From: Thermogemmatispora aurantia | Lineage (GTDB): Bacteria > Chloroflexota > Ktedonobacteria > Ktedonobacterales > Ktedonobacteraceae | Length of the DNA stretch: 64,000 nt | Assembly: GCF_008974285.1 (NCBI RefSeq) | Contig: NZ_BKZV01000001.1 | Coordinates: 295,319-359,318 of the forward strand | Direction of reading: 5' to 3' | Part shown: positions 1 to 64,000 of the stretch, in pieces | Numbering within the stretch: the first letter of the stretch is position 1 | Layout of the letters: every line of letters starts with the position of its first letter | The notes under the pieces: generated by a model | What the model saw: the letters and a program-made list of their open reading frames with translations, nothing else | What the model was told of the DNA's origin: nothing | The model's database searches: none | Translations under genes and position numbers: made by a program

Positions 1-182
1 GCAACGGGGCTGATGAGTTCGGTGTCCGGTCCAATGCCGCCGCTGTCGCTGCACCAGCGTGGGAGAGGTTGCTGTCTTCCCGTTCTCTGAGCTGCCCTTC
101 CACTCTCTGGCCGCGCTCTTAGCCAGAGGGACAGGCTGTACCTGCATCTGGCGAACAGTCGCGCCCTGGCCTGGTTCAGGCG

Positions 183-1199
183 CTAGGCCGAGGCCGAGGT
201 AGCCAGACGCGAGGCCGACGCCGCTTCTATGGACCGCGCCAGGACAGGCTGGAGCGGTACCGGCGGCAGGTTGTGGCCCAGGCTGGCGCAGATGCTCTGG
301 ACGGTACGCCGTATCCCCTCTTCAAGATCGACGCTCGGCTGCCAACCAAGGAGTTGCCGCGCACGGCTGTTATCGAGAGCGATAGCTGTTCCAGTCCGTC
401 CACGCTCGCTTAGATAGAGCGGTGGGACTTCGCTGGCCAGTAGGGCAGCGGTCCGCTGATAGAATTCTTCGAGGCTGGTGCCGCTGCCACTGCTGATGTG
501 AATGGTCTGGTTGCCGCCACGCTCGAGAGCCAACAGATGAGCCTGAACCACATCGGCAATGTAGATATGGTCCCGCCTCTCCCCCTGCGGGGCACGAATG
601 ACTACCCGCCTCTGCTCTAGCAGGCTGTAGATGAATTCGGTTAAGGGATGTTGAGCGGTTTGTCTGTCGGTTTCTCCATAGACATCAGCATAGCGTAGAA
701 TAACATGCTCTATCCGATAGTAGCGGCTATAGTAGCGAATATACCATTCTCCGGCAAGTTTGCTAATGTCGAGAGGGCGCCGTGGGCAGAGCGGGGCCTC
801 CTCGCTGAGGAGAAGGGTCTGGCCTTCTCCAGCATAGAGGTCGTTGCCGCCAGAGGCAAAGATAATGCGACCAACGTTGGCCGCTATGCAGCCATCAAGC
901 AGGTTGAGCAGGCCATGCAAATTGACGTCAGCATCGGTTAGCGGGCGCTGGCCAGGCAGTAGCGCCGAACGACAGGCCGCATGATGGCTGACAATCTCTG
1001 GACGCTCCATCTGGAGCACTGCGTGCAGCCGCGGGTCCCGAATGTCTAGCTGGTAGAAGCGCGCGCGTGGATCAAGGCGCTCCCGTGCGCCACTGGCCAG
1101 TGAGTCAATGACTATGACCTGGTGGCCAGCATCCAGACAGGCACGAGTCAAGTGTGCCCCAATAAACCCAGCTCCGCCAGTGATGGCGATCTTGACCAA
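183..1199 (-). CDS. NAD-dependent epimerase/dehydratase-like protein, catalytic Tyr absent
   Basis: Extended short-chain dehydrogenase of the nucleotide-sugar epimerase family, 338 aa. The N-terminus carries the NAD-binding GGAGFIGAHL motif (residues 8-17) followed by a Rossmann fold, and the length fits GalE-like proteins. In the usual YxxxK motif the Lys is present (K147, in DISKLAGEW) but position 143 is Leu rather than Tyr, so normal epimerase chemistry is doubtful. The start is TTG at 1199, supported by AAGGGAGAG just upstream. The last ~35 residues are low-complexity and Ala/Ser-rich. It is transcribed away from the excisionase-like gene, alone. It could be a divergent dehydratase or a non-catalytic NAD-binding protein; the family assignment is firm, the activity is not. 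Confidence 0.85.
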   Translation of the reverse strand: MVKIAITGGAGFIGAHLTRACLDAGHQVIVIDSLASGARERLDPRARFYQLDIRDPRLHAVLQMERPEIVSHHAACRSALLPGQRPLTDADVNLHGLLNLLDGCIAANVGRIIFASGGNDLYAGEGQTLLLSEEAPLCPRRPLDISKLAGEWYIRYYSRYYRIEHVILRYADVYGETDRQTAQHPLTEFIYSLLEQRRVVIRAPQGERRDHIYIADVVQAHLLALERGGNQTIHISSGSGTSLEEFYQRTAALLASEVPPLYLSERGRTGTAIALDNSRARQLLGWQPSVDLEEGIRRTVQSICASLGHNLPPVPLQPVLARSIEAASASRLATSASA

Positions 1200-1612
1200 G
1201 TGTGTCTCTCCCTTCTGTCCTTGCTTGGCTTGCCGCTGTCTCGATCGGTGGCTCTCCGCTATCTCTAGTGTAGCGCTGATCTCTATTATATAGATATATA
1301 TGTATCTATATGAAAAAGCGATATGATCGTATATAGCAGTTTTTCAATGATCAGCATGACAAAGAGAGACGATGGCTGGTCACGATGAGGACAGCTGATC
1401 GACCTGCTTCTGTAAGAGAAAAACCAGAGGTGAGCTTGCATTGCCGTCTCGGAGAAGATGGGCGGTGATCTAGACTGACGCCGGTCCGCCGAAGTGAGAG
1501 GAGCTGCGCCGGCGGGGGGTACGGCGCAGGTCGGGAAGCTCAGGTTTCGCTCGCTGTGCCAGCCGCCGCCAGGCCACAGCGCTTGTCTCGCTAACCGGCG
1601 GCGGCTGGTCCT
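1200..1612. other. Intergenic region with AT-rich inverted repeat
   Basis: No convincing gene. At 1289-1310 there is an AT-rich inverted repeat, TATAGATA and TATCTATA around a 6-bp spacer, about 100 bp upstream of the epimerase start. It sits in an AT-rich patch unlike the GC-rich surroundings and probably belongs to the epimerase promoter region. At 1504-1529 there is a perfect 8-bp stem (CTGCGCCG/CGGCGCAG). Confidence 0.45.
1559..1608 (-). terminator. GC-rich hairpin after the HTH gene
   Basis: CCAGCCGCCGCC and its exact complement GGCGGCGGCTGG form a 12-bp stem with a 26-nt loop, directly downstream of the HTH gene stop codon. There is no T-tract, so it is a terminator or 3'-end stabiliser by position only. 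Confidence 0.45.
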
Positions 1613-1813
1613 CTATGAGGCAGGGGTCGTACCTCTCATGAGCGCATCCAGCGTGGACTTCTTGATACGGTAAGCCTGACGCTTGCCACGGTGGGGGAGG
1701 GTGATCGCCTCCAAGGCCCCGCTCTTGATCCAACGACGCACCGTTGTATCGTCCACGCGCAGACGGCGCGCAACTTCACGTACCGTGAGCAGTTCTTCCA
1801 GATCCTCAGCCAT
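1613..1813 (-). CDS. Excisionase-family helix-turn-helix DNA-binding protein
   Basis: Small 66-aa protein of the MerR/excisionase-like HTH_17 type. Residues ~8-60 hold LLTVREVARRLRVDDTTVRRW followed by a KSGALEAI-type wing and a basic patch (PHRGKRQAYRIKKS), the pattern of proteins that read DNA through a winged HTH. The start is ATG, preceded by AGGAGA at good distance. No integrase or recombinase lies nearby, so a phage or plasmid role cannot be claimed. Such orphan proteins are common regulators or leftovers of mobile elements. Confidence 0.8.
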   Translation of the reverse strand: MAEDLEELLTVREVARRLRVDDTTVRRWIKSGALEAITLPHRGKRQAYRIKKSTLDALMRGTTPAS

Positions 1814-2260
1814 AGCAGTCTCTCCTACTCTTTGGGATTAGCTCGTAACAGGCGCGATCACCAGCGTTCCTCTGACACCCCAGGCACGCCGCATTCTCCT
1901 CGTTGATCGGAGAGAGCTGCGTCGCTTCCCGCTCAAGCCGGGAAGGGGTGCCATCTGGCGATTCACGAGCAGACGTTTTTTCGGTCCCTCTATACGAGAG
2001 TATATCCCTGGGGGTAGCATCCTCCCGTGAGGCCAGAACAGTTGAACGCTGTCTGCCAGTTAACTACACTATACAACTACGCACAAACGTACTAAAATGG
2101 AGCAGATGTCAGGTTGGCATCTACCTTCTCCCGCTGGAAGCGAGCGGTCGCTTCGGCTGCCAGATTGGATTGCGTCAGGCAGAATGTTCCTGAGGAGTAA
2201 GGGAGACAGGCGAGTGATCGACTTGCAAGCGGTCCCAAGGACTGGAAAGGGCTTTTTTTG
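1814..2260. other. Intergenic region between divergent genes
   Basis: About 450 bp between the leftward HTH gene and the rightward phosphoesterase. Apart from a candidate promoter at 2042-2070 nothing coding or structured was recognised. Confidence 0.5.
2042..2070 (+). promoter_or_regulatory. Candidate sigma-70 promoter for the phosphoesterase
   Basis: TTGAAC (2042-2047), a 17-bp spacer and TACACT (2065-2070). It points at the phosphoesterase gene, with a leader of roughly 185 nt. Confidence 0.5.
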
Positions 2261-3670
2261 ATGTCTGTGACCATTCTGGTCGTCAGTGATCTCCACCTTG
2301 CGCATGGTCAACAACCTTTTGAGGGCTTTACCGAGCAGCAACAGCGTGCCTGGACGGAGTTTCTGCAGGCGGCCTCTCCTGGAGGCATACTTGTCGAGGA
2401 GCGGGCAGATGAGACGGTTGAGCTGGTGATCAATGGCGACTGCTTTGATTTTTTGGTGGCTGCTCCCCTGCGGCATGATCGCACTCGTACGGTAGCCCAG
2501 GCTTTGGAGAAGCTAGAGCAGATCATTGCTGCTCATGGCGCGTTCTTTGAGGCGCTGGCCCAGTTTTTGAGGCAGCCCCAACGGCGTGTGACCTTTGTGC
2601 CCGGCAACCACGATATTGAGCTGCTCTTCCCAGCAGTCCAGCAGCGCCTGCGCCAGGCGGTGGGTTGGCCCGCGGCTTCAGAGGAGCGGCTTCGCTTCTG
2701 GCCACGTGCGCGCTATGAGCCGCTGTCGACGATCGCTATAGAACATGGCAATCTGTATGATTTCTGGAACCATCGCAGTGCCGGGCTGTGGACTGCCAGT
2801 GGTGAGCCGCTGCCTCCCCCGGAGGAGATTCTTCTCTCCGCGGGTTCGTGGTATTATCAAGAGGCAGGGGAGTTGATCCATCGCCGTTTTCCGTATTTCG
2901 ACCACCTGGAGCCATCACTCAGCTATCCACGCCAGATGGCGCTGCTGAGTCTCTTTGCGCCCGAGCTGCTATGCGAAGTGGTGACGAACCTCGTCGGGCT
3001 GATGAGCTGTCCACGCCAGCCTTTGGCTGGCTTGAGCCGAGGCGAGGAGCACGTGGCCCTGCGCCTCTTCGAAGAGGCGATGCAGGATCTGGCCGCCTTC
3101 CAGCGCGATATGGAGCGCCAGAAAAGCGACTGGCAGCCGGTGCCAGGTTGGGATGAGCAGCGGGCTACGGCAGCTATGCTGGAGGAATACAGGCTTTTGC
3201 GGGAGGCGGTGGCCCAGGCAAGCGAGCCAACAGCGACGGAGAGGACGCTACTGGAGGCAGTGGCCCGCATCTTTGGAAGGCCAACGGCGCGCCGGGCAGG
3301 CCCAACCGGCGCTGGTATGCAGGCCCTGCTGCAGCGTGAGCCTCGCCTGCGCTATGCCCTGGCCGGCCATACTCATTCGTGGCTCGTAGAGTCGCTGGCC
3401 AAGAGCCGCCAGTCCTATCTGAATACGGGCACATGGACGCGGCGCCTGGCGCGTCCTGCACCGGGGGAGATCACGCCAGCGACGTTAGTCTGGCTGCGCT
3501 CCCCAGATTGGCCACCTACGCCGACAACTTCGCCGTTGCGCGAGGTGACACAGTATACATTCGCACTGATCCGCGCCAGTGACGACGGGGTCCAGACTAC
3601 GGCTAGCCTTTGCACCTGGGAAGTTCGCTCTCAGCCAGCTTACCGGGTCCTGATAACAGCCGCCTTCTGA
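2261..3670 (+). CDS. Calcineurin-like metallophosphoesterase
   Basis: Metal-dependent phosphoesterase of 469 aa. The dinuclear-metal motifs are visible in order: SDLHLAHG (DxH) near the N-terminus, NGDCFDFL (GD), PGNHDIELLF (GNHD) and, late in the protein, LAGHTHSW (GHxH). A long helical insert of ~150 residues lies between GNHD and GHTH. ATG at 2261 is preferred over the TTG three bases upstream because GGAAAGG lies at good distance. The substrate cannot be read from sequence; relatives include nucleotide, phosphoprotein and UDP-diacylglucosamine hydrolases. No signal peptide, so cytoplasmic. Confidence 0.88.
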   Translation: MSVTILVVSDLHLAHGQQPFEGFTEQQQRAWTEFLQAASPGGILVEERADETVELVINGDCFDFLVAAPLRHDRTRTVAQALEKLEQIIAAHGAFFEALAQFLRQPQRRVTFVPGNHDIELLFPAVQQRLRQAVGWPAASEERLRFWPRARYEPLSTIAIEHGNLYDFWNHRSAGLWTASGEPLPPPEEILLSAGSWYYQEAGELIHRRFPYFDHLEPSLSYPRQMALLSLFAPELLCEVVTNLVGLMSCPRQPLAGLSRGEEHVALRLFEEAMQDLAAFQRDMERQKSDWQPVPGWDEQRATAAMLEEYRLLREAVAQASEPTATERTLLEAVARIFGRPTARRAGPTGAGMQALLQREPRLRYALAGHTHSWLVESLAKSRQSYLNTGTWTRRLARPAPGEITPATLVWLRSPDWPPTPTTSPLREVTQYTFALIRASDDGVQTTASLCTWEVRSQPAYRVLITAAF

Positions 3671-3764
3671 GGGTAGTGCGGGTAGGATGAGATGATGACG
3701 GAAGCCAGCAATAAGCATACAAGTCGTGAGAGAAAGCTGGGGCCTGAAGGGTTGAGTAGAAGGT

Positions 3765-6700
3765 ATGAGTGAGAGTGACATTTCCAGAGCACCGGAGAAG
3801 TCTCGGTGTGGTGAGAGTGGCAAAAAGCTGCTCCTGGTCGACGGACATGCTTTGATCCACCGCGCCTTCCATGCGCTGCCCGTAACGTTGACAACGAGCA
3901 GCGGCGAGGCGGTGAACGCGGTCTTTGGCTTCGCCAGCATGCTGCTGAAGGCGCTGGCCGACGTGCGGCCAGACTATGTGGCTGTGACCTTCGATCGCTC
4001 GGTGCCTACCTTCCGTCATGAGGCCCTTCCAACGTACAAGGCGCAGCGTCCTTCGCTACCACCAGTGATGCGCTCGCAGTTTGAGCGTATCCGTGAGCTG
4101 GTGCAGGCCTTCAATTTTCCTGTCTACGAGCTGGATGGCTTTGAAGCCGATGACCTGCTCGGAACACTGGCGCGTCAGGCAACGGAGCAGGGTCTGGAGA
4201 CCATTATTCTGACCGGCGATATGGACACGCTGCAGCTGGTCGATGACTGTGTACGCGTCATGGTGGCCAAACGCGGCATTAGCGAAGTGACAGTCTACGA
4301 TCGGGCCGCGGTACAAGCGCGCTATGGCATTGAACCAGGACAGCTGCCGGACTTCAAGGGCCTGGTCGGCGACCCGTCAGATAATATCCCCGGCGTGCCT
4401 GGGATTGGAGAGAAGACCGCCAGTCGGCTGATCGCCACCTACGGCAGCCTTGAGGCACTGCTGGAACACCTGGCCGAGCTGAAACCTAAAGAGCAGAAAG
4501 CCCTCAGCGAGGCACGCGAGCAGGCGCTTCAAAGCAAGTACCTGGCTACAATTGTACGCGACGCTCCCGTACAGCTTGATCTGGCCGCTTGCGATATCAG
4601 GCGCTTCAATCGCGAGAAGACGCTGGCTCTCTTCCGTAGGCTGGAGTTTCATTCGCTGGTTGATCGGCTGCCCGGTCCCGACGGTACCTTCGGTGATACG
4701 AGAGGCGGCGGCCAGGCGAGCGGCCAGGGGCAGATCTTTGTTCCCGATGCAGGGCAGCCGGGGCCTGATTTTGCTGAGCAGTCCACGAAGGCCCCAAGCG
4801 AGGAGGAAGCCCGCGCAGAGCAGGCCGCTCCTCTGGGTATCGTGCCTATCCTGGAGCCTCCTCCTCCTCCAACGCAGCTCACTCAGACCGGTGAGCCAAC
4901 GCTAGCAGCGGAACTCCCCCTGACTTCCCAGGAGCCCGCCAGCCAGTCGCCGTCTCAGCCCAGAGATAGAGATCATGCCCAGGTGGAGCAACTGGCACTC
5001 TTCGAGTTGCCAGCCCAGGCAGAGGTGCGCCATCTCCGTCTGCCTGCTCTTGAGGATAGTCTCCCACTCCTTGAGCCGACCAGTGAGAAAACAACCAACA
5101 CGCTGCTGGTCACCAGCGAGGAGGCGCTGACGGTTTTGGTGCACAGTCTGCACCAGGCAGGAGCCTTTGCCTTTGACATCGAGACTTCCTCTGAAGACCA
5201 GTGGCGGGCCGAACTGGTCGGGCTAGCTTTTAGTATGGCCCCCGGAGAGGCTTACTATGTCCCTATTGGCCATCAGCAGACGCTCGATGGCGAAGAGCCA
5301 CCGGCCCAGCTTCCTTTACCACTCGTCCTGGAGCGGTTGCGCCCGGTACTGGAAGATGCTCGTATTGCTAAATATATGCATAATGCGAAGTACGATCTGC
5401 TGGTGATGGCGCGCTACGGTGTACGCATCCAGGGATTAACCTTCGACACGCTCCTGGCAGCCTATCTGCTGGACCCTGGCCGACGCGGCCTGGGACTGAA
5501 AGAGCAAGTTTTCCAGCGCCTGGGCTATGTGATGACCCCTATCTCCCAGCTCATCGGCAGCGGTAGCAAGGCCATCAGCATGGCCCAGGTTTCGGCAAGG
5601 CGTGCCGCCGAGTATGCCGGGGCCGATGCAGACATGACGCTGCGTCTGGTAGCCCCCTTGCAGCGCGACCTGCAGCGGCACGGCCTGTGGAAGCTCTTCG
5701 AGCGTATAGAGGTGCCACTTGTGGACGTGCTGGTTCAGATGGAGCTGCACGGGGTGGCCCTGGATGCCGACTTCCTGCACGATTTCGGCGAGCGCCTCAA
5801 CGAACAAATTCGCACTCTGGAGCAGAAGATCTACGACGCCGTCGGACATCATTTTAACATCAATTCAACGCGGCAGTTGGCCGAGGTCCTCTTTGGAGAG
5901 CTGAAGCTGCCCACAGGGCGCAAAACGCGCACCGGCTATTCGGTCAGCGCCGAGGTCATCGAGAGTCTCAAGGGCCTTCATCCGGTGGTTGATGCCTTGC
6001 TGGAATACCGCCAGCTCACTAAACTGAAATCTACTTACGTCGATGGCTTGCTGACCCTAATGGACCCCGTGACCGGGCGCGTGCATACCTCGTTCAATCA
6101 GGCGGTGACCTCCAGCGGGCGGCTGTCGTCTAGCAATCCCAATCTGCAGAATATCCCTGTGCGCACGGAGATCGGGCGCCAGATTCGGCGCGCCTTCATT
6201 GCTGACCCAAGTTACCTCCTGCTCACTGCCGACTATTCTCAGATCGAACTACGCATTCTGGCGCGCATTACGGGTGAGAAGCGTCTGGTGGAGGCTTTCC
6301 AGCGGGGCGAAGACATTCATACGATCACTGCCGCCTCTCTCTTCCACGTGCCGGTGAGCCAGGTTTTGCCCGAGCAGCGCCGCCTGGCCAAAACCGTGGT
6401 CTATGCCATTCTCTATGGTCAGTCAGCATTCGGATTGGCTCAGGTGACCGGCATGAGCAACGCCGAGGCCAGCGAGTTCATCAAGCGCTATCACGAGACC
6501 TTCCCCGAGGTGCGGCACTACGTGGATGCGACCTTGAACCAGGCCTACAAGCAGGGCTATGTGAATACGCTCTTCGGGCGCAAGCGCTTCTTGCCAGACT
6601 TGCGGACTCTCAGCGGACCGGAGCGCCAGGCTCTGGAGCGTGAGGCGATCAACATGCCCATCCAGGGCACTAATGCGGACGTGATTAAGATCGCCATGAT

Positions 6701-6920
6701 CCGTATTCACCATGCCCTGCAGGAGCGCGGCTTGAAGGCGCGCATGATCCTCCAGGTGCATGACGAGCTGGTCTTTGAGGTGCCAGTGGAGGAGTTGGAG
6801 ACAACCCGCCGCCTGGTACGGACCATCATGGAAGACATTCCAGAGATCACGGAGAAGGTCCCGCTTAAGGTGGAAACTAAAGTGGGGCGAAACTGGTACG
6901 AGGCTGCTCCTGCTGAGTAG
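3765..6920 (+). CDS. polA: DNA polymerase I
   Basis: Full-length Pol I, 1051 aa, longer than the usual ~900. Order: 5'-3' exonuclease/FEN domain (~20-300, with LTGDMDTLQLVDD and GIGEKTASRL), a Pro/Glu/Gln-rich spacer (~310-440), 3'-5' exonuclease (~455-640) and polymerase (~650-1051). The proofreading residues are intact: FDIETSS (Exo I, ~471), NAKYDLL (Exo II) and YAGADAD (Exo III). Polymerase motif A is DYSQIELRILA (~823), motif B RRLAKTVVYAILYGQ and motif C QVHDELVFEVP. Many thermophile Pol I enzymes have lost proofreading; this one appears to keep it. It begins ~95 bp after the phosphoesterase with AGAAGG before the ATG and may be co-transcribed. Confidence 0.98.
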   Translation: MSESDISRAPEKSRCGESGKKLLLVDGHALIHRAFHALPVTLTTSSGEAVNAVFGFASMLLKALADVRPDYVAVTFDRSVPTFRHEALPTYKAQRPSLPPVMRSQFERIRELVQAFNFPVYELDGFEADDLLGTLARQATEQGLETIILTGDMDTLQLVDDCVRVMVAKRGISEVTVYDRAAVQARYGIEPGQLPDFKGLVGDPSDNIPGVPGIGEKTASRLIATYGSLEALLEHLAELKPKEQKALSEAREQALQSKYLATIVRDAPVQLDLAACDIRRFNREKTLALFRRLEFHSLVDRLPGPDGTFGDTRGGGQASGQGQIFVPDAGQPGPDFAEQSTKAPSEEEARAEQAAPLGIVPILEPPPPPTQLTQTGEPTLAAELPLTSQEPASQSPSQPRDRDHAQVEQLALFELPAQAEVRHLRLPALEDSLPLLEPTSEKTTNTLLVTSEEALTVLVHSLHQAGAFAFDIETSSEDQWRAELVGLAFSMAPGEAYYVPIGHQQTLDGEEPPAQLPLPLVLERLRPVLEDARIAKYMHNAKYDLLVMARYGVRIQGLTFDTLLAAYLLDPGRRGLGLKEQVFQRLGYVMTPISQLIGSGSKAISMAQVSARRAAEYAGADADMTLRLVAPLQRDLQRHGLWKLFERIEVPLVDVLVQMELHGVALDADFLHDFGERLNEQIRTLEQKIYDAVGHHFNINSTRQLAEVLFGELKLPTGRKTRTGYSVSAEVIESLKGLHPVVDALLEYRQLTKLKSTYVDGLLTLMDPVTGRVHTSFNQAVTSSGRLSSSNPNLQNIPVRTEIGRQIRRAFIADPSYLLLTADYSQIELRILARITGEKRLVEAFQRGEDIHTITAASLFHVPVSQVLPEQRRLAKTVVYAILYGQSAFGLAQVTGMSNAEASEFIKRYHETFPEVRHYVDATLNQAYKQGYVNTLFGRKRFLPDLRTLSGPERQALEREAINMPIQGTNADVIKIAMIRIHHALQERGLKARMILQVHDELVFEVPVEELETTRRLVRTIMEDIPEITEKVPLKVETKVGRNWYEAAPAE

Positions 6921-7004
6921 CTCGCCGGCGCCCCGTTGAGTTGCTGCCGCCATAGGAATGCTGGCGGTATGATCTCGCTTGCGAACGCAAAAGGAGAGCC
7001 ATCT

Positions 7005-8177
7005 GTGCAGCTATCACGTCTTGTTCAGAGTCTACCCCCATATCACTTTGCCGAAACACAGAAGAAGCTGGCCGCCCGCCAGGCGGCAGGGGTTGATGTG
7101 ATCAATCTGTCGATGGGCGATCCCGATCTACCCGCGCCCTCCGCCGTTATTGAGCGCCTCTGTCAGGCGGCCCACGATCCAGAGAACCACCGCTATCCTG
7201 AGTATCGCGGCTTGCGTGCCCTCCACGAGGCCTTTGTGGCCTGGTTCCAGCGGCGTTTCCGAGTGACGTTGACACCGGAGGAGGAGACTTTGCCACTCCT
7301 GGGATCAAAAGAGGGCTTAGCCTACGTGGCGGCGGCAGTGCTCAACCCGGGCGACGTGGCCCTTGTGCCCGATCCTAACTATACCGTCTACGTGACAGGT
7401 ACAACCAGCACCGGCGCTCATCCCTATTTGCTGCCGCTGCGCGAAAGCCATGATTATCTGCCCGATCTGGAAAGCATTCCTTCCTCGGTGCTTCAACAAG
7501 CCCGCCTCCTTTGGCTGAACTATCCAAACAATCCGACTGCCGCCTGCGCCGACCAGGCTTTTTTTGAACGCGCAGTCGCTTTCGCTCGCCGGCATGACCT
7601 GCTCATCGTGCACGACATGGCTTACGCTGAGGTCTATTTCGAACAGCGTCCACCAAGTATTCTGGAGATCCCGGGGGCGCGCGAGGTAGCTGTTGAGCTG
7701 CACTCGCTCAGTAAGACCTATAATATGGCCGGGTTCCGCGTCGGCTGGCTCGTTGGCAATCGCGAGGTCGTGGACGCGGTGGGACGGCTCAAGAGCAATA
7801 TCGATAGCGGCATGTTCCGTCCGATCCAGCACGCGGCCATCGCGGCTCTGCAATTGCCCGATTCCTGGATCCAGGAGCGCAACGCTGTCTACCGCCGTCG
7901 CCGCGATCTGCTTGTGGCAGGCTGCAACTCCTTGGGGCTGCGCGCTCGCCAGACACAAGCTGGCCTCTACGTTTGGGCCGCGGTGCCGAAGGGCTTCAAG
8001 GCCCGCGATTTCGCAAGCTGGCTCTTTGATCAGACCGGGGTGCTGCTGACTCCCGGGTCAAACTTCGGCGTTGCTGGAGAGGGCTATCTGCGCATCTCTA
8101 TGACAGCTCCCGAGGAGCGCATCGAGACCGCGCTACAACGGATGAAGGCCGCTCTGCGCGAACTACCACGCCCCTGA
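7005..8177 (+). CDS. Class I/II PLP aminotransferase (LL-diaminopimelate aminotransferase-like)
   Basis: Fold-type I aminotransferase of ~390 aa. INLSMGDPDLPAP near the N-terminus is the substrate-binding GxPD region, LNYPNNPTAA is the conserved NPTG-like loop, and SLSKTYNMAGFRVGW carries the PLP-binding Lys. The YNMAGFR context resembles LL-diaminopimelate or glutamate-pyruvate aminotransferases. GTG at 7005 is chosen because AAAAGGAGA lies 7 nt upstream; an in-frame ATG at 6969 has a poorer site. It lies just downstream of polA on the same strand. The exact amino-group donor is not determined. Confidence 0.9.
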   Translation: MQLSRLVQSLPPYHFAETQKKLAARQAAGVDVINLSMGDPDLPAPSAVIERLCQAAHDPENHRYPEYRGLRALHEAFVAWFQRRFRVTLTPEEETLPLLGSKEGLAYVAAAVLNPGDVALVPDPNYTVYVTGTTSTGAHPYLLPLRESHDYLPDLESIPSSVLQQARLLWLNYPNNPTAACADQAFFERAVAFARRHDLLIVHDMAYAEVYFEQRPPSILEIPGAREVAVELHSLSKTYNMAGFRVGWLVGNREVVDAVGRLKSNIDSGMFRPIQHAAIAALQLPDSWIQERNAVYRRRRDLLVAGCNSLGLRARQTQAGLYVWAAVPKGFKARDFASWLFDQTGVLLTPGSNFGVAGEGYLRISMTAPEERIETALQRMKAALRELPRP

Positions 8178-8396
8178 GATTCTCACCTGGAGCAGGCGGT
8201 CGGGCATACCATCTGCAGGTTGATGCCTACCTTTAGACGCGGCCTCGCGTGGCCAACGCTTGTGCAGCAACAATAGCGATGGATGGAGAGATCAAGAGCA
8301 GGATCGGGGAGGCAGGCACGCGCCAGCAGCGGAGCTTGCTCGGGAGCACTCCGGCGGCGCTCACGCCTCCATTTTAGCGCCAGGGGAACGAGGGCC

Positions 8397-10541
8397 ATGA
8401 TGCAACAGTCTGAGACAAGCGCAATGAAGCGCACTTCGCTGAACGCATGGAATCTCTCGCTTGGTCGCGCCATCTGCGGCGACGTTCAGGCGGGCCTGGA
8501 GCGCGAATGGCTGGTCACAAACGGCCTCGGCGGCTACGCCGCTGGCTCGCTTCTTGGAGCCACCACGCGCAGCTACCACGGCCTGCTAGTCGCCGCCCTT
8601 CGCCCGCCGATTGAGCGTTGGGTACTCGTGACGAAGGTCGACGAGGAGCTTCGCCTCCCCCAGGGCCCGGTCCTGAGACTGGGGGTCAACGAGTACCACG
8701 ATGGCACGCTTGACCCGCAGGGAATGTCGTACCTCGACAGCGTCTGCCTCGAAGGCGACATTCCCTGCTTTCGTTATCGCCTGGGAACCGCTCTCATCCT
8801 AGAGAAGCGCATCTGGATGGAATACGGGCAGAATACCACCTATGTCCAGTATGCCCTGCACGGTAGCTACGACGAGAGCGGTGAGCAGGTGCGGGAGCCG
8901 TCGCTGCTGACGCTCCTGCCTTTCTGTGTCGCGCGCAGCCATCACAGCACACTGCGTGGAGATCCCGGCTGGCATTTTCAGGTCGAGCAGGAAGGGAACC
9001 GCTACCGCATCCGTGCCAGCGCTGACACTCCCGTCTATCAGCTGATCGTCGGTCCCTCAGCTCGCTTTGAGCCACGGGGACTGTGGTATTGGCGGGTCCT
9101 CCACCGTCACGATCGCGAGCGTGGCCTGCCCTGTGAGGAGGATGTCTATCTGCCTGGCGTCTTCCATCTCCCGCTGATGCCTGGCGATCGGGTGACGCTT
9201 GTATTGAGTGCAGAGCAGGAACCGCCTGCCGCCCTGGGCAGCCCGCAGCATGAGGAGCAGGTCGCCCAGGCTTATGCCCATCATCGTCGCCGTCTCAAGC
9301 AGCTCCTTGCTGTGGCAGACCGTAGCGTCGAGGATCTGGCGCAGAGCGATCCTGTTCGCGCCCGCCTGGTAGTGGCCGCTGATCAGTTTATTGTGGCTCG
9401 TCCGCAGTACGTGCTCACTCCTACGGGGAAGCGCTATTTGCAGCTCTCGCCCGATCATAAGACGATCATCGCCGGCTATCCGTGGTTCGAGGTCTGGGGG
9501 CGCGACGCCATGATCGCCCTGCCTGGCCTGCTCTTGAGCACCGGTCGCTATAGCGAGGCCCGAGGGCTGCTCAAGGCTTTTGCCTCCTCCGCCAATCAGG
9601 GCTTACTGCCGAACCGCCTTCCCGAGAACGCAGCGGCTCCGGAGTATAATACCGCCGATGCCTCGCTCTGGCTTTTCCGCGCGCTCGATCGCTATCTGGC
9701 CGCCACCGGCGACTGGACTTTGCTTAAGGAGCTGTTTCCCGCTCTTGAGGAGATCTTGCAATGGTATATGCGCGGGACACGCTTCGGTATTGGCATGGAT
9801 CAGCGCGATGGCCTGCTGTTTGTAGGGCTGGGCACAAGCGATCTGCAACTGACCTGGATGGATGCGCGCGTTGATGGCTGCCCGGTGACGCCGCGTCGCG
9901 GCAAGCCTGTGGAGATCAATGCGCTCTGGTACAATGCCCTGGCCTGCATGGAGAGCTGGGCAGTGCGTCTGGCCGTTGACGCTACACGCTACAGCCAGTT
10001 ACGCATCCAGGTGCGCAAACATTTCGCCGAGCGCTTCTGGTATCCCGAGGGAGGGTATCTCTACGATGTGGTGGACGTCGATGGAGAGACGGGCGAGAAC
10101 GATAGCGCTCTGCGTCCTAATCAGCTCTTTGCAGTGGCTTTACCACGTCGTTTGCTGAGCGATGAGCAGGCACGCAGCATTGTCGAACGTGTGAGAGCCG
10201 AGCTGCTGACACCGCTCGGGCTGCGTACACTCAGCCCCCGCGATCCCCACTATCGCTCTCGCTTCAATGGCGATCAACGCCAGCGAGATAGTGCCTATCA
10301 CCAGGGGACAGTCTGGCCCTGGCTCATCGGCGCCTATATCGATGCCTACCTCCATGTCTACAAGGACAACCAGGCCATTTTGCCCTTGCTGGAGCCGCTG
10401 GTGCGCCACCTCTGGGAGGCCTGCCTGGGCACAGTTAGCGAGGTGGCCGAGCCGGAGCCCCCTTTCACACCTGCTGGCTGCTTTGCCCAGGCCTGGAGCG
10501 TGGCCGAGGTGCTGCGCTGTTGGACGCTGGTTACTGAGTAG
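8397..10541 (+). CDS. Amylo-alpha-1,6-glucosidase / glycogen debranching-type enzyme
   Basis: About 714 aa. The N-terminal beta-rich domain begins with EREWLVTNGLGGYAAGSLLG, the hallmark of bacterial/archaeal debranching enzymes (GDE_N). The C-terminal (alpha/alpha)6 GH133-like domain contains the conserved blocks AGYPWFEVWGRDAMIALPGLL, NTADASLW, PVEINALWYNAL and SAYHQGTVWPWLIGAY. It would hydrolyse alpha-1,6 branches of glycogen, in the cytoplasm (no signal peptide). ATG at 8397 follows a weak GGGAACGAGGG site; an upstream in-frame ATG at 8283 would add 38 low-quality residues. It stands alone, with hsp20 following after 240 bp. Confidence 0.92.
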   Translation: MMQQSETSAMKRTSLNAWNLSLGRAICGDVQAGLEREWLVTNGLGGYAAGSLLGATTRSYHGLLVAALRPPIERWVLVTKVDEELRLPQGPVLRLGVNEYHDGTLDPQGMSYLDSVCLEGDIPCFRYRLGTALILEKRIWMEYGQNTTYVQYALHGSYDESGEQVREPSLLTLLPFCVARSHHSTLRGDPGWHFQVEQEGNRYRIRASADTPVYQLIVGPSARFEPRGLWYWRVLHRHDRERGLPCEEDVYLPGVFHLPLMPGDRVTLVLSAEQEPPAALGSPQHEEQVAQAYAHHRRRLKQLLAVADRSVEDLAQSDPVRARLVVAADQFIVARPQYVLTPTGKRYLQLSPDHKTIIAGYPWFEVWGRDAMIALPGLLLSTGRYSEARGLLKAFASSANQGLLPNRLPENAAAPEYNTADASLWLFRALDRYLAATGDWTLLKELFPALEEILQWYMRGTRFGIGMDQRDGLLFVGLGTSDLQLTWMDARVDGCPVTPRRGKPVEINALWYNALACMESWAVRLAVDATRYSQLRIQVRKHFAERFWYPEGGYLYDVVDVDGETGENDSALRPNQLFAVALPRRLLSDEQARSIVERVRAELLTPLGLRTLSPRDPHYRSRFNGDQRQRDSAYHQGTVWPWLIGAYIDAYLHVYKDNQAILPLLEPLVRHLWEACLGTVSEVAEPEPPFTPAGCFAQAWSVAEVLRCWTLVTE

Positions 10542-10740
10542 ATGAGTAGATAGTCGGGAGACTCTGAATGCATACTGCCCTGACGGGAATAAAGTTCCCC
10601 TGGTCATTGTTTCTAAAGGGTGGAAAGGCCAGAAGGAGGCCAGCCGGTGTAGCGTATGACTGGCTGGCAGGGGAGTGCGCGAAGAATCTCGCTCTGGCGC
10701 GCTCCAAGAGAACCGATCCTCTTGTGGCCTGACATCGCTG

Positions 10741-10779
10741 CGTGACTAGGTAATCATGTCACGAAGGAGGTGACGGACC
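10741..10779 (+). promoter_or_regulatory. hsp20 leader with mutually exclusive hairpins around the Shine-Dalgarno
   Basis: Three short elements precede the start: GTGAC (10742-10746), GTCAC (10758-10762) and GTGAC (10770-10774). The middle one can pair with either outer one. Pairing 2:3 puts GAAGGAG, the Shine-Dalgarno core, in a 7-nt loop and buries its 3' end. Pairing 1:2 frees it completely. This could be an RNA thermometer, as known from other small heat-shock genes; it is inferred from sequence only. Confidence 0.45.
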
Positions 10780-11265
10780 ATGACAACGATGGTTCGCTTC
10801 GATCCCTGGCGTGAGATGATGAGCCTGCGCGAGGCGATGGACCGGCTGTTCGAGCAGACCTTTGTGCGTCCGTTCTTCGGCACGCCCCTGAGCCTGAGCG
10901 TGCCCATGAACGTCTATGAGACGGATCAGGGCTATCAGGTGCAGGCGCTGTTGCCGGGCGTCAAGCCGGAGGACATCGATCTGACGGTCCAGGAGAACAC
11001 CCTGACGATCAAGGCGCGCTATCCGGCCCTGGTGGATGAGGGGAAGCAGGTGAACTGGCTGTTGCACGAGATCGGTTCCGGCGAGTGTGTGCGCAGCATC
11101 ACCTTTGCTAAGCCGATTGTGGCCGATCAGATCGAGACGCACTACGAGCATGGTCTGCTGACGATCACTATCCCGGTGAGCGAGGCCAGCCGGCCAAAGC
11201 GCATCGCGATCACAGCCGGTCAGCCCGAGCCTCAGAAGGAGCTGGTAGCCGCTAGCACCCGCTGA
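10780..11265 (+). CDS. Hsp20/alpha-crystallin small heat-shock protein
   Basis: 161-aa small heat-shock protein, an ATP-independent holdase for unfolding proteins. The N-terminus MVRFDPWREMMSLREAMDRLF is typical of bacterial Hsp20. The alpha-crystallin domain (~45-140) holds YQVQALLPGVKPEDIDLTV and the terminal signature YEHGLLTITIPVSE. The C-terminal tail has PKRIAI, matching the IxI/V-type motif used for oligomer assembly. GAAGGAGGTG ends 5 nt before the ATG. A possible regulatory leader is annotated separately. Confidence 0.95.
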   Translation: MTTMVRFDPWREMMSLREAMDRLFEQTFVRPFFGTPLSLSVPMNVYETDQGYQVQALLPGVKPEDIDLTVQENTLTIKARYPALVDEGKQVNWLLHEIGSGECVRSITFAKPIVADQIETHYEHGLLTITIPVSEASRPKRIAITAGQPEPQKELVAASTR

Positions 11266-11651
11266 GGTGTGAGGGCCGTTTACACGTGGCGGATTGGATA
11301 GCGGGCTACTCCTCCGCCCGTGTTCTGCGCTCTCACCGGAAGCGGCACAGGGAAGGTGAAGGCATGCAGGAGGACCGCGTGGAAAGTGACGCCGGTTAGC
11401 TGGCAGCTGAGCCGGTCCTGTGGGCGGCTGACCCGTCAGTCGCGACGCATCGAGCGTGCGCTTCCGGTGAGAGCTGCACCTTGTAAAGTACAGCGCCAGC
11501 CTGGCGGATAGATCTCTTTACGTTACCCAGGTTTGTCAGCCTGTTTTTTTTTGCCCTCCACTTCCTGTTCGGCCAGCACTTACCCCCTCCGCTGGAGGAG
11601 GACAGGGGGCAGCGCAAGCGGAGAGCAAGCAAGGCCGACTCCCCAGGCACT
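11266..11651. other. Convergent intergenic region with a terminator candidate
   Basis: No gene supported. A small palindrome CGCCAG-C-CTGGCG lies at 11494-11506. At 11528-11552 a short CAGG/CCTG stem is followed by nine T residues on the + strand, a plausible but weak-stemmed terminator for hsp20. Confidence 0.4.
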
Positions 11652-13541
11652 TTATTGCACGCGCACCAGAATAACGCTGATGTTTCCTTCGCCGCCGGCG
11701 CGATTAGCCTCATCAACCAGCGAGCGAGCCAGCTGTTGGAGATCACCGCCGCGTGCCAGCAGCTCGCTGAGACGCTCGTCACGGAGCATATGCCAAAGTC
11801 CATCGGTACAGAGCAGGATCAGGTCACCCACCGCTACTTGACGGCTGAAAAAGTCCATCTGCAGGTGGGGCGCCTGGCCCAAATAACGGTATAGACGATG
11901 GCGTCGGGCACTATTATAGAGATCGTCGGGCGCCAGTAGCTCTGCTTCGACCAGGTTGGCGGCCAGCGAATGATCGCGGGTGATGCGCTCCAGTCCTCTG
12001 CCGGGAACGAAGTGATAGGCTCGACTATCGCCAACGCTGGCCACATAGAGGTGGTGGCAATGAAGAAGGGCCACGGTTAGCGTACTGGCCATCGCTGTGT
12101 TGTAGTCAGCATTAGAGTGGTAGATGACCTGATTGGCACGCAGGACGCTCTCTCGCAGCAACGATTCGGCTTGCTGCGCGGCTCGCGAGCCGCCTGCATT
12201 CTGCGACCAAGACGGCAAAGCAGTCAGGCGCGGGATGAGAACATCAGCTACAGTGGCAATAGCCAGATGACTGGCTTCATGTCCACCGATCGAGTGCCCT
12301 CCAGGGCCGCGCAGCCCATCGGCAACCCCGAACAGGCCAAACGGACGTGGTGGCAGCCCGAGACCTAGACCAAGACCCTGGACAATGAGGAGCATGTCTT
12401 CGTTGTCTTGCGCTACGTAGCGCCGCCCCACATCGCTTATATAGCCGACCTGACAGACGTCAATCACGAGCGGTGAGGTTCCATTGAGAGCGCGGCCACA
12501 GTGACGACAGTAGCGCGAGCCGGGACGGTTTTCTCGTCCACAGGTCCCACAAGGATTCCCTGGAATGAGGGTACGCACCAACAAATTAGCGCTGCTACGT
12601 AGAGGGCTGCTGCGCTCAGGAGGCGGCACAATCACGGTGGGGGCTTCAGCAAGGGCTGCTTTCACAGCGTCGGCGAAGGCGCGGGCGCTCGACCAGCGCT
12701 GCGCTGGATCAATATGCATGGCCCGTAGAATAGCCGCATCGACTCCAGGATTGAGAGCCGGGTTGAGCTGGCTCGGCGGTGGTAGCTCAGCTGAGTGGCT
12801 GCGCACGATGGCCTGGAAGGGGAGCAGACCCGTGAACATCTGATAGGCGACTACCCCCATTGAGTAAATATCGCTTGCTGGCTCAGCACGCCCCTTCTCT
12901 TGCTCGGGAGCGATATAGTGTTGGGTACCCAGGGCCCAACCACGCTGCGTTAGCGGCACCTCCTTCTCCATCGCGCGCGCAATACCAAAGTCTGTCAGGA
13001 CCAGCCGCCCATCATCCTGGTGAATGAGAAGATTTGAGGGTTTGATATCACGATGGACGATGCGCTGCGGATGGGCATGCACCGCATCTACTGCTTCAGC
13101 GAGATCGTCAAGATAGCGCAGAGCCAGCTCTAGCGACAGCGGCTTCTCATCCTTGAGCAAGGCTTTGAGCGTTCCCCCCGTGACAAGGGGCATGGCCAGG
13201 TAGAGCAGGCGCCCGTCCTGACCGAAGTTGAGCACTGGCACAATGTTCTTATGTCGCAGCTGATGGGCATAACGAGCCTCACGCTTGAAACGCTCCACTG
13301 CTGTGGAAATATCCATATTCGCAATGTGGAGGGAGAGGATTTTGAGCGCAACCTCCTGCTCATCAAAGCCATCTCTGGCCCGATAGACCGCTCCCATACC
13401 TCCCAGACCGAGTAGCTGCTCAATCGTGTAGCGACCGGCAACGACTGCCCCAGGGAGTAAACACTGACAGAAGGGCTTGCTGCACTGGAAGGTGCCGTCA
13501 GGATAGCTGGCCTGACAACGCGGATTCGGACAACGAAGCAT
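11652..13541 (-). CDS. Serine/threonine protein kinase fused to a PP2C-type phosphatase
   Basis: 629-aa cytoplasmic two-enzyme fusion. Residues 1-30 form a Cys-rich ribbon (CPNPRC, then three more Cys). Residues ~37-300 are a Hanks-type kinase with GLGGMGAVY (45-53), Lys67 in VALK, HRDIKPSN (D165) and DFGIA (D184), so it looks catalytically competent. A CGTCGRE/CRHCGRAL zinc ribbon sits at 331-351. Residues ~365-629 are a PP2C domain with DNED (379-382), ADGLRGPGGHSIGG, GDSRAY (504-509), TRDHS and LLCTDGLW. The final metal-binding DN motif reads GN (619-620), so one Asp is missing. GGGAGGA lies 7 nt before the start. Writing and erasing phosphorylation in one chain suggests a self-limiting switch; its targets are unknown. 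Confidence 0.93.
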   Translation of the reverse strand: MLRCPNPRCQASYPDGTFQCSKPFCQCLLPGAVVAGRYTIEQLLGLGGMGAVYRARDGFDEQEVALKILSLHIANMDISTAVERFKREARYAHQLRHKNIVPVLNFGQDGRLLYLAMPLVTGGTLKALLKDEKPLSLELALRYLDDLAEAVDAVHAHPQRIVHRDIKPSNLLIHQDDGRLVLTDFGIARAMEKEVPLTQRGWALGTQHYIAPEQEKGRAEPASDIYSMGVVAYQMFTGLLPFQAIVRSHSAELPPPSQLNPALNPGVDAAILRAMHIDPAQRWSSARAFADAVKAALAEAPTVIVPPPERSSPLRSSANLLVRTLIPGNPCGTCGRENRPGSRYCRHCGRALNGTSPLVIDVCQVGYISDVGRRYVAQDNEDMLLIVQGLGLGLGLPPRPFGLFGVADGLRGPGGHSIGGHEASHLAIATVADVLIPRLTALPSWSQNAGGSRAAQQAESLLRESVLRANQVIYHSNADYNTAMASTLTVALLHCHHLYVASVGDSRAYHFVPGRGLERITRDHSLAANLVEAELLAPDDLYNSARRHRLYRYLGQAPHLQMDFFSRQVAVGDLILLCTDGLWHMLRDERLSELLARGGDLQQLARSLVDEANRAGGEGNISVILVRVQ

Positions 13542-13764
13542 CAGAGGTTCCTCCCAACACAGGCCGCGCGCACCAGGCGAACGGTCACGACCCTTGTTGC
13601 AGGTATGCAGGTCAAGCGCGAGGGCAAGTAGATCGCCTATCTCGCTCGCTTCCCGCGCTCTAGTCTAGAGGAGTTATTGTTTCGCTGTCAATTGCTTGCT
13701 CAGCTTGTGCGCTCGGGGTCATGCTGCGATGCGGGCACGGGCAGCGCCTTGCGACGGTCTCCTC

Positions 13765-14172
13765 CTACGGAGCGCCCGTCGCGAGCAGAGCATCGGCCTC
13801 AATCTCTACCAGCCACTGCGGATCAAGCAAGCGTGCCACCTGCACCATTGTAGAGGCCGGACGCACCGCGCCAAAGAACTCACCATGAACACGGCCTACC
13901 TGCTCCCAGTCTTCTGCGCGCGTTAGAAAGATACGGGTGCGAATCACCGCCGAGAGATCGGCTCCAAGCTGCTCCAGCGCCGCCTGAATGATCTCCAGAC
14001 AGCGTCGAGTCTGAGCAGCAGCATCGCCAGGGGCCACTGTCCTGCCGTCCGGGCCAAGCGGCGCAGTACCCGAGATGGCGATCATATTGCCAAGACGGAC
14101 TGCCCGTGCAAAGCCGATCACAGGCTCATAGGGCGAACCGGAGGAAACACTCTGACGCTCCAGGAGTTCCAT
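13765..14172 (-). CDS. RidA-family protein
   Basis: 135-aa member of the YjgF/YER057c/UK114 family. RidA proteins hydrolyse reactive enamine/imine intermediates released by PLP enzymes. Visible features: GFARAVRLGNMIAISGTAPLGPDG, the central RCLEIIQAALEQLGADLSAVIRTRIFLT, and the C-terminal STMVQVARLLDPQWLVEIEADAL, where Arg precedes the conserved hydrophobic EIEA strand. Length and motif spacing are normal. Some subfamilies have lost the deaminase Arg and bind other ligands, so substrate scope is open. AAGGAG lies upstream, though somewhat far. Confidence 0.92.
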   Translation of the reverse strand: MELLERQSVSSGSPYEPVIGFARAVRLGNMIAISGTAPLGPDGRTVAPGDAAAQTRRCLEIIQAALEQLGADLSAVIRTRIFLTRAEDWEQVGRVHGEFFGAVRPASTMVQVARLLDPQWLVEIEADALLATGAP

Positions 14173-14233
14173 ATACTTTCTTACTTCTCCTTTAACTTAT
14201 TAAAGGTAATTTTTCTCTTGATGAAGAAAAACC

Positions 14234-14257
14234 AGCCGGGATAAGGGTCTTACGGCT
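14234..14257 (-). terminator. Terminator of the 14260-15318 gene
   Basis: AGCCG (14234-14238) pairs with CGGCT (14253-14257). On the - strand the stem is followed by GG and a T-run; on the + strand by TTTT. It starts 3 nt after the stop codon. Confidence 0.6.
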
Positions 14258-14259
14258 TT

Positions 14260-15318
14260 TCAGTGCATAGACAGACCGGTGCGGCGGACGGTCACGGTAC
14301 CAAGATTGGTATGGAGCTGGAGATTGGCTCGAGGCGGCTCACCGACAAGCGTTTGGCCGAACTCATTGGTAACGCCGCCCAGGCTGGAAGAGGCAGCCAG
14401 CAGCATCGATGTGTCGGATGGCAAGCTGACATCTATCGCACCCGCGTTGGTCGTCATCTGATAGTGACCTCCGGGTTCCAAGGCACCGCCAAAAGAGATG
14501 GCTCCGGCATTCGTGTGACAGTAAACCTGTCCACAGAGCCGACTCTGCTGCACAGTGATGGTCCCAGCATCAGTCTCCAGACTCGACCGATCTTCAAGTG
14601 TCGCCTGTAACACAGTAATCGTACCTGCATTCGTTTTGACCGTCAACCGTCCCTGCCCGCCCAGGATCTGGACAGAGCCAGCGTTGCCCTCGATCTGCAG
14701 GTCACAGACAGCAGGTACGCTGATATCCAGCCGAACATAGCCCAGGTTCGCCAGCGAAAAGGGATGCTGGTAGAGGCTCGAAACCGTGACACTGACCGCG
14801 TTCTCCCGCTGCTGACAATCGACGGTCAGCTCATCGCGTCCGCCCCAGAGGCCACTCAGGTACTTCGTCGCCAGGATCTCAAGCGTGTTAGCGTGGCTTC
14901 CCCCACGGTGAATAGAAATGGGGCCAGCCGGATTGCGAATAATGAGCGTTGGACGCCCCGTGACCTCGAAGCGACTGGGGGGCAGGGTGACTACCCGCCT
15001 AAAGCCCCAGAGGACCACGACACCCCCCAGTACAATGAGGGCAGCCAGGGCCAGCACCAGGCCGAGTAGATTGTTGAGATAGCTAACAAAGAGACTGCCG
15101 ATAATTACCAAAACAACTATGATCAGGGCAAGCTGCCAAGCCGGAAGAGACGAGGAGCCTGGTTGCACTTTCCCAAAAGCCTCGTGGGCTTCATAGCCCG
15201 CCTCAACAAAAGAAGGCGCAGGATAGCGCGGCTCCCCCTCAGCTTGGGCCTGCCTTTGCTCTTCACCTTCCGGCTTTGGCCCCTCAGCCGGCGGGAACAT
15301 CATTTGCTGCTGGCTCAT
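14260..15318 (-). CDS. Membrane protein with DUF4097-like adhesin repeat domain
   Basis: 352 aa. Residues 1-60 are polar. Two hydrophobic segments at ~63-85 and ~88-110 (LALIIVVLVIIGSLFVSYL and LVLALAALIVLGGVVVLWG) would anchor it in the membrane. From ~115 to the end it is a repetitive beta-strand protein with spaced IEGNAGSVQI, VKTNAGTITV, LETDAGTITV, CHTNAGAISF, MTTNAGAIDV and LHTNLGTVTV units, the pattern of putative auto-transporter/adhesin-like beta-helix domains. GGGGAGA stands 8 nt before the start. Function is unknown; such proteins are often linked to envelope stress or adhesion. Confidence 0.8.
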   Translation of the reverse strand: MSQQQMMFPPAEGPKPEGEEQRQAQAEGEPRYPAPSFVEAGYEAHEAFGKVQPGSSSLPAWQLALIIVVLVIIGSLFVSYLNNLLGLVLALAALIVLGGVVVLWGFRRVVTLPPSRFEVTGRPTLIIRNPAGPISIHRGGSHANTLEILATKYLSGLWGGRDELTVDCQQRENAVSVTVSSLYQHPFSLANLGYVRLDISVPAVCDLQIEGNAGSVQILGGQGRLTVKTNAGTITVLQATLEDRSSLETDAGTITVQQSRLCGQVYCHTNAGAISFGGALEPGGHYQMTTNAGAIDVSLPSDTSMLLAASSSLGGVTNEFGQTLVGEPPRANLQLHTNLGTVTVRRTGLSMH

Positions 15319-15946
15319 GGCTGGTTTCTCCCCCTAGCTTCCGTCTTCTTCTCCTCTTTTTACTTCCTCTCTTCGCCGACAGGAACAGTCTCAGCACCCT
15401 GACCGTCGATTCCAGCTCGCCGAGGGGCCAAGGCACTTGACCAGGCCAGGGAGAAGGCAGTTCCCCCTCATCCGTCCTGACCCCCGGCCACCAACGGCCA
15501 GAGAGCCTACTCTTCTTCCCTCCCGACTACCCACCCGGTACCTGAGCCGCAGGCGGTTACCCTGCTGTCTCCTAGCAGTAGGTCTCCCGACGCCACAGAA
15601 CCCACAAGGGAGAGCGACTTCAGATTGCTGACCCTCTCTTCCAGGGTTCCTCATCCCTGCCACTGCCGTAGCGAATACGTGAGGCTGGGAGAAAAGTTGC
15701 ACAGTCAGTAGAGCGGTAGACTATTTTCCCAGAACAGTGACCAGTCGGAGCAGAAGAACAGGCAATCAAGCAAAGCGGAGGTCGAGGTCGATGAGAGAAC
15801 ATCTGCCCCGGCTCACAGCCAGATTGTCCCGGCTGGCGGAGGAGGAGTATAATCTGTCAGGGTGAGGGCCGCTGCTGCCCCCTGTTTGGCTATGCTGTCG
15901 GCCTCACCCCAAAGGAAGACGCGAGCTAAAAGGATATGTTTCCGGC
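15319..15946. other. Divergent intergenic region
   Basis: About 630 bp between divergent membrane-protein genes. A promoter for the rightward gene is seen at 15824-15852; no coding sequence was convincing. Confidence 0.5.
15824..15852 (+). promoter_or_regulatory. Candidate promoter with consensus TATAAT
   Basis: TTGTCC (15824-15829), 17-bp spacer, TATAAT (15847-15852), about 95 bp before the start of the membrane protein. Confidence 0.6.
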
Positions 15947-16939
15947 ATGATACAGACGCTCCCACTGGTGCTTTCAATTGTCATGAGCGAGCTGGCCATC
16001 GGCTCGTTCCTGCTGCTCTACGTGCTGGACTGGCGTAGTGAGGTGCGGCGGAGCTTTCTACTCTTTTTCACCATCATCTATCTCCTCTTCACCGCTCTCA
16101 CCTATCTTTTCCAGCAGAGCTTCGCCTCCCAGCCATTGCTGGATAGCTTTGAGCGACTCGACAAGCAGTGGACTGGCTATGCCAGCCCGGTGCTGCTGGC
16201 CTTTCTCCTGCTACTGCTGCCCTATTTGCTCTTCCTGATCCTGGACCGGCGAGCCGGAGTAGATGGTAAAGAGAAAGCTGCGCAAGCCGGGGAAGGGCAA
16301 TTTTCTGTGATACGGGTTCTGCGGCTGGTAAGCGGCGGCCTGGCTTCAGTGGCTGGTTTGCTCATGCTCTTTGTACTGGGCATGATTTACCGTCCGCTCG
16401 CGCCCTCGCCGCTCGGGGAAGCCCTCACCGTTCTGAGCTTCTTCATAGCGGCTCTGGCTGTCGGCGGCGTGATGACCTCGATGTGGCTCGGCCACTGGTA
16501 TCTTGTCACGCCAGCTCTGAGCGAGCGCCCGCTCCTGTTCAGCACAGCGGTGGTCCTGATCGCCATTGTGCTTCAGATTCTCCTGACGCTGGTCAGCTCT
16601 ACTGTAGCCAGTCCTGCGACCTCAACCGCCGCCACACACTCAGCCCAGGCCACAGCGACAACCATAGCCACGAGTCCGACGCCTGCACCCGCCGTCTCAA
16701 GCGCTCCTGCAGCCGTCAAGCCAGCCGGCGCTCCCACAGTCAGTCCTTTGAGTATGGGCGTTCTTGGCTGGCTGCGCATTCTGCTTGGCTTCGCCTTCCC
16801 TCTCGTCCTGGGCGCTCTCACCTGGAAGCTGGCACGTGAACGCTCTTTTCAATCGGCCACGGGCATGCTCTATCTGATCGTCGTCATGACGCTGGCAGGC
16901 GAGGTTTTGGCCCGCGGCATGTTCCTGAGCACGCTCTAG
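15947..16939 (+). CDS. Multi-pass membrane protein of unknown function
   Basis: 330 aa, strongly hydrophobic. About seven or eight membrane segments can be seen, among them MIQTLPLVLSIVMSELAIG at the N-terminus, LLFFTIIYLLFTALTYLF, LLAFLLLLLPYLLFLIL, LASVAGLLMLFVLGMIY, LFSTAVVLIAIVLQILLTL and ILLGFAFPLVLGALTW. A Thr/Ala/Pro-rich hydrophilic loop at ~218-262 separates the last segments. No family motif is recognised. A good promoter lies upstream and AAAAGGA precedes the ATG. It faces the CoA ligase convergently. Confidence 0.75.
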   Translation: MIQTLPLVLSIVMSELAIGSFLLLYVLDWRSEVRRSFLLFFTIIYLLFTALTYLFQQSFASQPLLDSFERLDKQWTGYASPVLLAFLLLLLPYLLFLILDRRAGVDGKEKAAQAGEGQFSVIRVLRLVSGGLASVAGLLMLFVLGMIYRPLAPSPLGEALTVLSFFIAALAVGGVMTSMWLGHWYLVTPALSERPLLFSTAVVLIAIVLQILLTLVSSTVASPATSTAATHSAQATATTIATSPTPAPAVSSAPAAVKPAGAPTVSPLSMGVLGWLRILLGFAFPLVLGALTWKLARERSFQSATGMLYLIVVMTLAGEVLARGMFLSTL

Positions 16940-17029
16940 GGCACGGCTGGAGGGGTCTGTCGCGCCACGAATCGTCCAGATCGAGCACAAGCCTGCAAGG
17001 AAGTCACCAGATCGCGGGTGCCTCACCAG

Positions 17030-17080
17030 ACAGGGTGAGAGTGGCATCCAGGCAGATAGATGCCAGAACTCTCACCCTGT
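17030..17080. terminator. Strong bidirectional terminator hairpin
   Basis: ACAGGGTGAGAGT (17030-17042) pairs exactly with ACTCTCACCCTGT (17068-17080). Inside, GGCATC pairs with GATGCC around a 10-nt loop. It lies between the convergent membrane-protein and CoA-ligase genes and is the main feature of the 331-bp gap at 16940-17270. Confidence 0.65.
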
Positions 17081-17270
17081 TTCTGCACTCAAGGTCTCCA
17101 ACAGACCTGGCGTTGACCCTCTTTCCCTGCCCTGAGACGAACCGAGACGAACACCATCCACAGCTCGCTTGAAGCAGGCCGCTGACAGGGCGCTGGGCAG
17201 GCAAGCAAACAAGAAGGCCGGATGGCCACAGTTCGCGGCCTATCCTATTTTTTTCGGCCTGGCGCTCTGG

Positions 17271-18890
17271 CTAGAGAGCTTGCTGCTCGGCAGCGCGTCG
17301 CGCACGCTCGCGCTCCTTCAGCTCGCGACGGAGAATCTTGCCAGAAGCTACCTTGGGAATGGAATCGATGAATTCCACAAAGCCCAGGCGCTTGTAACCG
17401 GCCAGGCGCCCATTGACAAAGGCGATCAGATCATCGGGCGTCACACTCTGACCTGGACGCAGGACGACAAAGCCTTTGGGCACCTCGCCGGCCTCGGGAT
17501 CAGGCACGGGGATCACCGCCGCATCCATGACCGCGGGATGCTCCAGGAGCAGGGCCTCGATCTCGGCAGGGGCAATGCCGAAGCCCTTGTACTTGATCAT
17601 CTCTTTCTTGCGATCAACAATGTAGGTGTAGCCGTCTTCGTCGACATGGCCGATGTCACCGGTATAGAGCCAGCCGTCGCGCAGCGTCTGAGCCGTCTCC
17701 TCGGGCGCCTTCCAGTAGCCTTTCATGACCTGGGGACCACGAATGATGATCTCCCCATCCTCGCCCACCGGCAGCTCACGCGTACCGGTCTCGATATCGA
17801 CAATCTTCTGCTCGGTATTGTGCACGGGCAGGCCGACGCTCTCCAGCCGCACCAGAGCCGGGTCCTTTGGCTGAGCATGGGTGAGCGGCGAGGCTTCGGT
17901 CAAGCCATAGCCCTGGACAACCTGAATGCCTGTCTTTTCCTGCACCTTGCGCGCCGGCTCCGGCGCCAGCGGGGCTGCTCCAGAGAAGATGTATTTGACG
18001 CTCTTGAGCTTGCTCAGATCAATGGGAGCATTAGCCAGTGCCAGGATAATTGGAGGAACCGCAAAGTAGTAGGTTACATTATATTTCTCACACAGCTCCA
18101 GGGACTGGAGCATATCGAAGCGTTCCATAACGATCTGCGTGGCTCCACAGGCCAGGAAACCACCAGTCAGCATGACACCATAGATGTGGTAGAAAGGCAG
18201 GAAGAGCAGAGCCACATCGGTGAAGGTTGTCTGGAGCGCCGTGGTAAATTGCAGATTATTGGAGACCAGATTGCGATGGGTGAGCATTGTCCCCTTGGGC
18301 AGGCCAGTCGTGCCCGAGGAATAGGGGAGCGCCAGCAGGTCATCAGGGTCGACCGGTACTGTCGGTGGCGCCTTCGGCGAGGACTCGCGCAGCAGGCGCC
18401 CGAAAGGGATCGCCTGGGGCATGCCCTCGGGTACATGGCTCCCGGTAACGATGACATGCTTCAGATTGGGCAGCGACTTCTGCGCCAGCACAGCCTGCAG
18501 CAGCGGCAGTAACTCGCGTTGCACCAGGATGGCACTGGCCTCCGAGTTCTCCAGTTGATAGGCAATCTCGCGCTCTTTATAGGAGGGATTCATCGGGGAC
18601 ACAACCAGACCGATGGAGGCCGCTGCGATGAAGGTGATGGTATATTCTGGCCGATTGAGGGTAAATATGCAGAGCCGCTCGCCCTTGCGCAGTCCCAGAT
18701 TGTACAGTCCGTTAGCAATGCAGTTCACCATCGAGACAACCTCTCGATAGGTCAGGCTGAGGTCATGGTAAATGATAGCCCGCCCATCGGGGTTACGCTC
18801 CGCCGCTCTGCGCAGCAGGTGATCATAGGGAACTTCTGGGAACTCGACGGGAGGTCTGAACAACTCGGGAGCAAACATTTTTTCTGGCAT
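17271..18890 (-). CDS. AMP-forming acyl/aryl-CoA ligase (4-coumarate-CoA ligase-like)
   Basis: 539-aa ANL-superfamily enzyme that activates a carboxylic acid as an acyl-adenylate and transfers it to CoA. Motifs: LPYSSGTTGLPKGTMLTH (P-loop, ~195-212), VQGYGLTEASPL, YTGDIGHVDEDGY (ATP/ribose Asp), DRKKEMIKYKGFGIAPAEIE (hinge) and PKVASGKILRREL (catalytic Lys of the C-terminal domain). The YKGFGIAPAEIE and SGKILRREL signatures resemble 4-coumarate-CoA and medium/long-chain ligases. GAAAGGA lies 7 nt before the ATG. It lies next to the mycofactocin and beta-oxidation genes and could feed that pathway; its substrate is not determined. Confidence 0.92.
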   Translation of the reverse strand: MPEKMFAPELFRPPVEFPEVPYDHLLRRAAERNPDGRAIIYHDLSLTYREVVSMVNCIANGLYNLGLRKGERLCIFTLNRPEYTITFIAAASIGLVVSPMNPSYKEREIAYQLENSEASAILVQRELLPLLQAVLAQKSLPNLKHVIVTGSHVPEGMPQAIPFGRLLRESSPKAPPTVPVDPDDLLALPYSSGTTGLPKGTMLTHRNLVSNNLQFTTALQTTFTDVALLFLPFYHIYGVMLTGGFLACGATQIVMERFDMLQSLELCEKYNVTYYFAVPPIILALANAPIDLSKLKSVKYIFSGAAPLAPEPARKVQEKTGIQVVQGYGLTEASPLTHAQPKDPALVRLESVGLPVHNTEQKIVDIETGTRELPVGEDGEIIIRGPQVMKGYWKAPEETAQTLRDGWLYTGDIGHVDEDGYTYIVDRKKEMIKYKGFGIAPAEIEALLLEHPAVMDAAVIPVPDPEAGEVPKGFVVLRPGQSVTPDDLIAFVNGRLAGYKRLGFVEFIDSIPKVASGKILRRELKERERARRAAEQQAL

Positions 18891-19263
18891 GCTTCAATCC
18901 TTTCTCGACCCGGCCCTGGGTCTCAACTGCAATGCAGAATGCAGATTCTCTTGCAAGCAGTAACAGCAGGTGAAAAAAGCTACCGGGTATTGAAGCGACG
19001 CGGTAGCCAGGTTCTGCTCAGCTTCGCTGCTTTCGCAGGCTTGTATAGTAGCATACTCCAGACATGCGAGCTGGTCAATACAGCATTCGTTCGGGTTTCA
19101 TACATTTCGAATTATCAGCAGGTGAGGATAAGCTTCCTTCCCTTGACGAGGGCAGCTTGACACCCTATAATCCTCTCAAAGAAAGCGATGTCAGCCAGTG
19201 CTCGGTGAGGCCGCAGGCAGCACCTGGCGCCGGCTTCCGTCCAGAAAGGACCTGTTCCCCCCT
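18891..19263. other. Divergent intergenic region
   Basis: Between the CoA ligase and the GxGYxYP gene. It holds a leftward promoter (19050-19078); no coding feature was recognised. Confidence 0.45.
19050..19078 (-). promoter_or_regulatory. Candidate promoter for the CoA ligase
   Basis: Read leftward: TTGACC (19078-19073), 17-bp spacer, TATGCT (19055-19050). It points at the CoA ligase with a leader of ~150 nt. Confidence 0.55.
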
Positions 19264-20895
19264 ATGGATGCCGAGCGAGGCGCGGCCTCGTTCTCTCTTG
19301 ATTGGCCAGTGAACGCCTTTTTCCCACAGCTGCAAGCGCCTCACAACCTGGCAGTGGCTGATCTACGCGATGCCTCCTTCGCTGTCAAGCTGGCAGCCAG
19401 CACGCTGGCCGGCCTGGTGAACGTGCCACAGCCACAGCTTTACCTGGCAACCTACGACGATGATCTTTTCTGGCTGCAAAGCGCCATCGCTCCCTGGCCT
19501 GTGCAGCTGGAAAGACTGGAAGCGCAAGGGGAGACCTTGCTCAGCGAGCTGATCGCCCGCTTTCAGGCGCGCATTGCTGGCTTCATTGTCTATGACCCAC
19601 AGCGCCCGGCCAGTATCAATGTGGCGACTACGCTGGCCGGTATCCAGGCGGGCGTGGTGGCAGCCCCCGAGCTGCTGCCGCTGCTACAAGCAGCTGGAAG
19701 GAAGCCAGTGCTGAGGGACCTGCGCCTTCAGCGCTGGGAGAGTGCGAGCCTGGCCTATCGTTGGGCAAGAGAGATCAGTCAGACCCAGAGATCACGACGA
19801 TCCCTGGCCGGTATGAAGCCAGAGATCGCCAGCGGCTTGCGCTCCTTCCTGGTAGCTACGCGCACCTTCGTCCACTGGCTCGATTCGCGCCCCTGGCAGT
19901 CCTCCGCAGGCCAGCAGCGCCAGCTCCTGGAGGAACTGCTCGCAGAGCTTCTCCCTGGCAGCATCCATCTGGGCTGGTTCCCCGACGAGGGAAGCGGGGT
20001 AACACTGGCTTCAGAGCGGGCCGTGGCGGTTCTGGCAAGCGACCATTGCAGCAATCTAGAGGTCTGGACTGCCCTGCAGCCCCTAGAGCTGATCGAACGC
20101 CTCCAGACCCTGGCTCAGCGCTATCGCCGTCAGCAGGATGAGCGCCCTCTGCCAGCCCTGGAGCCACGCGTCTACCTGTCTTTGACGATCAGTGACGGAG
20201 ATAACCTGCAATACACGCAGCATCGTATGCTGCATCTGTGGCGTGATCCGGCCCGCGGCAGATTCCCACTTGGCTGGACGATCGCTCCAGCGCTCCTGGA
20301 GGCCGCTCCCGCCCTGGCAGCCTATTACCTGGAGACAGCCAGCCCCCAGGATGAGCTGATCGCCGGCCCCAGCGGCGCCGCCTACATGTTCCCATCGAGC
20401 TGGCCAGCTGCCCAGCGGCCAGCCTTCCTGGAGCATAGCCAGCGCCTGCTCTCAGGAATGGGCCTCTCTCTCCTGCAGGTGCTCGATGGCGACTGGCGTC
20501 AGCGGTTGGGCCTGCCGCTTCCGGCTAGCATGCGCCTGTCTAATGTTGAGGAGCAGCGCGCCTTTATCGAGGCACTCCGGCCCGCTGGGCTGCGCGGTCT
20601 GCTCACAGGTGCTGGTGGCCTCACTCTAAGCTATAAGAAAATCATGGACGTGCCCGTCTATCACAATCTGGGGCTTGTCAGCAGCAGATCTCAGCTGGTG
20701 CACCTCGTTAGAGGACTGCAAGCCACGCATCATCGGCGACCGCTCTTCCTCCAACTCTATGTGCTGGCCTGGCGCCTGACACCCAGCGCCCTCTGGGAGG
20801 CTTTGCAGGAACTGCGTGAGATCGCTTATCCTGTAGCCCCGGGTCAGCTTCTGCAGCTCATTGCTCAACAAGGGGCAGGGGGAGCAGAATCGTGA
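19264..20895 (+). CDS. GxGYxYP-domain protein, putative glycoside-hydrolase-related
   Basis: ~543 aa. The C-terminal half carries SDGDNLQYTQHRM and, later, GPSGAAYMFPSSWP, which fits the GxGYxYP family signature; the N-terminal half (QLYLATYDDDLFWLQ and following) fits the matching N-terminal domain. The family is a putative glycoside-hydrolase clan with little experimental data. ATG at 19264 has AAAGGA 13 nt upstream; an in-frame GTG at 19198 is an alternative without a clear Shine-Dalgarno. Its stop codon overlaps the start of mftF, so the two are translationally coupled. That coupling suggests a role in building or trimming the mycofactocin glucan, which is inference. Confidence 0.75.
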   Translation: MDAERGAASFSLDWPVNAFFPQLQAPHNLAVADLRDASFAVKLAASTLAGLVNVPQPQLYLATYDDDLFWLQSAIAPWPVQLERLEAQGETLLSELIARFQARIAGFIVYDPQRPASINVATTLAGIQAGVVAAPELLPLLQAAGRKPVLRDLRLQRWESASLAYRWAREISQTQRSRRSLAGMKPEIASGLRSFLVATRTFVHWLDSRPWQSSAGQQRQLLEELLAELLPGSIHLGWFPDEGSGVTLASERAVAVLASDHCSNLEVWTALQPLELIERLQTLAQRYRRQQDERPLPALEPRVYLSLTISDGDNLQYTQHRMLHLWRDPARGRFPLGWTIAPALLEAAPALAAYYLETASPQDELIAGPSGAAYMFPSSWPAAQRPAFLEHSQRLLSGMGLSLLQVLDGDWRQRLGLPLPASMRLSNVEEQRAFIEALRPAGLRGLLTGAGGLTLSYKKIMDVPVYHNLGLVSSRSQLVHLVRGLQATHHRRPLFLQLYVLAWRLTPSALWEALQELREIAYPVAPGQLLQLIAQQGAGGAES

Positions 20896-22559
20896 TGAGT
20901 CCTCAGAGCTACTCTTATCCATCGCCTGGTTGTTACCGCCTGGCGCCTGGTCTGTGCCTGCTAGAAAGGGCAGCAGGCCGGCCAGGGGGACTGGTTATCG
21001 CTTCCTACCCGCTGCGCGTCTTGCGCCTTGGCCAGCAAGCCTGGCAGTTGCTCAACCTGTGTCGCCAAGAGCGCAGCAGCGAGGAGTTAGTTCGCCTGAG
21101 TGGACTTGCACCCAAGCGGGTGGCCATGCTCTGCCAGCAGCTCAGCGCCAAAGGGCTATTGGAGGCCGGCCCCCCACTGCCACCGAGGTCGTGGCCAGGA
21201 GTCTCCGTGATCGTGCCCACCTGCAACCGTGTCCGCCAGCTTGAGCGCTGCCTGCAGGCCATCCTTGAGCTGCGCTATCCATCACAGGCACTGGAAATCA
21301 TCGTGGCCGATGATGCTTCTCGCGATCAGACGCCGGCTTTGCTCACTCGCTTCGTTCCAGCCTTCGCCAGTCGTGGGGTGAGACTGCATTGTCTGCGCCA
21401 CGCCCGGCGTCAGGGAGCCGCAGGCGCCCGCAACAGTGGCGCCACCGCCGCTCGCTACGATCTCCTGGCCTTCGTCGATGATGACTGCGTGGTAACGCCA
21501 GACTGGCTCACCACCCTGGTACCACTCTTCAGCGAGACCGGCGTGGCCGCCGTCGGCGGTCAAATCCGCGCCTACGAAACCGGCAGCGTGCTGGGGCGCT
21601 ACGAGGATGTCCGTTCCTCGCTCTTCATGGGCCTGCAGCCGCAGGAGGTGCGCTTGAGTGGGCCGCTCACCTACCTTCCCACAGCCTGCTTACTCGTGCG
21701 CCGCGAAGCCTGGCAGGCTCTGGGCGGTTTTACTCCTCTGAGCTGCGGCGAGGATGTTGATTTCTGCTACCGGCTGCTCGCTCAGGGCTGGCGCATCCGC
21801 TATTGGCCCGCTCCCGAGAGCGTGGTCTACCATGACTATCGCACCCGCCTTGGGACGTTCCTGGGGACACGGGTGCGCTATGCCTCTGCCGAGGCTGTGC
21901 TCCAACAGCTTCACCCGCAGCAGCGCCGGATACTGCTGCTCCCACCTCGGGAAGCAAGTTTTGCCGCCCTGACACTCGGCAGCCTCTGGCAGCTTTTCAC
22001 CACTCGCCCCCTGGGTAGCCTTTTGCGGACCAGGTCACAGGGTCGGCAGCGCCCGAGCAGGACAGGGCAGGCGCGCCTCTCCCTCCTACTGGCACTTTTG
22101 GCTCTGCTGCTGCCTGGGGCCAGTACCTGGCGTCGCCGTCAGACTGCCCGGCTTGCTCACCTGCCGCTGACAGCCTGGCAAATCTGGCAGGCCACGCTGC
22201 GCAGTTACCTGGCCTACACCTACCACCTTTGCCGCCATCTGACCCGCTACTATACACTCGCGCTACTAGCCGCGGGCCTGCTCTTTCCGCCGCTTTTGGT
22301 GCTGGTCGGCCTACTTCAAGCCGTGGTGGTAGGCGTTGATTACGCGCGCCTGCGTCCGCGCCTGAGCCTGCCCGCATTCGCCCTCTACTCTCTGCTAGAG
22401 GATTGTGCTTACGCTCTCGGCCTGCTGCTCGGCTGCTGGAGGCAGCGCACCTGGCGGCCATTGCTAGCCGTGATAGAATGGAAGAATGCCACAGTTACCC
22501 AACTTGCTCAACCATCCGAGTCAGGCTCACCCTCTCCACCTTCACTTGACCAACGATAG
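20892..22559 (+). CDS. mftF: Mycofactocin glycosyltransferase MftF
   Basis: 555-aa membrane-associated family 2 glycosyltransferase. Residues ~1-95 are a PqqD-like domain (ending VAMLCQQLSAKGLLEAG) that in related systems handles peptide-derived substrates. Residues ~100-330 are GT2: SVIVPTCNRVRQLERCL, IIVADDASRDQTP, NSGATAARYDLLAFVDDDC (the DDD metal site) and GGFTPLSCGEDVDFCYRL. The C-terminal ~200 residues contain hydrophobic segments. PqqD plus GT2 is diagnostic of MftF, which adds beta-1,4-glucose units to mycofactocin. GGGGGAG precedes the GTG start; ATG three bases later is equally possible. It overlaps the upstream GxGYxYP gene and is followed by a hydrolase 28 bp on. Confidence 0.9.
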   Translation: MMSPQSYSYPSPGCYRLAPGLCLLERAAGRPGGLVIASYPLRVLRLGQQAWQLLNLCRQERSSEELVRLSGLAPKRVAMLCQQLSAKGLLEAGPPLPPRSWPGVSVIVPTCNRVRQLERCLQAILELRYPSQALEIIVADDASRDQTPALLTRFVPAFASRGVRLHCLRHARRQGAAGARNSGATAARYDLLAFVDDDCVVTPDWLTTLVPLFSETGVAAVGGQIRAYETGSVLGRYEDVRSSLFMGLQPQEVRLSGPLTYLPTACLLVRREAWQALGGFTPLSCGEDVDFCYRLLAQGWRIRYWPAPESVVYHDYRTRLGTFLGTRVRYASAEAVLQQLHPQQRRILLLPPREASFAALTLGSLWQLFTTRPLGSLLRTRSQGRQRPSRTGQARLSLLLALLALLLPGASTWRRRQTARLAHLPLTAWQIWQATLRSYLAYTYHLCRHLTRYYTLALLAAGLLFPPLLVLVGLLQAVVVGVDYARLRPRLSLPAFALYSLLEDCAYALGLLLGCWRQRTWRPLLAVIEWKNATVTQLAQPSESGSPSPPSLDQR

Positions 22560-22587
22560 CGTTGAAAGGAGGTGACGCAGGCAGACG

Positions 22588-23409
22588 ATGGCAGGAAGGC
22601 TGGAACCTGAATGGGGTTTTATTGAAGCTCGCGGTACGCGACTCTACTACGAAGTCGCCGGACGCGGTCATCCGCTGGTCCTGCTCCACAGCGGCTTGCT
22701 CGATCATCGCGCCTGGGACCCGCAGTTCATGGAGTTCGCTCGCTACTACGAGGTTGTGCGCTACGATCTACGCGGCTTCGGTCGCTCGGCGATGGGTAAC
22801 GTCGAGTACTCGGATGTCCGCGATCTTTACGATGTACTCAACGATCTGGCCATCGACCGTGCCTACTTGCTGGGCCTGTCAAGGGGCGGCAGGGTAGCCA
22901 TCGATTTCGCCCTGACCTATCCCGAGATGGTCGATGCCTTGATTCTGGCCGCCGCCAACATCAGCGGTTACGATAACTATATGCCGGAAACGCTGGAGCG
23001 CGGGAAGCGCATCGCCGCCGCTGCCCGGGCGCAGGATAAGGAGCAGCTCTATGAGCTGTGGGCCACTGATCCGGCGATGCCGCACGAGGACGAATATCCA
23101 GAAGCAGCACAGCGCTACCGAGAGCTATTGCGCGACTACAGCTTTGTGCACTACCTGAATCCAGTGCCCAGCGAGCAGCTCAGGCCACCCGCCCTGCAGC
23201 GTCTGGCAGAGATCCGCCAGCCGACCTTGATTCTGATCGGAGACGCAGACTCGCTGGAGATGCAGGCCCAGGCCGAGCTACTGGAAGCCGGCATCATCGA
23301 TGCCAAGAAGGTGGTTATTCGCGGCGCGCGGCACATGCTGAACCTCGAGCGCCCCGAGACCTTCAACCGAGCTGTGTTGACATTTCTACACAGTCTGGAG
23401 CGTCGCTAG
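22588..23409 (+). CDS. Alpha/beta-hydrolase
   Basis: 273-aa alpha/beta-hydrolase fold protein. LVLLHSGLLDHRAWDPQF is the oxyanion-hole strand, RYDLRGFGRS is the usual lid-side block, and LLGLSRGGRVAIDFA is the nucleophile elbow with the catalytic Ser. An acidic residue in LIGDADS and the His of GARHMLNLERPE complete the triad. AAAGGAGGTGA precedes the ATG with a long spacer. It is the third gene of a GxGYxYP-mftF-hydrolase operon, the last before a terminator-like hairpin. Substrates of this fold range from esters to lactones; a role in mycofactocin chemistry is only suggested by position. Confidence 0.88.
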   Translation: MAGRLEPEWGFIEARGTRLYYEVAGRGHPLVLLHSGLLDHRAWDPQFMEFARYYEVVRYDLRGFGRSAMGNVEYSDVRDLYDVLNDLAIDRAYLLGLSRGGRVAIDFALTYPEMVDALILAAANISGYDNYMPETLERGKRIAAAARAQDKEQLYELWATDPAMPHEDEYPEAAQRYRELLRDYSFVHYLNPVPSEQLRPPALQRLAEIRQPTLILIGDADSLEMQAQAELLEAGIIDAKKVVIRGARHMLNLERPETFNRAVLTFLHSLERR

Positions 23410-23489
23410 GCAGGCAGCGGCAGGGCCAGCAGCGATACGACAACAAGACAGCGAGATGTCTCCCATCCCGCACTGCATGCTGCACGCCT

Positions 23490-23521
23490 GTCGAGCACCG
23501 CCCCCCAGAGCAGTGCTCGAC
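23490..23521. terminator. Hairpin between convergent hydrolase and mftC genes
   Basis: GTCGAGCAC (23490-23498) and GTGCTCGAC (23513-23521) form a perfect 9-bp stem with a 14-nt loop. ACCTG repeats follow; there is no T-tract. Placed between two convergent genes. Confidence 0.5.
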
Positions 23522-23632
23522 CTGACCTGACCTGACTGCCGCTGCCTCCTGGCAACGTTTCTTGAATGTCCTGTCCCTCATGCTCGTTTCTCATGATCTT
23601 CCGACTACTATAGCGCTGTTATTACCTTTTAT

Positions 23633-24865
23633 CTATTCTTGCCGCAGGAGAGCGTCCTCCTGCATGGCCACCGACGAGCACGGGGCTTCAGGCGAAGCGT
23701 GCAATGGATCAACAGGACTACCAGCGAGCACACACTCGGGATCACGCACCTGCAGGCTGCGCTGGACGAACCACTTGGTGGCCGGGCAACCACCGTGACA
23801 GAGGTCATAGTGCACACAGCCGCCACAGGAGCCAGCCCCCATTTGGCGGTAGAAGGCAAAGACCGGCGAGTGCCGCCAGATCTCACGAAAACTCTGTTCA
23901 TGCAGATTGCCGGCCTCGAACTCGGGCGTCTGGAAAAAGGCACAGGGATAGACCTCGCCTTCGGGGCAGATACAGCAGGTCGCCGTCGCTGCACCACACA
24001 TATCCAGCCCTGCCAGACGCTCGCCGAAAGCATTCAAGTGGAAAAACGAATCGGCAGTCAGCACATCGGGATGCTCCCGCAACCAGGCCACGAAGCTGCG
24101 ATACTGCTCACGCGTGGGATGTAGCTCTTCCCATACGGCGCGCCCACGACCAGAAGGGCGCAGGCGCGTTACGCGCAGCTTGGCGCCAAAGTCGCCGGCA
24201 ATCGCATAGAGACGATCCAATTCGGGGAAGCTATAACGCGTCAGGACACTATTGACGGTTAAACTCAGGCCCTCGGCAGCCAGACGCTCCAGGCCACGCA
24301 TGGCTCGCCGAAACGCATCTTGCCCCCGAATGCGATCATTGGTCTCAGGGGTGGCACCGTCCAGGCTGACCTGAAAATAAATCGGCTCCAGAGCAGCCAG
24401 GCGTTGAGCGCGCTCAGGAGTGATCAGCGTGCCATTCGTGCTGACGCACATCACCAGGTCACGCTCGCGGCAGCGCTCCAGCACGCGCCAGATGCCCGGA
24501 TACATGAACGGCTCGCCGCCCCCAAAGTGGATCTGGAAGACCTGCATCTCGGCCAGCTCATCGACCACGGCCAGTGCCTGCTCTGTCGTCAGCTCACGCG
24601 GACGGCGTTTCCCCGAGGAGGAGAGGCAATGCACGCAAGTCAGATTGCAGGCAGCCGTGATCTCCCAGGTGACCGTGATTGGCGCCGAGAGTCCCCCTCG
24701 CAGGAAACGCTGCGAGCCGCTGGTCTGCGCAGGCAAGAGCGGGTCACCAGTCTCGGCAAAAGCAGCTCTGGCCAGAGGATGAAGAGCGCCAGACTCCGCC
24801 TCCGCCCGCCTCTGGTCCCCCATCCACTGGTGGCGACGCCCATGAAACTGTACGAATTGGATCAT
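23633..24865 (-). CDS. mftC: Mycofactocin radical SAM maturase MftC
   Basis: 410-aa radical SAM/SPASM enzyme. CNLTCVHC (Cys 73, 77, 80) binds the SAM-cleaving 4Fe-4S cluster, followed by IHFGGGEPFMYP (GGE motif). The C-terminal SPASM region has many Cys: CGAATATCCICPEGEVYPC and CGGCVHYDLCHGGCPA. In characterised systems MftC oxidatively decarboxylates the C-terminal Tyr of MftA and crosslinks it to the preceding Val. The first ~60 residues are not conserved radical-SAM sequence. GAAGGAG precedes the start. It lies 105 bp downstream of mftB on the same strand. The MftC call rests on neighbours as well as sequence. Confidence 0.92.
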   Translation of the reverse strand: MIQFVQFHGRRHQWMGDQRRAEAESGALHPLARAAFAETGDPLLPAQTSGSQRFLRGGLSAPITVTWEITAACNLTCVHCLSSSGKRRPRELTTEQALAVVDELAEMQVFQIHFGGGEPFMYPGIWRVLERCRERDLVMCVSTNGTLITPERAQRLAALEPIYFQVSLDGATPETNDRIRGQDAFRRAMRGLERLAAEGLSLTVNSVLTRYSFPELDRLYAIAGDFGAKLRVTRLRPSGRGRAVWEELHPTREQYRSFVAWLREHPDVLTADSFFHLNAFGERLAGLDMCGAATATCCICPEGEVYPCAFFQTPEFEAGNLHEQSFREIWRHSPVFAFYRQMGAGSCGGCVHYDLCHGGCPATKWFVQRSLQVRDPECVLAGSPVDPLHASPEAPCSSVAMQEDALLRQE

Positions 24866-24970
24866 GCCTTTCTGCTCCTTCTTCTACGAGTGCTCCGCTT
24901 GGCGGCCCATGGCCGTCCTGGCCCGCCGTAGAGAGGCCGGGTCCTAGACAACCATCGCGCATTGCTCACT

Positions 24971-25300
24971 CTACTCAGCCGCCGTCTCCTCAGGAGCTGG
25001 CCCAGCTACCACCTCGGCCTCTAGATAGCCGCGTTTCCGCAGCTCATCGAGTGCCGTCAAGAGGCGGGCCTTAGCTCCTGCGGAAGAGACTTGCTGTTCG
25101 ATGGCCGCACTGAGATCGCCAGCAAACTGCTCTCGCGCTAAGAGGAGCAGATCAATCAGACGTGGAGAATTGACGAATGAGAGCGTTCCCCGATCAGCAC
25201 AGCCATACTTATAGAGGATGCCGCCAAAGGCCTCGCGCCGAATCTTGACCTCCGGTAGCAGACGATAGCGGTAGCCCGCCGAATGTGCTGTCATGGTCAT
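24971..25300 (-). CDS. mftB: Mycofactocin precursor-peptide chaperone MftB
   Basis: 109-aa PqqD-like RiPP recognition protein. RLLPEVKIRREAFGGILYKYGCADRGTLSFVNSPRLIDLL matches the MftB pattern well, with the C-terminal helical half (LLTALDELRKRGYLEAEVV) that forms the peptide-binding fold. MftB binds MftA and presents it to MftC. ATG at 25300 is preceded by AAGGA; a second Met two codons on is an alternative. Promoter and palindrome upstream are annotated separately. With mftC it forms a two-gene transcript running away from mftA. Confidence 0.9.
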   Translation of the reverse strand: MTMTAHSAGYRYRLLPEVKIRREAFGGILYKYGCADRGTLSFVNSPRLIDLLLLAREQFAGDLSAAIEQQVSSAGAKARLLTALDELRKRGYLEAEVVAGPAPEETAAE

Positions 25301-25331
25301 AGCAGTCCTTCTTTCTACCTGGTGGTCAGGC

Positions 25332-25348
25332 AGACAGGCAGCCTGTCT
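25332..25348. promoter_or_regulatory. 17-bp palindrome upstream of mftB
   Basis: AGACAGGC-A-GCCTGTCT, two perfect 8-bp arms around one base, ending 32 bp before the mftB start. It lies within the predicted mftB leader. It could be a repressor operator or, as RNA, a 7-bp hairpin with a CAG loop close to the ribosome-binding site. Confidence 0.5.
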
Positions 25349-25445
25349 ACTGCGAAGGCAGGGGCCAGGTGACCCCTAGTGTCCCAATTCCAAAGCCAGC
25401 TTGCTTACCGCGCGAGCGGACGCAGCGAGAACGGTATACAGAGGA

Positions 25446-25475
25446 AGCATACTCAGAGATCTATCCCAGAGTCAA
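25446..25475 (-). promoter_or_regulatory. Candidate promoter for mftBC
   Basis: Read leftward: TTGACT (25475-25470), 18-bp spacer, TATGCT (25451-25446). It gives a leader of ~140 nt for mftB. Confidence 0.5.
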
Positions 25476-25557
25476 GGGCGCCAGTCTGAAGCGTTAGATA
25501 CTGTAGGGGAGAGAGCGCGAGACCCCGTCCACAGCTCCCCCTTGTTAGCTAGAACAC

Positions 25558-25586
25558 TTGGCAGACATGACACCGCGTGCTACACT
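25558..25586 (+). promoter_or_regulatory. Candidate promoter for the PBP gene
   Basis: TTGGCA (25558-25563), 17-bp spacer, TACACT (25581-25586), ~100 bp before the start codon. Confidence 0.6.
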
Positions 25587-25686
25587 TGCCTGGATCTTAC
25601 CTAACAGCAAGCAAGATCGATAGAAGAGACACAACAGGCAAGAGAGCACAAAAACTGTTCCGAGACAGACGCAAGGATCGAACGTC

Positions 25687-27321
25687 ATGAATATCAATTC
25701 GGCCATACGCCGTCTCAACCAGATCTTCATCGTGCTCTTCCTCGGGCTGAGTCTTGGGCTTGTCTACTGGCAAGTGGCAGTCGCGCAACAGGTCACTTCG
25801 AATATTCATAATATTCGCCAGTGCATGAAAGACCATGCCCCGGTACGTGGCAAGATCTATGACCGCAACGGGGTACTGCTGGCCGAGTCCAAGCCGATTG
25901 ATCCCAACAACCCTTTTAAGGGGGTGCTTTGCGGCTACCAGCGCCATTACTATCTGGATGGCATGCCCTCGCTCGCCAACTTGATTGGCTTCTATATCAG
26001 CCCCCTCTTTAACTCGACAGGAATCGAGCACGCCTTTGACGACTACCTGAGCGGGCGGGCCGGTTTAACGGAACTGACCAACAATCTTAACCTGATCCTC
26101 CACCGCCCTCCCGTGGGTGATAATATCTACTTGACGATCGATACGCGCATTCAGAAGATTGTCGAGCGCGATTTTGACAAGTATGCGCCAAGCTACAACC
26201 CACCTGTGCCAGAACTTAAGATCGATAACGATAACGTTTTTGCCACCAACCGCGGCGCGGTGATCGTCACCGATCCTCATACGGGGGAGATTCTGGCCAT
26301 GGTGACGCGTCCGACATACGATAGCAACCGCGTGGCCGCTGGCGACCTGGCATATTATAACCAGCTCTTGCGCAATCCAGATGCGCCGCTACTAGAGCGT
26401 CCCGTCCAGGGTCAGTATGTGCCCGGTTCAGTCTACAAGGCGATGACCTTGCTGGCGGCGCTGGACACCGGCACCTACCAGTTGAATACGCCTTCGTTTG
26501 ACTACCAGCATGCAGTCGGACCAGTGACGATCGGTGGCGAGGTCTTCGCTCCCCAGCTGAGCAATATCTACCACGTCAGCTATGCACGCACGTTCCCGGT
26601 GAGCATGAATATGGGCTTCTCTCACTCGGATAACGTGATGTTCGCCGTTATCGGCTCTAAGCTGGGGGCAGATACCTGGCTGGAATACAATAAACGCTTC
26701 TACGTAGGCCAGGATATCCCCTTCGACTTACCTGTTGCCCGGAGTTCGGTTCTTCCACCTAACGGGCAACTGCCCCCAAACTTGCTGGCAGAGAACTCCT
26801 TTGGTCAGGGCGTGGATCTCGTGACGCCGATGCTCATTTCATTGATCGATGACGCAATCGCCAACAATGGTGTGCTGATGCGCCCGATGCTGGTCTCACG
26901 TATTCAGGCACCAGATGGCACTATCATCAAGTCGATGTCTCCTCAGACGCTGAGTACGCCGGTTTCAGAGCAGACAGCCGCCTCCGCCCGTGAAGCAATG
27001 TACGGCGTGGTGCGCTGCGGCTCGGGATCGGTGATTCCCGAACTCTATAACTCTCCCTGGAATATTATTGCGAAGACCGGCACCGGCCAGGTGGGTGGCG
27101 GCAAGGCCGCCCATGGCTGGCTGATGACCCAGGCTCCTTACCAGGACCCGCGCTTGACTATTGTAAGCATGCGCGAGAATGCTGGCGAGGGTGCCAACGT
27201 CAATGGTCCAGCAGTGGCAGCGATGTATAACGACATTTACACCAGCGTGCTGAAACTGCAGCAACCGGCTCCCGCCGACCCCTCGGTGCCGTACTGCGCA
27301 CAACACGGCCTGTGGACCTAG
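25687..27321 (+). CDS. Penicillin-binding transpeptidase (PBP/FtsI-like)
   Basis: 544 aa. One N-terminal membrane anchor (LNQIFIVLFLGLSLGLVYWQVAV, ~10-32) precedes a short PBP dimerisation segment (APVRGKIYDRNGVLLAES) and a transpeptidase domain. Active-site motifs: SxxK in VPGSVYKAMT, SxN in SHSDN and KTG in IAKTGTGQVGGG. It would crosslink peptidoglycan outside the membrane, like class B PBPs of the FtsI/PBP2 group. Its dimerisation domain is shorter than in E. coli PBP3. AAGGA precedes the ATG. It sits between mftB and mftA but has its own promoter and a strong terminator, so its place there looks like insertion rather than shared function. Confidence 0.9.
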   Translation: MNINSAIRRLNQIFIVLFLGLSLGLVYWQVAVAQQVTSNIHNIRQCMKDHAPVRGKIYDRNGVLLAESKPIDPNNPFKGVLCGYQRHYYLDGMPSLANLIGFYISPLFNSTGIEHAFDDYLSGRAGLTELTNNLNLILHRPPVGDNIYLTIDTRIQKIVERDFDKYAPSYNPPVPELKIDNDNVFATNRGAVIVTDPHTGEILAMVTRPTYDSNRVAAGDLAYYNQLLRNPDAPLLERPVQGQYVPGSVYKAMTLLAALDTGTYQLNTPSFDYQHAVGPVTIGGEVFAPQLSNIYHVSYARTFPVSMNMGFSHSDNVMFAVIGSKLGADTWLEYNKRFYVGQDIPFDLPVARSSVLPPNGQLPPNLLAENSFGQGVDLVTPMLISLIDDAIANNGVLMRPMLVSRIQAPDGTIIKSMSPQTLSTPVSEQTAASAREAMYGVVRCGSGSVIPELYNSPWNIIAKTGTGQVGGGKAAHGWLMTQAPYQDPRLTIVSMRENAGEGANVNGPAVAAMYNDIYTSVLKLQQPAPADPSVPYCAQHGLWT

Positions 27322-27346
27322 TCATGGCTTAGATCTTGTCGGCTTT

Positions 27347-27396
27347 AGGCTCCACGCCTGGTAGGATGCCGATGCTCCTGACCAGGCGTGGAGCCT
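27347..27396 (+). terminator. Rho-independent terminator of the PBP gene
   Basis: AGGCTCCACGCCTGGT (27347-27362) pairs perfectly with ACCAGGCGTGGAGCCT (27381-27396), 16 bp with an 18-nt loop, followed by CTTTCTTTAT. It isolates mftA from the PBP transcript. Confidence 0.85.
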
Positions 27397-27457
27397 CTTT
27401 CTTTATCGACCGAGGGGTCTCTTCGGGCAGATCCCTCCTGCGTTTGCTTGCCTGGCC

Positions 27458-27486
27458 TTGTCAGCCGCTCTCAAGGATGATATTCT
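27458..27486 (+). promoter_or_regulatory. Candidate promoter for mftA
   Basis: TTGTCA (27458-27463), 17-bp spacer, TATTCT (27481-27486). It lies between the PBP terminator and mftA, giving a leader of ~120 nt. Confidence 0.6.
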
Positions 27487-27614
27487 TGAATAAGACTGGC
27501 ATGAGCCAGTCGAGAAGAGAAAGAGAGGCCACTACCAGGTGTCTGGAGCTTTCGCTCCCCTTGCCCTGGCCGCGGCGCTTCATCAGGCTAGCCCTAGAAG
27601 GAGCAACAGCAAGC

Positions 27615-27833
27615 ATGGAGTTCCTCTTTGAGCATGATCGTCGATACTTCTCCGCAGAAGAGCAGTCTGCCTGCAGGCAGACAGAGCCAGCGCCGGCCTT
27701 TTCGCTGGAAGGCGAGCAGGCTATAGGGGCTGCGTCAGAGAGAGAGGCAGAGCTGGCCGAGGACGAGGAGGAGTTTGAAGAGGAGCTGATTATCGAGGAC
27801 TTCACGATCGATGGCATCTGCGGAGTCTACTAA
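27615..27833 (+). CDS. mftA: Mycofactocin precursor peptide MftA (long form)
   Basis: 72-aa precursor. The C-terminus reads FTIDGICGVY, matching the conserved MftA tail (IDGxCGVY); MftC acts on the final Val-Tyr. Residues ~45-62 are very acidic (ELAEDEEEFEEELIIED), as in known MftA leaders. The N-terminal ~40 residues (MEFLFEHDRRYFSAEEQ and on) are an extension; typical MftA peptides are only ~30 aa. AGAAGGAG lies 11 nt before the ATG, which supports this start; a longer in-frame reading exists upstream but has no ribosome site. It overlaps the next gene by 23 nt. The identity is firm, the function of the extension unknown. Confidence 0.93.
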   Translation: MEFLFEHDRRYFSAEEQSACRQTEPAPAFSLEGEQAIGAASEREAELAEDEEEFEEELIIEDFTIDGICGVY

Positions 27834-28677
27834 TCTAGCAGCTAGAGCGCGCTTTGCTGATCGCGTGGTCCTGATCACCGGTGCAGCGCGTGGCCAGGGT
27901 CGCGCGCATGCCCTGGCTTTCGCTCGTGAAGGAGCGCGCCTGGTAATCTGCGATACTGACCGGCAATATCGCACGGTTCCTTATTCGCTGGCCAGCCCCG
28001 AGGAGCTGGCCGCTGTGGCCAGGGAGATTGAGGCCCTGGGACGCCCAGTGATCGCCGCTCAGGTGGATGTGACCAACCTCCCGGCTATGGAGGCCCTGGC
28101 CGAACGCGCGCGCCGCGAGCTGGGACCGATCGATGTGGTGGTAGCCAATGCCGGACTCTACTCCTTCGCTTTAAGCTGGCAGATGACCGAAGAGCAGTGG
28201 GACGAGACTGTCAATGTCGATCTCAAGGGGGTCTGGATTACCTGCAAGGTGGCTATTCCTCAGATGCTGGAGCGGCGCCAGGGGAAAATTATCTGTATCG
28301 GCTCAACTGCCAGCTTTAAGGGAATGGATCACCTGGCTCACTATGTGGCCGCCAAGCATGGTGTCATCGGGCTGGTAAAGACGCTGGCACGCGAGCTGGC
28401 TCCCTACAATATCAATGTCAATGCCGTCTGCCCCACCAGTGTGGCTACCTCCATGTGCCTCAACCAGGCACTCTATGACCTCTTCGCCGGCGGCCCCGGC
28501 CCTCAAGCTACGTACGAGCACATGGTCAGCCAGATGAACCAGATGAATCTCTTTAGCGATCGTAATCTGCTGCCACCCGAGGATGTCAGCGCCGCTGTAC
28601 TCTGGTTAGCCTCCGATGAGGCACGCCACTTAACGGGCTGCGCCCTGCCCGTTGATGCCGGCTATCTGACTCGCTAG
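27811..28677 (+). CDS. Mycofactocin-coupled SDR family oxidoreductase
   Basis: 288-aa classical short-chain dehydrogenase. VVLITGAARGQGRAHALAFA is the nicotinamide-binding loop, VVANAG the stabilising strand, and STASFKGMDHLAHYVAAKHG holds the catalytic Ser, Tyr and Lys. The insertion after the second strand (CDTDRQYRTVPYSLASPEEL) is characteristic of the mycofactocin-dependent subfamily, where the tightly held NAD is reoxidised by mycofactocin. Its ATG is inside mftA, overlapping by 23 nt, with GAGGA upstream. It ends VDAGYLTR. The alcohol substrate is unknown. Confidence 0.92.
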   Translation: MASAESTNLAARARFADRVVLITGAARGQGRAHALAFAREGARLVICDTDRQYRTVPYSLASPEELAAVAREIEALGRPVIAAQVDVTNLPAMEALAERARRELGPIDVVVANAGLYSFALSWQMTEEQWDETVNVDLKGVWITCKVAIPQMLERRQGKIICIGSTASFKGMDHLAHYVAAKHGVIGLVKTLARELAPYNINVNAVCPTSVATSMCLNQALYDLFAGGPGPQATYEHMVSQMNQMNLFSDRNLLPPEDVSAAVLWLASDEARHLTGCALPVDAGYLTR

Positions 28678-28832
28678 CCGCGCGCCCACCATTCTTCTTC
28701 TCTTGTCCTTCCCCCACTATTGCCTTTGGCCCCTCTCTAAAGCGCTTTGCCTCTTTTCAGAGAGCGGCCCGGCAGAGAGATGTGTAATCACTCTGGCTCT
28801 CCCCTTACCGAATATACTGCTTGCTTAGCATA

Positions 28833-28861
28833 TTGACAGATAGAGAATTGTATACTATCAT
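28833..28861 (+). promoter_or_regulatory. Consensus -35 promoter before the tandem repeat
   Basis: TTGACA (28833-28838), 17-bp spacer, TATCAT (28856-28861). Transcription would start just before the 78-bp repeats and run into the gene at 29047. Confidence 0.6.
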
Positions 28862-28874
28862 AGCAGCGTAATCA

Positions 28875-29030
28875 GCGGTCATAATTTCAGTATGCTAGAA
28901 CCGATCGTTTTCCAGCATGGTAGGAACAGGCTCATTTCAGGTGTTATGCTGGGCGGTCATAATTTCAGTATGCTAGAACCGATCGTTTTCCAGCATGGTA
29001 GGAACAGGCTCATTTCAGGTGTTATGCTGG
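28875..29030 (+). repeat. Perfect 78-bp tandem duplication in the leader of the 29047 gene
   Basis: Copy 1 spans 28875-28952 and copy 2 spans 28953-29030; I find no mismatch. Each copy contains CCAGCAT and ATGCTGG as a 7-bp inverted pair (28912-28918 with 28946-28952; 28990-28996 with 29024-29030). Copy 2 ends 16 bp before the start codon. Confidence 0.95.
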
Positions 29031-29046
29031 CAGGAAAGGAATTTCT

Positions 29047-29505
29047 ATGAAGCTCGCAGAGGCGCTCGTGTTGCGCGCCGACATGAAAAAGCAGCTCAAC
29101 CAACTGCGTAATCGCCTCAAGAGGAGCGCAATCGTTCAGGAAGGGGATCAACCGCCCGAGAAGCCCGAGGCGCTGCTGCACGAGGTCGAGGAGATTCTTC
29201 AGCAGTACCGCCAGCTCATGGTTCGCATCAACCGTACCAACCTGGAAAGCAGGTTACCGGATGGCCGGACCTTGACCGAGGCAATGGCCGAGCGGGATGT
29301 GCTTGATCTGCAACATAGCATCCTCAGCGATCTGGCAGCCACAGCCTCCGAGCGCTTTGATCGCTATGGGCGGGCAGAGATCCGTCGGCTGCCAACGGTA
29401 GACACCGCAGCCATTTACCGCCAGCTTGACCGCATCGCCCGCCAGCGCCGCGAGCTGGATACGGCAATCCAGGCGACAAACTGGGCTGTCGATCTGCTGG
29501 AATGA
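29047..29505 (+). CDS. DIP1984-family protein
   Basis: 152-aa helical protein matching the DIP1984 family, sometimes called septicolysin-like, of unknown role. It opens MKLAEALVLRADMKKQLNQLRNRL, has an acidic middle helix, then INRTNLESRLPDGRTLTEAMAERDVLDLQHSIL, and ends with a basic helix (QLDRIARQRRELDTAIQATNW). Coiled-coil character is strong. AGGAAAGGA precedes the ATG. The duplicated leader is its most unusual feature. No link to neighbouring genes is evident. Confidence 0.85.
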   Translation: MKLAEALVLRADMKKQLNQLRNRLKRSAIVQEGDQPPEKPEALLHEVEEILQQYRQLMVRINRTNLESRLPDGRTLTEAMAERDVLDLQHSILSDLAATASERFDRYGRAEIRRLPTVDTAAIYRQLDRIARQRRELDTAIQATNWAVDLLE

Positions 29506-29512
29506 GCGAGAG

Positions 29513-29542
29513 CGCTCCGTCGGTCCGTTTCCTGACGGAGCG
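29513..29542 (+). terminator. Hairpin after the DIP1984-family gene
   Basis: CGCTCCGTC (29513-29521) pairs with GACGGAGCG (29534-29542), 12-nt loop, 8 nt after the stop codon. There is no T-tract. The rest of the 371-bp gap to 29876 shows no gene. Confidence 0.55.
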
Positions 29543-29876
29543 GAGGGAACAGGGTACCTCTCTCACTGGCAGAGAGAGACCCAGCAGGAAAGGCAGAGCC
29601 TTGGGCACGGCCCGCAGGATATATAGCTTTCTTAGCTGGTAGCGAGCGAATCTTCGGCAGCGAACACGAAGGCGGCAACGGCCTGAAGCGTTGCAAGCAG
29701 CTCGTCACTGCTAGCCCCTAGGCAGGCTTTTGGGTACTGTTACGCCCGGACTGCGCACAAGGGTACCGCGAACAGCACAGCGTGCACTACCACGTGTTGG
29801 GCCGAAGTCCGCTGGCGAGGGTGGGTCAGGGGACCCCTGCGGGCCGCGCCAGCTCTCTCAACCCGGCCAGGAGCGC

Positions 29877-30845
29877 TTAGGGAAGCCAGCCCGGTAGCTC
29901 GTCAGGCTGACGCTTTCCTTCAGGCATGAGCAGTAAAAGATGATTCCAGGGATCGCGGACAGCGATCGTCTCCTTGTGAGATACAAAGGGCCAGCGCGCC
30001 TGCTCTAGACGCTCGGAGATACGTTCGACGTCCTGCTGGGCCGGCAGTTCAATGGAGAAGAGACGCAAGCCCAGGCTACCTTCAGGCGGTGGGGGCGCTC
30101 CATGACTCTCCCAGGTATTCAGGCCAAGGTGATGATGATAGCCGCCAGCCGAGACGAAGAGCGCCCCAGGCATGCGCGCGGTAATCGCAAAGCCGAGTAG
30201 TTGATGATAAAAGTGCTCCGCCTGGCGCAGGTCAGCCACTCGCAGATGCACATGACCAATGGTGGTGCCAGCCGGCAGTCCTCTCCAGGGCTGCCTCTCT
30301 AACTCTGCTCGCCCTTCAGTAAGCATGGCCCTCACATCAATGGGATCAGTGGCCATCGCCACCTGCCCGCTCTGCCAACGCCAGGTTTCGCGAGGACGAT
30401 CACGATAGATTTCGATGCCGTTGCCTTCAGGATCGGAGAGATAGAGCGCCTCACTGACAAGGTGGTCCGCATAGCCCCCCAGGGGGTAACGACTGGCCGC
30501 TAGCTGAGCCAGCGAGCGCGCTAAGGCTGGTCGCGAGGGGACCAGAATAGCGAAGTGGTAGAGGCCAGTGCTCCAGGACGGCGGTCGCGGGGCCTCAGCC
30601 TGCTCAATCAAGAGCAGCAGCGGCTGCTTCTTCATGGTCGGCTCTTCTGTCTGACCCGCCATATCAGCCGCTCCTAGCCAGATCTGCTGCTCACTTCGGT
30701 CAATCAGTTGAAAACCAAGGACCTCTTCGTAGAAACGCCGTTCCCGCTCCAGATCGGCTACCGTCAGGGCAACTAGGCCGATGTGCGTGCTGGCGGGCAG
30801 CATATCTGCTGCATTGATAGGGGTGTTCTCTTGCTGCTCTTTCAT
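29877..30845 (-). CDS. VOC-family protein with two glyoxalase-like modules
   Basis: 322 aa, two tandem vicinal-oxygen-chelate domains, the architecture of extradiol ring-cleavage dioxygenases. First module (~20-150): IGLVALTVADLERERRFYEEVLGFQLIDR and YLSDPEGNGIEIYRDR. Second (~185-310): TIGHVHLRVADLRQAEHFYHQLLGFAIT and YHHHLGLNTW. Candidate metal ligands are the His in GHVHLRV and YHHHLG and the Glu in NGIEIY. The fold is clear; catechol dioxygenase activity is only probable. The start is constrained by an in-frame TAG five codons upstream of the ATG; the nearest strong Shine-Dalgarno lies beyond a hairpin (annotated). Confidence 0.85.
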   Translation of the reverse strand: MKEQQENTPINAADMLPASTHIGLVALTVADLERERRFYEEVLGFQLIDRSEQQIWLGAADMAGQTEEPTMKKQPLLLLIEQAEAPRPPSWSTGLYHFAILVPSRPALARSLAQLAASRYPLGGYADHLVSEALYLSDPEGNGIEIYRDRPRETWRWQSGQVAMATDPIDVRAMLTEGRAELERQPWRGLPAGTTIGHVHLRVADLRQAEHFYHQLLGFAITARMPGALFVSAGGYHHHLGLNTWESHGAPPPPEGSLGLRLFSIELPAQQDVERISERLEQARWPFVSHKETIAVRDPWNHLLLLMPEGKRQPDELPGWLP

Positions 30846-30887
30846 CGCTGCTGCACGGCCCTAAGCTGCTGCGCCGTGCCCTCCTTT
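30846..30887 (-). promoter_or_regulatory. Hairpin spacer between Shine-Dalgarno and VOC start
   Basis: Read leftward: AAAGGAGG (30887-30880), then a 7-bp stem GCACGGC/GCCGTGC (30879-30873 with 30859-30853), then AGCAGCG and the ATG at 30845. If the stem folds, the Shine-Dalgarno is brought to about 7 nt from the start; unfolded, they are 34 nt apart. Confidence 0.5.
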
Positions 30888-31274
30888 CCTTGCTGACCAA
30901 CTACACTACTACACCCGCTGTTACACAGGGGCCATCATCAGCATGTAGAAAGGGTCCTTCCCCACGCTCTCCCTCATGGCCGCTCTTCTCTTCTCTCCTT
31001 ACTTACAAAAAGTAAGAGAGGAACATGATAGTATACAACATGGCAAGGCTGGGCGCAAGGCTAGCAGACCGAGTTTATCACGGGGTTTATCGCCGGGTTT
31101 GTTGTGAGTAGACAAAGAGCGGCCATTTTATTGCACCAGAGCGACATTGTAGAACAAGCATCCTTTCCAGTATACTTATGGATGATCGTATTTGTCGCTG
31201 ACTTGGGCAGCCAGTCCGGGCGCCGCGTCGGCCCGGGGCTCTCAGCGTTCGCAAGAGAAGAGAGGACTTCAACG
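30888..31274. other. Divergent intergenic region before the alcohol dehydrogenase
   Basis: Contains an inverted repeat CTTACTT-acaaa-AAGTAAG (30998-31016), typical of a repressor operator, two close GTTTATC repeats near 31074-31090 and a promoter at 31147-31176. No gene is seen. Confidence 0.5.
31147..31176 (+). promoter_or_regulatory. Candidate promoter for the alcohol dehydrogenase
   Basis: TTGTAG (31147-31152), 18-bp spacer, TATACT (31171-31176), about 100 bp before the start codon. Confidence 0.5.
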
Positions 31275-32381
31275 ATGAAAACCAGAACCGCCGTCATCTA
31301 CGAACCTGGTACCCCCATCCGCGTTGAAGAGATCGAACTTGACCCGCCCAAAGAGCAGGAAGTGCTCGTACGCATGGTAGCCGCTGGCGTCTGCCATTCC
31401 GATTACCACGTGGTCAAAGGGGACCTGCCAGCCTACTTACCAATGGCTCTCGGACATGAAGGGGCTGGCATCGTCGAGCAGGTCGGTCCTGGCGTCAGCG
31501 ACCTGAAGCCGGGCGACCACGTTCTCATGAGCTTCATTCCCGCCTGCGGCAGCTGTCCCTCCTGTGTTTCCGGGCACAGCAACCTCTGCGACAAGGGGGC
31601 AGGCACGCTGAGCGGTCCTTTGCTGGACGGCACCTTTCGCATGCATGGCGAAAAAGGCGATATTGGCCAGTTCTGCTACATCGGCAGTTTCAGCGAATAC
31701 ACCGTTGTGCCCGTTATGTCGGTGGTCAAGATCGCCGATTACTATCCCCTGAGCCGGGCCGTGCTTGTGAGCTGCGGCGTCCCCACTGGCGTCGGCTCCG
31801 TCATCCATCGAGCCCGCGTCACCCCCGGCAGCACCGTTATGGTCATCGGCTGCGGCGGCATCGGCATGAACATCGTGCAGGGAGCGGCCATCGCCGGGGC
31901 ACGCATGATCATCGCGGTCGATATCCACGATTTCAAGCTGGAGAAGGCCAAAGAGTTCGGCGCCACCCACACTATCAATTCCAGCCAGGAAGACCCCGTC
32001 AATAAGGCCCTGGAATTGACCTGGGGCGTCGGCGTCGACTATGCCTTCGAAGCGATCGCCACACCGGAGACCATTGCCCAGGCCTTCAATGCTACCGCCA
32101 AGAATGGGACCGTGGTAGTGGCTGGCCTCTCGCCTTTTCTGGCCCAAGCCATTCCTATCTCGCCGCTCAATCTAGTCCTCTACCAGAAGACCCTCATGGG
32201 TACCCTCTTCGGCGATTCGCAGCCGCGCAACGACATTCCTATGCTGCTGCGCATGTACGAGAGCGGCAAGATCAAGCTCGATGAACTGGTGACGCGAACC
32301 TACAAGCTGGACCAGATCAATGAAGCCTACGACGATCTGCTCGCCGGGCGGAACATTCGAGGCGTGATTGAGTTCAGCTAG
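31275..32381 (+). CDS. NDMA-dependent-type zinc alcohol dehydrogenase
   Basis: 368-aa medium-chain dehydrogenase. Catalytic zinc ligands are C40 (GVCHSD) and H61/E62 (GHEGAG); structural zinc Cys are 91, 94, 97 and 105 (CGSCPSCVSGHSNLC). The nucleotide fold begins VMVIGCGGIGMN. The sequence matches the mycofactocin-associated, NDMA-dependent alcohol dehydrogenase group, in which NAD(H) stays bound and mycofactocin accepts electrons. ATG at 31275 is chosen over an upstream in-frame start because the family begins MKTRTAV and AGAGGA lies 8 nt upstream. It lies 2.6 kb from the mycofactocin SDR and starts the catabolic gene group. Confidence 0.93.
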   Translation: MKTRTAVIYEPGTPIRVEEIELDPPKEQEVLVRMVAAGVCHSDYHVVKGDLPAYLPMALGHEGAGIVEQVGPGVSDLKPGDHVLMSFIPACGSCPSCVSGHSNLCDKGAGTLSGPLLDGTFRMHGEKGDIGQFCYIGSFSEYTVVPVMSVVKIADYYPLSRAVLVSCGVPTGVGSVIHRARVTPGSTVMVIGCGGIGMNIVQGAAIAGARMIIAVDIHDFKLEKAKEFGATHTINSSQEDPVNKALELTWGVGVDYAFEAIATPETIAQAFNATAKNGTVVVAGLSPFLAQAIPISPLNLVLYQKTLMGTLFGDSQPRNDIPMLLRMYESGKIKLDELVTRTYKLDQINEAYDDLLAGRNIRGVIEFS

Positions 32382-32770
32382 TCTGCCTTTACTTGCGGCT
32401 TCCTGACCCAGCTGACCCGCCTGCTGGCAGAAGTTTACCTGGAGGACAAAACTGGCTCTGTATCCTTCTCCTTAACGCCGAGGAGGATGCAGAGCCACGC
32501 CATGCTGAATTAGCTATCCCCTTCCTTTGCAGCAAGAGAGAGCCAACACTTGCGTACGGCTCCTCGCCTGCCACGCTCTGTCAGGTAGCTAACTACCCCG
32601 GACAGGGTTCAGTCTGTTGTTAGCTGGCTACTAGTAAAAATTCGCACCAATCACGTACAATAACTCCAGTGGAGGCGTGATTGTCTGTCCCGACTGCCGC
32701 CGTCAGAGACGACTGCCCCGCGAGCGGGCAGCGGGCGAGAGACGAGGCAGCAAGCAAAGGAGCAAGGACC
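32382..32770. other. Gap between alcohol dehydrogenase and thiolase
   Basis: 389 bp without a gene. A hairpin at 32453-32497 is the main feature; TACAAT at 32656-32661 is a possible -10 without a matching -35. Confidence 0.45.
32453..32497 (+). terminator. Hairpin after the alcohol dehydrogenase
   Basis: TGGCTCTG (32453-32460) pairs with CAGAGCCA (32490-32497) and an inner CTCC/GGAG plus ATC/GAT extends the stem. No T-tract follows. Confidence 0.5.
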
Positions 32771-33934
32771 ATGAAGCACCAGGAAGCTGTCATTGTTGCA
32801 GCGGTTCGCACACCCATTGGCATCGGCAAGCCTGACAGAGGGAAGCTCACCGGCATCCGCCCCGACGAGCTGGCCGCTATGACTCTGGCCGAAGTTGTGC
32901 GCCGGGCCGGCATCGAGAAAGGGCTTGTCGAGGACGTGATCATGGGCTGCGTGACCCAGATCGGTGAGCAAGGCCTCAATATAGGGCGAGTCGCCCCCCT
33001 CATCGCCGACTTTCCCGTCGAGACCTGCGGTGTCAGTGTGAATCGCATGTGCGGTTCCAGCGAGCAGGCTATTCACTTTGCCGCCCAGGCCATTATCTCC
33101 GGCACTATCGACGTCGCCATTGCCGCCGGCGTTGAGAGCATGAGCCGCGTTCCAATGGGTTCGGACAAGGCCGGCGCCAGCTTTAGCGAGAAGCTCATCG
33201 CGCGCTACCCGTTGGTACCCCAGGGCATTTCTGCCGAGCTGGTAGCAGAGAAGTGGCACATCACACGCGAAGAGGCCGACGCCTTCTCGTTAGAGAGCCA
33301 CCGCCGTGCAGCCGCTGCCACGGCAGAAGGACGCTTTAAGCCGGAGATTATGCCGATCGAGGTGACCCTGCCCGACGGCAGCCGCGAAGTCATGATCAGC
33401 GACCAGGGTATTCGCCCCAATACTTCGCTAGAGCAACTCGCTGCCCTTAAGACCGTCTTTAAGCCCGATGGGATCATTACCGCGGGTAACTCCAGCCAGA
33501 TCAGCGATGGCGCTGCTGCTGTTCTCTTGATGTCCGACAGCAAGGCCCAGGAGCTGGGACTCAAACCCCTGGCGCGCATTGTGGCGATGGCGACAGCTGG
33601 CGTCGATCCTGTGCTGATGCTCAGCGGCCCCATCCCCGCCACCCGGAAGGTCCTCAAGAAGGCCGGGCTCCGTCTGGCCGATATCGATCTCGTAGAAATC
33701 AACGAGGCCTTCGCTTCTGTACCGCTGGCCTGGGCTCGCGAGCTTGATCCCGATATGAGCCGCGTCAACGTCAACGGCGGAGCCATCGCCCTGGGTCATC
33801 CCCTGGGCGCCAGCGGCGCTCGTCTGATGACAACGCTCGTCCACGAGCTGCAGCGCCGCGGCGGACGCTACGGTCTGCAGACCATGTGTATCGGTCACGG
33901 CATGGCGACAGCCACGATCATTGAAAGGATCTAG
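32771..33934 (+). CDS. Acetyl-CoA acetyltransferase (thiolase)
   Basis: 387-aa thiolase. VSVNRMCGSSEQAIHFAAQ has the acyl-accepting Cys; NGGAIALGHPLGASGARL carries the catalytic His; MCIGHGMATATI carries the second Cys. The start is set by AAAGGAGCAAGGACC before ATG 32771. It could carry out acetyl-CoA condensation or the last step of beta-oxidation. It is followed by two acyl-CoA dehydrogenases with 3 and 6 bp between genes, so the three form an operon, most likely for breakdown of an acyl or side-chain substrate. Confidence 0.94.
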   Translation: MKHQEAVIVAAVRTPIGIGKPDRGKLTGIRPDELAAMTLAEVVRRAGIEKGLVEDVIMGCVTQIGEQGLNIGRVAPLIADFPVETCGVSVNRMCGSSEQAIHFAAQAIISGTIDVAIAAGVESMSRVPMGSDKAGASFSEKLIARYPLVPQGISAELVAEKWHITREEADAFSLESHRRAAAATAEGRFKPEIMPIEVTLPDGSREVMISDQGIRPNTSLEQLAALKTVFKPDGIITAGNSSQISDGAAAVLLMSDSKAQELGLKPLARIVAMATAGVDPVLMLSGPIPATRKVLKKAGLRLADIDLVEINEAFASVPLAWARELDPDMSRVNVNGGAIALGHPLGASGARLMTTLVHELQRRGGRYGLQTMCIGHGMATATIIERI

Positions 33935-33937
33935 CCT

Positions 33938-35044
33938 ATGCTCGATTTCGCCCCCACCGAAGAGCAGGAGGAGATTCGCAAGCTCGCTCAGAGCATCGCC
34001 CTTGATCATCTGCGGCCCCATGCCCGCAAGGCCGAGACAGAACGTGACAGTCCTAATGAGCTGCGGCTGACTCTGGCCCAAACTGGCCTGACGACTCCCT
34101 TCCCCGAGGAATATGGGGGATCTGGCCCCCTGGAAGCTGTGACCTATAGCCTGATCGCCGAGGAGCTGGCCTACGGCGACCCGGGGCTGGCGCTCAATAT
34201 CGTCGGCTCCCTGATGGGGCCGCTCACGGTCTGGCTGGCCGGCAGTCGCGAGCAACAGGAGCGCTACCTGCCCCCCTTTGGCAATTCTACCAGCGGCTAC
34301 TTGCAGCGTGGCAGCCTGGCTTTCGCCGAGCGCACCGGTGGCTATACCCTGGCAGATATCCATTTGCAAGCGCGTCGTACCAGTGATGGCTATCTCCTTA
34401 ACGGCACTAAGCGCGACGTTGTGCATGGTCAGCACGCAGATCTGCGCGTGGTCCTGGCACGCCTAGCCGAGCATGAGAGCGAGAGCGCCGAGGGCAAACT
34501 CTGCGCCTTCGTGCTTTCCGACGCTCAGGAGGGACTGAGCATTCAGGCCGAAGAGGAGAAGCTGGGGTTGCAGGCTGCTCCCAGCGCCACCTATCTCTTC
34601 AACCAGGTTCAGCTGCCAGCCGAGGCCCTGCTTGGGGAAGCAGGCAGTAGCGGCGTTGTGCGCGCTGCGACCCTCTATCAGATCTTGCGCGCCGCTATTG
34701 CCTGCGGCACCGCGCGCGCCGCCTTCGAATATTGCTCGGCCTACGCTCGCGAACGCATCGCCTTCGGGCGCCCGATTGTCTCTTACCAGGGCATCGCCTT
34801 CATTATCGCCGAGATGGCCATGAAGCTCGATGCTGCTCGCCTCCTTACCTGGCGTGCCGCTTGCTCGTGGGATCGCGGCGAAGCTGATGAGACGCTAATC
34901 TACGAGGCAGAGTGTGCCCAACGGCAGGCTGTCAAAATGGCTCAAGCGGCCACAACGGATGCGATTCAAGTCATGGGTGGAGCTGGTTTTATGCAGGACC
35001 ACCCCGCCGAAATGTGGATGCGTGATGCTGCTGCGATGGAGTGA
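33938..35044 (+). CDS. Acyl-CoA dehydrogenase-like protein, probably non-catalytic partner
   Basis: 368 aa. It has the N-terminal helical and middle beta regions of acyl-CoA dehydrogenases, but the usual TEPxxGSD flavin motif reads AERTGGYTLADI, and the chain ends at MRDAAAME, before the region that normally carries the catalytic Glu (YEGTxxIQR). It is therefore either truncated or the partner of a heteromeric dehydrogenase, as in mycobacterial FadE pairs. GAAAGGA, inside the end of the thiolase gene, precedes the ATG. Second gene of a three-gene operon. Confidence 0.85.
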   Translation: MLDFAPTEEQEEIRKLAQSIALDHLRPHARKAETERDSPNELRLTLAQTGLTTPFPEEYGGSGPLEAVTYSLIAEELAYGDPGLALNIVGSLMGPLTVWLAGSREQQERYLPPFGNSTSGYLQRGSLAFAERTGGYTLADIHLQARRTSDGYLLNGTKRDVVHGQHADLRVVLARLAEHESESAEGKLCAFVLSDAQEGLSIQAEEEKLGLQAAPSATYLFNQVQLPAEALLGEAGSSGVVRAATLYQILRAAIACGTARAAFEYCSAYARERIAFGRPIVSYQGIAFIIAEMAMKLDAARLLTWRAACSWDRGEADETLIYEAECAQRQAVKMAQAATTDAIQVMGGAGFMQDHPAEMWMRDAAAME

Positions 35045-35050
35045 TGTCCC

Positions 35051-36232
35051 ATGATCGATTTTACTCTGAGTAAAGCGCAACAGGCGGCCCGTGACTACGC
35101 CCACCAGGTGGCCCTGGAGGAGATGCGTCCGCTCTCGCTGGAATGCGACCGCACCGAAGAGATCCCTGAGTCGTTTTTCTGGAACATGCAGCGCCGTTAC
35201 TGGGGTGGTGCTGCCGCTCAAGCACGGGCCTACGGCCAGGATGAAGGCGTCAGACAGGAGAACCTGCTGAGTGTCATCTCACAGGAAGAAATGGCCTGGG
35301 GTGATGCGGCTCTGGCCACGGCTATTCCCGGGCCAGGTCTGGCGGCTCCGCCGATTCTATCGCAGGGTACCCCCGAGCAGCAGGCGCGCTTCCTGAGCAT
35401 CTATATGGATGGCCAGCTTCACTGGGGCGCCCTGGCCCTGACCGAGCCAGGCATCGGCTCCGATGTAGCTGGCATGTCGACCACCGCCGTGCTCGACGGC
35501 GATGAGTGGGTCATTAACGGCCATAAGCACTATATCACCAATGGCGCCCGTGCCGACCTGATCGTGACCTTCGCCACGATTGATAAGAGCCTGGGGCGCG
35601 AGGGCATCCGTCCTTTCGTGGTTCCCAAAGGCACGCCGGGCCTGATCGTGGGTCGCATTGAGAAGAAGATGGGTCTGCGCGCCTCCCAGACGGCAGAACT
35701 CATTTTTGACAATTGCCGCATTCCCAAAGAGAACTTGCTCGCGGGACGCGGCGAGAGGAAAGCGGGCTTCAAAGCCGCAATGGGCACACTCGACGCTACC
35801 AGGCCAATGGTGGGTGCCCTGGCGGTGGGCATCGCTCGCGCGGCTTACGAGGCGGCTTGCGAGTGGCTACGCGAGGAGCTGCCCGCCGGCTATCCTCCAC
35901 ACAAGCGGCGCGCCTGGGAGGAGGAGCTAAAGGAGCTAGGCCAAGAGATCGAGATGGCCCGTTTCCTGGTCTGGCGTGCCGCCTGGATGGCCGATCGCCG
36001 CATTCCTAACTCAAAAGAGGCTTCCATGAGCAAGGCTTATGCCGGCGCTTTGGTCATGAAAGCCACGGCCACCGCGGTGCGCATCACCGCTCCTGGCGAG
36101 GAGAGCGAGCGGAAATTGCTGATCCAGAAGTGGTTCCGCGACGCTAAGGTCTTCGATATCTTCGAGGGCACTGCCCAGATTCAGCGCCTGGTCATCGCCC
36201 GGCGCCTCTTCCCCAACATCGATATTCCTTAG
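35051..36232 (+). CDS. Acyl-CoA dehydrogenase
   Basis: 393-aa flavoprotein that oxidises acyl-CoA to the trans-2-enoyl-CoA. It has LALTEPGIGSDVAGM (flavin/substrate region), NGHKHYITNG, LRASQTAELIFDNCRIP and the C-terminal FDIFEGTAQIQRLVIARRLF with the catalytic Glu. The first ~100 residues are somewhat unlike common family members. It starts 6 bp after the preceding dehydrogenase-like gene, with GATGGAG at good distance. The complete motif set supports this subunit as the catalytic one of a pair. Confidence 0.93.
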   Translation: MIDFTLSKAQQAARDYAHQVALEEMRPLSLECDRTEEIPESFFWNMQRRYWGGAAAQARAYGQDEGVRQENLLSVISQEEMAWGDAALATAIPGPGLAAPPILSQGTPEQQARFLSIYMDGQLHWGALALTEPGIGSDVAGMSTTAVLDGDEWVINGHKHYITNGARADLIVTFATIDKSLGREGIRPFVVPKGTPGLIVGRIEKKMGLRASQTAELIFDNCRIPKENLLAGRGERKAGFKAAMGTLDATRPMVGALAVGIARAAYEAACEWLREELPAGYPPHKRRAWEEELKELGQEIEMARFLVWRAAWMADRRIPNSKEASMSKAYAGALVMKATATAVRITAPGEESERKLLIQKWFRDAKVFDIFEGTAQIQRLVIARRLFPNIDIP

Positions 36233-36599
36233 TAAGCTGGGAAAGGAAGGGAGGAAGGCGGGCCTCGGGCTGTTGAATGGCTGATCAGCTAGCGGCCTTG
36301 CCCGCCTCCTCTCGCCGTCGTGCGGCTCCAGTGGCCAGCAGTAGGCAAAAAAAACGGCACTGTCGAAAGCCTTCGATGCTGTGCGATCCGGCCCCCGTCC
36401 TGGCCCGCGGTTGGTCTGGAAAGGTGGGAACCCGCGAGAGCAGCTTCCTGCGCTCTCCCCCAGTGCATTGCCCACCATCCCCCTTCGTGCTCATGGGTCC
36501 CTTCTTTCTCTCCCACCTCGTCCAGGGTCAGCTGGCCAGCGCTCAGTTTCCCCGCACTGACCGGGCCGAGGCCCTCCGACATGTGCCGCCTTGTTGACC
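36233..36599. other. Convergent intergenic region
   Basis: No gene seen. AGGCGGGC (36256-36263) and GCCCGCCT (36300-36307) can pair; an A8 run near 36347-36354 reads as a T-tract on the leftward strand and may belong to a terminator of the 66-aa gene. Confidence 0.4.
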
Positions 36600-36800
36600 T
36601 TAGCGCGTGGCTTCTTCCTCGTCGAACTGCTCTTCTTCGTCCGACAGGTCAAGCATTTCTTCGTCAAGCCACTCGTCCAGGTCGCGATAGTCGCGCTTGA
36701 CGAGGCGACGCCGCCCCTCAAGTTCGCGCTCACGTTCCCGCTTGAATTTGAAGCGGGAGCGCTTCATGTCGACGCGCTTGTCACGCAGCTTTCCTCGCAC
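36600..36800 (-). CDS. Small highly charged protein
   Basis: 66 aa. The N-terminal half is very basic (RGKLRDKRVDMKRSRFKFKRERERELEGRRR) and the C-terminal half very acidic (WLDEEMLDLSDEEEQFDEEEATR). A Shine-Dalgarno GGAGG lies 7 nt before a GTG start, which makes it a real gene despite its length. No membrane segment or domain is recognised. The charge layout suggests a nucleic-acid- or ribosome-binding protein, but that is a guess. Confidence 0.65.
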   Translation of the reverse strand: MRGKLRDKRVDMKRSRFKFKRERERELEGRRRLVKRDYRDLDEWLDEEMLDLSDEEEQFDEEEATR

Positions 36801-37507
36801 GCTCTCACCTCCTCTCTACACGGGATTGGCACAGCATTGAACCAGGCACCACCGGACAGAGGCCTCAGCGTGACATCCCTGCAACGCACAAACCTCTCCG
36901 TCAGCGCAGGCCGCTTCATCTTGTGTACAGAGTGCATTCCAGATCAGAACAAAGAGCTAACCTGGTAAGGATCGGAGCAGAGGAATCGTGCAGCATGGTA
37001 AATGCCAGGCCCATACCGTCCTCACATCATCAGAGCAGCGAATCCTTCCCTTCCTGGAGGAGAACTGAAGACACGACGGGAGAAAACACAGGGGAAGCCA
37101 GCAGCCGACATCTACTTCCTCGGTCTGCCAGGCTCTGTCGTCGATAGGAGGGAACCTTTATCATTGTCGCACCCTCACGAGGGTTGTCTTCCGTAGAGTA
37201 GACCTCCTCGTAGGCGTCACTCCTGCGCATGGTTCCTGCACTGGACTGAGAAATAAGCATAAAAGTCTGAGAATGAGTGTACCTACAGGACCACTAAAAG
37301 TCAAGAGCCTCTTCGCCGTTCTTTCCTTTCCATCCTGTCAGTTCAGCCCGCCGCTCTCTGTCTACCTCAGCCAGTGGCCAAGACGGTGGGTGGGGAGAGG
37401 AAGGCGTCCAGTCCAGCACCATCCAGGCGGGAAACACGCCAGGCTCCGCTGGCCTCCGCGGCCAGCGCGATAGGGAGCGTGCTCCCGCCCTTCTGTCTCA
37501 GTGCGGC
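36801..37507. other. 707-bp region without a convincing gene
   Basis: Only weak, short reading frames. ACCCTC-AC-GAGGGT (37171-37184) is a small perfect hairpin. Nothing else is supported. Confidence 0.4.
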
Positions 37508-37885
37508 TCAGGTGCGATAGTTCCAGCTATCCGTCAGAAAGATTTTTAGCAGCCCGCGGGCGATCAAGGCCGCGATCACCACCTCGATTACAATCATCGT
37601 GATCCATAGCCAGGCCAGAGGAATCCCCTGGTGAGCCGCCGCGGATTCCGTATTAAAGGAAGTCGTCACCAGCAGAGTGATTAAGAGCACTAGAGGCACC
37701 AAGAAAAGGGCCACCGAAGCCAGAATAACGAAGGCCGGAATGGCAATGCGCCACCAGCCAGAATCCTGCAGGCTCTCCGTCTTCGCCGTGCCAAAGGCAT
37801 GGCGCTCTTCCGTTGGCTGCCCCCTCGTTCCCGTGGGCTGGGTGCCAGCGCCTGTGGTGGCAGCCTGCTGTTCCTGTGCGCTCAT
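37508..37885 (-). CDS. Small membrane protein
   Basis: 125 aa. Residues 1-45 are polar (QATTGAGTQPTGTRG-like, Gln/Thr/Gly-rich). Two membrane segments follow: IAIPAFVILASVALFLVPLVLLITLLVTT (~47-76) and LAWLWITMIVIEVVIAALIARGLL (~89-112). The C-terminus is short and charged. AAAGAGGGG lies 7 nt before the ATG. No family is recognised; the function is unknown. Confidence 0.7.
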   Translation of the reverse strand: MSAQEQQAATTGAGTQPTGTRGQPTEERHAFGTAKTESLQDSGWWRIAIPAFVILASVALFLVPLVLLITLLVTTSFNTESAAAHQGIPLAWLWITMIVIEVVIAALIARGLLKIFLTDSWNYRT

Positions 37886-38172
37886 CGAGAAACCCCTCTT
37901 TCCATAAGGCGTGATGATGGCTGGTTTCAGTATACCATATCACCGCCCCAAGACCGTCGCATTACACCGCCCGTTTCTTGCGCAATCCAGCCCGAGAGAT
38001 TATCCTCCCTCTCGTGGGCCACATAGCCAGCACTCAAGGGAATAGCCAATAATAACCCATCGTCAACAGGTCCAGCCGCTGGCTTTAGGCTCAGTCAGGG
38101 CCTGGGCCCGGCTCTGCCCTTGATAACCATGAGCCAGACCAGTCTCATTGTATCCAGAAAGGAGGGGTTCCC

Positions 38173-38886
38173 CTGAAGAGAAGACTGCGCTTTACGCATT
38201 GGGCGGAGCACCTGCTCGATCTACTCTTTCCTCCATGCTGCGCCGGCTGCACCAGTAGAGGCAGCCTGCTCTGTCCCGCCTGCCTGCGCGCGATCGCTCG
38301 CTTACAGGAGCAGCGCTGCGCGCGTTGTGCCCTGCCATGTCGCGGCGCTACCTGCCGGCGTTGCCGTTTCTCCAGTTCCAGCCTGTACACCCTGCAGGCC
38401 GTCGCTCTTTACGAGGAGCCGCTGCGGACCTGTATCCAGCATCTGAAATATCGAGGGATCACACGCCTGGCCCAGCCTCTAGGAAATATGCTTGCCGCTT
38501 GCTATCGCCGCTACCATCTGCGCGCCGACCTCGTAATCGCTGTACCGCTGCACGCCGAGCGCGAGCGCCTGCGCGGCTACAACCATGCCCGCCTTCTGGC
38601 CGACGTCTGCGCGCACGAGCTGGGGCTTCCTTGTGCCCATCCGCTGCTACAACGGGTGCGGGCCACTGCCGCTCAGGCCGGCCTCTCCAGCAGCGAGCGT
38701 CGGCAGAACGTGGTTGGCGCCTTCCAGTGCCAACCCCAGTGGAGCGCCCTCCCACTTTCAGGCAGCACCATCCTGCTGATTGATGACGTCTGCACGACAG
38801 GGGCAACGCTGGAAGCCTGTACTACAGCGCTTCTTCAGAGAGGGGCAGGCAGAGTGCAGGCCCTCGTCCTGGCTACCCCTGACTAG
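38173..38886 (+). CDS. comF: ComF family phosphoribosyltransferase-like protein, CTG start
   Basis: About 237 aa. It starts at a CTG (38173): AAAGGAGGGG puts GGAGG exactly 7 nt upstream, and there is no ATG, GTG or TTG in this frame between the preceding in-frame stop (38086) and the zinc ribbon. The N-terminus carries LLDLLFPPCCAGC...LCPAC, the zinc ribbon typical of ComF, plus CARCALPCRGATCRRC. The C-terminal half has the phosphoribosyltransferase loop ILLIDDVCTTGATLEAC. ComF helps move DNA into the cell in competent bacteria. Its 3' end overlaps the convergent lipoprotein gene by 14 nt. The first in-frame ATG (38488) would remove the zinc ribbon. Confidence 0.8.
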   Translation: MKRRLRFTHWAEHLLDLLFPPCCAGCTSRGSLLCPACLRAIARLQEQRCARCALPCRGATCRRCRFSSSSLYTLQAVALYEEPLRTCIQHLKYRGITRLAQPLGNMLAACYRRYHLRADLVIAVPLHAERERLRGYNHARLLADVCAHELGLPCAHPLLQRVRATAAQAGLSSSERRQNVVGAFQCQPQWSALPLSGSTILLIDDVCTTGATLEACTTALLQRGAGRVQALVLATPD

Positions 38887-39835
38887 CCTGGCCAGGAATG
38901 GCCACTACAATGGCCCCCGGGTTCTCGACACCCGTTGGTCCGACAGAGAAAATCGCATAGGTGATGCCCTTCATTGAATGGAGATTCTGGCGCGCGAGCG
39001 AGGAGCTGTCAGTGTAAGAGGTCCCTTTCACCGTGGCCAGCAACTGAAACTGCTGATCGACATCAGAGATTTGCCGATAGACTTCATAGGCCACCGCATG
39101 TTGACCAGTCTGCCAGGTCAAAACGATGGCCCCATCCGCCCCAAAATGATAGCTGCCGTTTCTGGGGGCTGCTGGAATCTCTGAGGCTGTAATCCATCGG
39201 ATGCGCGCATTGAAAGTTACAACGACATCGCTGGCATTGGCGTTGATGAAAGCCGAAGGGTTGTAGTACTGCTCGTAGTGGACCGTGAACTGCTCTTTGA
39301 ACAAGGTCCCTTCAAAGGTAATGGAGACAGTACCGGCCTGTGAATCAACATTCTGGCTATAGGTGATCTGCACTCCCCCATTGGCAGCTCGCTCAAGATG
39401 GGCACTGACAGGCGAGACACCAGGGCTGTAGACTTTCATGTTGCTGTTACTGTCGATTACGAAGAGCAGATGGCGCAACTCCTCGGTGATTTCAGCGCGA
39501 ATGGTCCCATCATCAAGGGGAGTGACATCGCTGTCGCTGATGACGACCCCCCGGGCAAGGGTGAACTGTAGAGGAAGAACCAGCACAAAGTTGCCAGGCA
39601 CATGCAGGTCCGCCCCATCCCAGACCGGCGCTGGCGGGGCTGTAGCCTCAATACCAGCAGTCGCCGTGCTGGTGACGGCCCCAACGGTTGCGGTAGCTAT
39701 AACCTCCTGCGAAGCGGTCGTACCCTGCTGGCCAGCAGAATTAGCACACGCCGCAGTCACGAGCAGGAGACCCAGAGCCAGCCCGGCAACTACAAGCCTA
39801 AGTGTTCGCCAGCAAGATATCCGGCAAACGGTCAT
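38873..39835 (-). CDS. Predicted lipoprotein of unknown function
   Basis: ~320 aa. The N-terminus is an export signal: basic start, then LRLVVAGLALGLLLVTAAC with a lipobox (TAAC), so the Cys would be lipid-anchored. A Thr/Ala-rich stretch follows, then a domain with LHVPGNFVLVLPLQFTLARG, and a C-terminal fibronectin-like segment (VLTWQTGQHAVAYEVYRQIS). ATG at 39835 fits the length of a lipoprotein signal; a GTG at 39889 is an in-frame alternative, without a good ribosome site. Its 3' end overlaps comF by 14 nt. No family is recognised. Confidence 0.75.
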   Translation of the reverse strand: MTVCRISCWRTLRLVVAGLALGLLLVTAACANSAGQQGTTASQEVIATATVGAVTSTATAGIEATAPPAPVWDGADLHVPGNFVLVLPLQFTLARGVVISDSDVTPLDDGTIRAEITEELRHLLFVIDSNSNMKVYSPGVSPVSAHLERAANGGVQITYSQNVDSQAGTVSITFEGTLFKEQFTVHYEQYYNPSAFINANASDVVVTFNARIRWITASEIPAAPRNGSYHFGADGAIVLTWQTGQHAVAYEVYRQISDVDQQFQLLATVKGTSYTDSSSLARQNLHSMKGITYAIFSVGPTGVENPGAIVVAIPGQASQG

Positions 39836-40122
39836 TTGTCGCTCATCTACTTTTTGAAACATTTTACTGGCTATATTCACTATCCGCACTGCGAGAGAAA
39901 ATAGCTCCGGGAGGAGGAGGCCGTTCCGTTCACCGATGAACAGCCCTGGAACAGAGAGTACTATACCTGAGAGGTGGACCCCCTGCCAGAGCAGTTACTA
40001 GACAGCTACTAAACAGACCGGGGCAGCGCAGACGATGCCTTTTTCTTCCCCCACAGGCAACCCCAGCCTTGCGCACGGATGGCGCGCTTACTATCTGTTC
40101 ACAGGCTGCCTAGTAGCTGCCG

Positions 40123-40151
40123 TTGTCCCAATCTGGCTTGCCCCCTACAAT
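40123..40151 (+). promoter_or_regulatory. Candidate GH48 promoter
   Basis: TTGTCC (40123-40128), 17-bp spacer, TACAAT (40146-40151). The paired operator lies ~55 bp downstream of the -10. Confidence 0.55.
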
Positions 40152-40205
40152 AAGGGTACTACCAGTTGACCTTCGAGTTGTTTGCCTTTTTTAAGCAACG
40201 TTTCC

Positions 40206-40229
40206 GTAACCGGTCACGTAAGCGGTTGC
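40206..40229. promoter_or_regulatory. Paired 12-bp dyad operator candidate upstream of GH48
   Basis: GTAACCGGTCAC (40206-40217) followed directly by GTAAGCGGTTGC (40218-40229). Both are near-palindromes of GTAACCGGTTAC, the form of LacI-family operators. A second pair of the same layout lies at 49532-49555. Confidence 0.6.
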
Positions 40230-40486
40230 GAGAAGGCGAGCAGGAACAGGCAAACGAGACGGAAGAGCAGAGAGGTCAAGAGAGGCCCACTGGCCTCGTC
40301 AGAAGGTGAAAGGAGGTGAGAGCGAGCAGGTATGCTGCTCGGAGCTGTTCCGAAGGGAACGGCCCTGCTCCCGTCCCGGAGAACGAGCAGAAGGCAGCGC
40401 TGCATACCGTATCTTGCGAGCAAGAGGGCAGCAAGGAGACCTGCCATTGAAGATTGCCGACGCAGTCTGATAGCAAGGAGGTTAGT

Positions 40487-43072
40487 GTGAATCGTAAAAG
40501 GATTTTGCGCACCGCGTCGCTGGCGCTGGTGATGCTCGCCCTCCTAGCTGGAGGAGTACTGGGCTTGCAGCAGTTATCAGTTACGCGAGCGGCCAACCAG
40601 AGCGCCAGTGCTGCCCAAGCCACATCGGTCTACACGCAACGCTTTCTGACGCTCTATAACGAGATCAAGAACCCGGCGAACGGTTACTTCAGCTCGCTGG
40701 GAATTCCCTATCACTCAGTAGAGACTCTGATCGTTGAGGCCCCTGACTACGGGCACGAGACGACCTCTGAGACCTTCAGCTTCTGGATCTGGCTGGAGGC
40801 GACCTATGGCGAGGTGACGGGCAACTGGCAGCCCTTCATCAACGCCTGGCAGACAATGGATAAGTATATGATTCCGGCGCATTCGGACCAGCCGACCAAC
40901 AGTGGCTACAACCCCAGTAGCCCTGCTCAGTATGCTCCGGAGTCGCCTAACATCACTGATTACCCGACCCAGCTCGATCCGAGCGTGCCAGTTGGGCAGG
41001 ACCCACTTTTCAACGAGCTGCAGCAGACCTACGGCACGCCTGACATCTACGGCATGCCATGGCTGCTCGACACTGATAACTGGTACGGCTACGGCCACTG
41101 CGGCGACGGCACGACCAAGCCTTCCTTTATCAACTCCTATCAGCGCGGCTCGTCGGAGTCGGTTTGGAACACGGTCGTTCACCCCGAGTGTGAGACCTTC
41201 ACCTGGGGCAGCAACGACGGTACCGGCTTCTTGAGTCTTTTCAATAAGCCAGCCCCTGGCGGCAGCTATCAGCAACAGTGGCGCTACACCGACGCGCCTG
41301 ACGCCGATGCACGTACTGTGCAGGCCGCTTACTGGGCCTACACCTGGGCTAGTGCGCAGGGCCAGGAGAGCACAATCGCGCCAGAGATCGCAGAAGCTGC
41401 CAAGATGGGCGACTATCTGCGTTATAGCCTGTTCGACAAGTACTTTAAGACGATGGGCTGCCAGAGCCCAAGCTGCCCAGCAGGCACTGGCAAGAACAGC
41501 GCTACTTATCTGCTTGGATGGTACTACGCCTGGGGCGGTGCCCTGCCCTCGGCTGGTAATTGGGCCTGGCGTATCGGCTCCAGCTCGGCTCACCAGGGCT
41601 ATCAAAACCCGCTGGCCGCCTGGGCACTGAGCAACGTCCCTGCGCTTGAGCCAAAGTCGCCGACTGCCCCGAGCGACTGGGCAACTAGCCTGCAGCGACA
41701 ACTGCAATTCTACGAGTGGCTCCAGTCCGCTGAGGGTGCTATTGCAGGCGGTGCGACGAACAGCTGGAATGGCAATTACAGCGCTCCACCTGCCGGTGAT
41801 CCGACATTCTACGGCATGGCCTACGACTGGGAGCCGGTCTATCATAATCCTCCCAGCAATAACTGGTTCGGCTACCAGGCCTGGTCGATGGAGCGTCTGG
41901 CTGAGTACTACTATGTGACCGGCGACGCAACGGCCAAGTCGATCCTCGATAAGTGGGTCGCCTGGGCCAAGTCGGTGACAACGGTCAACTCGAACGGCAC
42001 CTACTCGATCCCCTCGACCCTGAACTGGAGCGGTCAGCCCTCGCAGAACTGGACAGCAAACTCAACGCCGGTGCCCAACACGAACCTCCACGTGACAGTG
42101 GTCGATACGACTACCGACGTGGGCGTGACGGCAGCGCTGGCCAAGACCCTGCTCTTCTACGCCGCGAAGTCGGGTGATACCTCTTCGCGCACACTGGCCC
42201 AGACGCTGCTGGACGATATGTGGAACGACTACTCGGATAGCATCGGTATCTCCAATCCCGAGACTCGCACTGACTATAGCAACTTCAATGCTTCTGCGTA
42301 CATTCCTGCTGGTTGGACCGGCAAGAATGCTCAGGGCGCGACGTTGAACTCGTCGACGACCTTCTTGACCGAGCGCCCGAAGTATACACAGGACCCGAAC
42401 TGGCCCAAGGTGCAGGCTTACCTGAACGGTGGCCCCGCTCCTACGTTCAACTACCATCGCTTCTGGGCGCAGGCCGATATCGCAATGGCGATGGCCGACG
42501 TGGACATCCTCTTCCCGCCCTCTTCTTCGGGTACGCCCACGCCGACCGCGACGGCCACTAGCACACCAGGAGCGACGCCGACGGCTACCAGCACACCAAC
42601 GGCCACTCCAACCCCACAGCCTACCGTGACCCCAACGGCGACGGCCACCAGCACTCCGACGCCTACCCCGACGCCACGACCTACCGTGACGCCTACCCCG
42701 AGTCCGACTCCAAGTCCGACTCCAAGTCCGACGCCTACGGCGGGCCTGAGCTGTCGGGTGCAATACGTGATCACGGGCCAGTGGCCGGGCGGCTTTGGCG
42801 CGATGATCAATATCACGAATACGGGGACGACGACGATCAACGGCTGGACGTTGCAGTTTAGTTTCCCGAATGGGCAGACGGTGACGCAGGGCTGGAACGG
42901 GAGCTTTAGCCAGTCGGGGAGCACGGTGACAGTGACGAACCTGTCCTACAATGGGACGATCCCGCCGGGGACGACGCTGAGCAATGCGCCGGGCTTCAAC
43001 GGGACGTGGACAGGGACGAACTCGCCGCCGACCTCCTTTACGCTCAACGGCGTAACCTGTAGTACCAGTTGA
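40487..43072 (+). CDS. GH48 cellobiohydrolase with CBM2
   Basis: 861-aa secreted exoglucanase. Signal peptide ~1-36 ([21 protein letters not shown]). GH48 domain ~37-679, with [18 protein letters not shown]; the Glu of TSE is the general acid of GH48 enzymes. A Thr/Pro linker with 12-bp repeats follows (~680-752), then CBM2 (~753-861). GH48 enzymes release cellobiose processively from cellulose chain ends and are the core enzyme of most bacterial cellulase sets. GTG at 40487 follows AAGGAGG. The CBM2 coding DNA is nearly identical to that of the GH9 gene. First gene of the cellulase island. Confidence 0.95.
42727..43063. repeat. CBM2 segment shared in inverted orientation (GH48 copy)
   Basis: From the last linker repeats to near the stop, this DNA matches the reverse complement of ~44902-45240 with only a few differences; I saw two coding changes, Met-Val and Thr-Ile. 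It is a long inverted repeat, indicating recent exchange between two cellulase genes. Confidence 0.85.
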
Positions 43073-43192
43073 GCTACAGCTGTATCAGCCTGCTTGAAGC
43101 CAAGGATCGGTGAGGTGAAGGCGGCGGAGTGCTCCGCCGCCTTCATCCATTTTTAAAGTCAACAATTCATTCGAAACGCAGGAGTTCAAGGC

Positions 43193-44458
43193 ATGATGGG
43201 AGAACAACACACACCACCTTACCCGTCCTATGCACCTCATACCCCTCCCCCTTCGCCAGATAACAGGATGCCCACAGAGGAAAAGCAAGCACCACGACGC
43301 GACCCGCGAGGCCGCGTCAAGCTCCTCACCGTCTTGTTTCTGGTAGTCTGCCTTCTCGCTGGCGGCGCCTTCTTCCTGCTACAGAGCTGGCACGGCTCCG
43401 GTTCCGTATCTGGCGGGCAGAACGCTGCACAGGCACCAGTCAGGCCCTGGTGCGCCTCTCCACAAGGACTGTCCACCAACTTCACCGGCTTTGGCATTAC
43501 AGGCCTCTCTACTCATGATGTCTGGAGCATCGGCGCAGGCATCATGCACTGGGATGGCAAAAAGTGGAGCGTCTCTTTCCGTCCGCTCTCGGCCCAGCTC
43601 GATCTGCGCAGCATCGACGAGATCGCCCCAGATAATATCTGGGCTGTGGGCGAGCAATTGACGAACGGCCTCGCCTCCCATGCCATAACAGTCCATTACG
43701 ATGGCAAGAGCTGGAGTGTCGTAACTGCCCCTGACGGCGCACCCAACGGCAAGAATACCCTGGTAGCTGTCTCAGGAACCGCCAGTGATAACATTTGGGC
43801 CGTGGGTTTCCAGGTGCCTGCCCGAGGACCGCTCAGCTCACTGATTGAGCACTGGGACGGCAAGCGCTGGACCATTGTCAAGCATCCCGAGCCAGTGAGC
43901 GGTCTCCAGTTCACCAGCGTCAAGGCCCTGGCGAGCAACGATGTCTGGGCGGTAGGTTACGGCAGCCTGATCCGCGGGGGCAAGAGCGTGAATCAGCCTG
44001 TGATCGAGCATTGGAACGGCCAGACCTGGAATCCAGTGGCGAGCCCCGATCTGACTCCCTCCGGTGGTGGCATGCTTTATGCGATCGATGGGAGCAACAG
44101 CAGCAACCTGTGGGCAGTAGGCAGCGCCAGCCAGCGCCTGCTGAGCGAGCATTGGGACGGCCAGAGTTGGAAGATCGTCGATACTCCAGCTGTACCCCCT
44201 GACAACAGCAACTGGCTGGCCAGCGTGGCCGTCAGCAGCTCTGGCAGCGTCTGGGTCGTCGGGCGCGTCCGTGAGGGCAGTAATGCCTTCCAGCCATTCA
44301 TTGCTCATTGGGATGGGCATCAGTGGCAGATGCTCCAGGATACGGCGGACAACGCCGGCGAACTTGACCAGATTGCCCAGATCGATGGCCAGTATTGGAT
44401 CGTTGGTATTCCACGCAGCAACGGCGGCCACGCCTTTATCCACGTGCTCTGTCCCTGA
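43193..44458 (+). CDS. Membrane-anchored beta-propeller-like protein
   Basis: 421 aa. Residues 1-42 are a Pro-rich cytoplasmic tail; VKLLTVLFLVVCLLAGGAFFLLQ (~43-66) anchors it. The outside part has at least six repeats of the form NDVWAVG...EHWDGQSW, spaced 50-60 residues, as in beta-propellers that bind ligands. Such proteins are frequent in Ktedonobacteria-like genomes; carbohydrate binding is plausible between GH48 and GH9 but is inference. CAGGAG precedes the ATG. A bidirectional terminator closes it. Confidence 0.8.
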   Translation: MMGEQHTPPYPSYAPHTPPPSPDNRMPTEEKQAPRRDPRGRVKLLTVLFLVVCLLAGGAFFLLQSWHGSGSVSGGQNAAQAPVRPWCASPQGLSTNFTGFGITGLSTHDVWSIGAGIMHWDGKKWSVSFRPLSAQLDLRSIDEIAPDNIWAVGEQLTNGLASHAITVHYDGKSWSVVTAPDGAPNGKNTLVAVSGTASDNIWAVGFQVPARGPLSSLIEHWDGKRWTIVKHPEPVSGLQFTSVKALASNDVWAVGYGSLIRGGKSVNQPVIEHWNGQTWNPVASPDLTPSGGGMLYAIDGSNSSNLWAVGSASQRLLSEHWDGQSWKIVDTPAVPPDNSNWLASVAVSSSGSVWVVGRVREGSNAFQPFIAHWDGHQWQMLQDTADNAGELDQIAQIDGQYWIVGIPRSNGGHAFIHVLCP

Positions 44459-44677
44459 TGCACCGTCAGGACAGGGCCAGGAAAGGGCGAGGCACTGGCA
44501 GAGGATGCCAGGACCACCATGCTCAAAGGCTATAGCTATAGGAGCTGCTTCCCACAGCCCACGCCCTTCTTCCGATTCTCACCTGGCTCCGACTCTGCTC
44601 TCTCTGAAGTCGAGAGAGGCAGGCTCAAACCCGCACCAGCCTGAGTGAAAGGCTGTTGCAAACGAGCAAAATAAAGA

Positions 44678-44714
44678 GAAGGGGAAGAGAGCCTGATGGC
44701 TACTCTTCCCCTTC
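44678..44714. terminator. Strong bidirectional terminator
   Basis: GAAGGGGAAGAG (44678-44689) pairs with CTCTTCCCCTTC (44703-44714), and AGCC with GGCT inside around TGAT. Leftward it is followed by a T-rich stretch, so it ends GH9; rightward it can also end the propeller gene. It is the main feature of the gap 44459-44892. Confidence 0.8.
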
Positions 44715-44892
44715 CTTGCAGCTAGAGGCGACGGGATAGAAGAGAGGAGGTTTATCTGCACTTATCATCACCACTCGCTGGGTGCGCTCACCCGCTCAGT
44801 CCCCTGAACCTTCTGACCGGCTTGATGCCCACCTGGCAAGCAGAGCCTCTCTTCTCAGCAGGCCAAACTCGCAGAGCAACCAGGCTACCCAG

Positions 44893-47364
44893 TCAGGAGG
44901 TGCTACAGATTACGCCGTTGAGCGTAAAGGAGGTCGGCGGCGAGTTCGTCCCTGTCCACGTCCCGTTGAAGCCCGGCGCATTGCTCAGCGTCGTCCCCGG
45001 CGGGATCGTCCCATTGTAGGACAGGTTCGTCACTGTCACCGTGCTCCCCGACTGGCTAAAGCTCCCGTTCCAGCCCTGCGTCACCGTCTGCCCATTCGGG
45101 AAACTAAACTGCAACGTCCAGCCGTTGATCGTCGTCGTCCCCGTATTCGTGATATTGATCACCGCGCCAAAGCCGCCCGGCCACTGGCCCGTGATCACGT
45201 ATTGCACCCGACAGCTCAGGCCCGCCGTAGGCGTCGGACTCGCGGTCGGGCTTGGCCCCACTGTAGGCTGCGAGGTCGGGCTGGGTGTTGGCGTAGGATT
45301 CGGTGTGCTGGTCGCTATCGCGGTCGGCGTGACAGTAGGAGTCACTGTCGCTGTGGCCGTTGGCGCGGGCGTCGGCGTCGGCGCGGTGCCATTGGGCTGC
45401 GTCCCCCAGACCTGGGTATTCCCATCAAAGACCACAATGTTGGTCACCTTCACCGGCGTCGCCCCGGCGGGCGTCGCCACACCCTGATACGACCAGTCGT
45501 TGGTTGGGTCCCAGGCCCCAGAGCTGGTAATGCGGAACTGGACCTGCTTCTGATAATTGCTCTGCCCGCCTGGATAGATCAGCACGCCGGCGCAGCTTAC
45601 CGTCACATAGTAAATGTTGCCCGAATACTGAGTTGGCCCAGAGAGCTGGTTGCCGCACTCAGTGTAGTTCATGTTCAGCGTGAGCATGCTCGGCGTCACA
45701 CCTGGCTCTAGCGTAAAGTAGTAGCGCAGCGAGAGATTACTGGTCACGCGAGCCGGCCAGCCAGTTTTGTTAATGAAGATGGCCTTGATCTCGGTAAAGT
45801 TGCTGCCAGAAGCGTTGACCGCCGCTGTCACATAGATCTCATCATCATCCTTGGGCTTATCGGGCAGGGAAGAGACAGGGCTGCCACCGTACTCCTGGTA
45901 AAGACGGGCCAGGGCGCCTACCAGCGCGGCGTTATAATCGTCAGCTGGCTCGTTGGTCTGATAGTCCTGGCGATTATCGCTGAACTGGTCATCCGCCGAG
46001 CTGGGGCCGCCGACCATCGCCCCGTAGAGGATATGGCGCTCGTAGGTCGGGTTGTTAATATCGTTTGTCCAGGAATCGTGCGCCTCGCGATGGTGTGGCG
46101 TCTGGGGATAGCAGGACCCGAAGCCTACCATGTAGCTGCAGTTGCGCGGATTGGCCCCCAGAATGTAGTTAATCTGCTGGACGGCAAAGTCGTGATAGCG
46201 GGCATAGAGTGGATTGCTCGCGCCAAGATAGTCGGCATAGACGAGGGCCAGGAAGGCCGTATTGGCCGCGTAGCGCAGCGAGCCCCAGCTATCCAGGAAC
46301 GCCTCACCACCCGGGGAATAGGTCACCCGCGAGCCGTTCACACCGACTGTCCACCAATCCAAAAAGCGCTGAGCATCATCTTTGTACTGCTGCTGACCTG
46401 TGATCTCGGCCATCAGGATATAGCAGCCGTAGGAGACATCGTCCCAGCTGATCGTCCACTGATACGAGTGGACGTTTGTCTGCGACTGGTAGCTGAGGTT
46501 ATTGTAGTAATTCTCGGCTTTTGCGAGATAGCTGCTATCGTTAGTGGCCAGATAGAGCCAGATCGCCCCCCAGACCAGCTCATCGTTGTAGCCACTGAAG
46601 GAAGTATAGTAGCCGCTGGCGGCGGTAATGCAGGCATCATACTTGCCCCGGTAGGTATCGGCAAAGGTGTAGAGCTGCTTGGCGTGGGTCAACAGCGTGC
46701 TCGCATAGGAGGGATCGGTTGGTTGGAAGACGATTGAAGCGGCAGCCATCGCAGCAGCGGTTTCTCCGGCCAGATCGGAACCAGGGCAGCTCGGATCAAT
46801 CTTGTAGGCGGGACGGGCCATTTGCATGACCTCAGCCGGCCCCCAGAAGGCATGGTCGGTACTGGGATCGCCTACCTGCCCATAGAGCACATTAGGCGAA
46901 GGATGAGCCTTGATAAAGTAGTCCGTGGCCCAGCGAATATTGTTGAGGATGTAGGGAAGCTGCCCATCCTGGACGAAGGCATTGCGGTACTGAATGACCC
47001 CCCAGGAGAGCATTGTCACTGTGTAGGCCATCGGCAGGCCGAACTTGACGTGGTCACCGGCGTCATACCAGCCGCCGGTCAGATCGAGGCCGACATCGGA
47101 GCCATCTTTGGTGGCCGAATCGCCGATCCAGGGCACACGGTTCCAGGAAGGCTTTGGGCCAGATGATTGCTCCTCATAAAAGTAAATGGCTTTCTGCAAC
47201 GCCTCGCCATAGTTAAAGGCCGGCGCCGCGCGCACCGAGGTTGGGCGAGGGAAAGGGCCGACCAGCCAGGTTGTCAGCAGAAGCAAGGTCCCCAGAACGA
47301 TCAGAGCTATCGCTGAGAGCGTGAGCCTGCTCCTGACCAGTACCCCCAGGTGGAAGGTTCTCAT
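44893..47364 (-). CDS. GH9 cellulase with CBM3 and CBM2
   Basis: 823-aa secreted endoglucanase. Signal segment: [25 protein letters not shown]9 domain (~45-490): [12 protein letters not shown] (catalytic Asp pair), TPHHREAH and [15 protein letters not shown] (catalytic acid Glu). CBM3 (~505-655, [20 protein letters not shown] to [10 protein letters not shown]), which in GH9 can feed cellulose into the active site. Thr/Pro linker, then CBM2 (~715-823). ATG at 47364 starts MRTFHLGV; the longer frame upstream lacks a ribosome site. GH9 plus GH48 is a classic synergistic pair. It is transcribed leftward, towards the propeller gene. Confidence 0.95.
44902..45240. repeat. CBM2 segment shared in inverted orientation (GH9 copy)
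   Basis: Partner of the repeat at 42727-43063, on the opposite strand. The third CBM2 in this window (GH74) is clearly more distant in DNA. Confidence 0.85.
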
Positions 47365-48017
47365 AGGTCTCCAATTCCTTTCGCGATCTTCCTTCCTGCT
47401 GCCACAGAGCGAGAGCGATGTCTCCCTCCGAACGAAGAGACTCTGAGGTGGCCCACAGAGCCAAAGACAGACAAACACATGAGCAGGAGCCCCTTGACAT
47501 AGGATGCAGGCAGCGATAGCAGATGTCCTTTATTTCCCACTCGCCTCGTCCCACTCCACTCGACCAGACCCGCTAACTGGACCAGTCACCGCAGTTCCCA
47601 TCACCAGCAAACCGGGTGAAGCCTGCGGCGAGTGAGCAGTGAGCAAGCAGCGAATGAGCCATCGGCTGCGCTGCGACGCCGACCACCCCCTTCATGACGG
47701 GAACTGCAGCCCTCCCTTCCCTACGCTCAAGCCACCGAGGAAGCGGATCACGGCTTCCCTCATAGAGCTGGTGGAAAGATACTGTATCCCACCAGCTCTA
47801 TGCCCACAAGAACATCCGCTAGACAGTCACTAGGCACCTGACGGGCAGCAGAGAGCGAGAGCGACCACAACCCCTCGCACTCCGCTGCGCTCACCAAGGT
47901 GCCTGCACCCTTTACTGACCCGAACGAAAGCGCAGTAGCTGAGCTGGCGCCGGCCACCAACCAGCACGCGAGGTCCAGGGACATAAACCAGGTATGCCAA
48001 CGAGCAGGCCCAGCCGG
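47365..48017. other. Intergenic region upstream of GH9
   Basis: 653 bp, no gene. It must hold the GH9 control region; I see no strong promoter. A hairpin at 47761-47802 is annotated. No clear copy of the GTAACCGGTTAC-type dyad was found here. Confidence 0.45.
47761..47802. promoter_or_regulatory. Long imperfect palindrome/hairpin upstream of GH9
   Basis: CATAGAGCTGGTGG (47761-47774) and CCACCAGCTCTATG (47789-47802) pair perfectly; inside, GATAC-T-GTATC (47778-47788) continues the symmetry after an AAA bulge. It is ~400 bp upstream of GH9 and ~215 bp past the XRE stop. It may be an operator, or the XRE terminator although no T-tract follows. Confidence 0.5.
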
Positions 48018-49313
48018 CTAGTCCTGCCAGAGCACAATCTGCGTGTAGGTGGCGCCCGAAGATGGGATCATGAAGGTAAAGGAGAGATGACCCTGCTGAC
48101 CAGGGTTGCTCACAATGTAGGTGATGACCTCAAACGGCTGCCCCGGGGTACAGGTGCCTCCTGGAGGATTGAAACGGACAGGGAGATCACGGCTGCTCGC
48201 TTGCCAGGAGAGCTTGTCGGCCTGGCCAGAGAAAGGCCACAGCGTTATAGTGCAACGATAGCCAAGAGCCTCAAGGACGCAGTCACGCGGTGTGAGTTTA
48301 TCCGGAGTGACTGTAATCATCAGAGCAGCGGAGGCCGCAGCGACGGTCGGCGAGGCCTGGACCAGAGGCGTAGAGACAGAAGGGGGCTGCGTGGGCTGAG
48401 ACGTCTTTGCGGGTGGAACTACCGTCGCAGACGGAGTGGTGAGGGTCGCAGTAGTTGCTGAAGAAGCGGGGACTGCGTCAATAGTGCGGGCATCCTGCCC
48501 TGAGCCAGTAAGGCGAGGCGAGGAAAGAACGGTAGGCTGCAGCTGACCAAGCGAAAGTCCACAAAGAACAACCGCGGCCACTATCATGAGTACCAGGAGG
48601 AAACCCAGGCTCCGGCCATAGCCAAAACGACGAATGGCTCCGACCGGTCTCTCAGAGGCTCCAGACCCAGAAGACCCTGGGGCCGACACGGCAGTTGGTG
48701 ATTGCTGGTGCTGCTGAGACGCGGGCGGATCAACCACCCCAGCCGAAGAGGGAGTGGAGGGGGACGATGACGAGGTGAGCAGCCCATGCTGTTGCAACCA
48801 CTCGCGCAGCACGGCAGCGTTCATGTGCCCAACCTGCTCGAAGGCAGTCAAACTGGCTTCCCCAGAGCGCTGAGCCTGCGCCCGCTGACCCTGGAGCACT
48901 CGTACATAAGCCTCTTCCCAGAGGAGATGCGCCTGCACGTCATGAACCGCACTCTGCAAAATATAGGCAAAGGTGTCCGTGCGTTGCTGCCATGACGGCG
49001 CTTGGGGCGGCATCGCTCCCCAGGGCAGCGCATGGCTGTTCTCCCCTACTTCCTTCCCCACTAGCGCCGGCGCCATCGCCGTGACATCGCTCCCCCCAGG
49101 CTGCTCCTTGCCACTGTCTAGCAGCCCTAGCTCCTCGGCGTTCTTGCCAAAGAGCTGACAGAGCTTCTCACGAAAGTAGGGGGTCGGGGAAAACAACCCT
49201 CTCTCCCAACGGCTAACCGTGGTGGCATCGGTACCAATCTGCTCCGCAACTTTGGCCTGGGACCAACCTCGTAGTTCACGTGCCTGCCTAAGGCGACGAT
49301 TTGGGGTCGGCAT
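48018..49313 (-). CDS. Membrane-anchored XRE-family regulator
   Basis: 431 aa. HTH at ~5-60: RRLRQARELRGWSQAKVAEQIGTDATTVSRWERG, the Cro/C1 fold. The middle (~90-170) is helical. One membrane segment at ~234-256 (LGFLLVLMIVAAVVLCGLSLGQL), then a Thr/Ser/Pro-rich stalk and a ~100-residue extracytoplasmic domain (VTPDKLTPRDCVLEALGYRCTITLW...), probably Ig-like. This is the layout of a one-component sensor: outer domain senses, inner domain binds DNA. TTGGAGGAGA precedes the ATG. It lies between GH9 and GH74 and is a good candidate to sense cellulose products; the target is not proven. Confidence 0.85.
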   Translation of the reverse strand: MPTPNRRLRQARELRGWSQAKVAEQIGTDATTVSRWERGLFSPTPYFREKLCQLFGKNAEELGLLDSGKEQPGGSDVTAMAPALVGKEVGENSHALPWGAMPPQAPSWQQRTDTFAYILQSAVHDVQAHLLWEEAYVRVLQGQRAQAQRSGEASLTAFEQVGHMNAAVLREWLQQHGLLTSSSSPSTPSSAGVVDPPASQQHQQSPTAVSAPGSSGSGASERPVGAIRRFGYGRSLGFLLVLMIVAAVVLCGLSLGQLQPTVLSSPRLTGSGQDARTIDAVPASSATTATLTTPSATVVPPAKTSQPTQPPSVSTPLVQASPTVAAASAALMITVTPDKLTPRDCVLEALGYRCTITLWPFSGQADKLSWQASSRDLPVRFNPPGGTCTPGQPFEVITYIVSNPGQQGHLSFTFMIPSSGATYTQIVLWQD

Positions 49314-49531
49314 GCGTGTCTCCTCCAAAGACCTCGCAGCATTGGCTTCTCTGCTGAGAGCATCCTGCTCTGCAGTTCTGTGACGGCCTTTGCTTGCTGA
49401 TCGCAACCTCACAGCATCCCGTTGCTCTCTGCATTGCTCACTCTTTCGATTGTACACTCTCACTGCGCCCTGCCGCTGTACAATGAGAGATGCTTCCTAA
49501 CAATGCAGATCGCAACAGTTTCATTCGTTAT

Positions 49532-49555
49532 GTAACCGATTACGGAACCGTTTAC
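49532..49555. promoter_or_regulatory. Paired 12-bp dyad operator candidate upstream of XRE/GH74
   Basis: GTAACCGATTAC (49532-49543) directly followed by GGAACCGTTTAC (49544-49555). Including two flanking bases, 20 of 26 positions match the paired site upstream of GH48, with the same head-to-tail spacing. Confidence 0.6.
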
Positions 49556-49726
49556 GATTGCTATTGTAGCATTACCGCCCGCCAGTAGCAACCTCTAGTC
49601 GCGCCAATGAACCTCAATTGTATATTCATGCATTTCAATCACTCCGATTCCTCCCCCTCTGTCGCTTCACGAGCAGGAGGTGCTCTGCTGCCCACCTGCC
49701 TACTACCTGCTCAGCCCTTGCTCTTG

Positions 49727-49752
49727 TGGTATCGCTCCCGGGAGCGATACCA
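49727..49752. promoter_or_regulatory. Perfect 26-bp palindrome upstream of GH74
   Basis: TGGTATCGCTCCC and its exact complement meet head-on with no spacer. The core CGCTCCCGGGAGCG resembles the GGGAGCGCTCCC operators used by LacI-type regulators (CelR) of actinobacterial cellulases, with the half-sites swapped in order. It lies ~100 bp before the GH74 start. Confidence 0.75.
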
Positions 49753-49852
49753 TCACGAATAGCAGCCGAAGCAGCAGGGTTCCCCATACCTGTGTGTCGC
49801 CTGAGCGCTCAGCCTGTTTCTTTATGACTACCGCTGCAAAGGAGTGCTTGCT

Positions 49853-52813
49853 ATGGTAGAACACGTTTCACCCCCCCGCAGGTGGACGAGATGGTCCAAA
49901 TGGACCCAGCAGGCCATGCCCCTGCTGGCCCTCTTCGCCATCCTTCTGCCCACCATTGCTCTCGCCAGTGTACCCTCACGCGCTGCCAGCGCTGCGCCGG
50001 CAGCAACCCAGCCCTACACCTGGCAGAATGTGGTGACTGGCGGTGGTGGCGGCTTTGTCGTCGACGTCGTTTTTAATCCCAAACAGAAGGACCTGATCTA
50101 TGCGCGCACAGACATTGGTGGAGCCTATCGCTGGAACCCTTCAACCGGCACCTGGACCCAACTGATGGCCTGGGTGACCCCTGACAACTGGAATATGGCC
50201 GGCGTTGAGAGTATCGCCACCGACCCTGTGCAGCCCAATCGCCTCTATATCGCCGCCGGCATGTATACCAATAACTGGACTAACCAGAACGGGGTCATCC
50301 TCCGCTCAACCGACTATGGTAACACCTTCCAGATCACACAGATGCCCTTTAAGATGGGCGGCAACATGCCTGGGCGCGGCATGGGAGAGCGCCTGGCGGT
50401 CGATCCCAACGATGACGCCATTCTCTACTTCGGGGCCCGTAGCGGCAACGGTCTCTGGCGCAGTACCGACTACGGCGTGACTTGGAGCAAGGTGACCAAC
50501 TTCCCCGACACCGGCCCCTTTGCGGAGAATCCCAACGATCCGAGCGGCTATCTCAGCGATCCAGTGGGTGTGGTCTGGGTGACCTTCGATCCCTCGACTG
50601 GCACGCCGGGCAACCCCACCAAGACAATCTATGTCGGCGTTGCCGATAACCGCAGCGGGGCCTACAATATCTACCGCAGCACCGACGCTGGGGCTACCTG
50701 GGCCCCAATCCCGGGTGAGCCAACCTGCAATGTCAGTGGTACCACGGTGACCTGCACTGGCGGCGCAACCTGGAGTACAACCAGCGACGCTTCTACTGGC
50801 TATCTCCCCCATCAGGGCAAGGTCGATTCGCAGGGGACGCTGTATGTAACCTACAGCGACTGGGAAGGCCCCTATAACGGGAGCCGCGGCGATGTCTGGA
50901 AGTTTACACCCAGTAGCGGTACCTGGACAAAGATCAGCCCCGTGCCTGGCTCCGATAGCGCCAACGATTACTTTGGCTACGGCGGTCTGGCTGTCGACTG
51001 GCAGCATCCTGGCACCATCGTGGTCGCCAGCGTCAATTCGTGGTGGCCCGACGCCCAGCTCTTCCGCACAACGAATGGCGGCGCAACCTGGGAACCCATC
51101 TGGACCTGGGCCAGCTATCCGAACCGCAATCTCTACTATACGATCGATGTCTCTAACGCCCCCTGGCTCGACTTCGGTAACAAGAACCCGGTGCCGCCAG
51201 TGCCAGCAGTGAAGCTAGGCTGGATGATCGAGGGGATGAATATCGATCCTTTCAATTCGGATCGCCTGATGTATGGCACCGGCGCTACGCTCTACGCTAC
51301 CGACAATCTAACGGCCTGGGATAACTACCAGAACGGCGGTATCGTCAACTTTAAGAGCACTGCTCTTGGCATCGAGGAGGAGTATGTCACCGATTTGGTG
51401 AGTCCACCGGCCAATGCTCATCTCTACAGTACAATGGCCGACGTGAGCGGCTTCCGCCATGATGATCTCACACAGTCACCCTCGGAGATGTACTACATCC
51501 CCTATGCCGGTTCGTATGCGGCCATTGACTACGCGGAGCAGAACCCGAACTTTATGGTGCGCGTTGGCTACGGGAATCCAAGCGCCAGCCCGCCGGTGAC
51601 GAGCACGGCTTTCAGCTACGATGGTGGCGCTACCTGGTTCGCTGGCAATAAGGATATCCCTGGCGTCTCGCAGAACGGTGGCACGGTAGCTGCCGCCGCT
51701 GATGCCAGCCGTGTGCTTTGGGCCCCGGTCAATGCCCCGGTCTCCTATTCGACCGATAATGGCAATAGCTGGGTGGCCTCAGCCAATGTGCCCCAGAATG
51801 CCGTCGTGGCATCGGATCGCGTCAATCCGCAAAAGTTCTACGCCTATGGCCAGGGGAAGTTTTGGTACAGCACGGATGGCGGCGCCACCTTCACCGCATC
51901 ATCGGCGACAGGCCTGCCCCAGGCCGGCGACTCGGTGGTGGTCAAGGCAGTGCCAGGTCACGAGGGAGATGTCTGGGTAGCCGGCGGCAACGCCTGGACC
52001 AGTGACTACGGCCTCTGGCATTCGACTGACGGTGGCCAGACCTTTACAAAGCTGACCAGCCTGGCCGGTGCCGATAAGATCGGTTTCGGCATGCCCGCCC
52101 CCGGCCAAAGCTACCCGGCAATCTATATCAGTGGGATCGTCGGCAACGTACGCGGCATCTTCCGCTCCGACGATGGGGGCAATACCTGGGTGCTGATTAA
52201 CGATAGTCAGCATCAATACGGCAACATTACGACGATTACCGGTGATCCGCGTATCTACGGTCGCGTCTACCTGGGCACGAATGGCTTCGGAATCGTCTAT
52301 GGCGATATCGCCGGGGCCGCGACGACGCCCACCCCAACAGCAACGGTGACAGCTGCTCCTACTCCAACAGCTGCTGTTACCCCAACACCGACCCCTACTG
52401 CGGCAGTTACTCCTACCCCAACACCGACCCCTACTGCGGCAGCTACCCCTACCCCAACACCAATCCCCACCGCCACCTCAACGCCTTCAGCCGGGTTGAA
52501 CTGTAGCGTCCACTACGCCGTTAATCAGTGGCCAGGTGGCTTCACGGCCAACCTGACGGTGACCAACACGGGGACAACAACGATTAATGGCTGGACATTG
52601 ACCTTTACCTTCCCCGGTAACCAGACGGTGACCCAGGGCTGGAATGGGGTTTTCTCGCAGCAAGGGAGCCAGGTGACGATTACGAACGCCAGCTACAACG
52701 GTTCGATTGCGCCAGGCTCGTCGGTCTACCCGGGCTTCAATGGAACCTGGAGCGGCAGCAATCCATCGCCAACAGCTTTCTATCTGAACGGAACTGCCTG
52801 TACAATCGTCTAG
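49853..52813 (+). CDS. GH74 xyloglucanase with CBM2
   Basis: 986-aa secreted enzyme. Signal peptide in ~1-45 (AMPLLALFAILLPTIALAS). Residues ~55-820 are the two seven-bladed propellers of GH74: VVDVVFNPKQKDLIYARTDIGGAYRW near the start and repeated DxGxTW blades (STDYGVTW, STDAGATW, TTNGGATW, STDGGATF). GH74 enzymes cut xyloglucan, and sometimes other beta-glucans, between or beside substituted glucoses. A Thr/Pro linker with 36-bp repeats follows, then CBM2 (~881-986), much diverged from the other two. ATG at 49853 has AAAGGAG 8 nt upstream. A 26-bp palindrome lies in its promoter region. Confidence 0.94.
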   Translation: MVEHVSPPRRWTRWSKWTQQAMPLLALFAILLPTIALASVPSRAASAAPAATQPYTWQNVVTGGGGGFVVDVVFNPKQKDLIYARTDIGGAYRWNPSTGTWTQLMAWVTPDNWNMAGVESIATDPVQPNRLYIAAGMYTNNWTNQNGVILRSTDYGNTFQITQMPFKMGGNMPGRGMGERLAVDPNDDAILYFGARSGNGLWRSTDYGVTWSKVTNFPDTGPFAENPNDPSGYLSDPVGVVWVTFDPSTGTPGNPTKTIYVGVADNRSGAYNIYRSTDAGATWAPIPGEPTCNVSGTTVTCTGGATWSTTSDASTGYLPHQGKVDSQGTLYVTYSDWEGPYNGSRGDVWKFTPSSGTWTKISPVPGSDSANDYFGYGGLAVDWQHPGTIVVASVNSWWPDAQLFRTTNGGATWEPIWTWASYPNRNLYYTIDVSNAPWLDFGNKNPVPPVPAVKLGWMIEGMNIDPFNSDRLMYGTGATLYATDNLTAWDNYQNGGIVNFKSTALGIEEEYVTDLVSPPANAHLYSTMADVSGFRHDDLTQSPSEMYYIPYAGSYAAIDYAEQNPNFMVRVGYGNPSASPPVTSTAFSYDGGATWFAGNKDIPGVSQNGGTVAAAADASRVLWAPVNAPVSYSTDNGNSWVASANVPQNAVVASDRVNPQKFYAYGQGKFWYSTDGGATFTASSATGLPQAGDSVVVKAVPGHEGDVWVAGGNAWTSDYGLWHSTDGGQTFTKLTSLAGADKIGFGMPAPGQSYPAIYISGIVGNVRGIFRSDDGGNTWVLINDSQHQYGNITTITGDPRIYGRVYLGTNGFGIVYGDIAGAATTPTPTATVTAAPTPTAAVTPTPTPTAAVTPTPTPTPTAAATPTPTPIPTATSTPSAGLNCSVHYAVNQWPGGFTANLTVTNTGTTTINGWTLTFTFPGNQTVTQGWNGVFSQQGSQVTITNASYNGSIAPGSSVYPGFNGTWSGSNPSPTAFYLNGTACTIV
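52380..52468 (+). repeat. 36-bp tandem repeat in the GH74 linker
   Basis: Two full copies (from 52380 and 52416) and a partial third encode a Thr/Pro/Ala linker (TPTPTAAVTPTP). Copy-number change would only lengthen the linker. Confidence 0.8.
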
Positions 52814-52900
52814 CACCTCCATTTCCTTTAATGACCAGTCCGCTTGGCCGAAACCTGGCCGTGCCGTGGTCTGGCTCCGCCACGCGGACTCCGCTCTCCT

Positions 52901-52934
52901 AACGGAGCAGGCTCTTACCTGAGTCTGCTCCGTT
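52901..52934. terminator. Terminator between GH74 and methyltransferase genes
   Basis: AACGGAGCAG (52901-52910) pairs with CTGCTCCGTT (52925-52934), with an inner CTC/GAG. It lies between convergent genes, with CTCTATTAG following. Confidence 0.65.
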
Positions 52935-52991
52935 CTCTATTAGCTCGCTCCCCGGCCAGCCAGCTGCTGGCCCCTCATCAAGCGCTGTACG

Positions 52992-54047
52992 CTAAGGCTG
53001 ATGATGGCGCTCGACCACAAGAAGCCCTCCAAGGAGGTCCTCGCACCAGTAGGTGGCTCTCCCCTCAAGCTGCTCCAGACACCATTGTCCCCAAAACTGG
53101 AGTTTTGCGGTTGAGAAGACTTGACGGTGCCCATAGCAGATCTGGGCCTGCTCCTCATAGGGAACGACAATCAGGAGGCGACGACGAGTGACCTGGAGCA
53201 GCTGGTCTAGCGCTAGCGGTAGCTGGCTTTCTTCCAGATGTTCCAGGAGGTGAATAGCGGTGACGGTATCAAACTGTCCCAGACGGAGAAAGGCCGGCTG
53301 GCAAAGGTCTTGCTGCTCAAAGCGCAGCTGAGCGGCCAGCCCCAAAGTCTCGGCCAGGAGCGCTGATAAGCGCAGGGCCTCAACCCGTCGATCGACGGCG
53401 ACGATCGGCCCCGGCAGACAGTGACCGCCTTTGGCCACGAGCAACGGCCAGTAGGCACAGGCACAGCCAACATCGAGCAAGCTATTCCCCTGCAGCAGAG
53501 AGAACAGACGACGATAAATGGCCGCAAAGGAGGCGATGGTCTCGCTGTCCTCTGTATTCTCAGTGCCAGTCGCTATACTCGCGGGAACCTGCGCAATCCG
53601 TTCACTGAGCCGGGTGAAGGTATTGAGAGCAAAAAGGCGCCAGGCCCGCAAGGGCCTTGCTGGCTCAAAGGAGACGACGAGAGCGTTCAGGGCGGCACTA
53701 AAGTCGGCTTCGTCCTGCAGCCAGCCAATACTCACCAGCTCCTGCTGAAGATAATCAACGAGCCGATTGTCGCTTTCCCGCTCGCTCAGCCAATGGGCAA
53801 GGAGCCGCTCCTCCGGAACAGGCCTCTCTGACTCCCTTGATCGCCAGGCGAGAAGAAAATGGAACGTTCGTCGGACGCTCCAGCCCTGACGCCACAGCTG
53901 ATATGCGAGTAGCTCCCGCTCATGCTCGCCCTCCAGAGCCAGGACACGCAGATTCCCCACTCTGACGGCCTGGAGACGACGTGCTTTCCTACTTGACCAG
54001 CTTCCGCTCTCGCTTCTCTCTCTATCCCAGCTCTTGTCGATGGTCAC
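52992..54047 (-). CDS. Class I SAM-dependent methyltransferase
   Basis: 351 aa. The N-terminal ~170 residues are helical and of unknown fold. The C-terminal part is a Rossmann methyltransferase: LLDVGCACAYWPLLVAKGG (motif I, ~195), IVAVDRRVEALRLSALLAE, and FDTVTAIHLLEHLEESQLPLALDQLLQ (motif IV/post). GTG start with AAGGAGGGAGG upstream. A mycofactocin oligosaccharide methyltransferase (MftM) is one possible identity, given the mft genes in this window, but distance (~24 kb) and my inability to compare sequences make this a low-confidence idea. Confidence 0.8.
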   Translation of the reverse strand: MTIDKSWDRERSESGSWSSRKARRLQAVRVGNLRVLALEGEHERELLAYQLWRQGWSVRRTFHFLLAWRSRESERPVPEERLLAHWLSERESDNRLVDYLQQELVSIGWLQDEADFSAALNALVVSFEPARPLRAWRLFALNTFTRLSERIAQVPASIATGTENTEDSETIASFAAIYRRLFSLLQGNSLLDVGCACAYWPLLVAKGGHCLPGPIVAVDRRVEALRLSALLAETLGLAAQLRFEQQDLCQPAFLRLGQFDTVTAIHLLEHLEESQLPLALDQLLQVTRRRLLIVVPYEEQAQICYGHRQVFSTAKLQFWGQWCLEQLEGRATYWCEDLLGGLLVVERHHQP

Positions 54048-54150
54048 CCCTCCCTCCTTGATTTGATTTCTGGCCCTGCACCTCTGAGAGGCCGCTTGTT
54101 ACCTTGCCGACAGCCAGGCAATTGATTCTTTCTAGAGAGGAATACTAGTT

Positions 54151-54180
54151 TAAATACTACAGCAGATCTTTGAAGATCAA
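54151..54180 (-). promoter_or_regulatory. Candidate methyltransferase promoter with overlapping palindrome
   Basis: Read leftward: TTGATC (54180-54175), 18-bp spacer, TATTTA (54156-54151). GATCTT-TG-AAGATC (54165-54178) overlaps the -35 and could be an operator. Confidence 0.5.
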
Positions 54181-54192
54181 GCAGAGATGGAC

Positions 54193-54221
54193 TTGATTGG
54201 TTCACCGAAGTCTGGTATACT
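54193..54221 (+). promoter_or_regulatory. Orphan rightward promoter
   Basis: TTGATT (54193-54198), 17-bp spacer, TATACT (54216-54221). No gene starts within 650 bp; the next is the OFA transporter at 54890. Confidence 0.5.
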
Positions 54222-54889
54222 TATCACATACTATCACAGATCCTCAGTACTCTGCTTCCAGAGCGAAGCACCGGGCGCTGAGAGCCTTAGCACGGGCCAC
54301 TGAGGCTTTCTCTGCAGCGTACACGCGCCAAGCCTGGACCAAGCATCGGTACTTCTTTCCATCCTTCTGAAGCTTGTGGCATCATCAGGGGCAGACTTCT
54401 GTCTCTGCTCAATAAGCTGAATGAGGCGAGCGAGCCGGCAGAAGAGGGAAGAAAGAAGGTACCTACCCTGGCCTGGCACTGGTGTTCAGCAAGCGCTTCG
54501 ATCTGCGCGCATGGCAGACCGGTTCTGACGCCTGGCAAGCAGCCTGGGGCCCGTTCCTTTCCTTCACCACAGCGGTCTGGCTGACCACAGGCCACATGAG
54601 GAGGACCTTTCTGACCGACGAAGCCGTCGACCATAGGTCGAAACGCCTGGCGCTCTGCCGGGCAGCCACATGTCGGCCTGGCACACGCTGCACCTACCGC
54701 TGGGCGGCGTCGACTCTCTGCCCGGTCAGCTCAGCTGGCAAGCCGCTATTCCCCTTCAGGTCCGTATTGACTGATAGTCATGAGCAACCGGCCAACCGGC
54801 CACGGTGGGCAAGCAGGTCTGGCGTCGCCGCCAGATGAGCAGAGCAAGGCTGCTAGTAGGCGAGACTAGCGGCCAGAAAGGATGAGCTT

Positions 54890-56161
54890 ATGGCGACCGC
54901 AACCTCGACGACGCAGGTACGCAATCGCTGGATCATCGTCATCGCTGCCATTGTCATGCAGCTCGCGCTCGGTTCCGTCTACGCCTGGAGCGTCTTCTCC
55001 TCCCAATTGCAAAAACTCTATGGCTGGGATAACACGCAGGCAACGCTGCCCTTCACGATCGCCATTCTTGTTCTAGGCATTGCCGCGGCCATCGGAGGCT
55101 TCTGGATGGACCGTGTCGGTCCGCGTATTGTGGGCACGACCGCTGCTGTCTGCTACGGATTAGGTGTCTTCCTGGCCGGCTTTACCGGCAACCAGCTAGT
55201 GCTCCTCTGCCTGGCCTATGGAGTGCTTGGGGGCCTGGGCATGGGACTCGGCTATATTGTGCCCGTAGCGACCCTGGTCAAGTGGTTTCCTGATAAACGT
55301 GGCATGGTGACCGGCCTGGCTGTCTTCGGCTTCGGCGGTGGGGCAGTGATCGTCTCCCAAATAGGACCTATCCTCATGAGCGCCTACGGTGGAGGCGTCC
55401 AGGCCCACGGCATCGGTCCGGCTTTCATGACCCTCGGCATTATTTACCTGATCCTCATCGGCCTCGCTTCCCAGTTCTACGCCAATCCGCCGGCAGGCTA
55501 CCGTCCCGCTGGCTGGGTCCCCAGTGCCCAGGTAATTTCTCAACGGGCCAGCCGCGACTTTACTCCGGGCGAGGCGTTGACGCGCTGGCAGTGGTACGCG
55601 CTCTGGGGCATCCTGGCGCTTAACGTGACCGCCGGCATCGCCATGATCTCTCAGGCCAAACAGATCGCCCTTGGCGGCGGTGCTCCCGATGCCCTAGCTA
55701 CACTCTTTGTCAGCCTCATTTCTATCTTCAATGCCTGCGGACGCTTTGTCTGGGCCTGGTTCTCCGACCTGATCGGGCGCCGTCAGGTCTTCATGATCAT
55801 GTTTGCGCTGCAGATCGTGCTCTTCCTGCTGATGGCCGCCTTCATCAAGTCGTTCGCCGTTATTCTGTTGCCGGCTCTGCTGGTGGCCCTCTGCTATGGC
55901 GGCGGCTTCGGTACCATGCCAGCCTTCACGGCGGACTACTTCGGCCCTAAAAATTCTGGCTCGATCTACGGTCTGATGCTGACCGCCTGGAGCGCCGGCG
56001 GCGTGCTCGGGCCGATTCTGATTGCCCAGGTCAAGGATCGCACCGGTGGCTACGTCGTAGCGCTTGTGGCTCTGGCCATCATTATGGCCCTGAGCTTCCT
56101 GCTGCCTCTCTTCACGCGCCCGCCGCGCATCGAGGCCGCGGGCGAGGCAGCGCCGGCCTAA
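54890..56161 (+). CDS. OFA-family MFS transporter (oxalate/formate antiporter-like)
   Basis: 423 aa, ~12 membrane segments. IIVIAAIVMQLALGSVYAWSVF and GGFWMDRVGPRIVG (MFS loop 2-3 motif) open the protein, GLGMGLGYIVPVATLVKWFPDKRGMVTGLAVFGFGGGA is the conserved OFA block, and FGTMPAFTADYFGPKNSGSIYGLMLTAWSAGG closes it. The family includes OxlT, which exchanges oxalate and formate, but also carriers of other monocarboxylates. GAAAGGA lies 7 nt before the ATG. The next gene is a formate-dehydrogenase-like oxidoreductase on the same strand. Confidence 0.9.
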   Translation: MATATSTTQVRNRWIIVIAAIVMQLALGSVYAWSVFSSQLQKLYGWDNTQATLPFTIAILVLGIAAAIGGFWMDRVGPRIVGTTAAVCYGLGVFLAGFTGNQLVLLCLAYGVLGGLGMGLGYIVPVATLVKWFPDKRGMVTGLAVFGFGGGAVIVSQIGPILMSAYGGGVQAHGIGPAFMTLGIIYLILIGLASQFYANPPAGYRPAGWVPSAQVISQRASRDFTPGEALTRWQWYALWGILALNVTAGIAMISQAKQIALGGGAPDALATLFVSLISIFNACGRFVWAWFSDLIGRRQVFMIMFALQIVLFLLMAAFIKSFAVILLPALLVALCYGGGFGTMPAFTADYFGPKNSGSIYGLMLTAWSAGGVLGPILIAQVKDRTGGYVVALVALAIIMALSFLLPLFTRPPRIEAAGEAAPA

Positions 56162-56337
56162 GCTGACCTGCCTGCCAGCCAGGGCCCAGGCCAGAAGCCT
56201 CGGCTCCTGACCGCGCTGGACTGGCCTGGGCCCTGCCCTGCAAAGATGAGCGTTCCATCACCCCTGCTTCTGCATAGACTTCGATCCTCAGCAGTAAGAG
56301 AGTGTCACGATACTTTCACAAGAGAAAGGGCGAGGCT

Positions 56338-58605
56338 ATGGCTGCAAACAAGCTCATCGCACCGCACTTGTGGGCCAGTTGGAAGCCCTTCGGTCTGGGC
56401 GAGCGCAAGCCCCATCACTTCACAGAGATCGCGCGCACCTTCTGGCAGAATCGGCGCCATCCGCTCTACGCCTGGCGCATTCTGACACGCGGCTGCTGCG
56501 ACGGCTGTGCCCTCGGCACCTACGGCATGCACGACTGGACGATGGACGGCATTCACCTGTGCACCATCCGCCTCAATCTGCTACAGCTGAATACAATGGA
56601 AGCAATGCCCTGGGAACGGCTGACCAACGATCTAGCAAGCCTCAAGCAGCTCTCCAGCCCTCAACTGCGCCAGCTTGGTCGTCTTCCCTATCCAATGGTG
56701 CGACGTCGTGGTGAAAGCGGCTTTCGGCGTATCTCCTGGGACGAAGCGCTCGATCTAATCGCCGAACGCATCCGCCTCACCCGTCCGGATCGCCTGGCCT
56801 TCTATCTGACCTCGCGCGGCATCACCAACGAGGTCTACTACGTCGCCCAGAAGGTGGCCCGCTTCCTGGGGACCAACAATATCGATAATGCCGCCCGCGT
56901 CTGTCACTCTCCCAGCACTGTCGCTCTCAAGCAGACGCTGGGGGTTGGGGCCTCCTCGGTCTCCTACAAAGACTGGATCGGCACCGATCTGCTGATCCTG
57001 CTCGGCAGCGATATCGCCAACAACCAGCCTGTGACTACCAAATATCTCTATTACGCTAAAAAGGCTGGCACGCGGATCGTTGTGATCAACCCCTATAAGG
57101 AGCCGGGCCTGACGCGCTACTGGGTGCCCTCGGTCCCCGAGAGCGCCGTGATGGGCACCAGACTGATGGACGACTTCTTTCAGGTCTCGACGGGTGGCGA
57201 TATCGCCTTCCTTAACGGCACCCTCAAGTATCTGATCGAACAAGACTGGGTCAACCACGACTTCATCGCCCGCCATACGGTGGGCTGGCCAGAGCTGCAG
57301 GCCGAGCTGGCTCAACAGGATTGGGAGACGCTAGAGCGCTACAGCGGCCTGCCGCGTGACGAGATGCGCCGCTTCGCCGCATTGATCCACCAGGCGCGCA
57401 GCGGCATCCTTATCTGGAGCATGGGTCTGACCCAGCACACCTTCGGCGTCGATAACGTCAAGGCCGTGGTCAATCTGGCTCTCTCGCAGGGCTGGGTGGG
57501 CCAGGAGCATTGCGGCGTGGTGCCCATTCGCGGTCACAGTGGCGTCCAGGGCGGAGCTGAGGTTGGTGCTGTGCCCGACTTACTGCCAGGCGGGGCCTCC
57601 GTCAACAATCCCGCTGATGTCGAGCGCTTCAGCCAGCTCTGGGGCTTCGAGGTACCGGAGGGAAGCGGGCTGCGCGCCGTGCAGATGATCGACGCCGCCT
57701 ACGACGGCGATCTCGATGTGCTCTACTGCAGCGGCGGCAACTTCCTGGAGGTGTTGCCCGACCCAGACTATGTGCGCCAGGCTCTGGAGCGCATCCCGCT
57801 ACGTGTGCACCAGGACATCTTTGTGACCAGTCAGATGCTGGTCGATCCCGCGGATACGGTTGTGCTCTTACCCGCCCAAACGCGTTATGAGCAGCCAGGA
57901 GGCGGCACCGAGACTAGCACCGAGCGGCGCATTATCTTCACCCCCGAGATTCCCGGGCCGCGCATCGGTGAGGCGCGCTGCGAGTGGGAAATCTTCCAGG
58001 AGGTGGCCGCCCGTGCCTATCCGGAACGCCGCGAGCGCATTGCTTTCCCCAATGCCCAGGCGATCCGTGAGGAGATTGCACGTGTGATGCCGCTTTACGC
58101 GGGAATCGAGCGTCTGTGCAAGCCTGGCGATCAGGTGCAATATGGCGGGCGCGTGCTCTACCGCGATGGCCAGTTCAAGACTGTCGACGGCAAGGCCCAT
58201 TTCTCTGTACTGCGCCCGCCAGAATTAAATCTGCCCGAGGGACGCTTCATGCTCTCAACCCGTCGCGGCAAGCAGTTCAACAGTCTGATCTACGGCAAGA
58301 AGGACACCATGAGCGGGGCCTCGCGCGATAGCCTCTTTATCTCTGCCGAAGACGCTGCCGCCCTGGGCCTGCGGCACGGCGACCGCGTGCTGGTCAGGAG
58401 CGACAACGGCCAGAGCATGGAGTGCCGTATCTTCATTGAGGAGATCAAGCCGCGCAACGTGCAAGCCTTCTGGCCAGAATGCAATGTGCTGCTGCGCCGG
58501 CGCGTCTGTGATACTGCCGCCGGCATGCCCGACTACAACGCTCTTGTCGAGATCGTACCACTGGCGACACCGGCGCTGGCCGCTGCAAGCAGCGCCAGCC
58601 ACTGA
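56338..58605 (+). CDS. FdhF/YdeP-family molybdopterin oxidoreductase
   Basis: 755-aa molybdopterin enzyme. GCCDGCALGTYGMHDW near the N-terminus is the Cys-containing motif of this family; the molybdopterin domain follows (ISWDEALDLIAERIRLT, NNIDNAARVCHSPSTVALKQ, LLILLGSDIANNQPVTTKYL, GVVPIRGHSGVQGG). The C-terminal MopB-type binding domain holds LSTRRGKQFNSLIY and ALGLRHGDRVLVRS. FdhF/YdeP proteins are related to formate dehydrogenases but the substrate of most is unknown. ATG at 56338 with GAAAGGG upstream. Pairing with an OFA carrier suggests formate or another small acid as substrate. Confidence 0.9.
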   Translation: MAANKLIAPHLWASWKPFGLGERKPHHFTEIARTFWQNRRHPLYAWRILTRGCCDGCALGTYGMHDWTMDGIHLCTIRLNLLQLNTMEAMPWERLTNDLASLKQLSSPQLRQLGRLPYPMVRRRGESGFRRISWDEALDLIAERIRLTRPDRLAFYLTSRGITNEVYYVAQKVARFLGTNNIDNAARVCHSPSTVALKQTLGVGASSVSYKDWIGTDLLILLGSDIANNQPVTTKYLYYAKKAGTRIVVINPYKEPGLTRYWVPSVPESAVMGTRLMDDFFQVSTGGDIAFLNGTLKYLIEQDWVNHDFIARHTVGWPELQAELAQQDWETLERYSGLPRDEMRRFAALIHQARSGILIWSMGLTQHTFGVDNVKAVVNLALSQGWVGQEHCGVVPIRGHSGVQGGAEVGAVPDLLPGGASVNNPADVERFSQLWGFEVPEGSGLRAVQMIDAAYDGDLDVLYCSGGNFLEVLPDPDYVRQALERIPLRVHQDIFVTSQMLVDPADTVVLLPAQTRYEQPGGGTETSTERRIIFTPEIPGPRIGEARCEWEIFQEVAARAYPERRERIAFPNAQAIREEIARVMPLYAGIERLCKPGDQVQYGGRVLYRDGQFKTVDGKAHFSVLRPPELNLPEGRFMLSTRRGKQFNSLIYGKKDTMSGASRDSLFISAEDAAALGLRHGDRVLVRSDNGQSMECRIFIEEIKPRNVQAFWPECNVLLRRRVCDTAAGMPDYNALVEIVPLATPALAAASSASH

Positions 58606-58692
58606 CTTGACTAGCCATAGCTCACCTGCAGCCGATCACTCACTGGTCACTGCCAGGATCAGGCAGCCAGCTAGTAATCAGGAGAGTAAGAG

Positions 58693-58729
58693 GGGCGGCT
58701 GCGACCCGCACAACAGGTCACAGCCGCCC
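58693..58729 (+). terminator. Terminator of the molybdopterin gene
   Basis: GGGCGGCTG (58693-58701) pairs with CAGCCGCCC (58721-58729) and inner GACC with GGTC, 9-nt loop, followed by GTTCTTCCTCC. Confidence 0.7.
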
Positions 58730-58877
58730 GTTCTTCCTCCCGGGGACGGGGAGGTAAGAGCGAGAGCCTCACGGCTCTCCAGGAAAGGGAGCCAGGGTCG
58801 GGTACCGCGGTGCTCAAAGGGAAGAAATCTGCTTAGCTCGCAGCAGCCACCGGCGCTTCCCTTTCTCGTCTCCTTGT

Positions 58878-60263
58878 TTAGCGACAAGCATATTCCCTGA
58901 GGATATCATTGAGTGGTTCACGCTGGATACACTGTTCAAAGCGGAACGACTGCAGCAAGCGATCAAGCTCGGCCTCGTTTAGACCAGCAAAGAGTGCGGC
59001 AAACTCCTCCAGCAGCGGCTCCGCCAGCAGAATGTGACGCACCAGCCGACGAATCAACCAGCCCGCCCCAAATGGGAAAGGAGCATAGTCAGGGAACTCA
59101 CGCGCAAAGATCTCCTCCAGAGGTTGAATAATATGTCGGATGTGAGTATCCAGCGTTCCCCAGGTATCGACGCCGAGGCGAGCCTTCTTCTCTAGGAAGG
59201 GGCGCAGCAGCTCGTTCCAGGGAGAATCGGGGGCAGTATAGACCAGGCCCTGGAGACCGATGTCCTTGTAGGTCCAGATGGACCAGCTCGCTCCATAGCG
59301 CTGGTAGATCTCCAGCTGATCGCGCAGCAACTGATAGCGCATGGCATCAGCCTCCGGCTCACCACGATAGACTGGACCGAACTCGCCGATCCAGATCGGG
59401 CTGCCCTTCTCGCGCATGAAAGCTGTGCGCTTCAGAAAGACCTCTTCGACGACGCTGGCATCAAAGTATTGGCCATCGGTATAGCCTGGATAAGGGCCGC
59501 CGTGGATGAAGCCAGGCTCGGCGTAGTCATGCGCCGTAAAAACCGTATTGGGCCAGACCTGATGAAACATGTGAAAATCTTGCGAATAGCGGTTTCCATC
59601 GAAAAAGATGATATGGTGAGGATCGACCGCCCGAATGGCCTCGTAAAGACGGCGATAGAATGGCTCAATCAGCTCGCCCGTGGGATCACCAGGCTCATTC
59701 ATTGGATTGTAGCCCGCCACCCAGGGATGGTCACGATAGTGGCCGGCAAGGGCCTGCCAGAGATGGACTGTCCGGTCCTGGAAATGGCGATGCTTCCAGA
59801 ACAGTGCCTTATGCGTCGGATTGTCACTATGCCAGTCTTGGTTTTGGTAACCCGGCAGAGCGTGCAGATCGAGAATGGTATAAATCCCCTGCTCCGCACA
59901 GAGATTGACTACGCGGTCCAGATGCTGGAAGCCCTCTTCTTTGATGACAAAGGGTTCCATATCTGACTCAAAGTGACGATAGTTGATCGGAATGCGCACG
60001 AGATTCAGCCCGAGCGAAGCGAGGAAGCGCGCGTCATCAGGGCCAAAGAAGTACTCCAGGAAGCGATCGAAGAAGAAGCGATATTTCTCGGGGCCGAGCA
60101 CCTTGTATAAGGCTTCACGCTGCGCTTCCTCGTTGGCCGGATAGCCGGTAATGAAGTTTTCCATGTTCATCCAGCCACCCAGGCCGACGCCGCGCAAGAT
60201 CACGGGCTGGCCCTCAGCGTTGACAATCTGTGACCCCTGCGTAGTGAGCATACCCGATGTCAT
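58878..60263 (-). CDS. GH5-family glycoside hydrolase (cytoplasmic)
   Basis: 461 aa, no signal peptide. RGVGLGGWMNMENFITGYP is the start of the (beta/alpha)8 barrel; LNLVRIPINYRHFE, VAGYNPMNEPGDPTGEL (acid/base Glu) and SPIWIGEFGPVYRGE (nucleophile Glu) are the clan GH-A landmarks. The sequence resembles exo-/beta-glucosidase-like GH5 members. It lies directly downstream of the sugar ABC permeases, so it probably cleaves imported oligosaccharides. AAAGGA sits 4 nt before ATG 60263; a Met four codons on is possible. The last ~90 residues are an extra helical domain. Confidence 0.92.
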   Translation of the reverse strand: MTSGMLTTQGSQIVNAEGQPVILRGVGLGGWMNMENFITGYPANEEAQREALYKVLGPEKYRFFFDRFLEYFFGPDDARFLASLGLNLVRIPINYRHFESDMEPFVIKEEGFQHLDRVVNLCAEQGIYTILDLHALPGYQNQDWHSDNPTHKALFWKHRHFQDRTVHLWQALAGHYRDHPWVAGYNPMNEPGDPTGELIEPFYRRLYEAIRAVDPHHIIFFDGNRYSQDFHMFHQVWPNTVFTAHDYAEPGFIHGGPYPGYTDGQYFDASVVEEVFLKRTAFMREKGSPIWIGEFGPVYRGEPEADAMRYQLLRDQLEIYQRYGASWSIWTYKDIGLQGLVYTAPDSPWNELLRPFLEKKARLGVDTWGTLDTHIRHIIQPLEEIFAREFPDYAPFPFGAGWLIRRLVRHILLAEPLLEEFAALFAGLNEAELDRLLQSFRFEQCIQREPLNDILREYACR

Positions 60264-60460
60264 GCTATCCTTTCTCGTTCTATTCTCATGGTGGTGACGA
60301 GCTAGGTTGTACCGGCTGCCTGTCTACCTCAGTGGCCTCACCTTGCCTCGCGCCCTGATCACAGCGACTCCGGCGAGCGAGATGGCAGCCAGTATTACAC
60401 CAGCTCCACGGAGCGGCAACGCAACCTTGCGGTCGCCGCTCCTTTGTCTGTCAGGTCCTC

Positions 60461-61438
60461 TCAGCGGCTGAAACCGGCCAACAAGCCCGTTAACAGCTGC
60501 CGTCGACCGAAGATATAGAGCAAGAGCATGGGCACTGCCGAGAGGAAGACCGCCGCCATAATGGCTGGCACGTCGGCAGCATACTGTCCCTGGAAGCTCC
60601 ACAAGGCGAGAGGTAAGACACGCACCTCCGGGCTTTGAGTCAAGACCAGAGGGAACAAGAATCCATTCCAGACCTGGATTGACTCGTAAATGGTCACCGT
60701 GATTAAGGCTGGGCGCGAGAGCGGAATGACCAACCGCCAGAGAATCTGCAGATGGCTGGCTCCATCCAGGCGCATCGCCTCATGCAGCTCGGCAGGGATA
60801 TCACGAATGAAGGTCACCAGTACCAGCACCGACAACGGCACCCCGAAGGCTACATAGGGCAGAATCAGGGCAAAGAGCGTATCATAGATGTGCATGCTAC
60901 TGATGATGGCATAGATCGGAATGATCACGGCCTGCAAGGGGATCGCCAGGCCCAGCAGGAACAGGTTAAAGATCGCCCGTGTCAGCCAGCTGCGCATGCG
61001 AGCGATCGCGTAGGCCGCTGGGACCGAGATCAGCAAGATCAGAGCCACGCTGATCACCAGCACAAAGAGGCTGTTCAGTAGATAGAGGCTGAAGCCATTT
61101 TCCCAGACGCTGATATAGTTTTCCAGCGTCGGCTGCGATGGCGGCAGCCAGGGATTATCGAGATAGAAGCCGGCCTGTGAGCGCAGGCTGCTCATAAACA
61201 TGTAGAGCAGCGGATAGAAAGCCACCACGAACCACAGCAAGCCACAGCAAGCCGGAATCAGCTCGACAAGCCGACTGGCCCGGAAAGGCCGCCGCTGGCG
61301 CGAGAGCCGCTTTTCTGGCGTGCGCTTCTCCGCCCGTTCCTTCTCACCGAGAGCTGTCGGGGCAACCTCGGCCTGCATTGGCAGGCTTCGCCCCCCAGCC
61401 AAAGAGAACGCGCTCAAGAGGACACGGGTCAGCCGCAT
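60461..61438 (-). CDS. Carbohydrate ABC transporter permease (MalG-like)
   Basis: 325 aa, about six membrane segments. The EAA loop region reads LHEAMRLDGASHLQILWRLVIPLSRPALIT, the site that meets the ATPase. The N-terminal ~60 residues are polar and unusual for the family. ATG at 61438 is chosen because GGAGGAG lies 5 nt upstream; a longer frame adds 26 residues. No ATPase gene is in the window; such systems often share a MsmK-type ATPase elsewhere. Gene order is binding protein, MalF, MalG, GH5. Confidence 0.93.
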   Translation of the reverse strand: MRLTRVLLSAFSLAGGRSLPMQAEVAPTALGEKERAEKRTPEKRLSRQRRPFRASRLVELIPACCGLLWFVVAFYPLLYMFMSSLRSQAGFYLDNPWLPPSQPTLENYISVWENGFSLYLLNSLFVLVISVALILLISVPAAYAIARMRSWLTRAIFNLFLLGLAIPLQAVIIPIYAIISSMHIYDTLFALILPYVAFGVPLSVLVLVTFIRDIPAELHEAMRLDGASHLQILWRLVIPLSRPALITVTIYESIQVWNGFLFPLVLTQSPEVRVLPLALWSFQGQYAADVPAIMAAVFLSAVPMLLLYIFGRRQLLTGLLAGFSR

Positions 61439-61502
61439 CGCCTCTCCTCCTTCTCTTCGGCATTCCATTCCTTCTACCTTCCTTCTCTCGTCACCAGGCT
61501 GC

Positions 61503-62429
61503 TCACAGCCCCTCAAGCTGGCTTGACATGCGCAAGAAGCCGGTTACCCGCAGCAGCAAGAGAGAGAGAGCAATGCCGCTTATGGCCAGCACCAGAGCAA
61601 TGACACTGCCATAGCCGACTTGCTCGTTCATAAAGGCCGTAATATACATATGCAGCGGCAGAATGCGCGTCGCGTAGCCGGGTCCGCCGCCGGTCATTAC
61701 CCAAATCAGGTCGAAGTAGGTCAGCGAGCCGGTCAGCATAAAGATCGAAGAAGTGATGATGGTGTACTTCAATTGCGGCAGCGTGATCGAGAAGAACTTG
61801 CGCAACCTGCCGGCGCCATCGATTTCCGCTACATCATACAGCTCACGGGGGATCTGACGTGCGCCAGTCATATAAAGCAGAGAATGGAAGGGAATGAACT
61901 GCCAGGCGATAACGATAGCCACTACATAGAAAGCCAGGCCCGGATCGCCGAGCCAACCACGCGCCCAAGAAGAGAGGCCGAGCGCTCGCAAGGCGACATT
62001 GATTAGGCCAAAATTGGGGTCAAGGATCGAGACCCAGGTGATCCCGATAGCCACCGTCGAGAAGAGCAAGGGCAGAAAGTAGAAGACGCTCAGGACAGCG
62101 CGATAACGCTGCTGGCCTGCCATAAAGACCCCCAGGAGCAAGCTCAGCGGAGTCTGCAGCACCCAGGTCAGGATCATCATTTCCACAGTCAGCCCAATAG
62201 CGTGCAGCGTCAGCGGATCAGAGAAGAAATGCAGCCAGTTCGCCGGGCCGATCCAGACCGCCTGAGCGATGCCATTCCAGTTCGTAAAACTCAGGTAGAC
62301 GGCCACTAACAGGGGGAAGAGCGCGAATAAGGCGTAGAAACAGAGGGCCGGAGCAGTCCATAGAAGCGCCGGCCAGGAGGCGGGCCGTCTTCGGATAGGA
62401 GCGACGCGCGCGGTCACACTCATACTCAT
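61503..62429 (-). CDS. Carbohydrate ABC transporter permease (MalF-like)
   Basis: 308 aa with six membrane segments, beginning ALLWTAPALCFYALFALFPLLVAVYLSF. The EAA loop is LYDVAEIDGAGRLRKFFSITLPQLKYT. With MalG it would form the transmembrane channel of an oligosaccharide importer. The ribosome-binding site is weak (GAGGCTAAAACG), fitting lower translation than the binding protein. It follows the binding-protein gene by 270 nt, with a large hairpin between (annotated). Confidence 0.93.
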   Translation of the reverse strand: MSMSVTARVAPIRRRPASWPALLWTAPALCFYALFALFPLLVAVYLSFTNWNGIAQAVWIGPANWLHFFSDPLTLHAIGLTVEMMILTWVLQTPLSLLLGVFMAGQQRYRAVLSVFYFLPLLFSTVAIGITWVSILDPNFGLINVALRALGLSSWARGWLGDPGLAFYVVAIVIAWQFIPFHSLLYMTGARQIPRELYDVAEIDGAGRLRKFFSITLPQLKYTIITSSIFMLTGSLTYFDLIWVMTGGGPGYATRILPLHMYITAFMNEQVGYGSVIALVLAISGIALSLLLLRVTGFLRMSSQLEGL

Positions 62430-62601
62430 CGTTTTAGCCTCAGCTCAGCGGAGAACAGCGGGTGCTAGCAGCATCTCATAGCCTCACCAGCAAGCGAGCG
62501 GTGGCCTGGAGAAGCGGGCCAGCACTTAGTACTCAAGTAAACAACCTGCTTGCACTTGTCAGGATTGCAGCTTCCGAGAGAGGTGCGTGACTGAGTGAGT
62601 G

Positions 62602-62652
62602 GGTAGGTAGAACAGGGGACCCTCCCCGCTCGTAGACCCTGCTCTACCTACC
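62602..62652 (-). terminator. Intercistronic hairpin between binding protein and permease genes
   Basis: GGTAGGTAGA (62602-62611) pairs with TCTACCTACC (62643-62652), and CAGGG with CCCTG after one mismatch; loop 62618-62636. It is a strong 3' hairpin that would stabilise or partly terminate the binding-protein message, a common way to make more binding protein than permease. Confidence 0.65.
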
Positions 62653-62699
62653 GCACTGCCCCGATACAACTACCGCTGCAGTAGCTAGCTTGCGCTACA

Positions 62700-64000
62700 T
62701 CAGGTACCGATCGTCTGATTCATATTAGCCGAGAACTGCTGCGGCGAAATCTGGCGCAGGAAGAGCTGGTCCAGATTGGTCAGCAGCGCCTGGGCTGGCT
62801 GCGGCGGCAGAGCCTGATCCCAGGCCAATTGGAAGTGGACAGCTTTCTGCACCAGGCGATAGACGAAGAGTAGCCAGTCACTATGTGGAGCGCTGCTCAA
62901 CTTATTCTCGATGCCCTGGACTGGAGGAATCTCACCCAGAGCAATGCGGCGATCGACCGCTTCATCATTAAGGACAGCGTCCTTGAGATAGGTCACGCAG
63001 GCTTGAGTGGCCTTCGACGTCTTGGCGACCGAGTAGTAATTGCAGGGAACACCCGTCAGATTGGAGGGATCGCCAATGCCGCCTTCGACCGCCGGGAATG
63101 GGAACCAACCGAGCTTGCCCTGCTGGATAAAGGAGGGATCATCGTTCAGAATGGTGCCGAAGTCCCAGGTACCCATCAAGTGCATGGCGGCCTTGCCGGT
63201 ATAGAGCAGGGCGCTGGCCTGGCCGGTATCGTAGCTCACCGAGGCGAAACCGCTGCCGAAGGCCCCGGCGGCCACCAGGTCCTGAATCATCGTATTGGCC
63301 TTGATAATGACCGGGTTTGACCAGGCATTGGGCTGGTTGGCCATGATGGCATCAAAGACCTGCGGACCACCAAGGCGGTCGACCAGGTACATCTCATACA
63401 TCAAATAGGTCCACTTGCTTGCTCCACCCAACGCAATTGGTTGCAGCCCCTGTTGCTTCACTGTCTTCACCAGATTGAGCAGATCGCTCCAGGTCTGGGG
63501 GATCGAGAGCTTATACTTCGCGAAGATATCCTTATTATAGAGGAAGACCACTGGCTGCACCCCGTCATTGGGGATGCCATAGATGTGGCCGTTGAAGGTA
63601 GCAGCGCCCAGTGAGGAAGGCAGGAAGCGATCGCGCCAGGCCGGATCGGCGTTGAGATCAGGAGTAAGATCATAAACATCGCCGGCATCGATATAGGATT
63701 TGAGGATGCCGCCGCCCCAACCAAAGAAGATATCAGGGGGTTGATGCGCTCCCATCGCCACCTGCAGCTTCTGCTTGTAGGGGTCATTCTGGAAGAACTG
63801 GACGGTGGCGTGAATCGAGGGGTGTGTCTGGTTAAACTTCGCCGTGATATCCTGGATCAGCTTCTGATCGTTGCCAGTGCTGATATCCCAGACCACAATC
63901 GACTGAGCGCTGCCCCCTCCGCCGCTCTGGCCACCCACGCCAAAGCAGCCCGAGAGCAACGCGGCCAGCGAGATCGCGCCGGTCGTCTGGAGAAAGTCGC
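62700..64000 (-). CDS. Carbohydrate ABC transporter substrate-binding lipoprotein (5' end outside window)
   Basis: At least 433 aa, running off the right edge, so the true start is not seen. The reading frame continues to the last base as ...DFLQTTGAISLAALLSGCFGVG: a signal with a lipobox (LSGC), preceded by DFLQTT, the sequence that follows the twin Arg in Tat signals. The mature part has IVVWDISTGNDQKLIQDITAKFNQTHP, PPDIFFGWGGGIL, YNKDIFAKYKL and MHLMGTWDFG, typical of family 1 sugar-binding proteins. It would capture oligosaccharides outside the membrane for the permeases downstream. An in-frame TTG at 63959 is inside the signal and unlikely to be the start. Confidence 0.93.
   Translation of the reverse strand, partial: DFLQTTGAISLAALLSGCFGVGGQSGGGGSAQSIVVWDISTGNDQKLIQDITAKFNQTHPSIHATVQFFQNDPYKQKLQVAMGAHQPPDIFFGWGGGILKSYIDAGDVYDLTPDLNADPAWRDRFLPSSLGAATFNGHIYGIPNDGVQPVVFLYNKDIFAKYKLSIPQTWSDLLNLVKTVKQQGLQPIALGGASKWTYLMYEMYLVDRLGGPQVFDAIMANQPNAWSNPVIIKANTMIQDLVAAGAFGSGFASVSYDTGQASALLYTGKAAMHLMGTWDFGTILNDDPSFIQQGKLGWFPFPAVEGGIGDPSNLTGVPCNYYSVAKTSKATQACVTYLKDAVLNDEAVDRRIALGEIPPVQGIENKLSSAPHSDWLLFVYRLVQKAVHFQLAWDQALPPQPAQALLTNLDQLFLRQISPQQFSANMNQTIGT

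Follow-up and report, generated by a model that had tools for sequence, protein, structure and literature searches.

A split mycofactocin locus in Thermogemmatispora without mftD or mftE, and a distant OYE/ETF cassette as candidate for the MftD step

What completes mycofactocin in an organism whose mft locus carries neither mftD nor mftE? In the described pathway, cyclisation of the core is the work of MftC, AHDP is then set free by MftE and deaminated by MftD, and MftF adds the sugars (PMC7491314, PMC11778925); MftD, MftE and MftR are not universal in mycofactocin systems (Haft 2011, PMC3023750). In M. smegmatis, an mftE mutant still made mycofactocin via an unknown peptidase and accumulated glycyl-AHDP-n, while an mftD deletion stopped at AHDP/AHDP-n (PMC7491314); loss of MftE should therefore be tolerable, while loss of MftD needs a substitute. 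We analysed such a locus in a 64,000-nt stretch of DNA (the window; G000:C1:295319-359318) from the 5.6-Mb genome of Thermogemmatispora (Ktedonobacteria, Chloroflexota), a hot-environment soil bacterium whose MftC is 84-95% identical to those of T. tikiterensis, T. carboxidivorans and other Thermogemmatispora. A survey of named genomes by peptide patterns, which were narrow, returned 7 loci only.

The locus occupies 19.2-28.7 kb of the window and uses both strands. Its rightward operon begins with a gene for a GxGYxYP-family protein (19198-20895, + strand, alternative ATG at 19264; PF14323 158 bits, plus three N-terminal domains), preceded by a promoter-like site (19143-19171, + strand; TTGACG-17-TATAAT, 11/12, a consensus match only). 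Overlapping this ORF by 4 nt is mftF, encoding the mycofactocin glycosyltransferase (20892-22559, + strand; TIGR03965 367.8 bits, cut-off 280), followed by a gene for an esterase/PcaD-like alpha/beta hydrolase (22588-23409, + strand) that is intact at this locus only in Thermogemmatispora. Leftward run mftB, encoding the MftA-binding chaperone (24971-25300, - strand; TIGR03967 78.1 bits, cut-off 33), and mftC, encoding the radical SAM maturase (23633-24865, - strand; TIGR03962 429.2 bits, cut-off 265), whose C73-C77-C80 motif was located in an alignment of 7 orthologues. A PBP2-like transpeptidase gene (25687-27321, + strand) lies between mftB and mftA (27615-27833, + strand; TIGR03969 29.7 bits, cut-off 25), which encodes a 72-aa precursor ending in EEELIIEDFTIDGICGVY and is followed by a gene for a mycofactocin-coupled SDR dehydrogenase (27811-28677, + strand; TIGR03971 332.3 bits, cut-off 300; best PDB match carveol dehydrogenase). 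Upstream of mftA-SDR is a weak promoter-like site (27458-27486, + strand; TTGTCA-17-TATTCT with TG), again a consensus match only. The neighbourhood extends beyond 28.7 kb through DUF6847 and VOC genes to an NDMA-dependent (mycofactocin-type) zinc alcohol dehydrogenase (31278-32381, + strand; TIGR03989 501.3 bits, cut-off 440), the profile beginning at residue 59 of ORF 31104-32381; the first-pass annotation had left this gene out. MftF, MftC, MftB, MftA, the SDR and the alcohol dehydrogenase all exceeded their curated NCBIfam cut-offs, and these scores confirmed the arrangement given in the first-pass annotation, with mftF rightward, mftBC leftward and the PBP gene before mftA. An Rfam search of the window returned no match. 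Just 5' of the DUF6847 gene (29047), a perfect 78-nt tandem duplication (28875-29030) also doubles a small ORF.

Six Thermogemmatispora genomes share this gene order. In a second genus (G020) the PBP gene and an intact hydrolase gene are missing at the locus while mft is kept, and in a third (G019) the GxGYxYP gene is missing as well. Because the order is kept across Thermogemmatispora, with these losses in the two sister genera, the mft locus is one conserved neighbourhood of ~13 kb with an unusual, rearranged order rather than a set of dispersed genes. The PBP gene, absent at the locus in both G020 and G019, was rejected as a member of the system.

The coupling of mftA is conserved too. Its start was picked by AGAAGGAG upstream of the ATG, its C-terminus carries the canonical IDGxCGVY core, and the terminal sequence given above is identical in 8 genomes. 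Although mftA had been described as standing alone with its own terminator, no terminator-like site follows it in the window sequence, and the gene is not isolated, because the SDR ATG (27811) sits within the MftA core codons, giving a 23-nt overlap in 8/8 related genomes. In other mft clusters it is mftB, not an SDR gene, that overlaps or follows mftA.

Compared with the mycobacterial mftRABCDEFG cluster, Thermogemmatispora shares the MftA core, orthologues of MftB, MftC and MftF, and the partner SDR and NDMA-type alcohol dehydrogenase. It differs in having no MftD, MftE or MftG and no MftR-sized gene nearby, in coupling mftA to the SDR rather than to mftB, in placing mftBC and mftF on opposite strands, and in carrying the other half at a second locus. 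As previously noted for the locus, mftD and mftE are missing, and neither they nor a TetR gene of MftR size occur among the window's non-overlapping ORFs of at least 130 aa. We ran the genome search suggested for creatininase-like MftE and for MftD: family searches gave no MftE match in the window's genome, and nothing reached the 471-bit MftD cut-off in 8 genomes (best 272 bits), so that an MftD or MftE encoded elsewhere in the genome was rejected. MftG is absent from all eight mft-bearing Ktedonobacteria. Each genome has one MftC over cut-off, which excludes a complete second mft cluster that could make this one dispensable.

Two further genes were considered and rejected. A radical SAM gene at G000:C1:673785 does not represent a second mft system, as by sequence and order it stands in a pqqB-C-D-E-like set (G000:C1:~671400-674900; L051:16389-19925), followed by LanM-like and peptidase-ABC-transporter-like genes (judged from sequence). 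Because this set is in the same genome, the organism may make both PQQ and mycofactocin. An MftD-like gene that has a pyruvate-dehydrogenase context and stands ~9 kb from the pqq set was not accepted as the system's MftD, since it scores about equally on lactate dehydrogenase/oxidase models.

A second locus on the same contig, ~145 kb from the mftF operon (G000:C1:158876-170501), encodes two mycofactocin-type OYE flavoenzymes, ETF alpha and beta, and FixC-like and FixX-like proteins. The OYE genes stand in tandem (C1:158876-162988); OYE_2 scored 885 bits on TIGR03997, over the cut-off of 793, while the first OYE scored 694 bits on that model and 428 on TIGR03996 (cut-off 628), both below. Downstream of the pair, to ~170501, lie genes for a GH15-type amylase, an mft_etfA-like protein, a PIG3-type oxidoreductase, FixC-like and FixX-like proteins and an mft_etfB-like protein, with the best ETF matches also below cut-off (mft_etfA 181 bits, cut-off 240; mft_etfB 171 bits, cut-off 200). 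The cassette genes follow the order of complete MftD-less clusters in other Chloroflexota, where MftE comes after EtfB. No peptidase gene was seen within the second locus, whose additional genes encode an alpha-glucan phosphorylase, the GH15-type amylase and the PIG3-type quinone oxidoreductase. As far as contigs allow, the locus is kept in other Thermogemmatispora and in G020. The earlier proposal that MftE and MftD must be elsewhere or replaced thus holds in outline: MftD is not elsewhere and this cassette would take its place; for the absent MftE the analysis identified no substitute.

The cassette belongs to an already known kind of mft cluster, as is clear from the NCBIfam names ('mycofactocin system FadH/OYE family oxidoreductase 1/2' and 'mycofactocin-associated ETF') and from a report on Saccharopolyspora (PMC11162802). 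Clusters of this OYE/ETF type in Streptomyces sp. NBC_00564, Haloterrigena turkmenica and Saccharopolyspora share the OYE pair, EtfA, FixC-like protein, ferredoxin and EtfB in the same order and have no MftD, except that haloarchaeal clusters carry a single OYE rather than a pair. Elsewhere the cassette stands beside mftC and MftE is usually present, whereas Ktedonobacteria lack MftE and have the cassette ~145 kb from the mft locus. Near mftC in f15 Chloroflexota (L098, L099, L101) there is a gene for a VWA (MadC-like) protein; haloarchaea (L137, L138) have VWA and AAA-ATPase genes beside the cassette, and an AAA-ATPase-like gene also occurs in L099/L100. The two proteins may act as a pair in the assembly or maturation of OYE-type systems.

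The OYE proteins share an FMN, 4Fe-4S and ADP/FAD-type architecture with trimethylamine and histamine dehydrogenases and with naphthoyl-CoA and 2,4-dienoyl-CoA reductases. Similarity was slightly higher to the reductases (naphthoyl-CoA reductase 281 bits, 2,4-dienoyl-CoA reductase 265) than to the amine dehydrogenases (histamine dehydrogenase 247, trimethylamine dehydrogenase 232). Trimethylamine and histamine dehydrogenases oxidise amines and hand the electrons on to ETF or another carrier. When aligned to trimethylamine dehydrogenase at its catalytic Tyr-x-x-His and Asp, the OYE proteins matched the His, carried Gln in place of Tyr and did not conserve the Asp position. Their sequence does not separate a reductase from an amine dehydrogenase.

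MftD and this OYE type were mutually exclusive in the 32 mft systems compared, which came from Chloroflexota, Streptomyces, other Actinobacteria, haloarchaea and SAR324: 8 had MftD only and 24 OYE only, with none having both and none neither. MftC over cut-off was found in 19 of 400 Chloroflexota genomes. Four of the 19 have MftD (702-717 bits) and no OYE_2 at E<=1e-60; the remaining 15 lack MftD over cut-off, and 13 of these have OYE_2 over cut-off, the other two (G079, G019) having fragments at contig ends. The 12 plasmid records with MftC divided likewise: beside mft, four carry MftD without an OYE cassette and eight carry an OYE without MftD. Record-wide searches with OYE_2 and MftD queries gave disjoint lists within these plasmid records. 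In Streptomyces plasmids the OYE pair sits directly 3' of mftC, the position held by mftD in the other type, and in a SAR324 contig MftC is followed by an OYE. An MftC tree with 31 rows, which omits one near-duplicate and has long branches, required at fewest 3 changes of the MftD/OYE state, with the starred branches forcing 2 changes and a bootstrap range of 2-4, compared with a mean of 7.3 for shuffled labels. Independent cases are few, because the states cluster by lineage.

On this evidence we propose, with a probability of about 0.6, that the window locus makes up one half (precursor, maturation and glycosylation) of a mycofactocin system of OYE/ETF type that is spread over two loci and in which an OYE enzyme performs the MftD step. 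MftB would hold MftA, with its Val-Tyr core, for cyclisation by MftC, and glycosylation would fall to MftF. The oxidative deamination of AHDP to premycofactocin would be carried out by one of the two FMN/4Fe-4S/FAD flavoenzymes of the OYE family; exclusion with MftD, gene position and the Saccharopolyspora case, in which clusters have TIGR03997 and no mftD and S. erythraea makes a methylated mycofactocin (PMC11162802), make the cassette the best candidate for an MftD substitute. Judging from the ETF and FixC/FixX genes, electrons would reach the quinone pool through ETF alpha/beta, a FixC-like ETF:quinone oxidoreductase and a FixX-like ferredoxin. The cassette would probably take over the role of MftG as well, the reoxidation of reduced mycofactocin, and the OYE pair may serve the MftD step, the MftG step or both. 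The cofactor would serve the SDR co-translated with mftA and the downstream NDMA-type alcohol dehydrogenase. With MftE lacking, cleavage of the MftA leader probably falls to a general peptidase whose gene lies elsewhere. To a fuller version we give somewhat less than even odds: that the cassette substitutes for both MftD and MftG through a shared respiratory outlet, and that in Ktedonobacteria, where it occupies a separate locus and MftE is lacking, an unrelated peptidase releases the core.

The alternative that survives best, although we consider it unlikely, is that the cassette only reoxidises mycofactocinol, as MftG does, while an FMN alpha-hydroxy-acid oxidase acts as a distant MftD on AHDP. 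The window's genome does encode two such oxidases (263-272 bits on the MftD model), and with no MftG in any of the eight Ktedonobacteria the cofactor needs some other way of being reoxidised. However, lactate oxidase/dehydrogenase models fit both proteins about equally well, their genes lie in lactate/pyruvate and xanthine-dehydrogenase contexts, and their identity to true MftDs is only 34-45%, against 62-87% between MftDs from different phyla. Nor can this solution be general, because a search at E<=1e-20 gave no member of that oxidase family in five of the 15 MftD-less, OYE-type Chloroflexota (G079, G130, G221, G249, G359). The cassette also excludes MftD itself, and the four MftD-bearing Chloroflexota lack both MftG and the cassette.

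With MftD and MftE both lost, the end product could instead be a mycofactocin-like compound that stays at the AHDP or glycyl-AHDP stage, as the intermediates of the two M. smegmatis deletions would suggest (PMC7491314). We regard this as improbable, since the mycofactocin-dependent SDR and the NDMA-type alcohol dehydrogenase, both of which need a redox-active acceptor, are kept alongside, and since S. erythraea still makes its methylated mycofactocin from a cluster without MftD (PMC11162802).

An equally small chance attaches to MftE having only escaped the assemblies, or having diverged so far that it passes as another creatininase. Full-length creatininase-family genes below the MftE cut-off do occur in G041 (130 bits, cut-off 172) and G042, but a generic creatininase model fits the G042 protein as well as MftE does, and similar creatininases are found in class members without MftC. 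The creatininase family had no match at E<=1 in G000, G039 or G020, and single-contig T. carboxidivorans, G040 and G019 gave short partial matches only, none better than E 6e-4.

Least probable of all is the earlier suggestion that the hydrolase or GxGYxYP gene, both kept in the mftF operon of all six Thermogemmatispora genomes, performs the missing MftE or MftD step, because neither family has redox chemistry, the hydrolase is closest to esterases and PcaD and survives as an internally shortened 93-aa ORF in G020, where mft is kept, and GxGYxYP, a general Ktedonobacteraceae family that is probably not specific to mycofactocin, has members in 26 of the 47 class genomes, of which 18 are without MftC, and is missing from the mft locus in G019.

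The literature searched contained no paper joining mycofactocin with Thermogemmatispora. Against that literature, what is new is that the system has two separate loci, that Ktedonobacteria have lost MftE, that mftA overlaps the SDR gene and that MftD and OYE exclude each other across phyla, as is tying the cassette to the MftD and MftG questions. Roughly one in four genomes with MftC has no MftG, and its replacement has been called an open question (PMC11778925), while premycofactocin formation without MftD has so far only been remarked on (PMC11162802). The strict exclusion singles out one cassette as candidate for the replacement of MftD and MftG alike, and the MftE-less Ktedonobacteria offer a natural setting for finding the 'unknown peptidase' to which the mftE mutant of M. 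smegmatis pointed (PMC7491314).

Several minor observations concern the genes around the two loci. In Thermogemmatispora the OYE pair is flanked by the alpha-glucan phosphorylase and GH15-type amylase genes (G000:C1:156212-165355; L126:8213-17356), a putative link to the mycofactocin sugar chain, which in its known form is beta-1,4. NDMA-dependent alcohol dehydrogenases over cut-off were also found at G001:C3:90109-91209 and G044:C211:2979-4076, in genomes without MftC over cut-off, and run against an 'only with mycofactocin' rule. On the G044 contig (L148; a related genome, 84% complete), genes for an acyl-CoA ligase, a GxGYxYP protein and the NDMA-type alcohol dehydrogenase adjoin one another, the arrangement to be expected if the mft block had dropped out of this neighbourhood or had never been inserted there. 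In the window, a thiolase and two acyl-CoA dehydrogenase genes lie 3' of the mycofactocin-type alcohol dehydrogenase (32681-36232), a neighbourhood which suggests that the product of this dehydrogenase feeds acyl-CoA oxidation.
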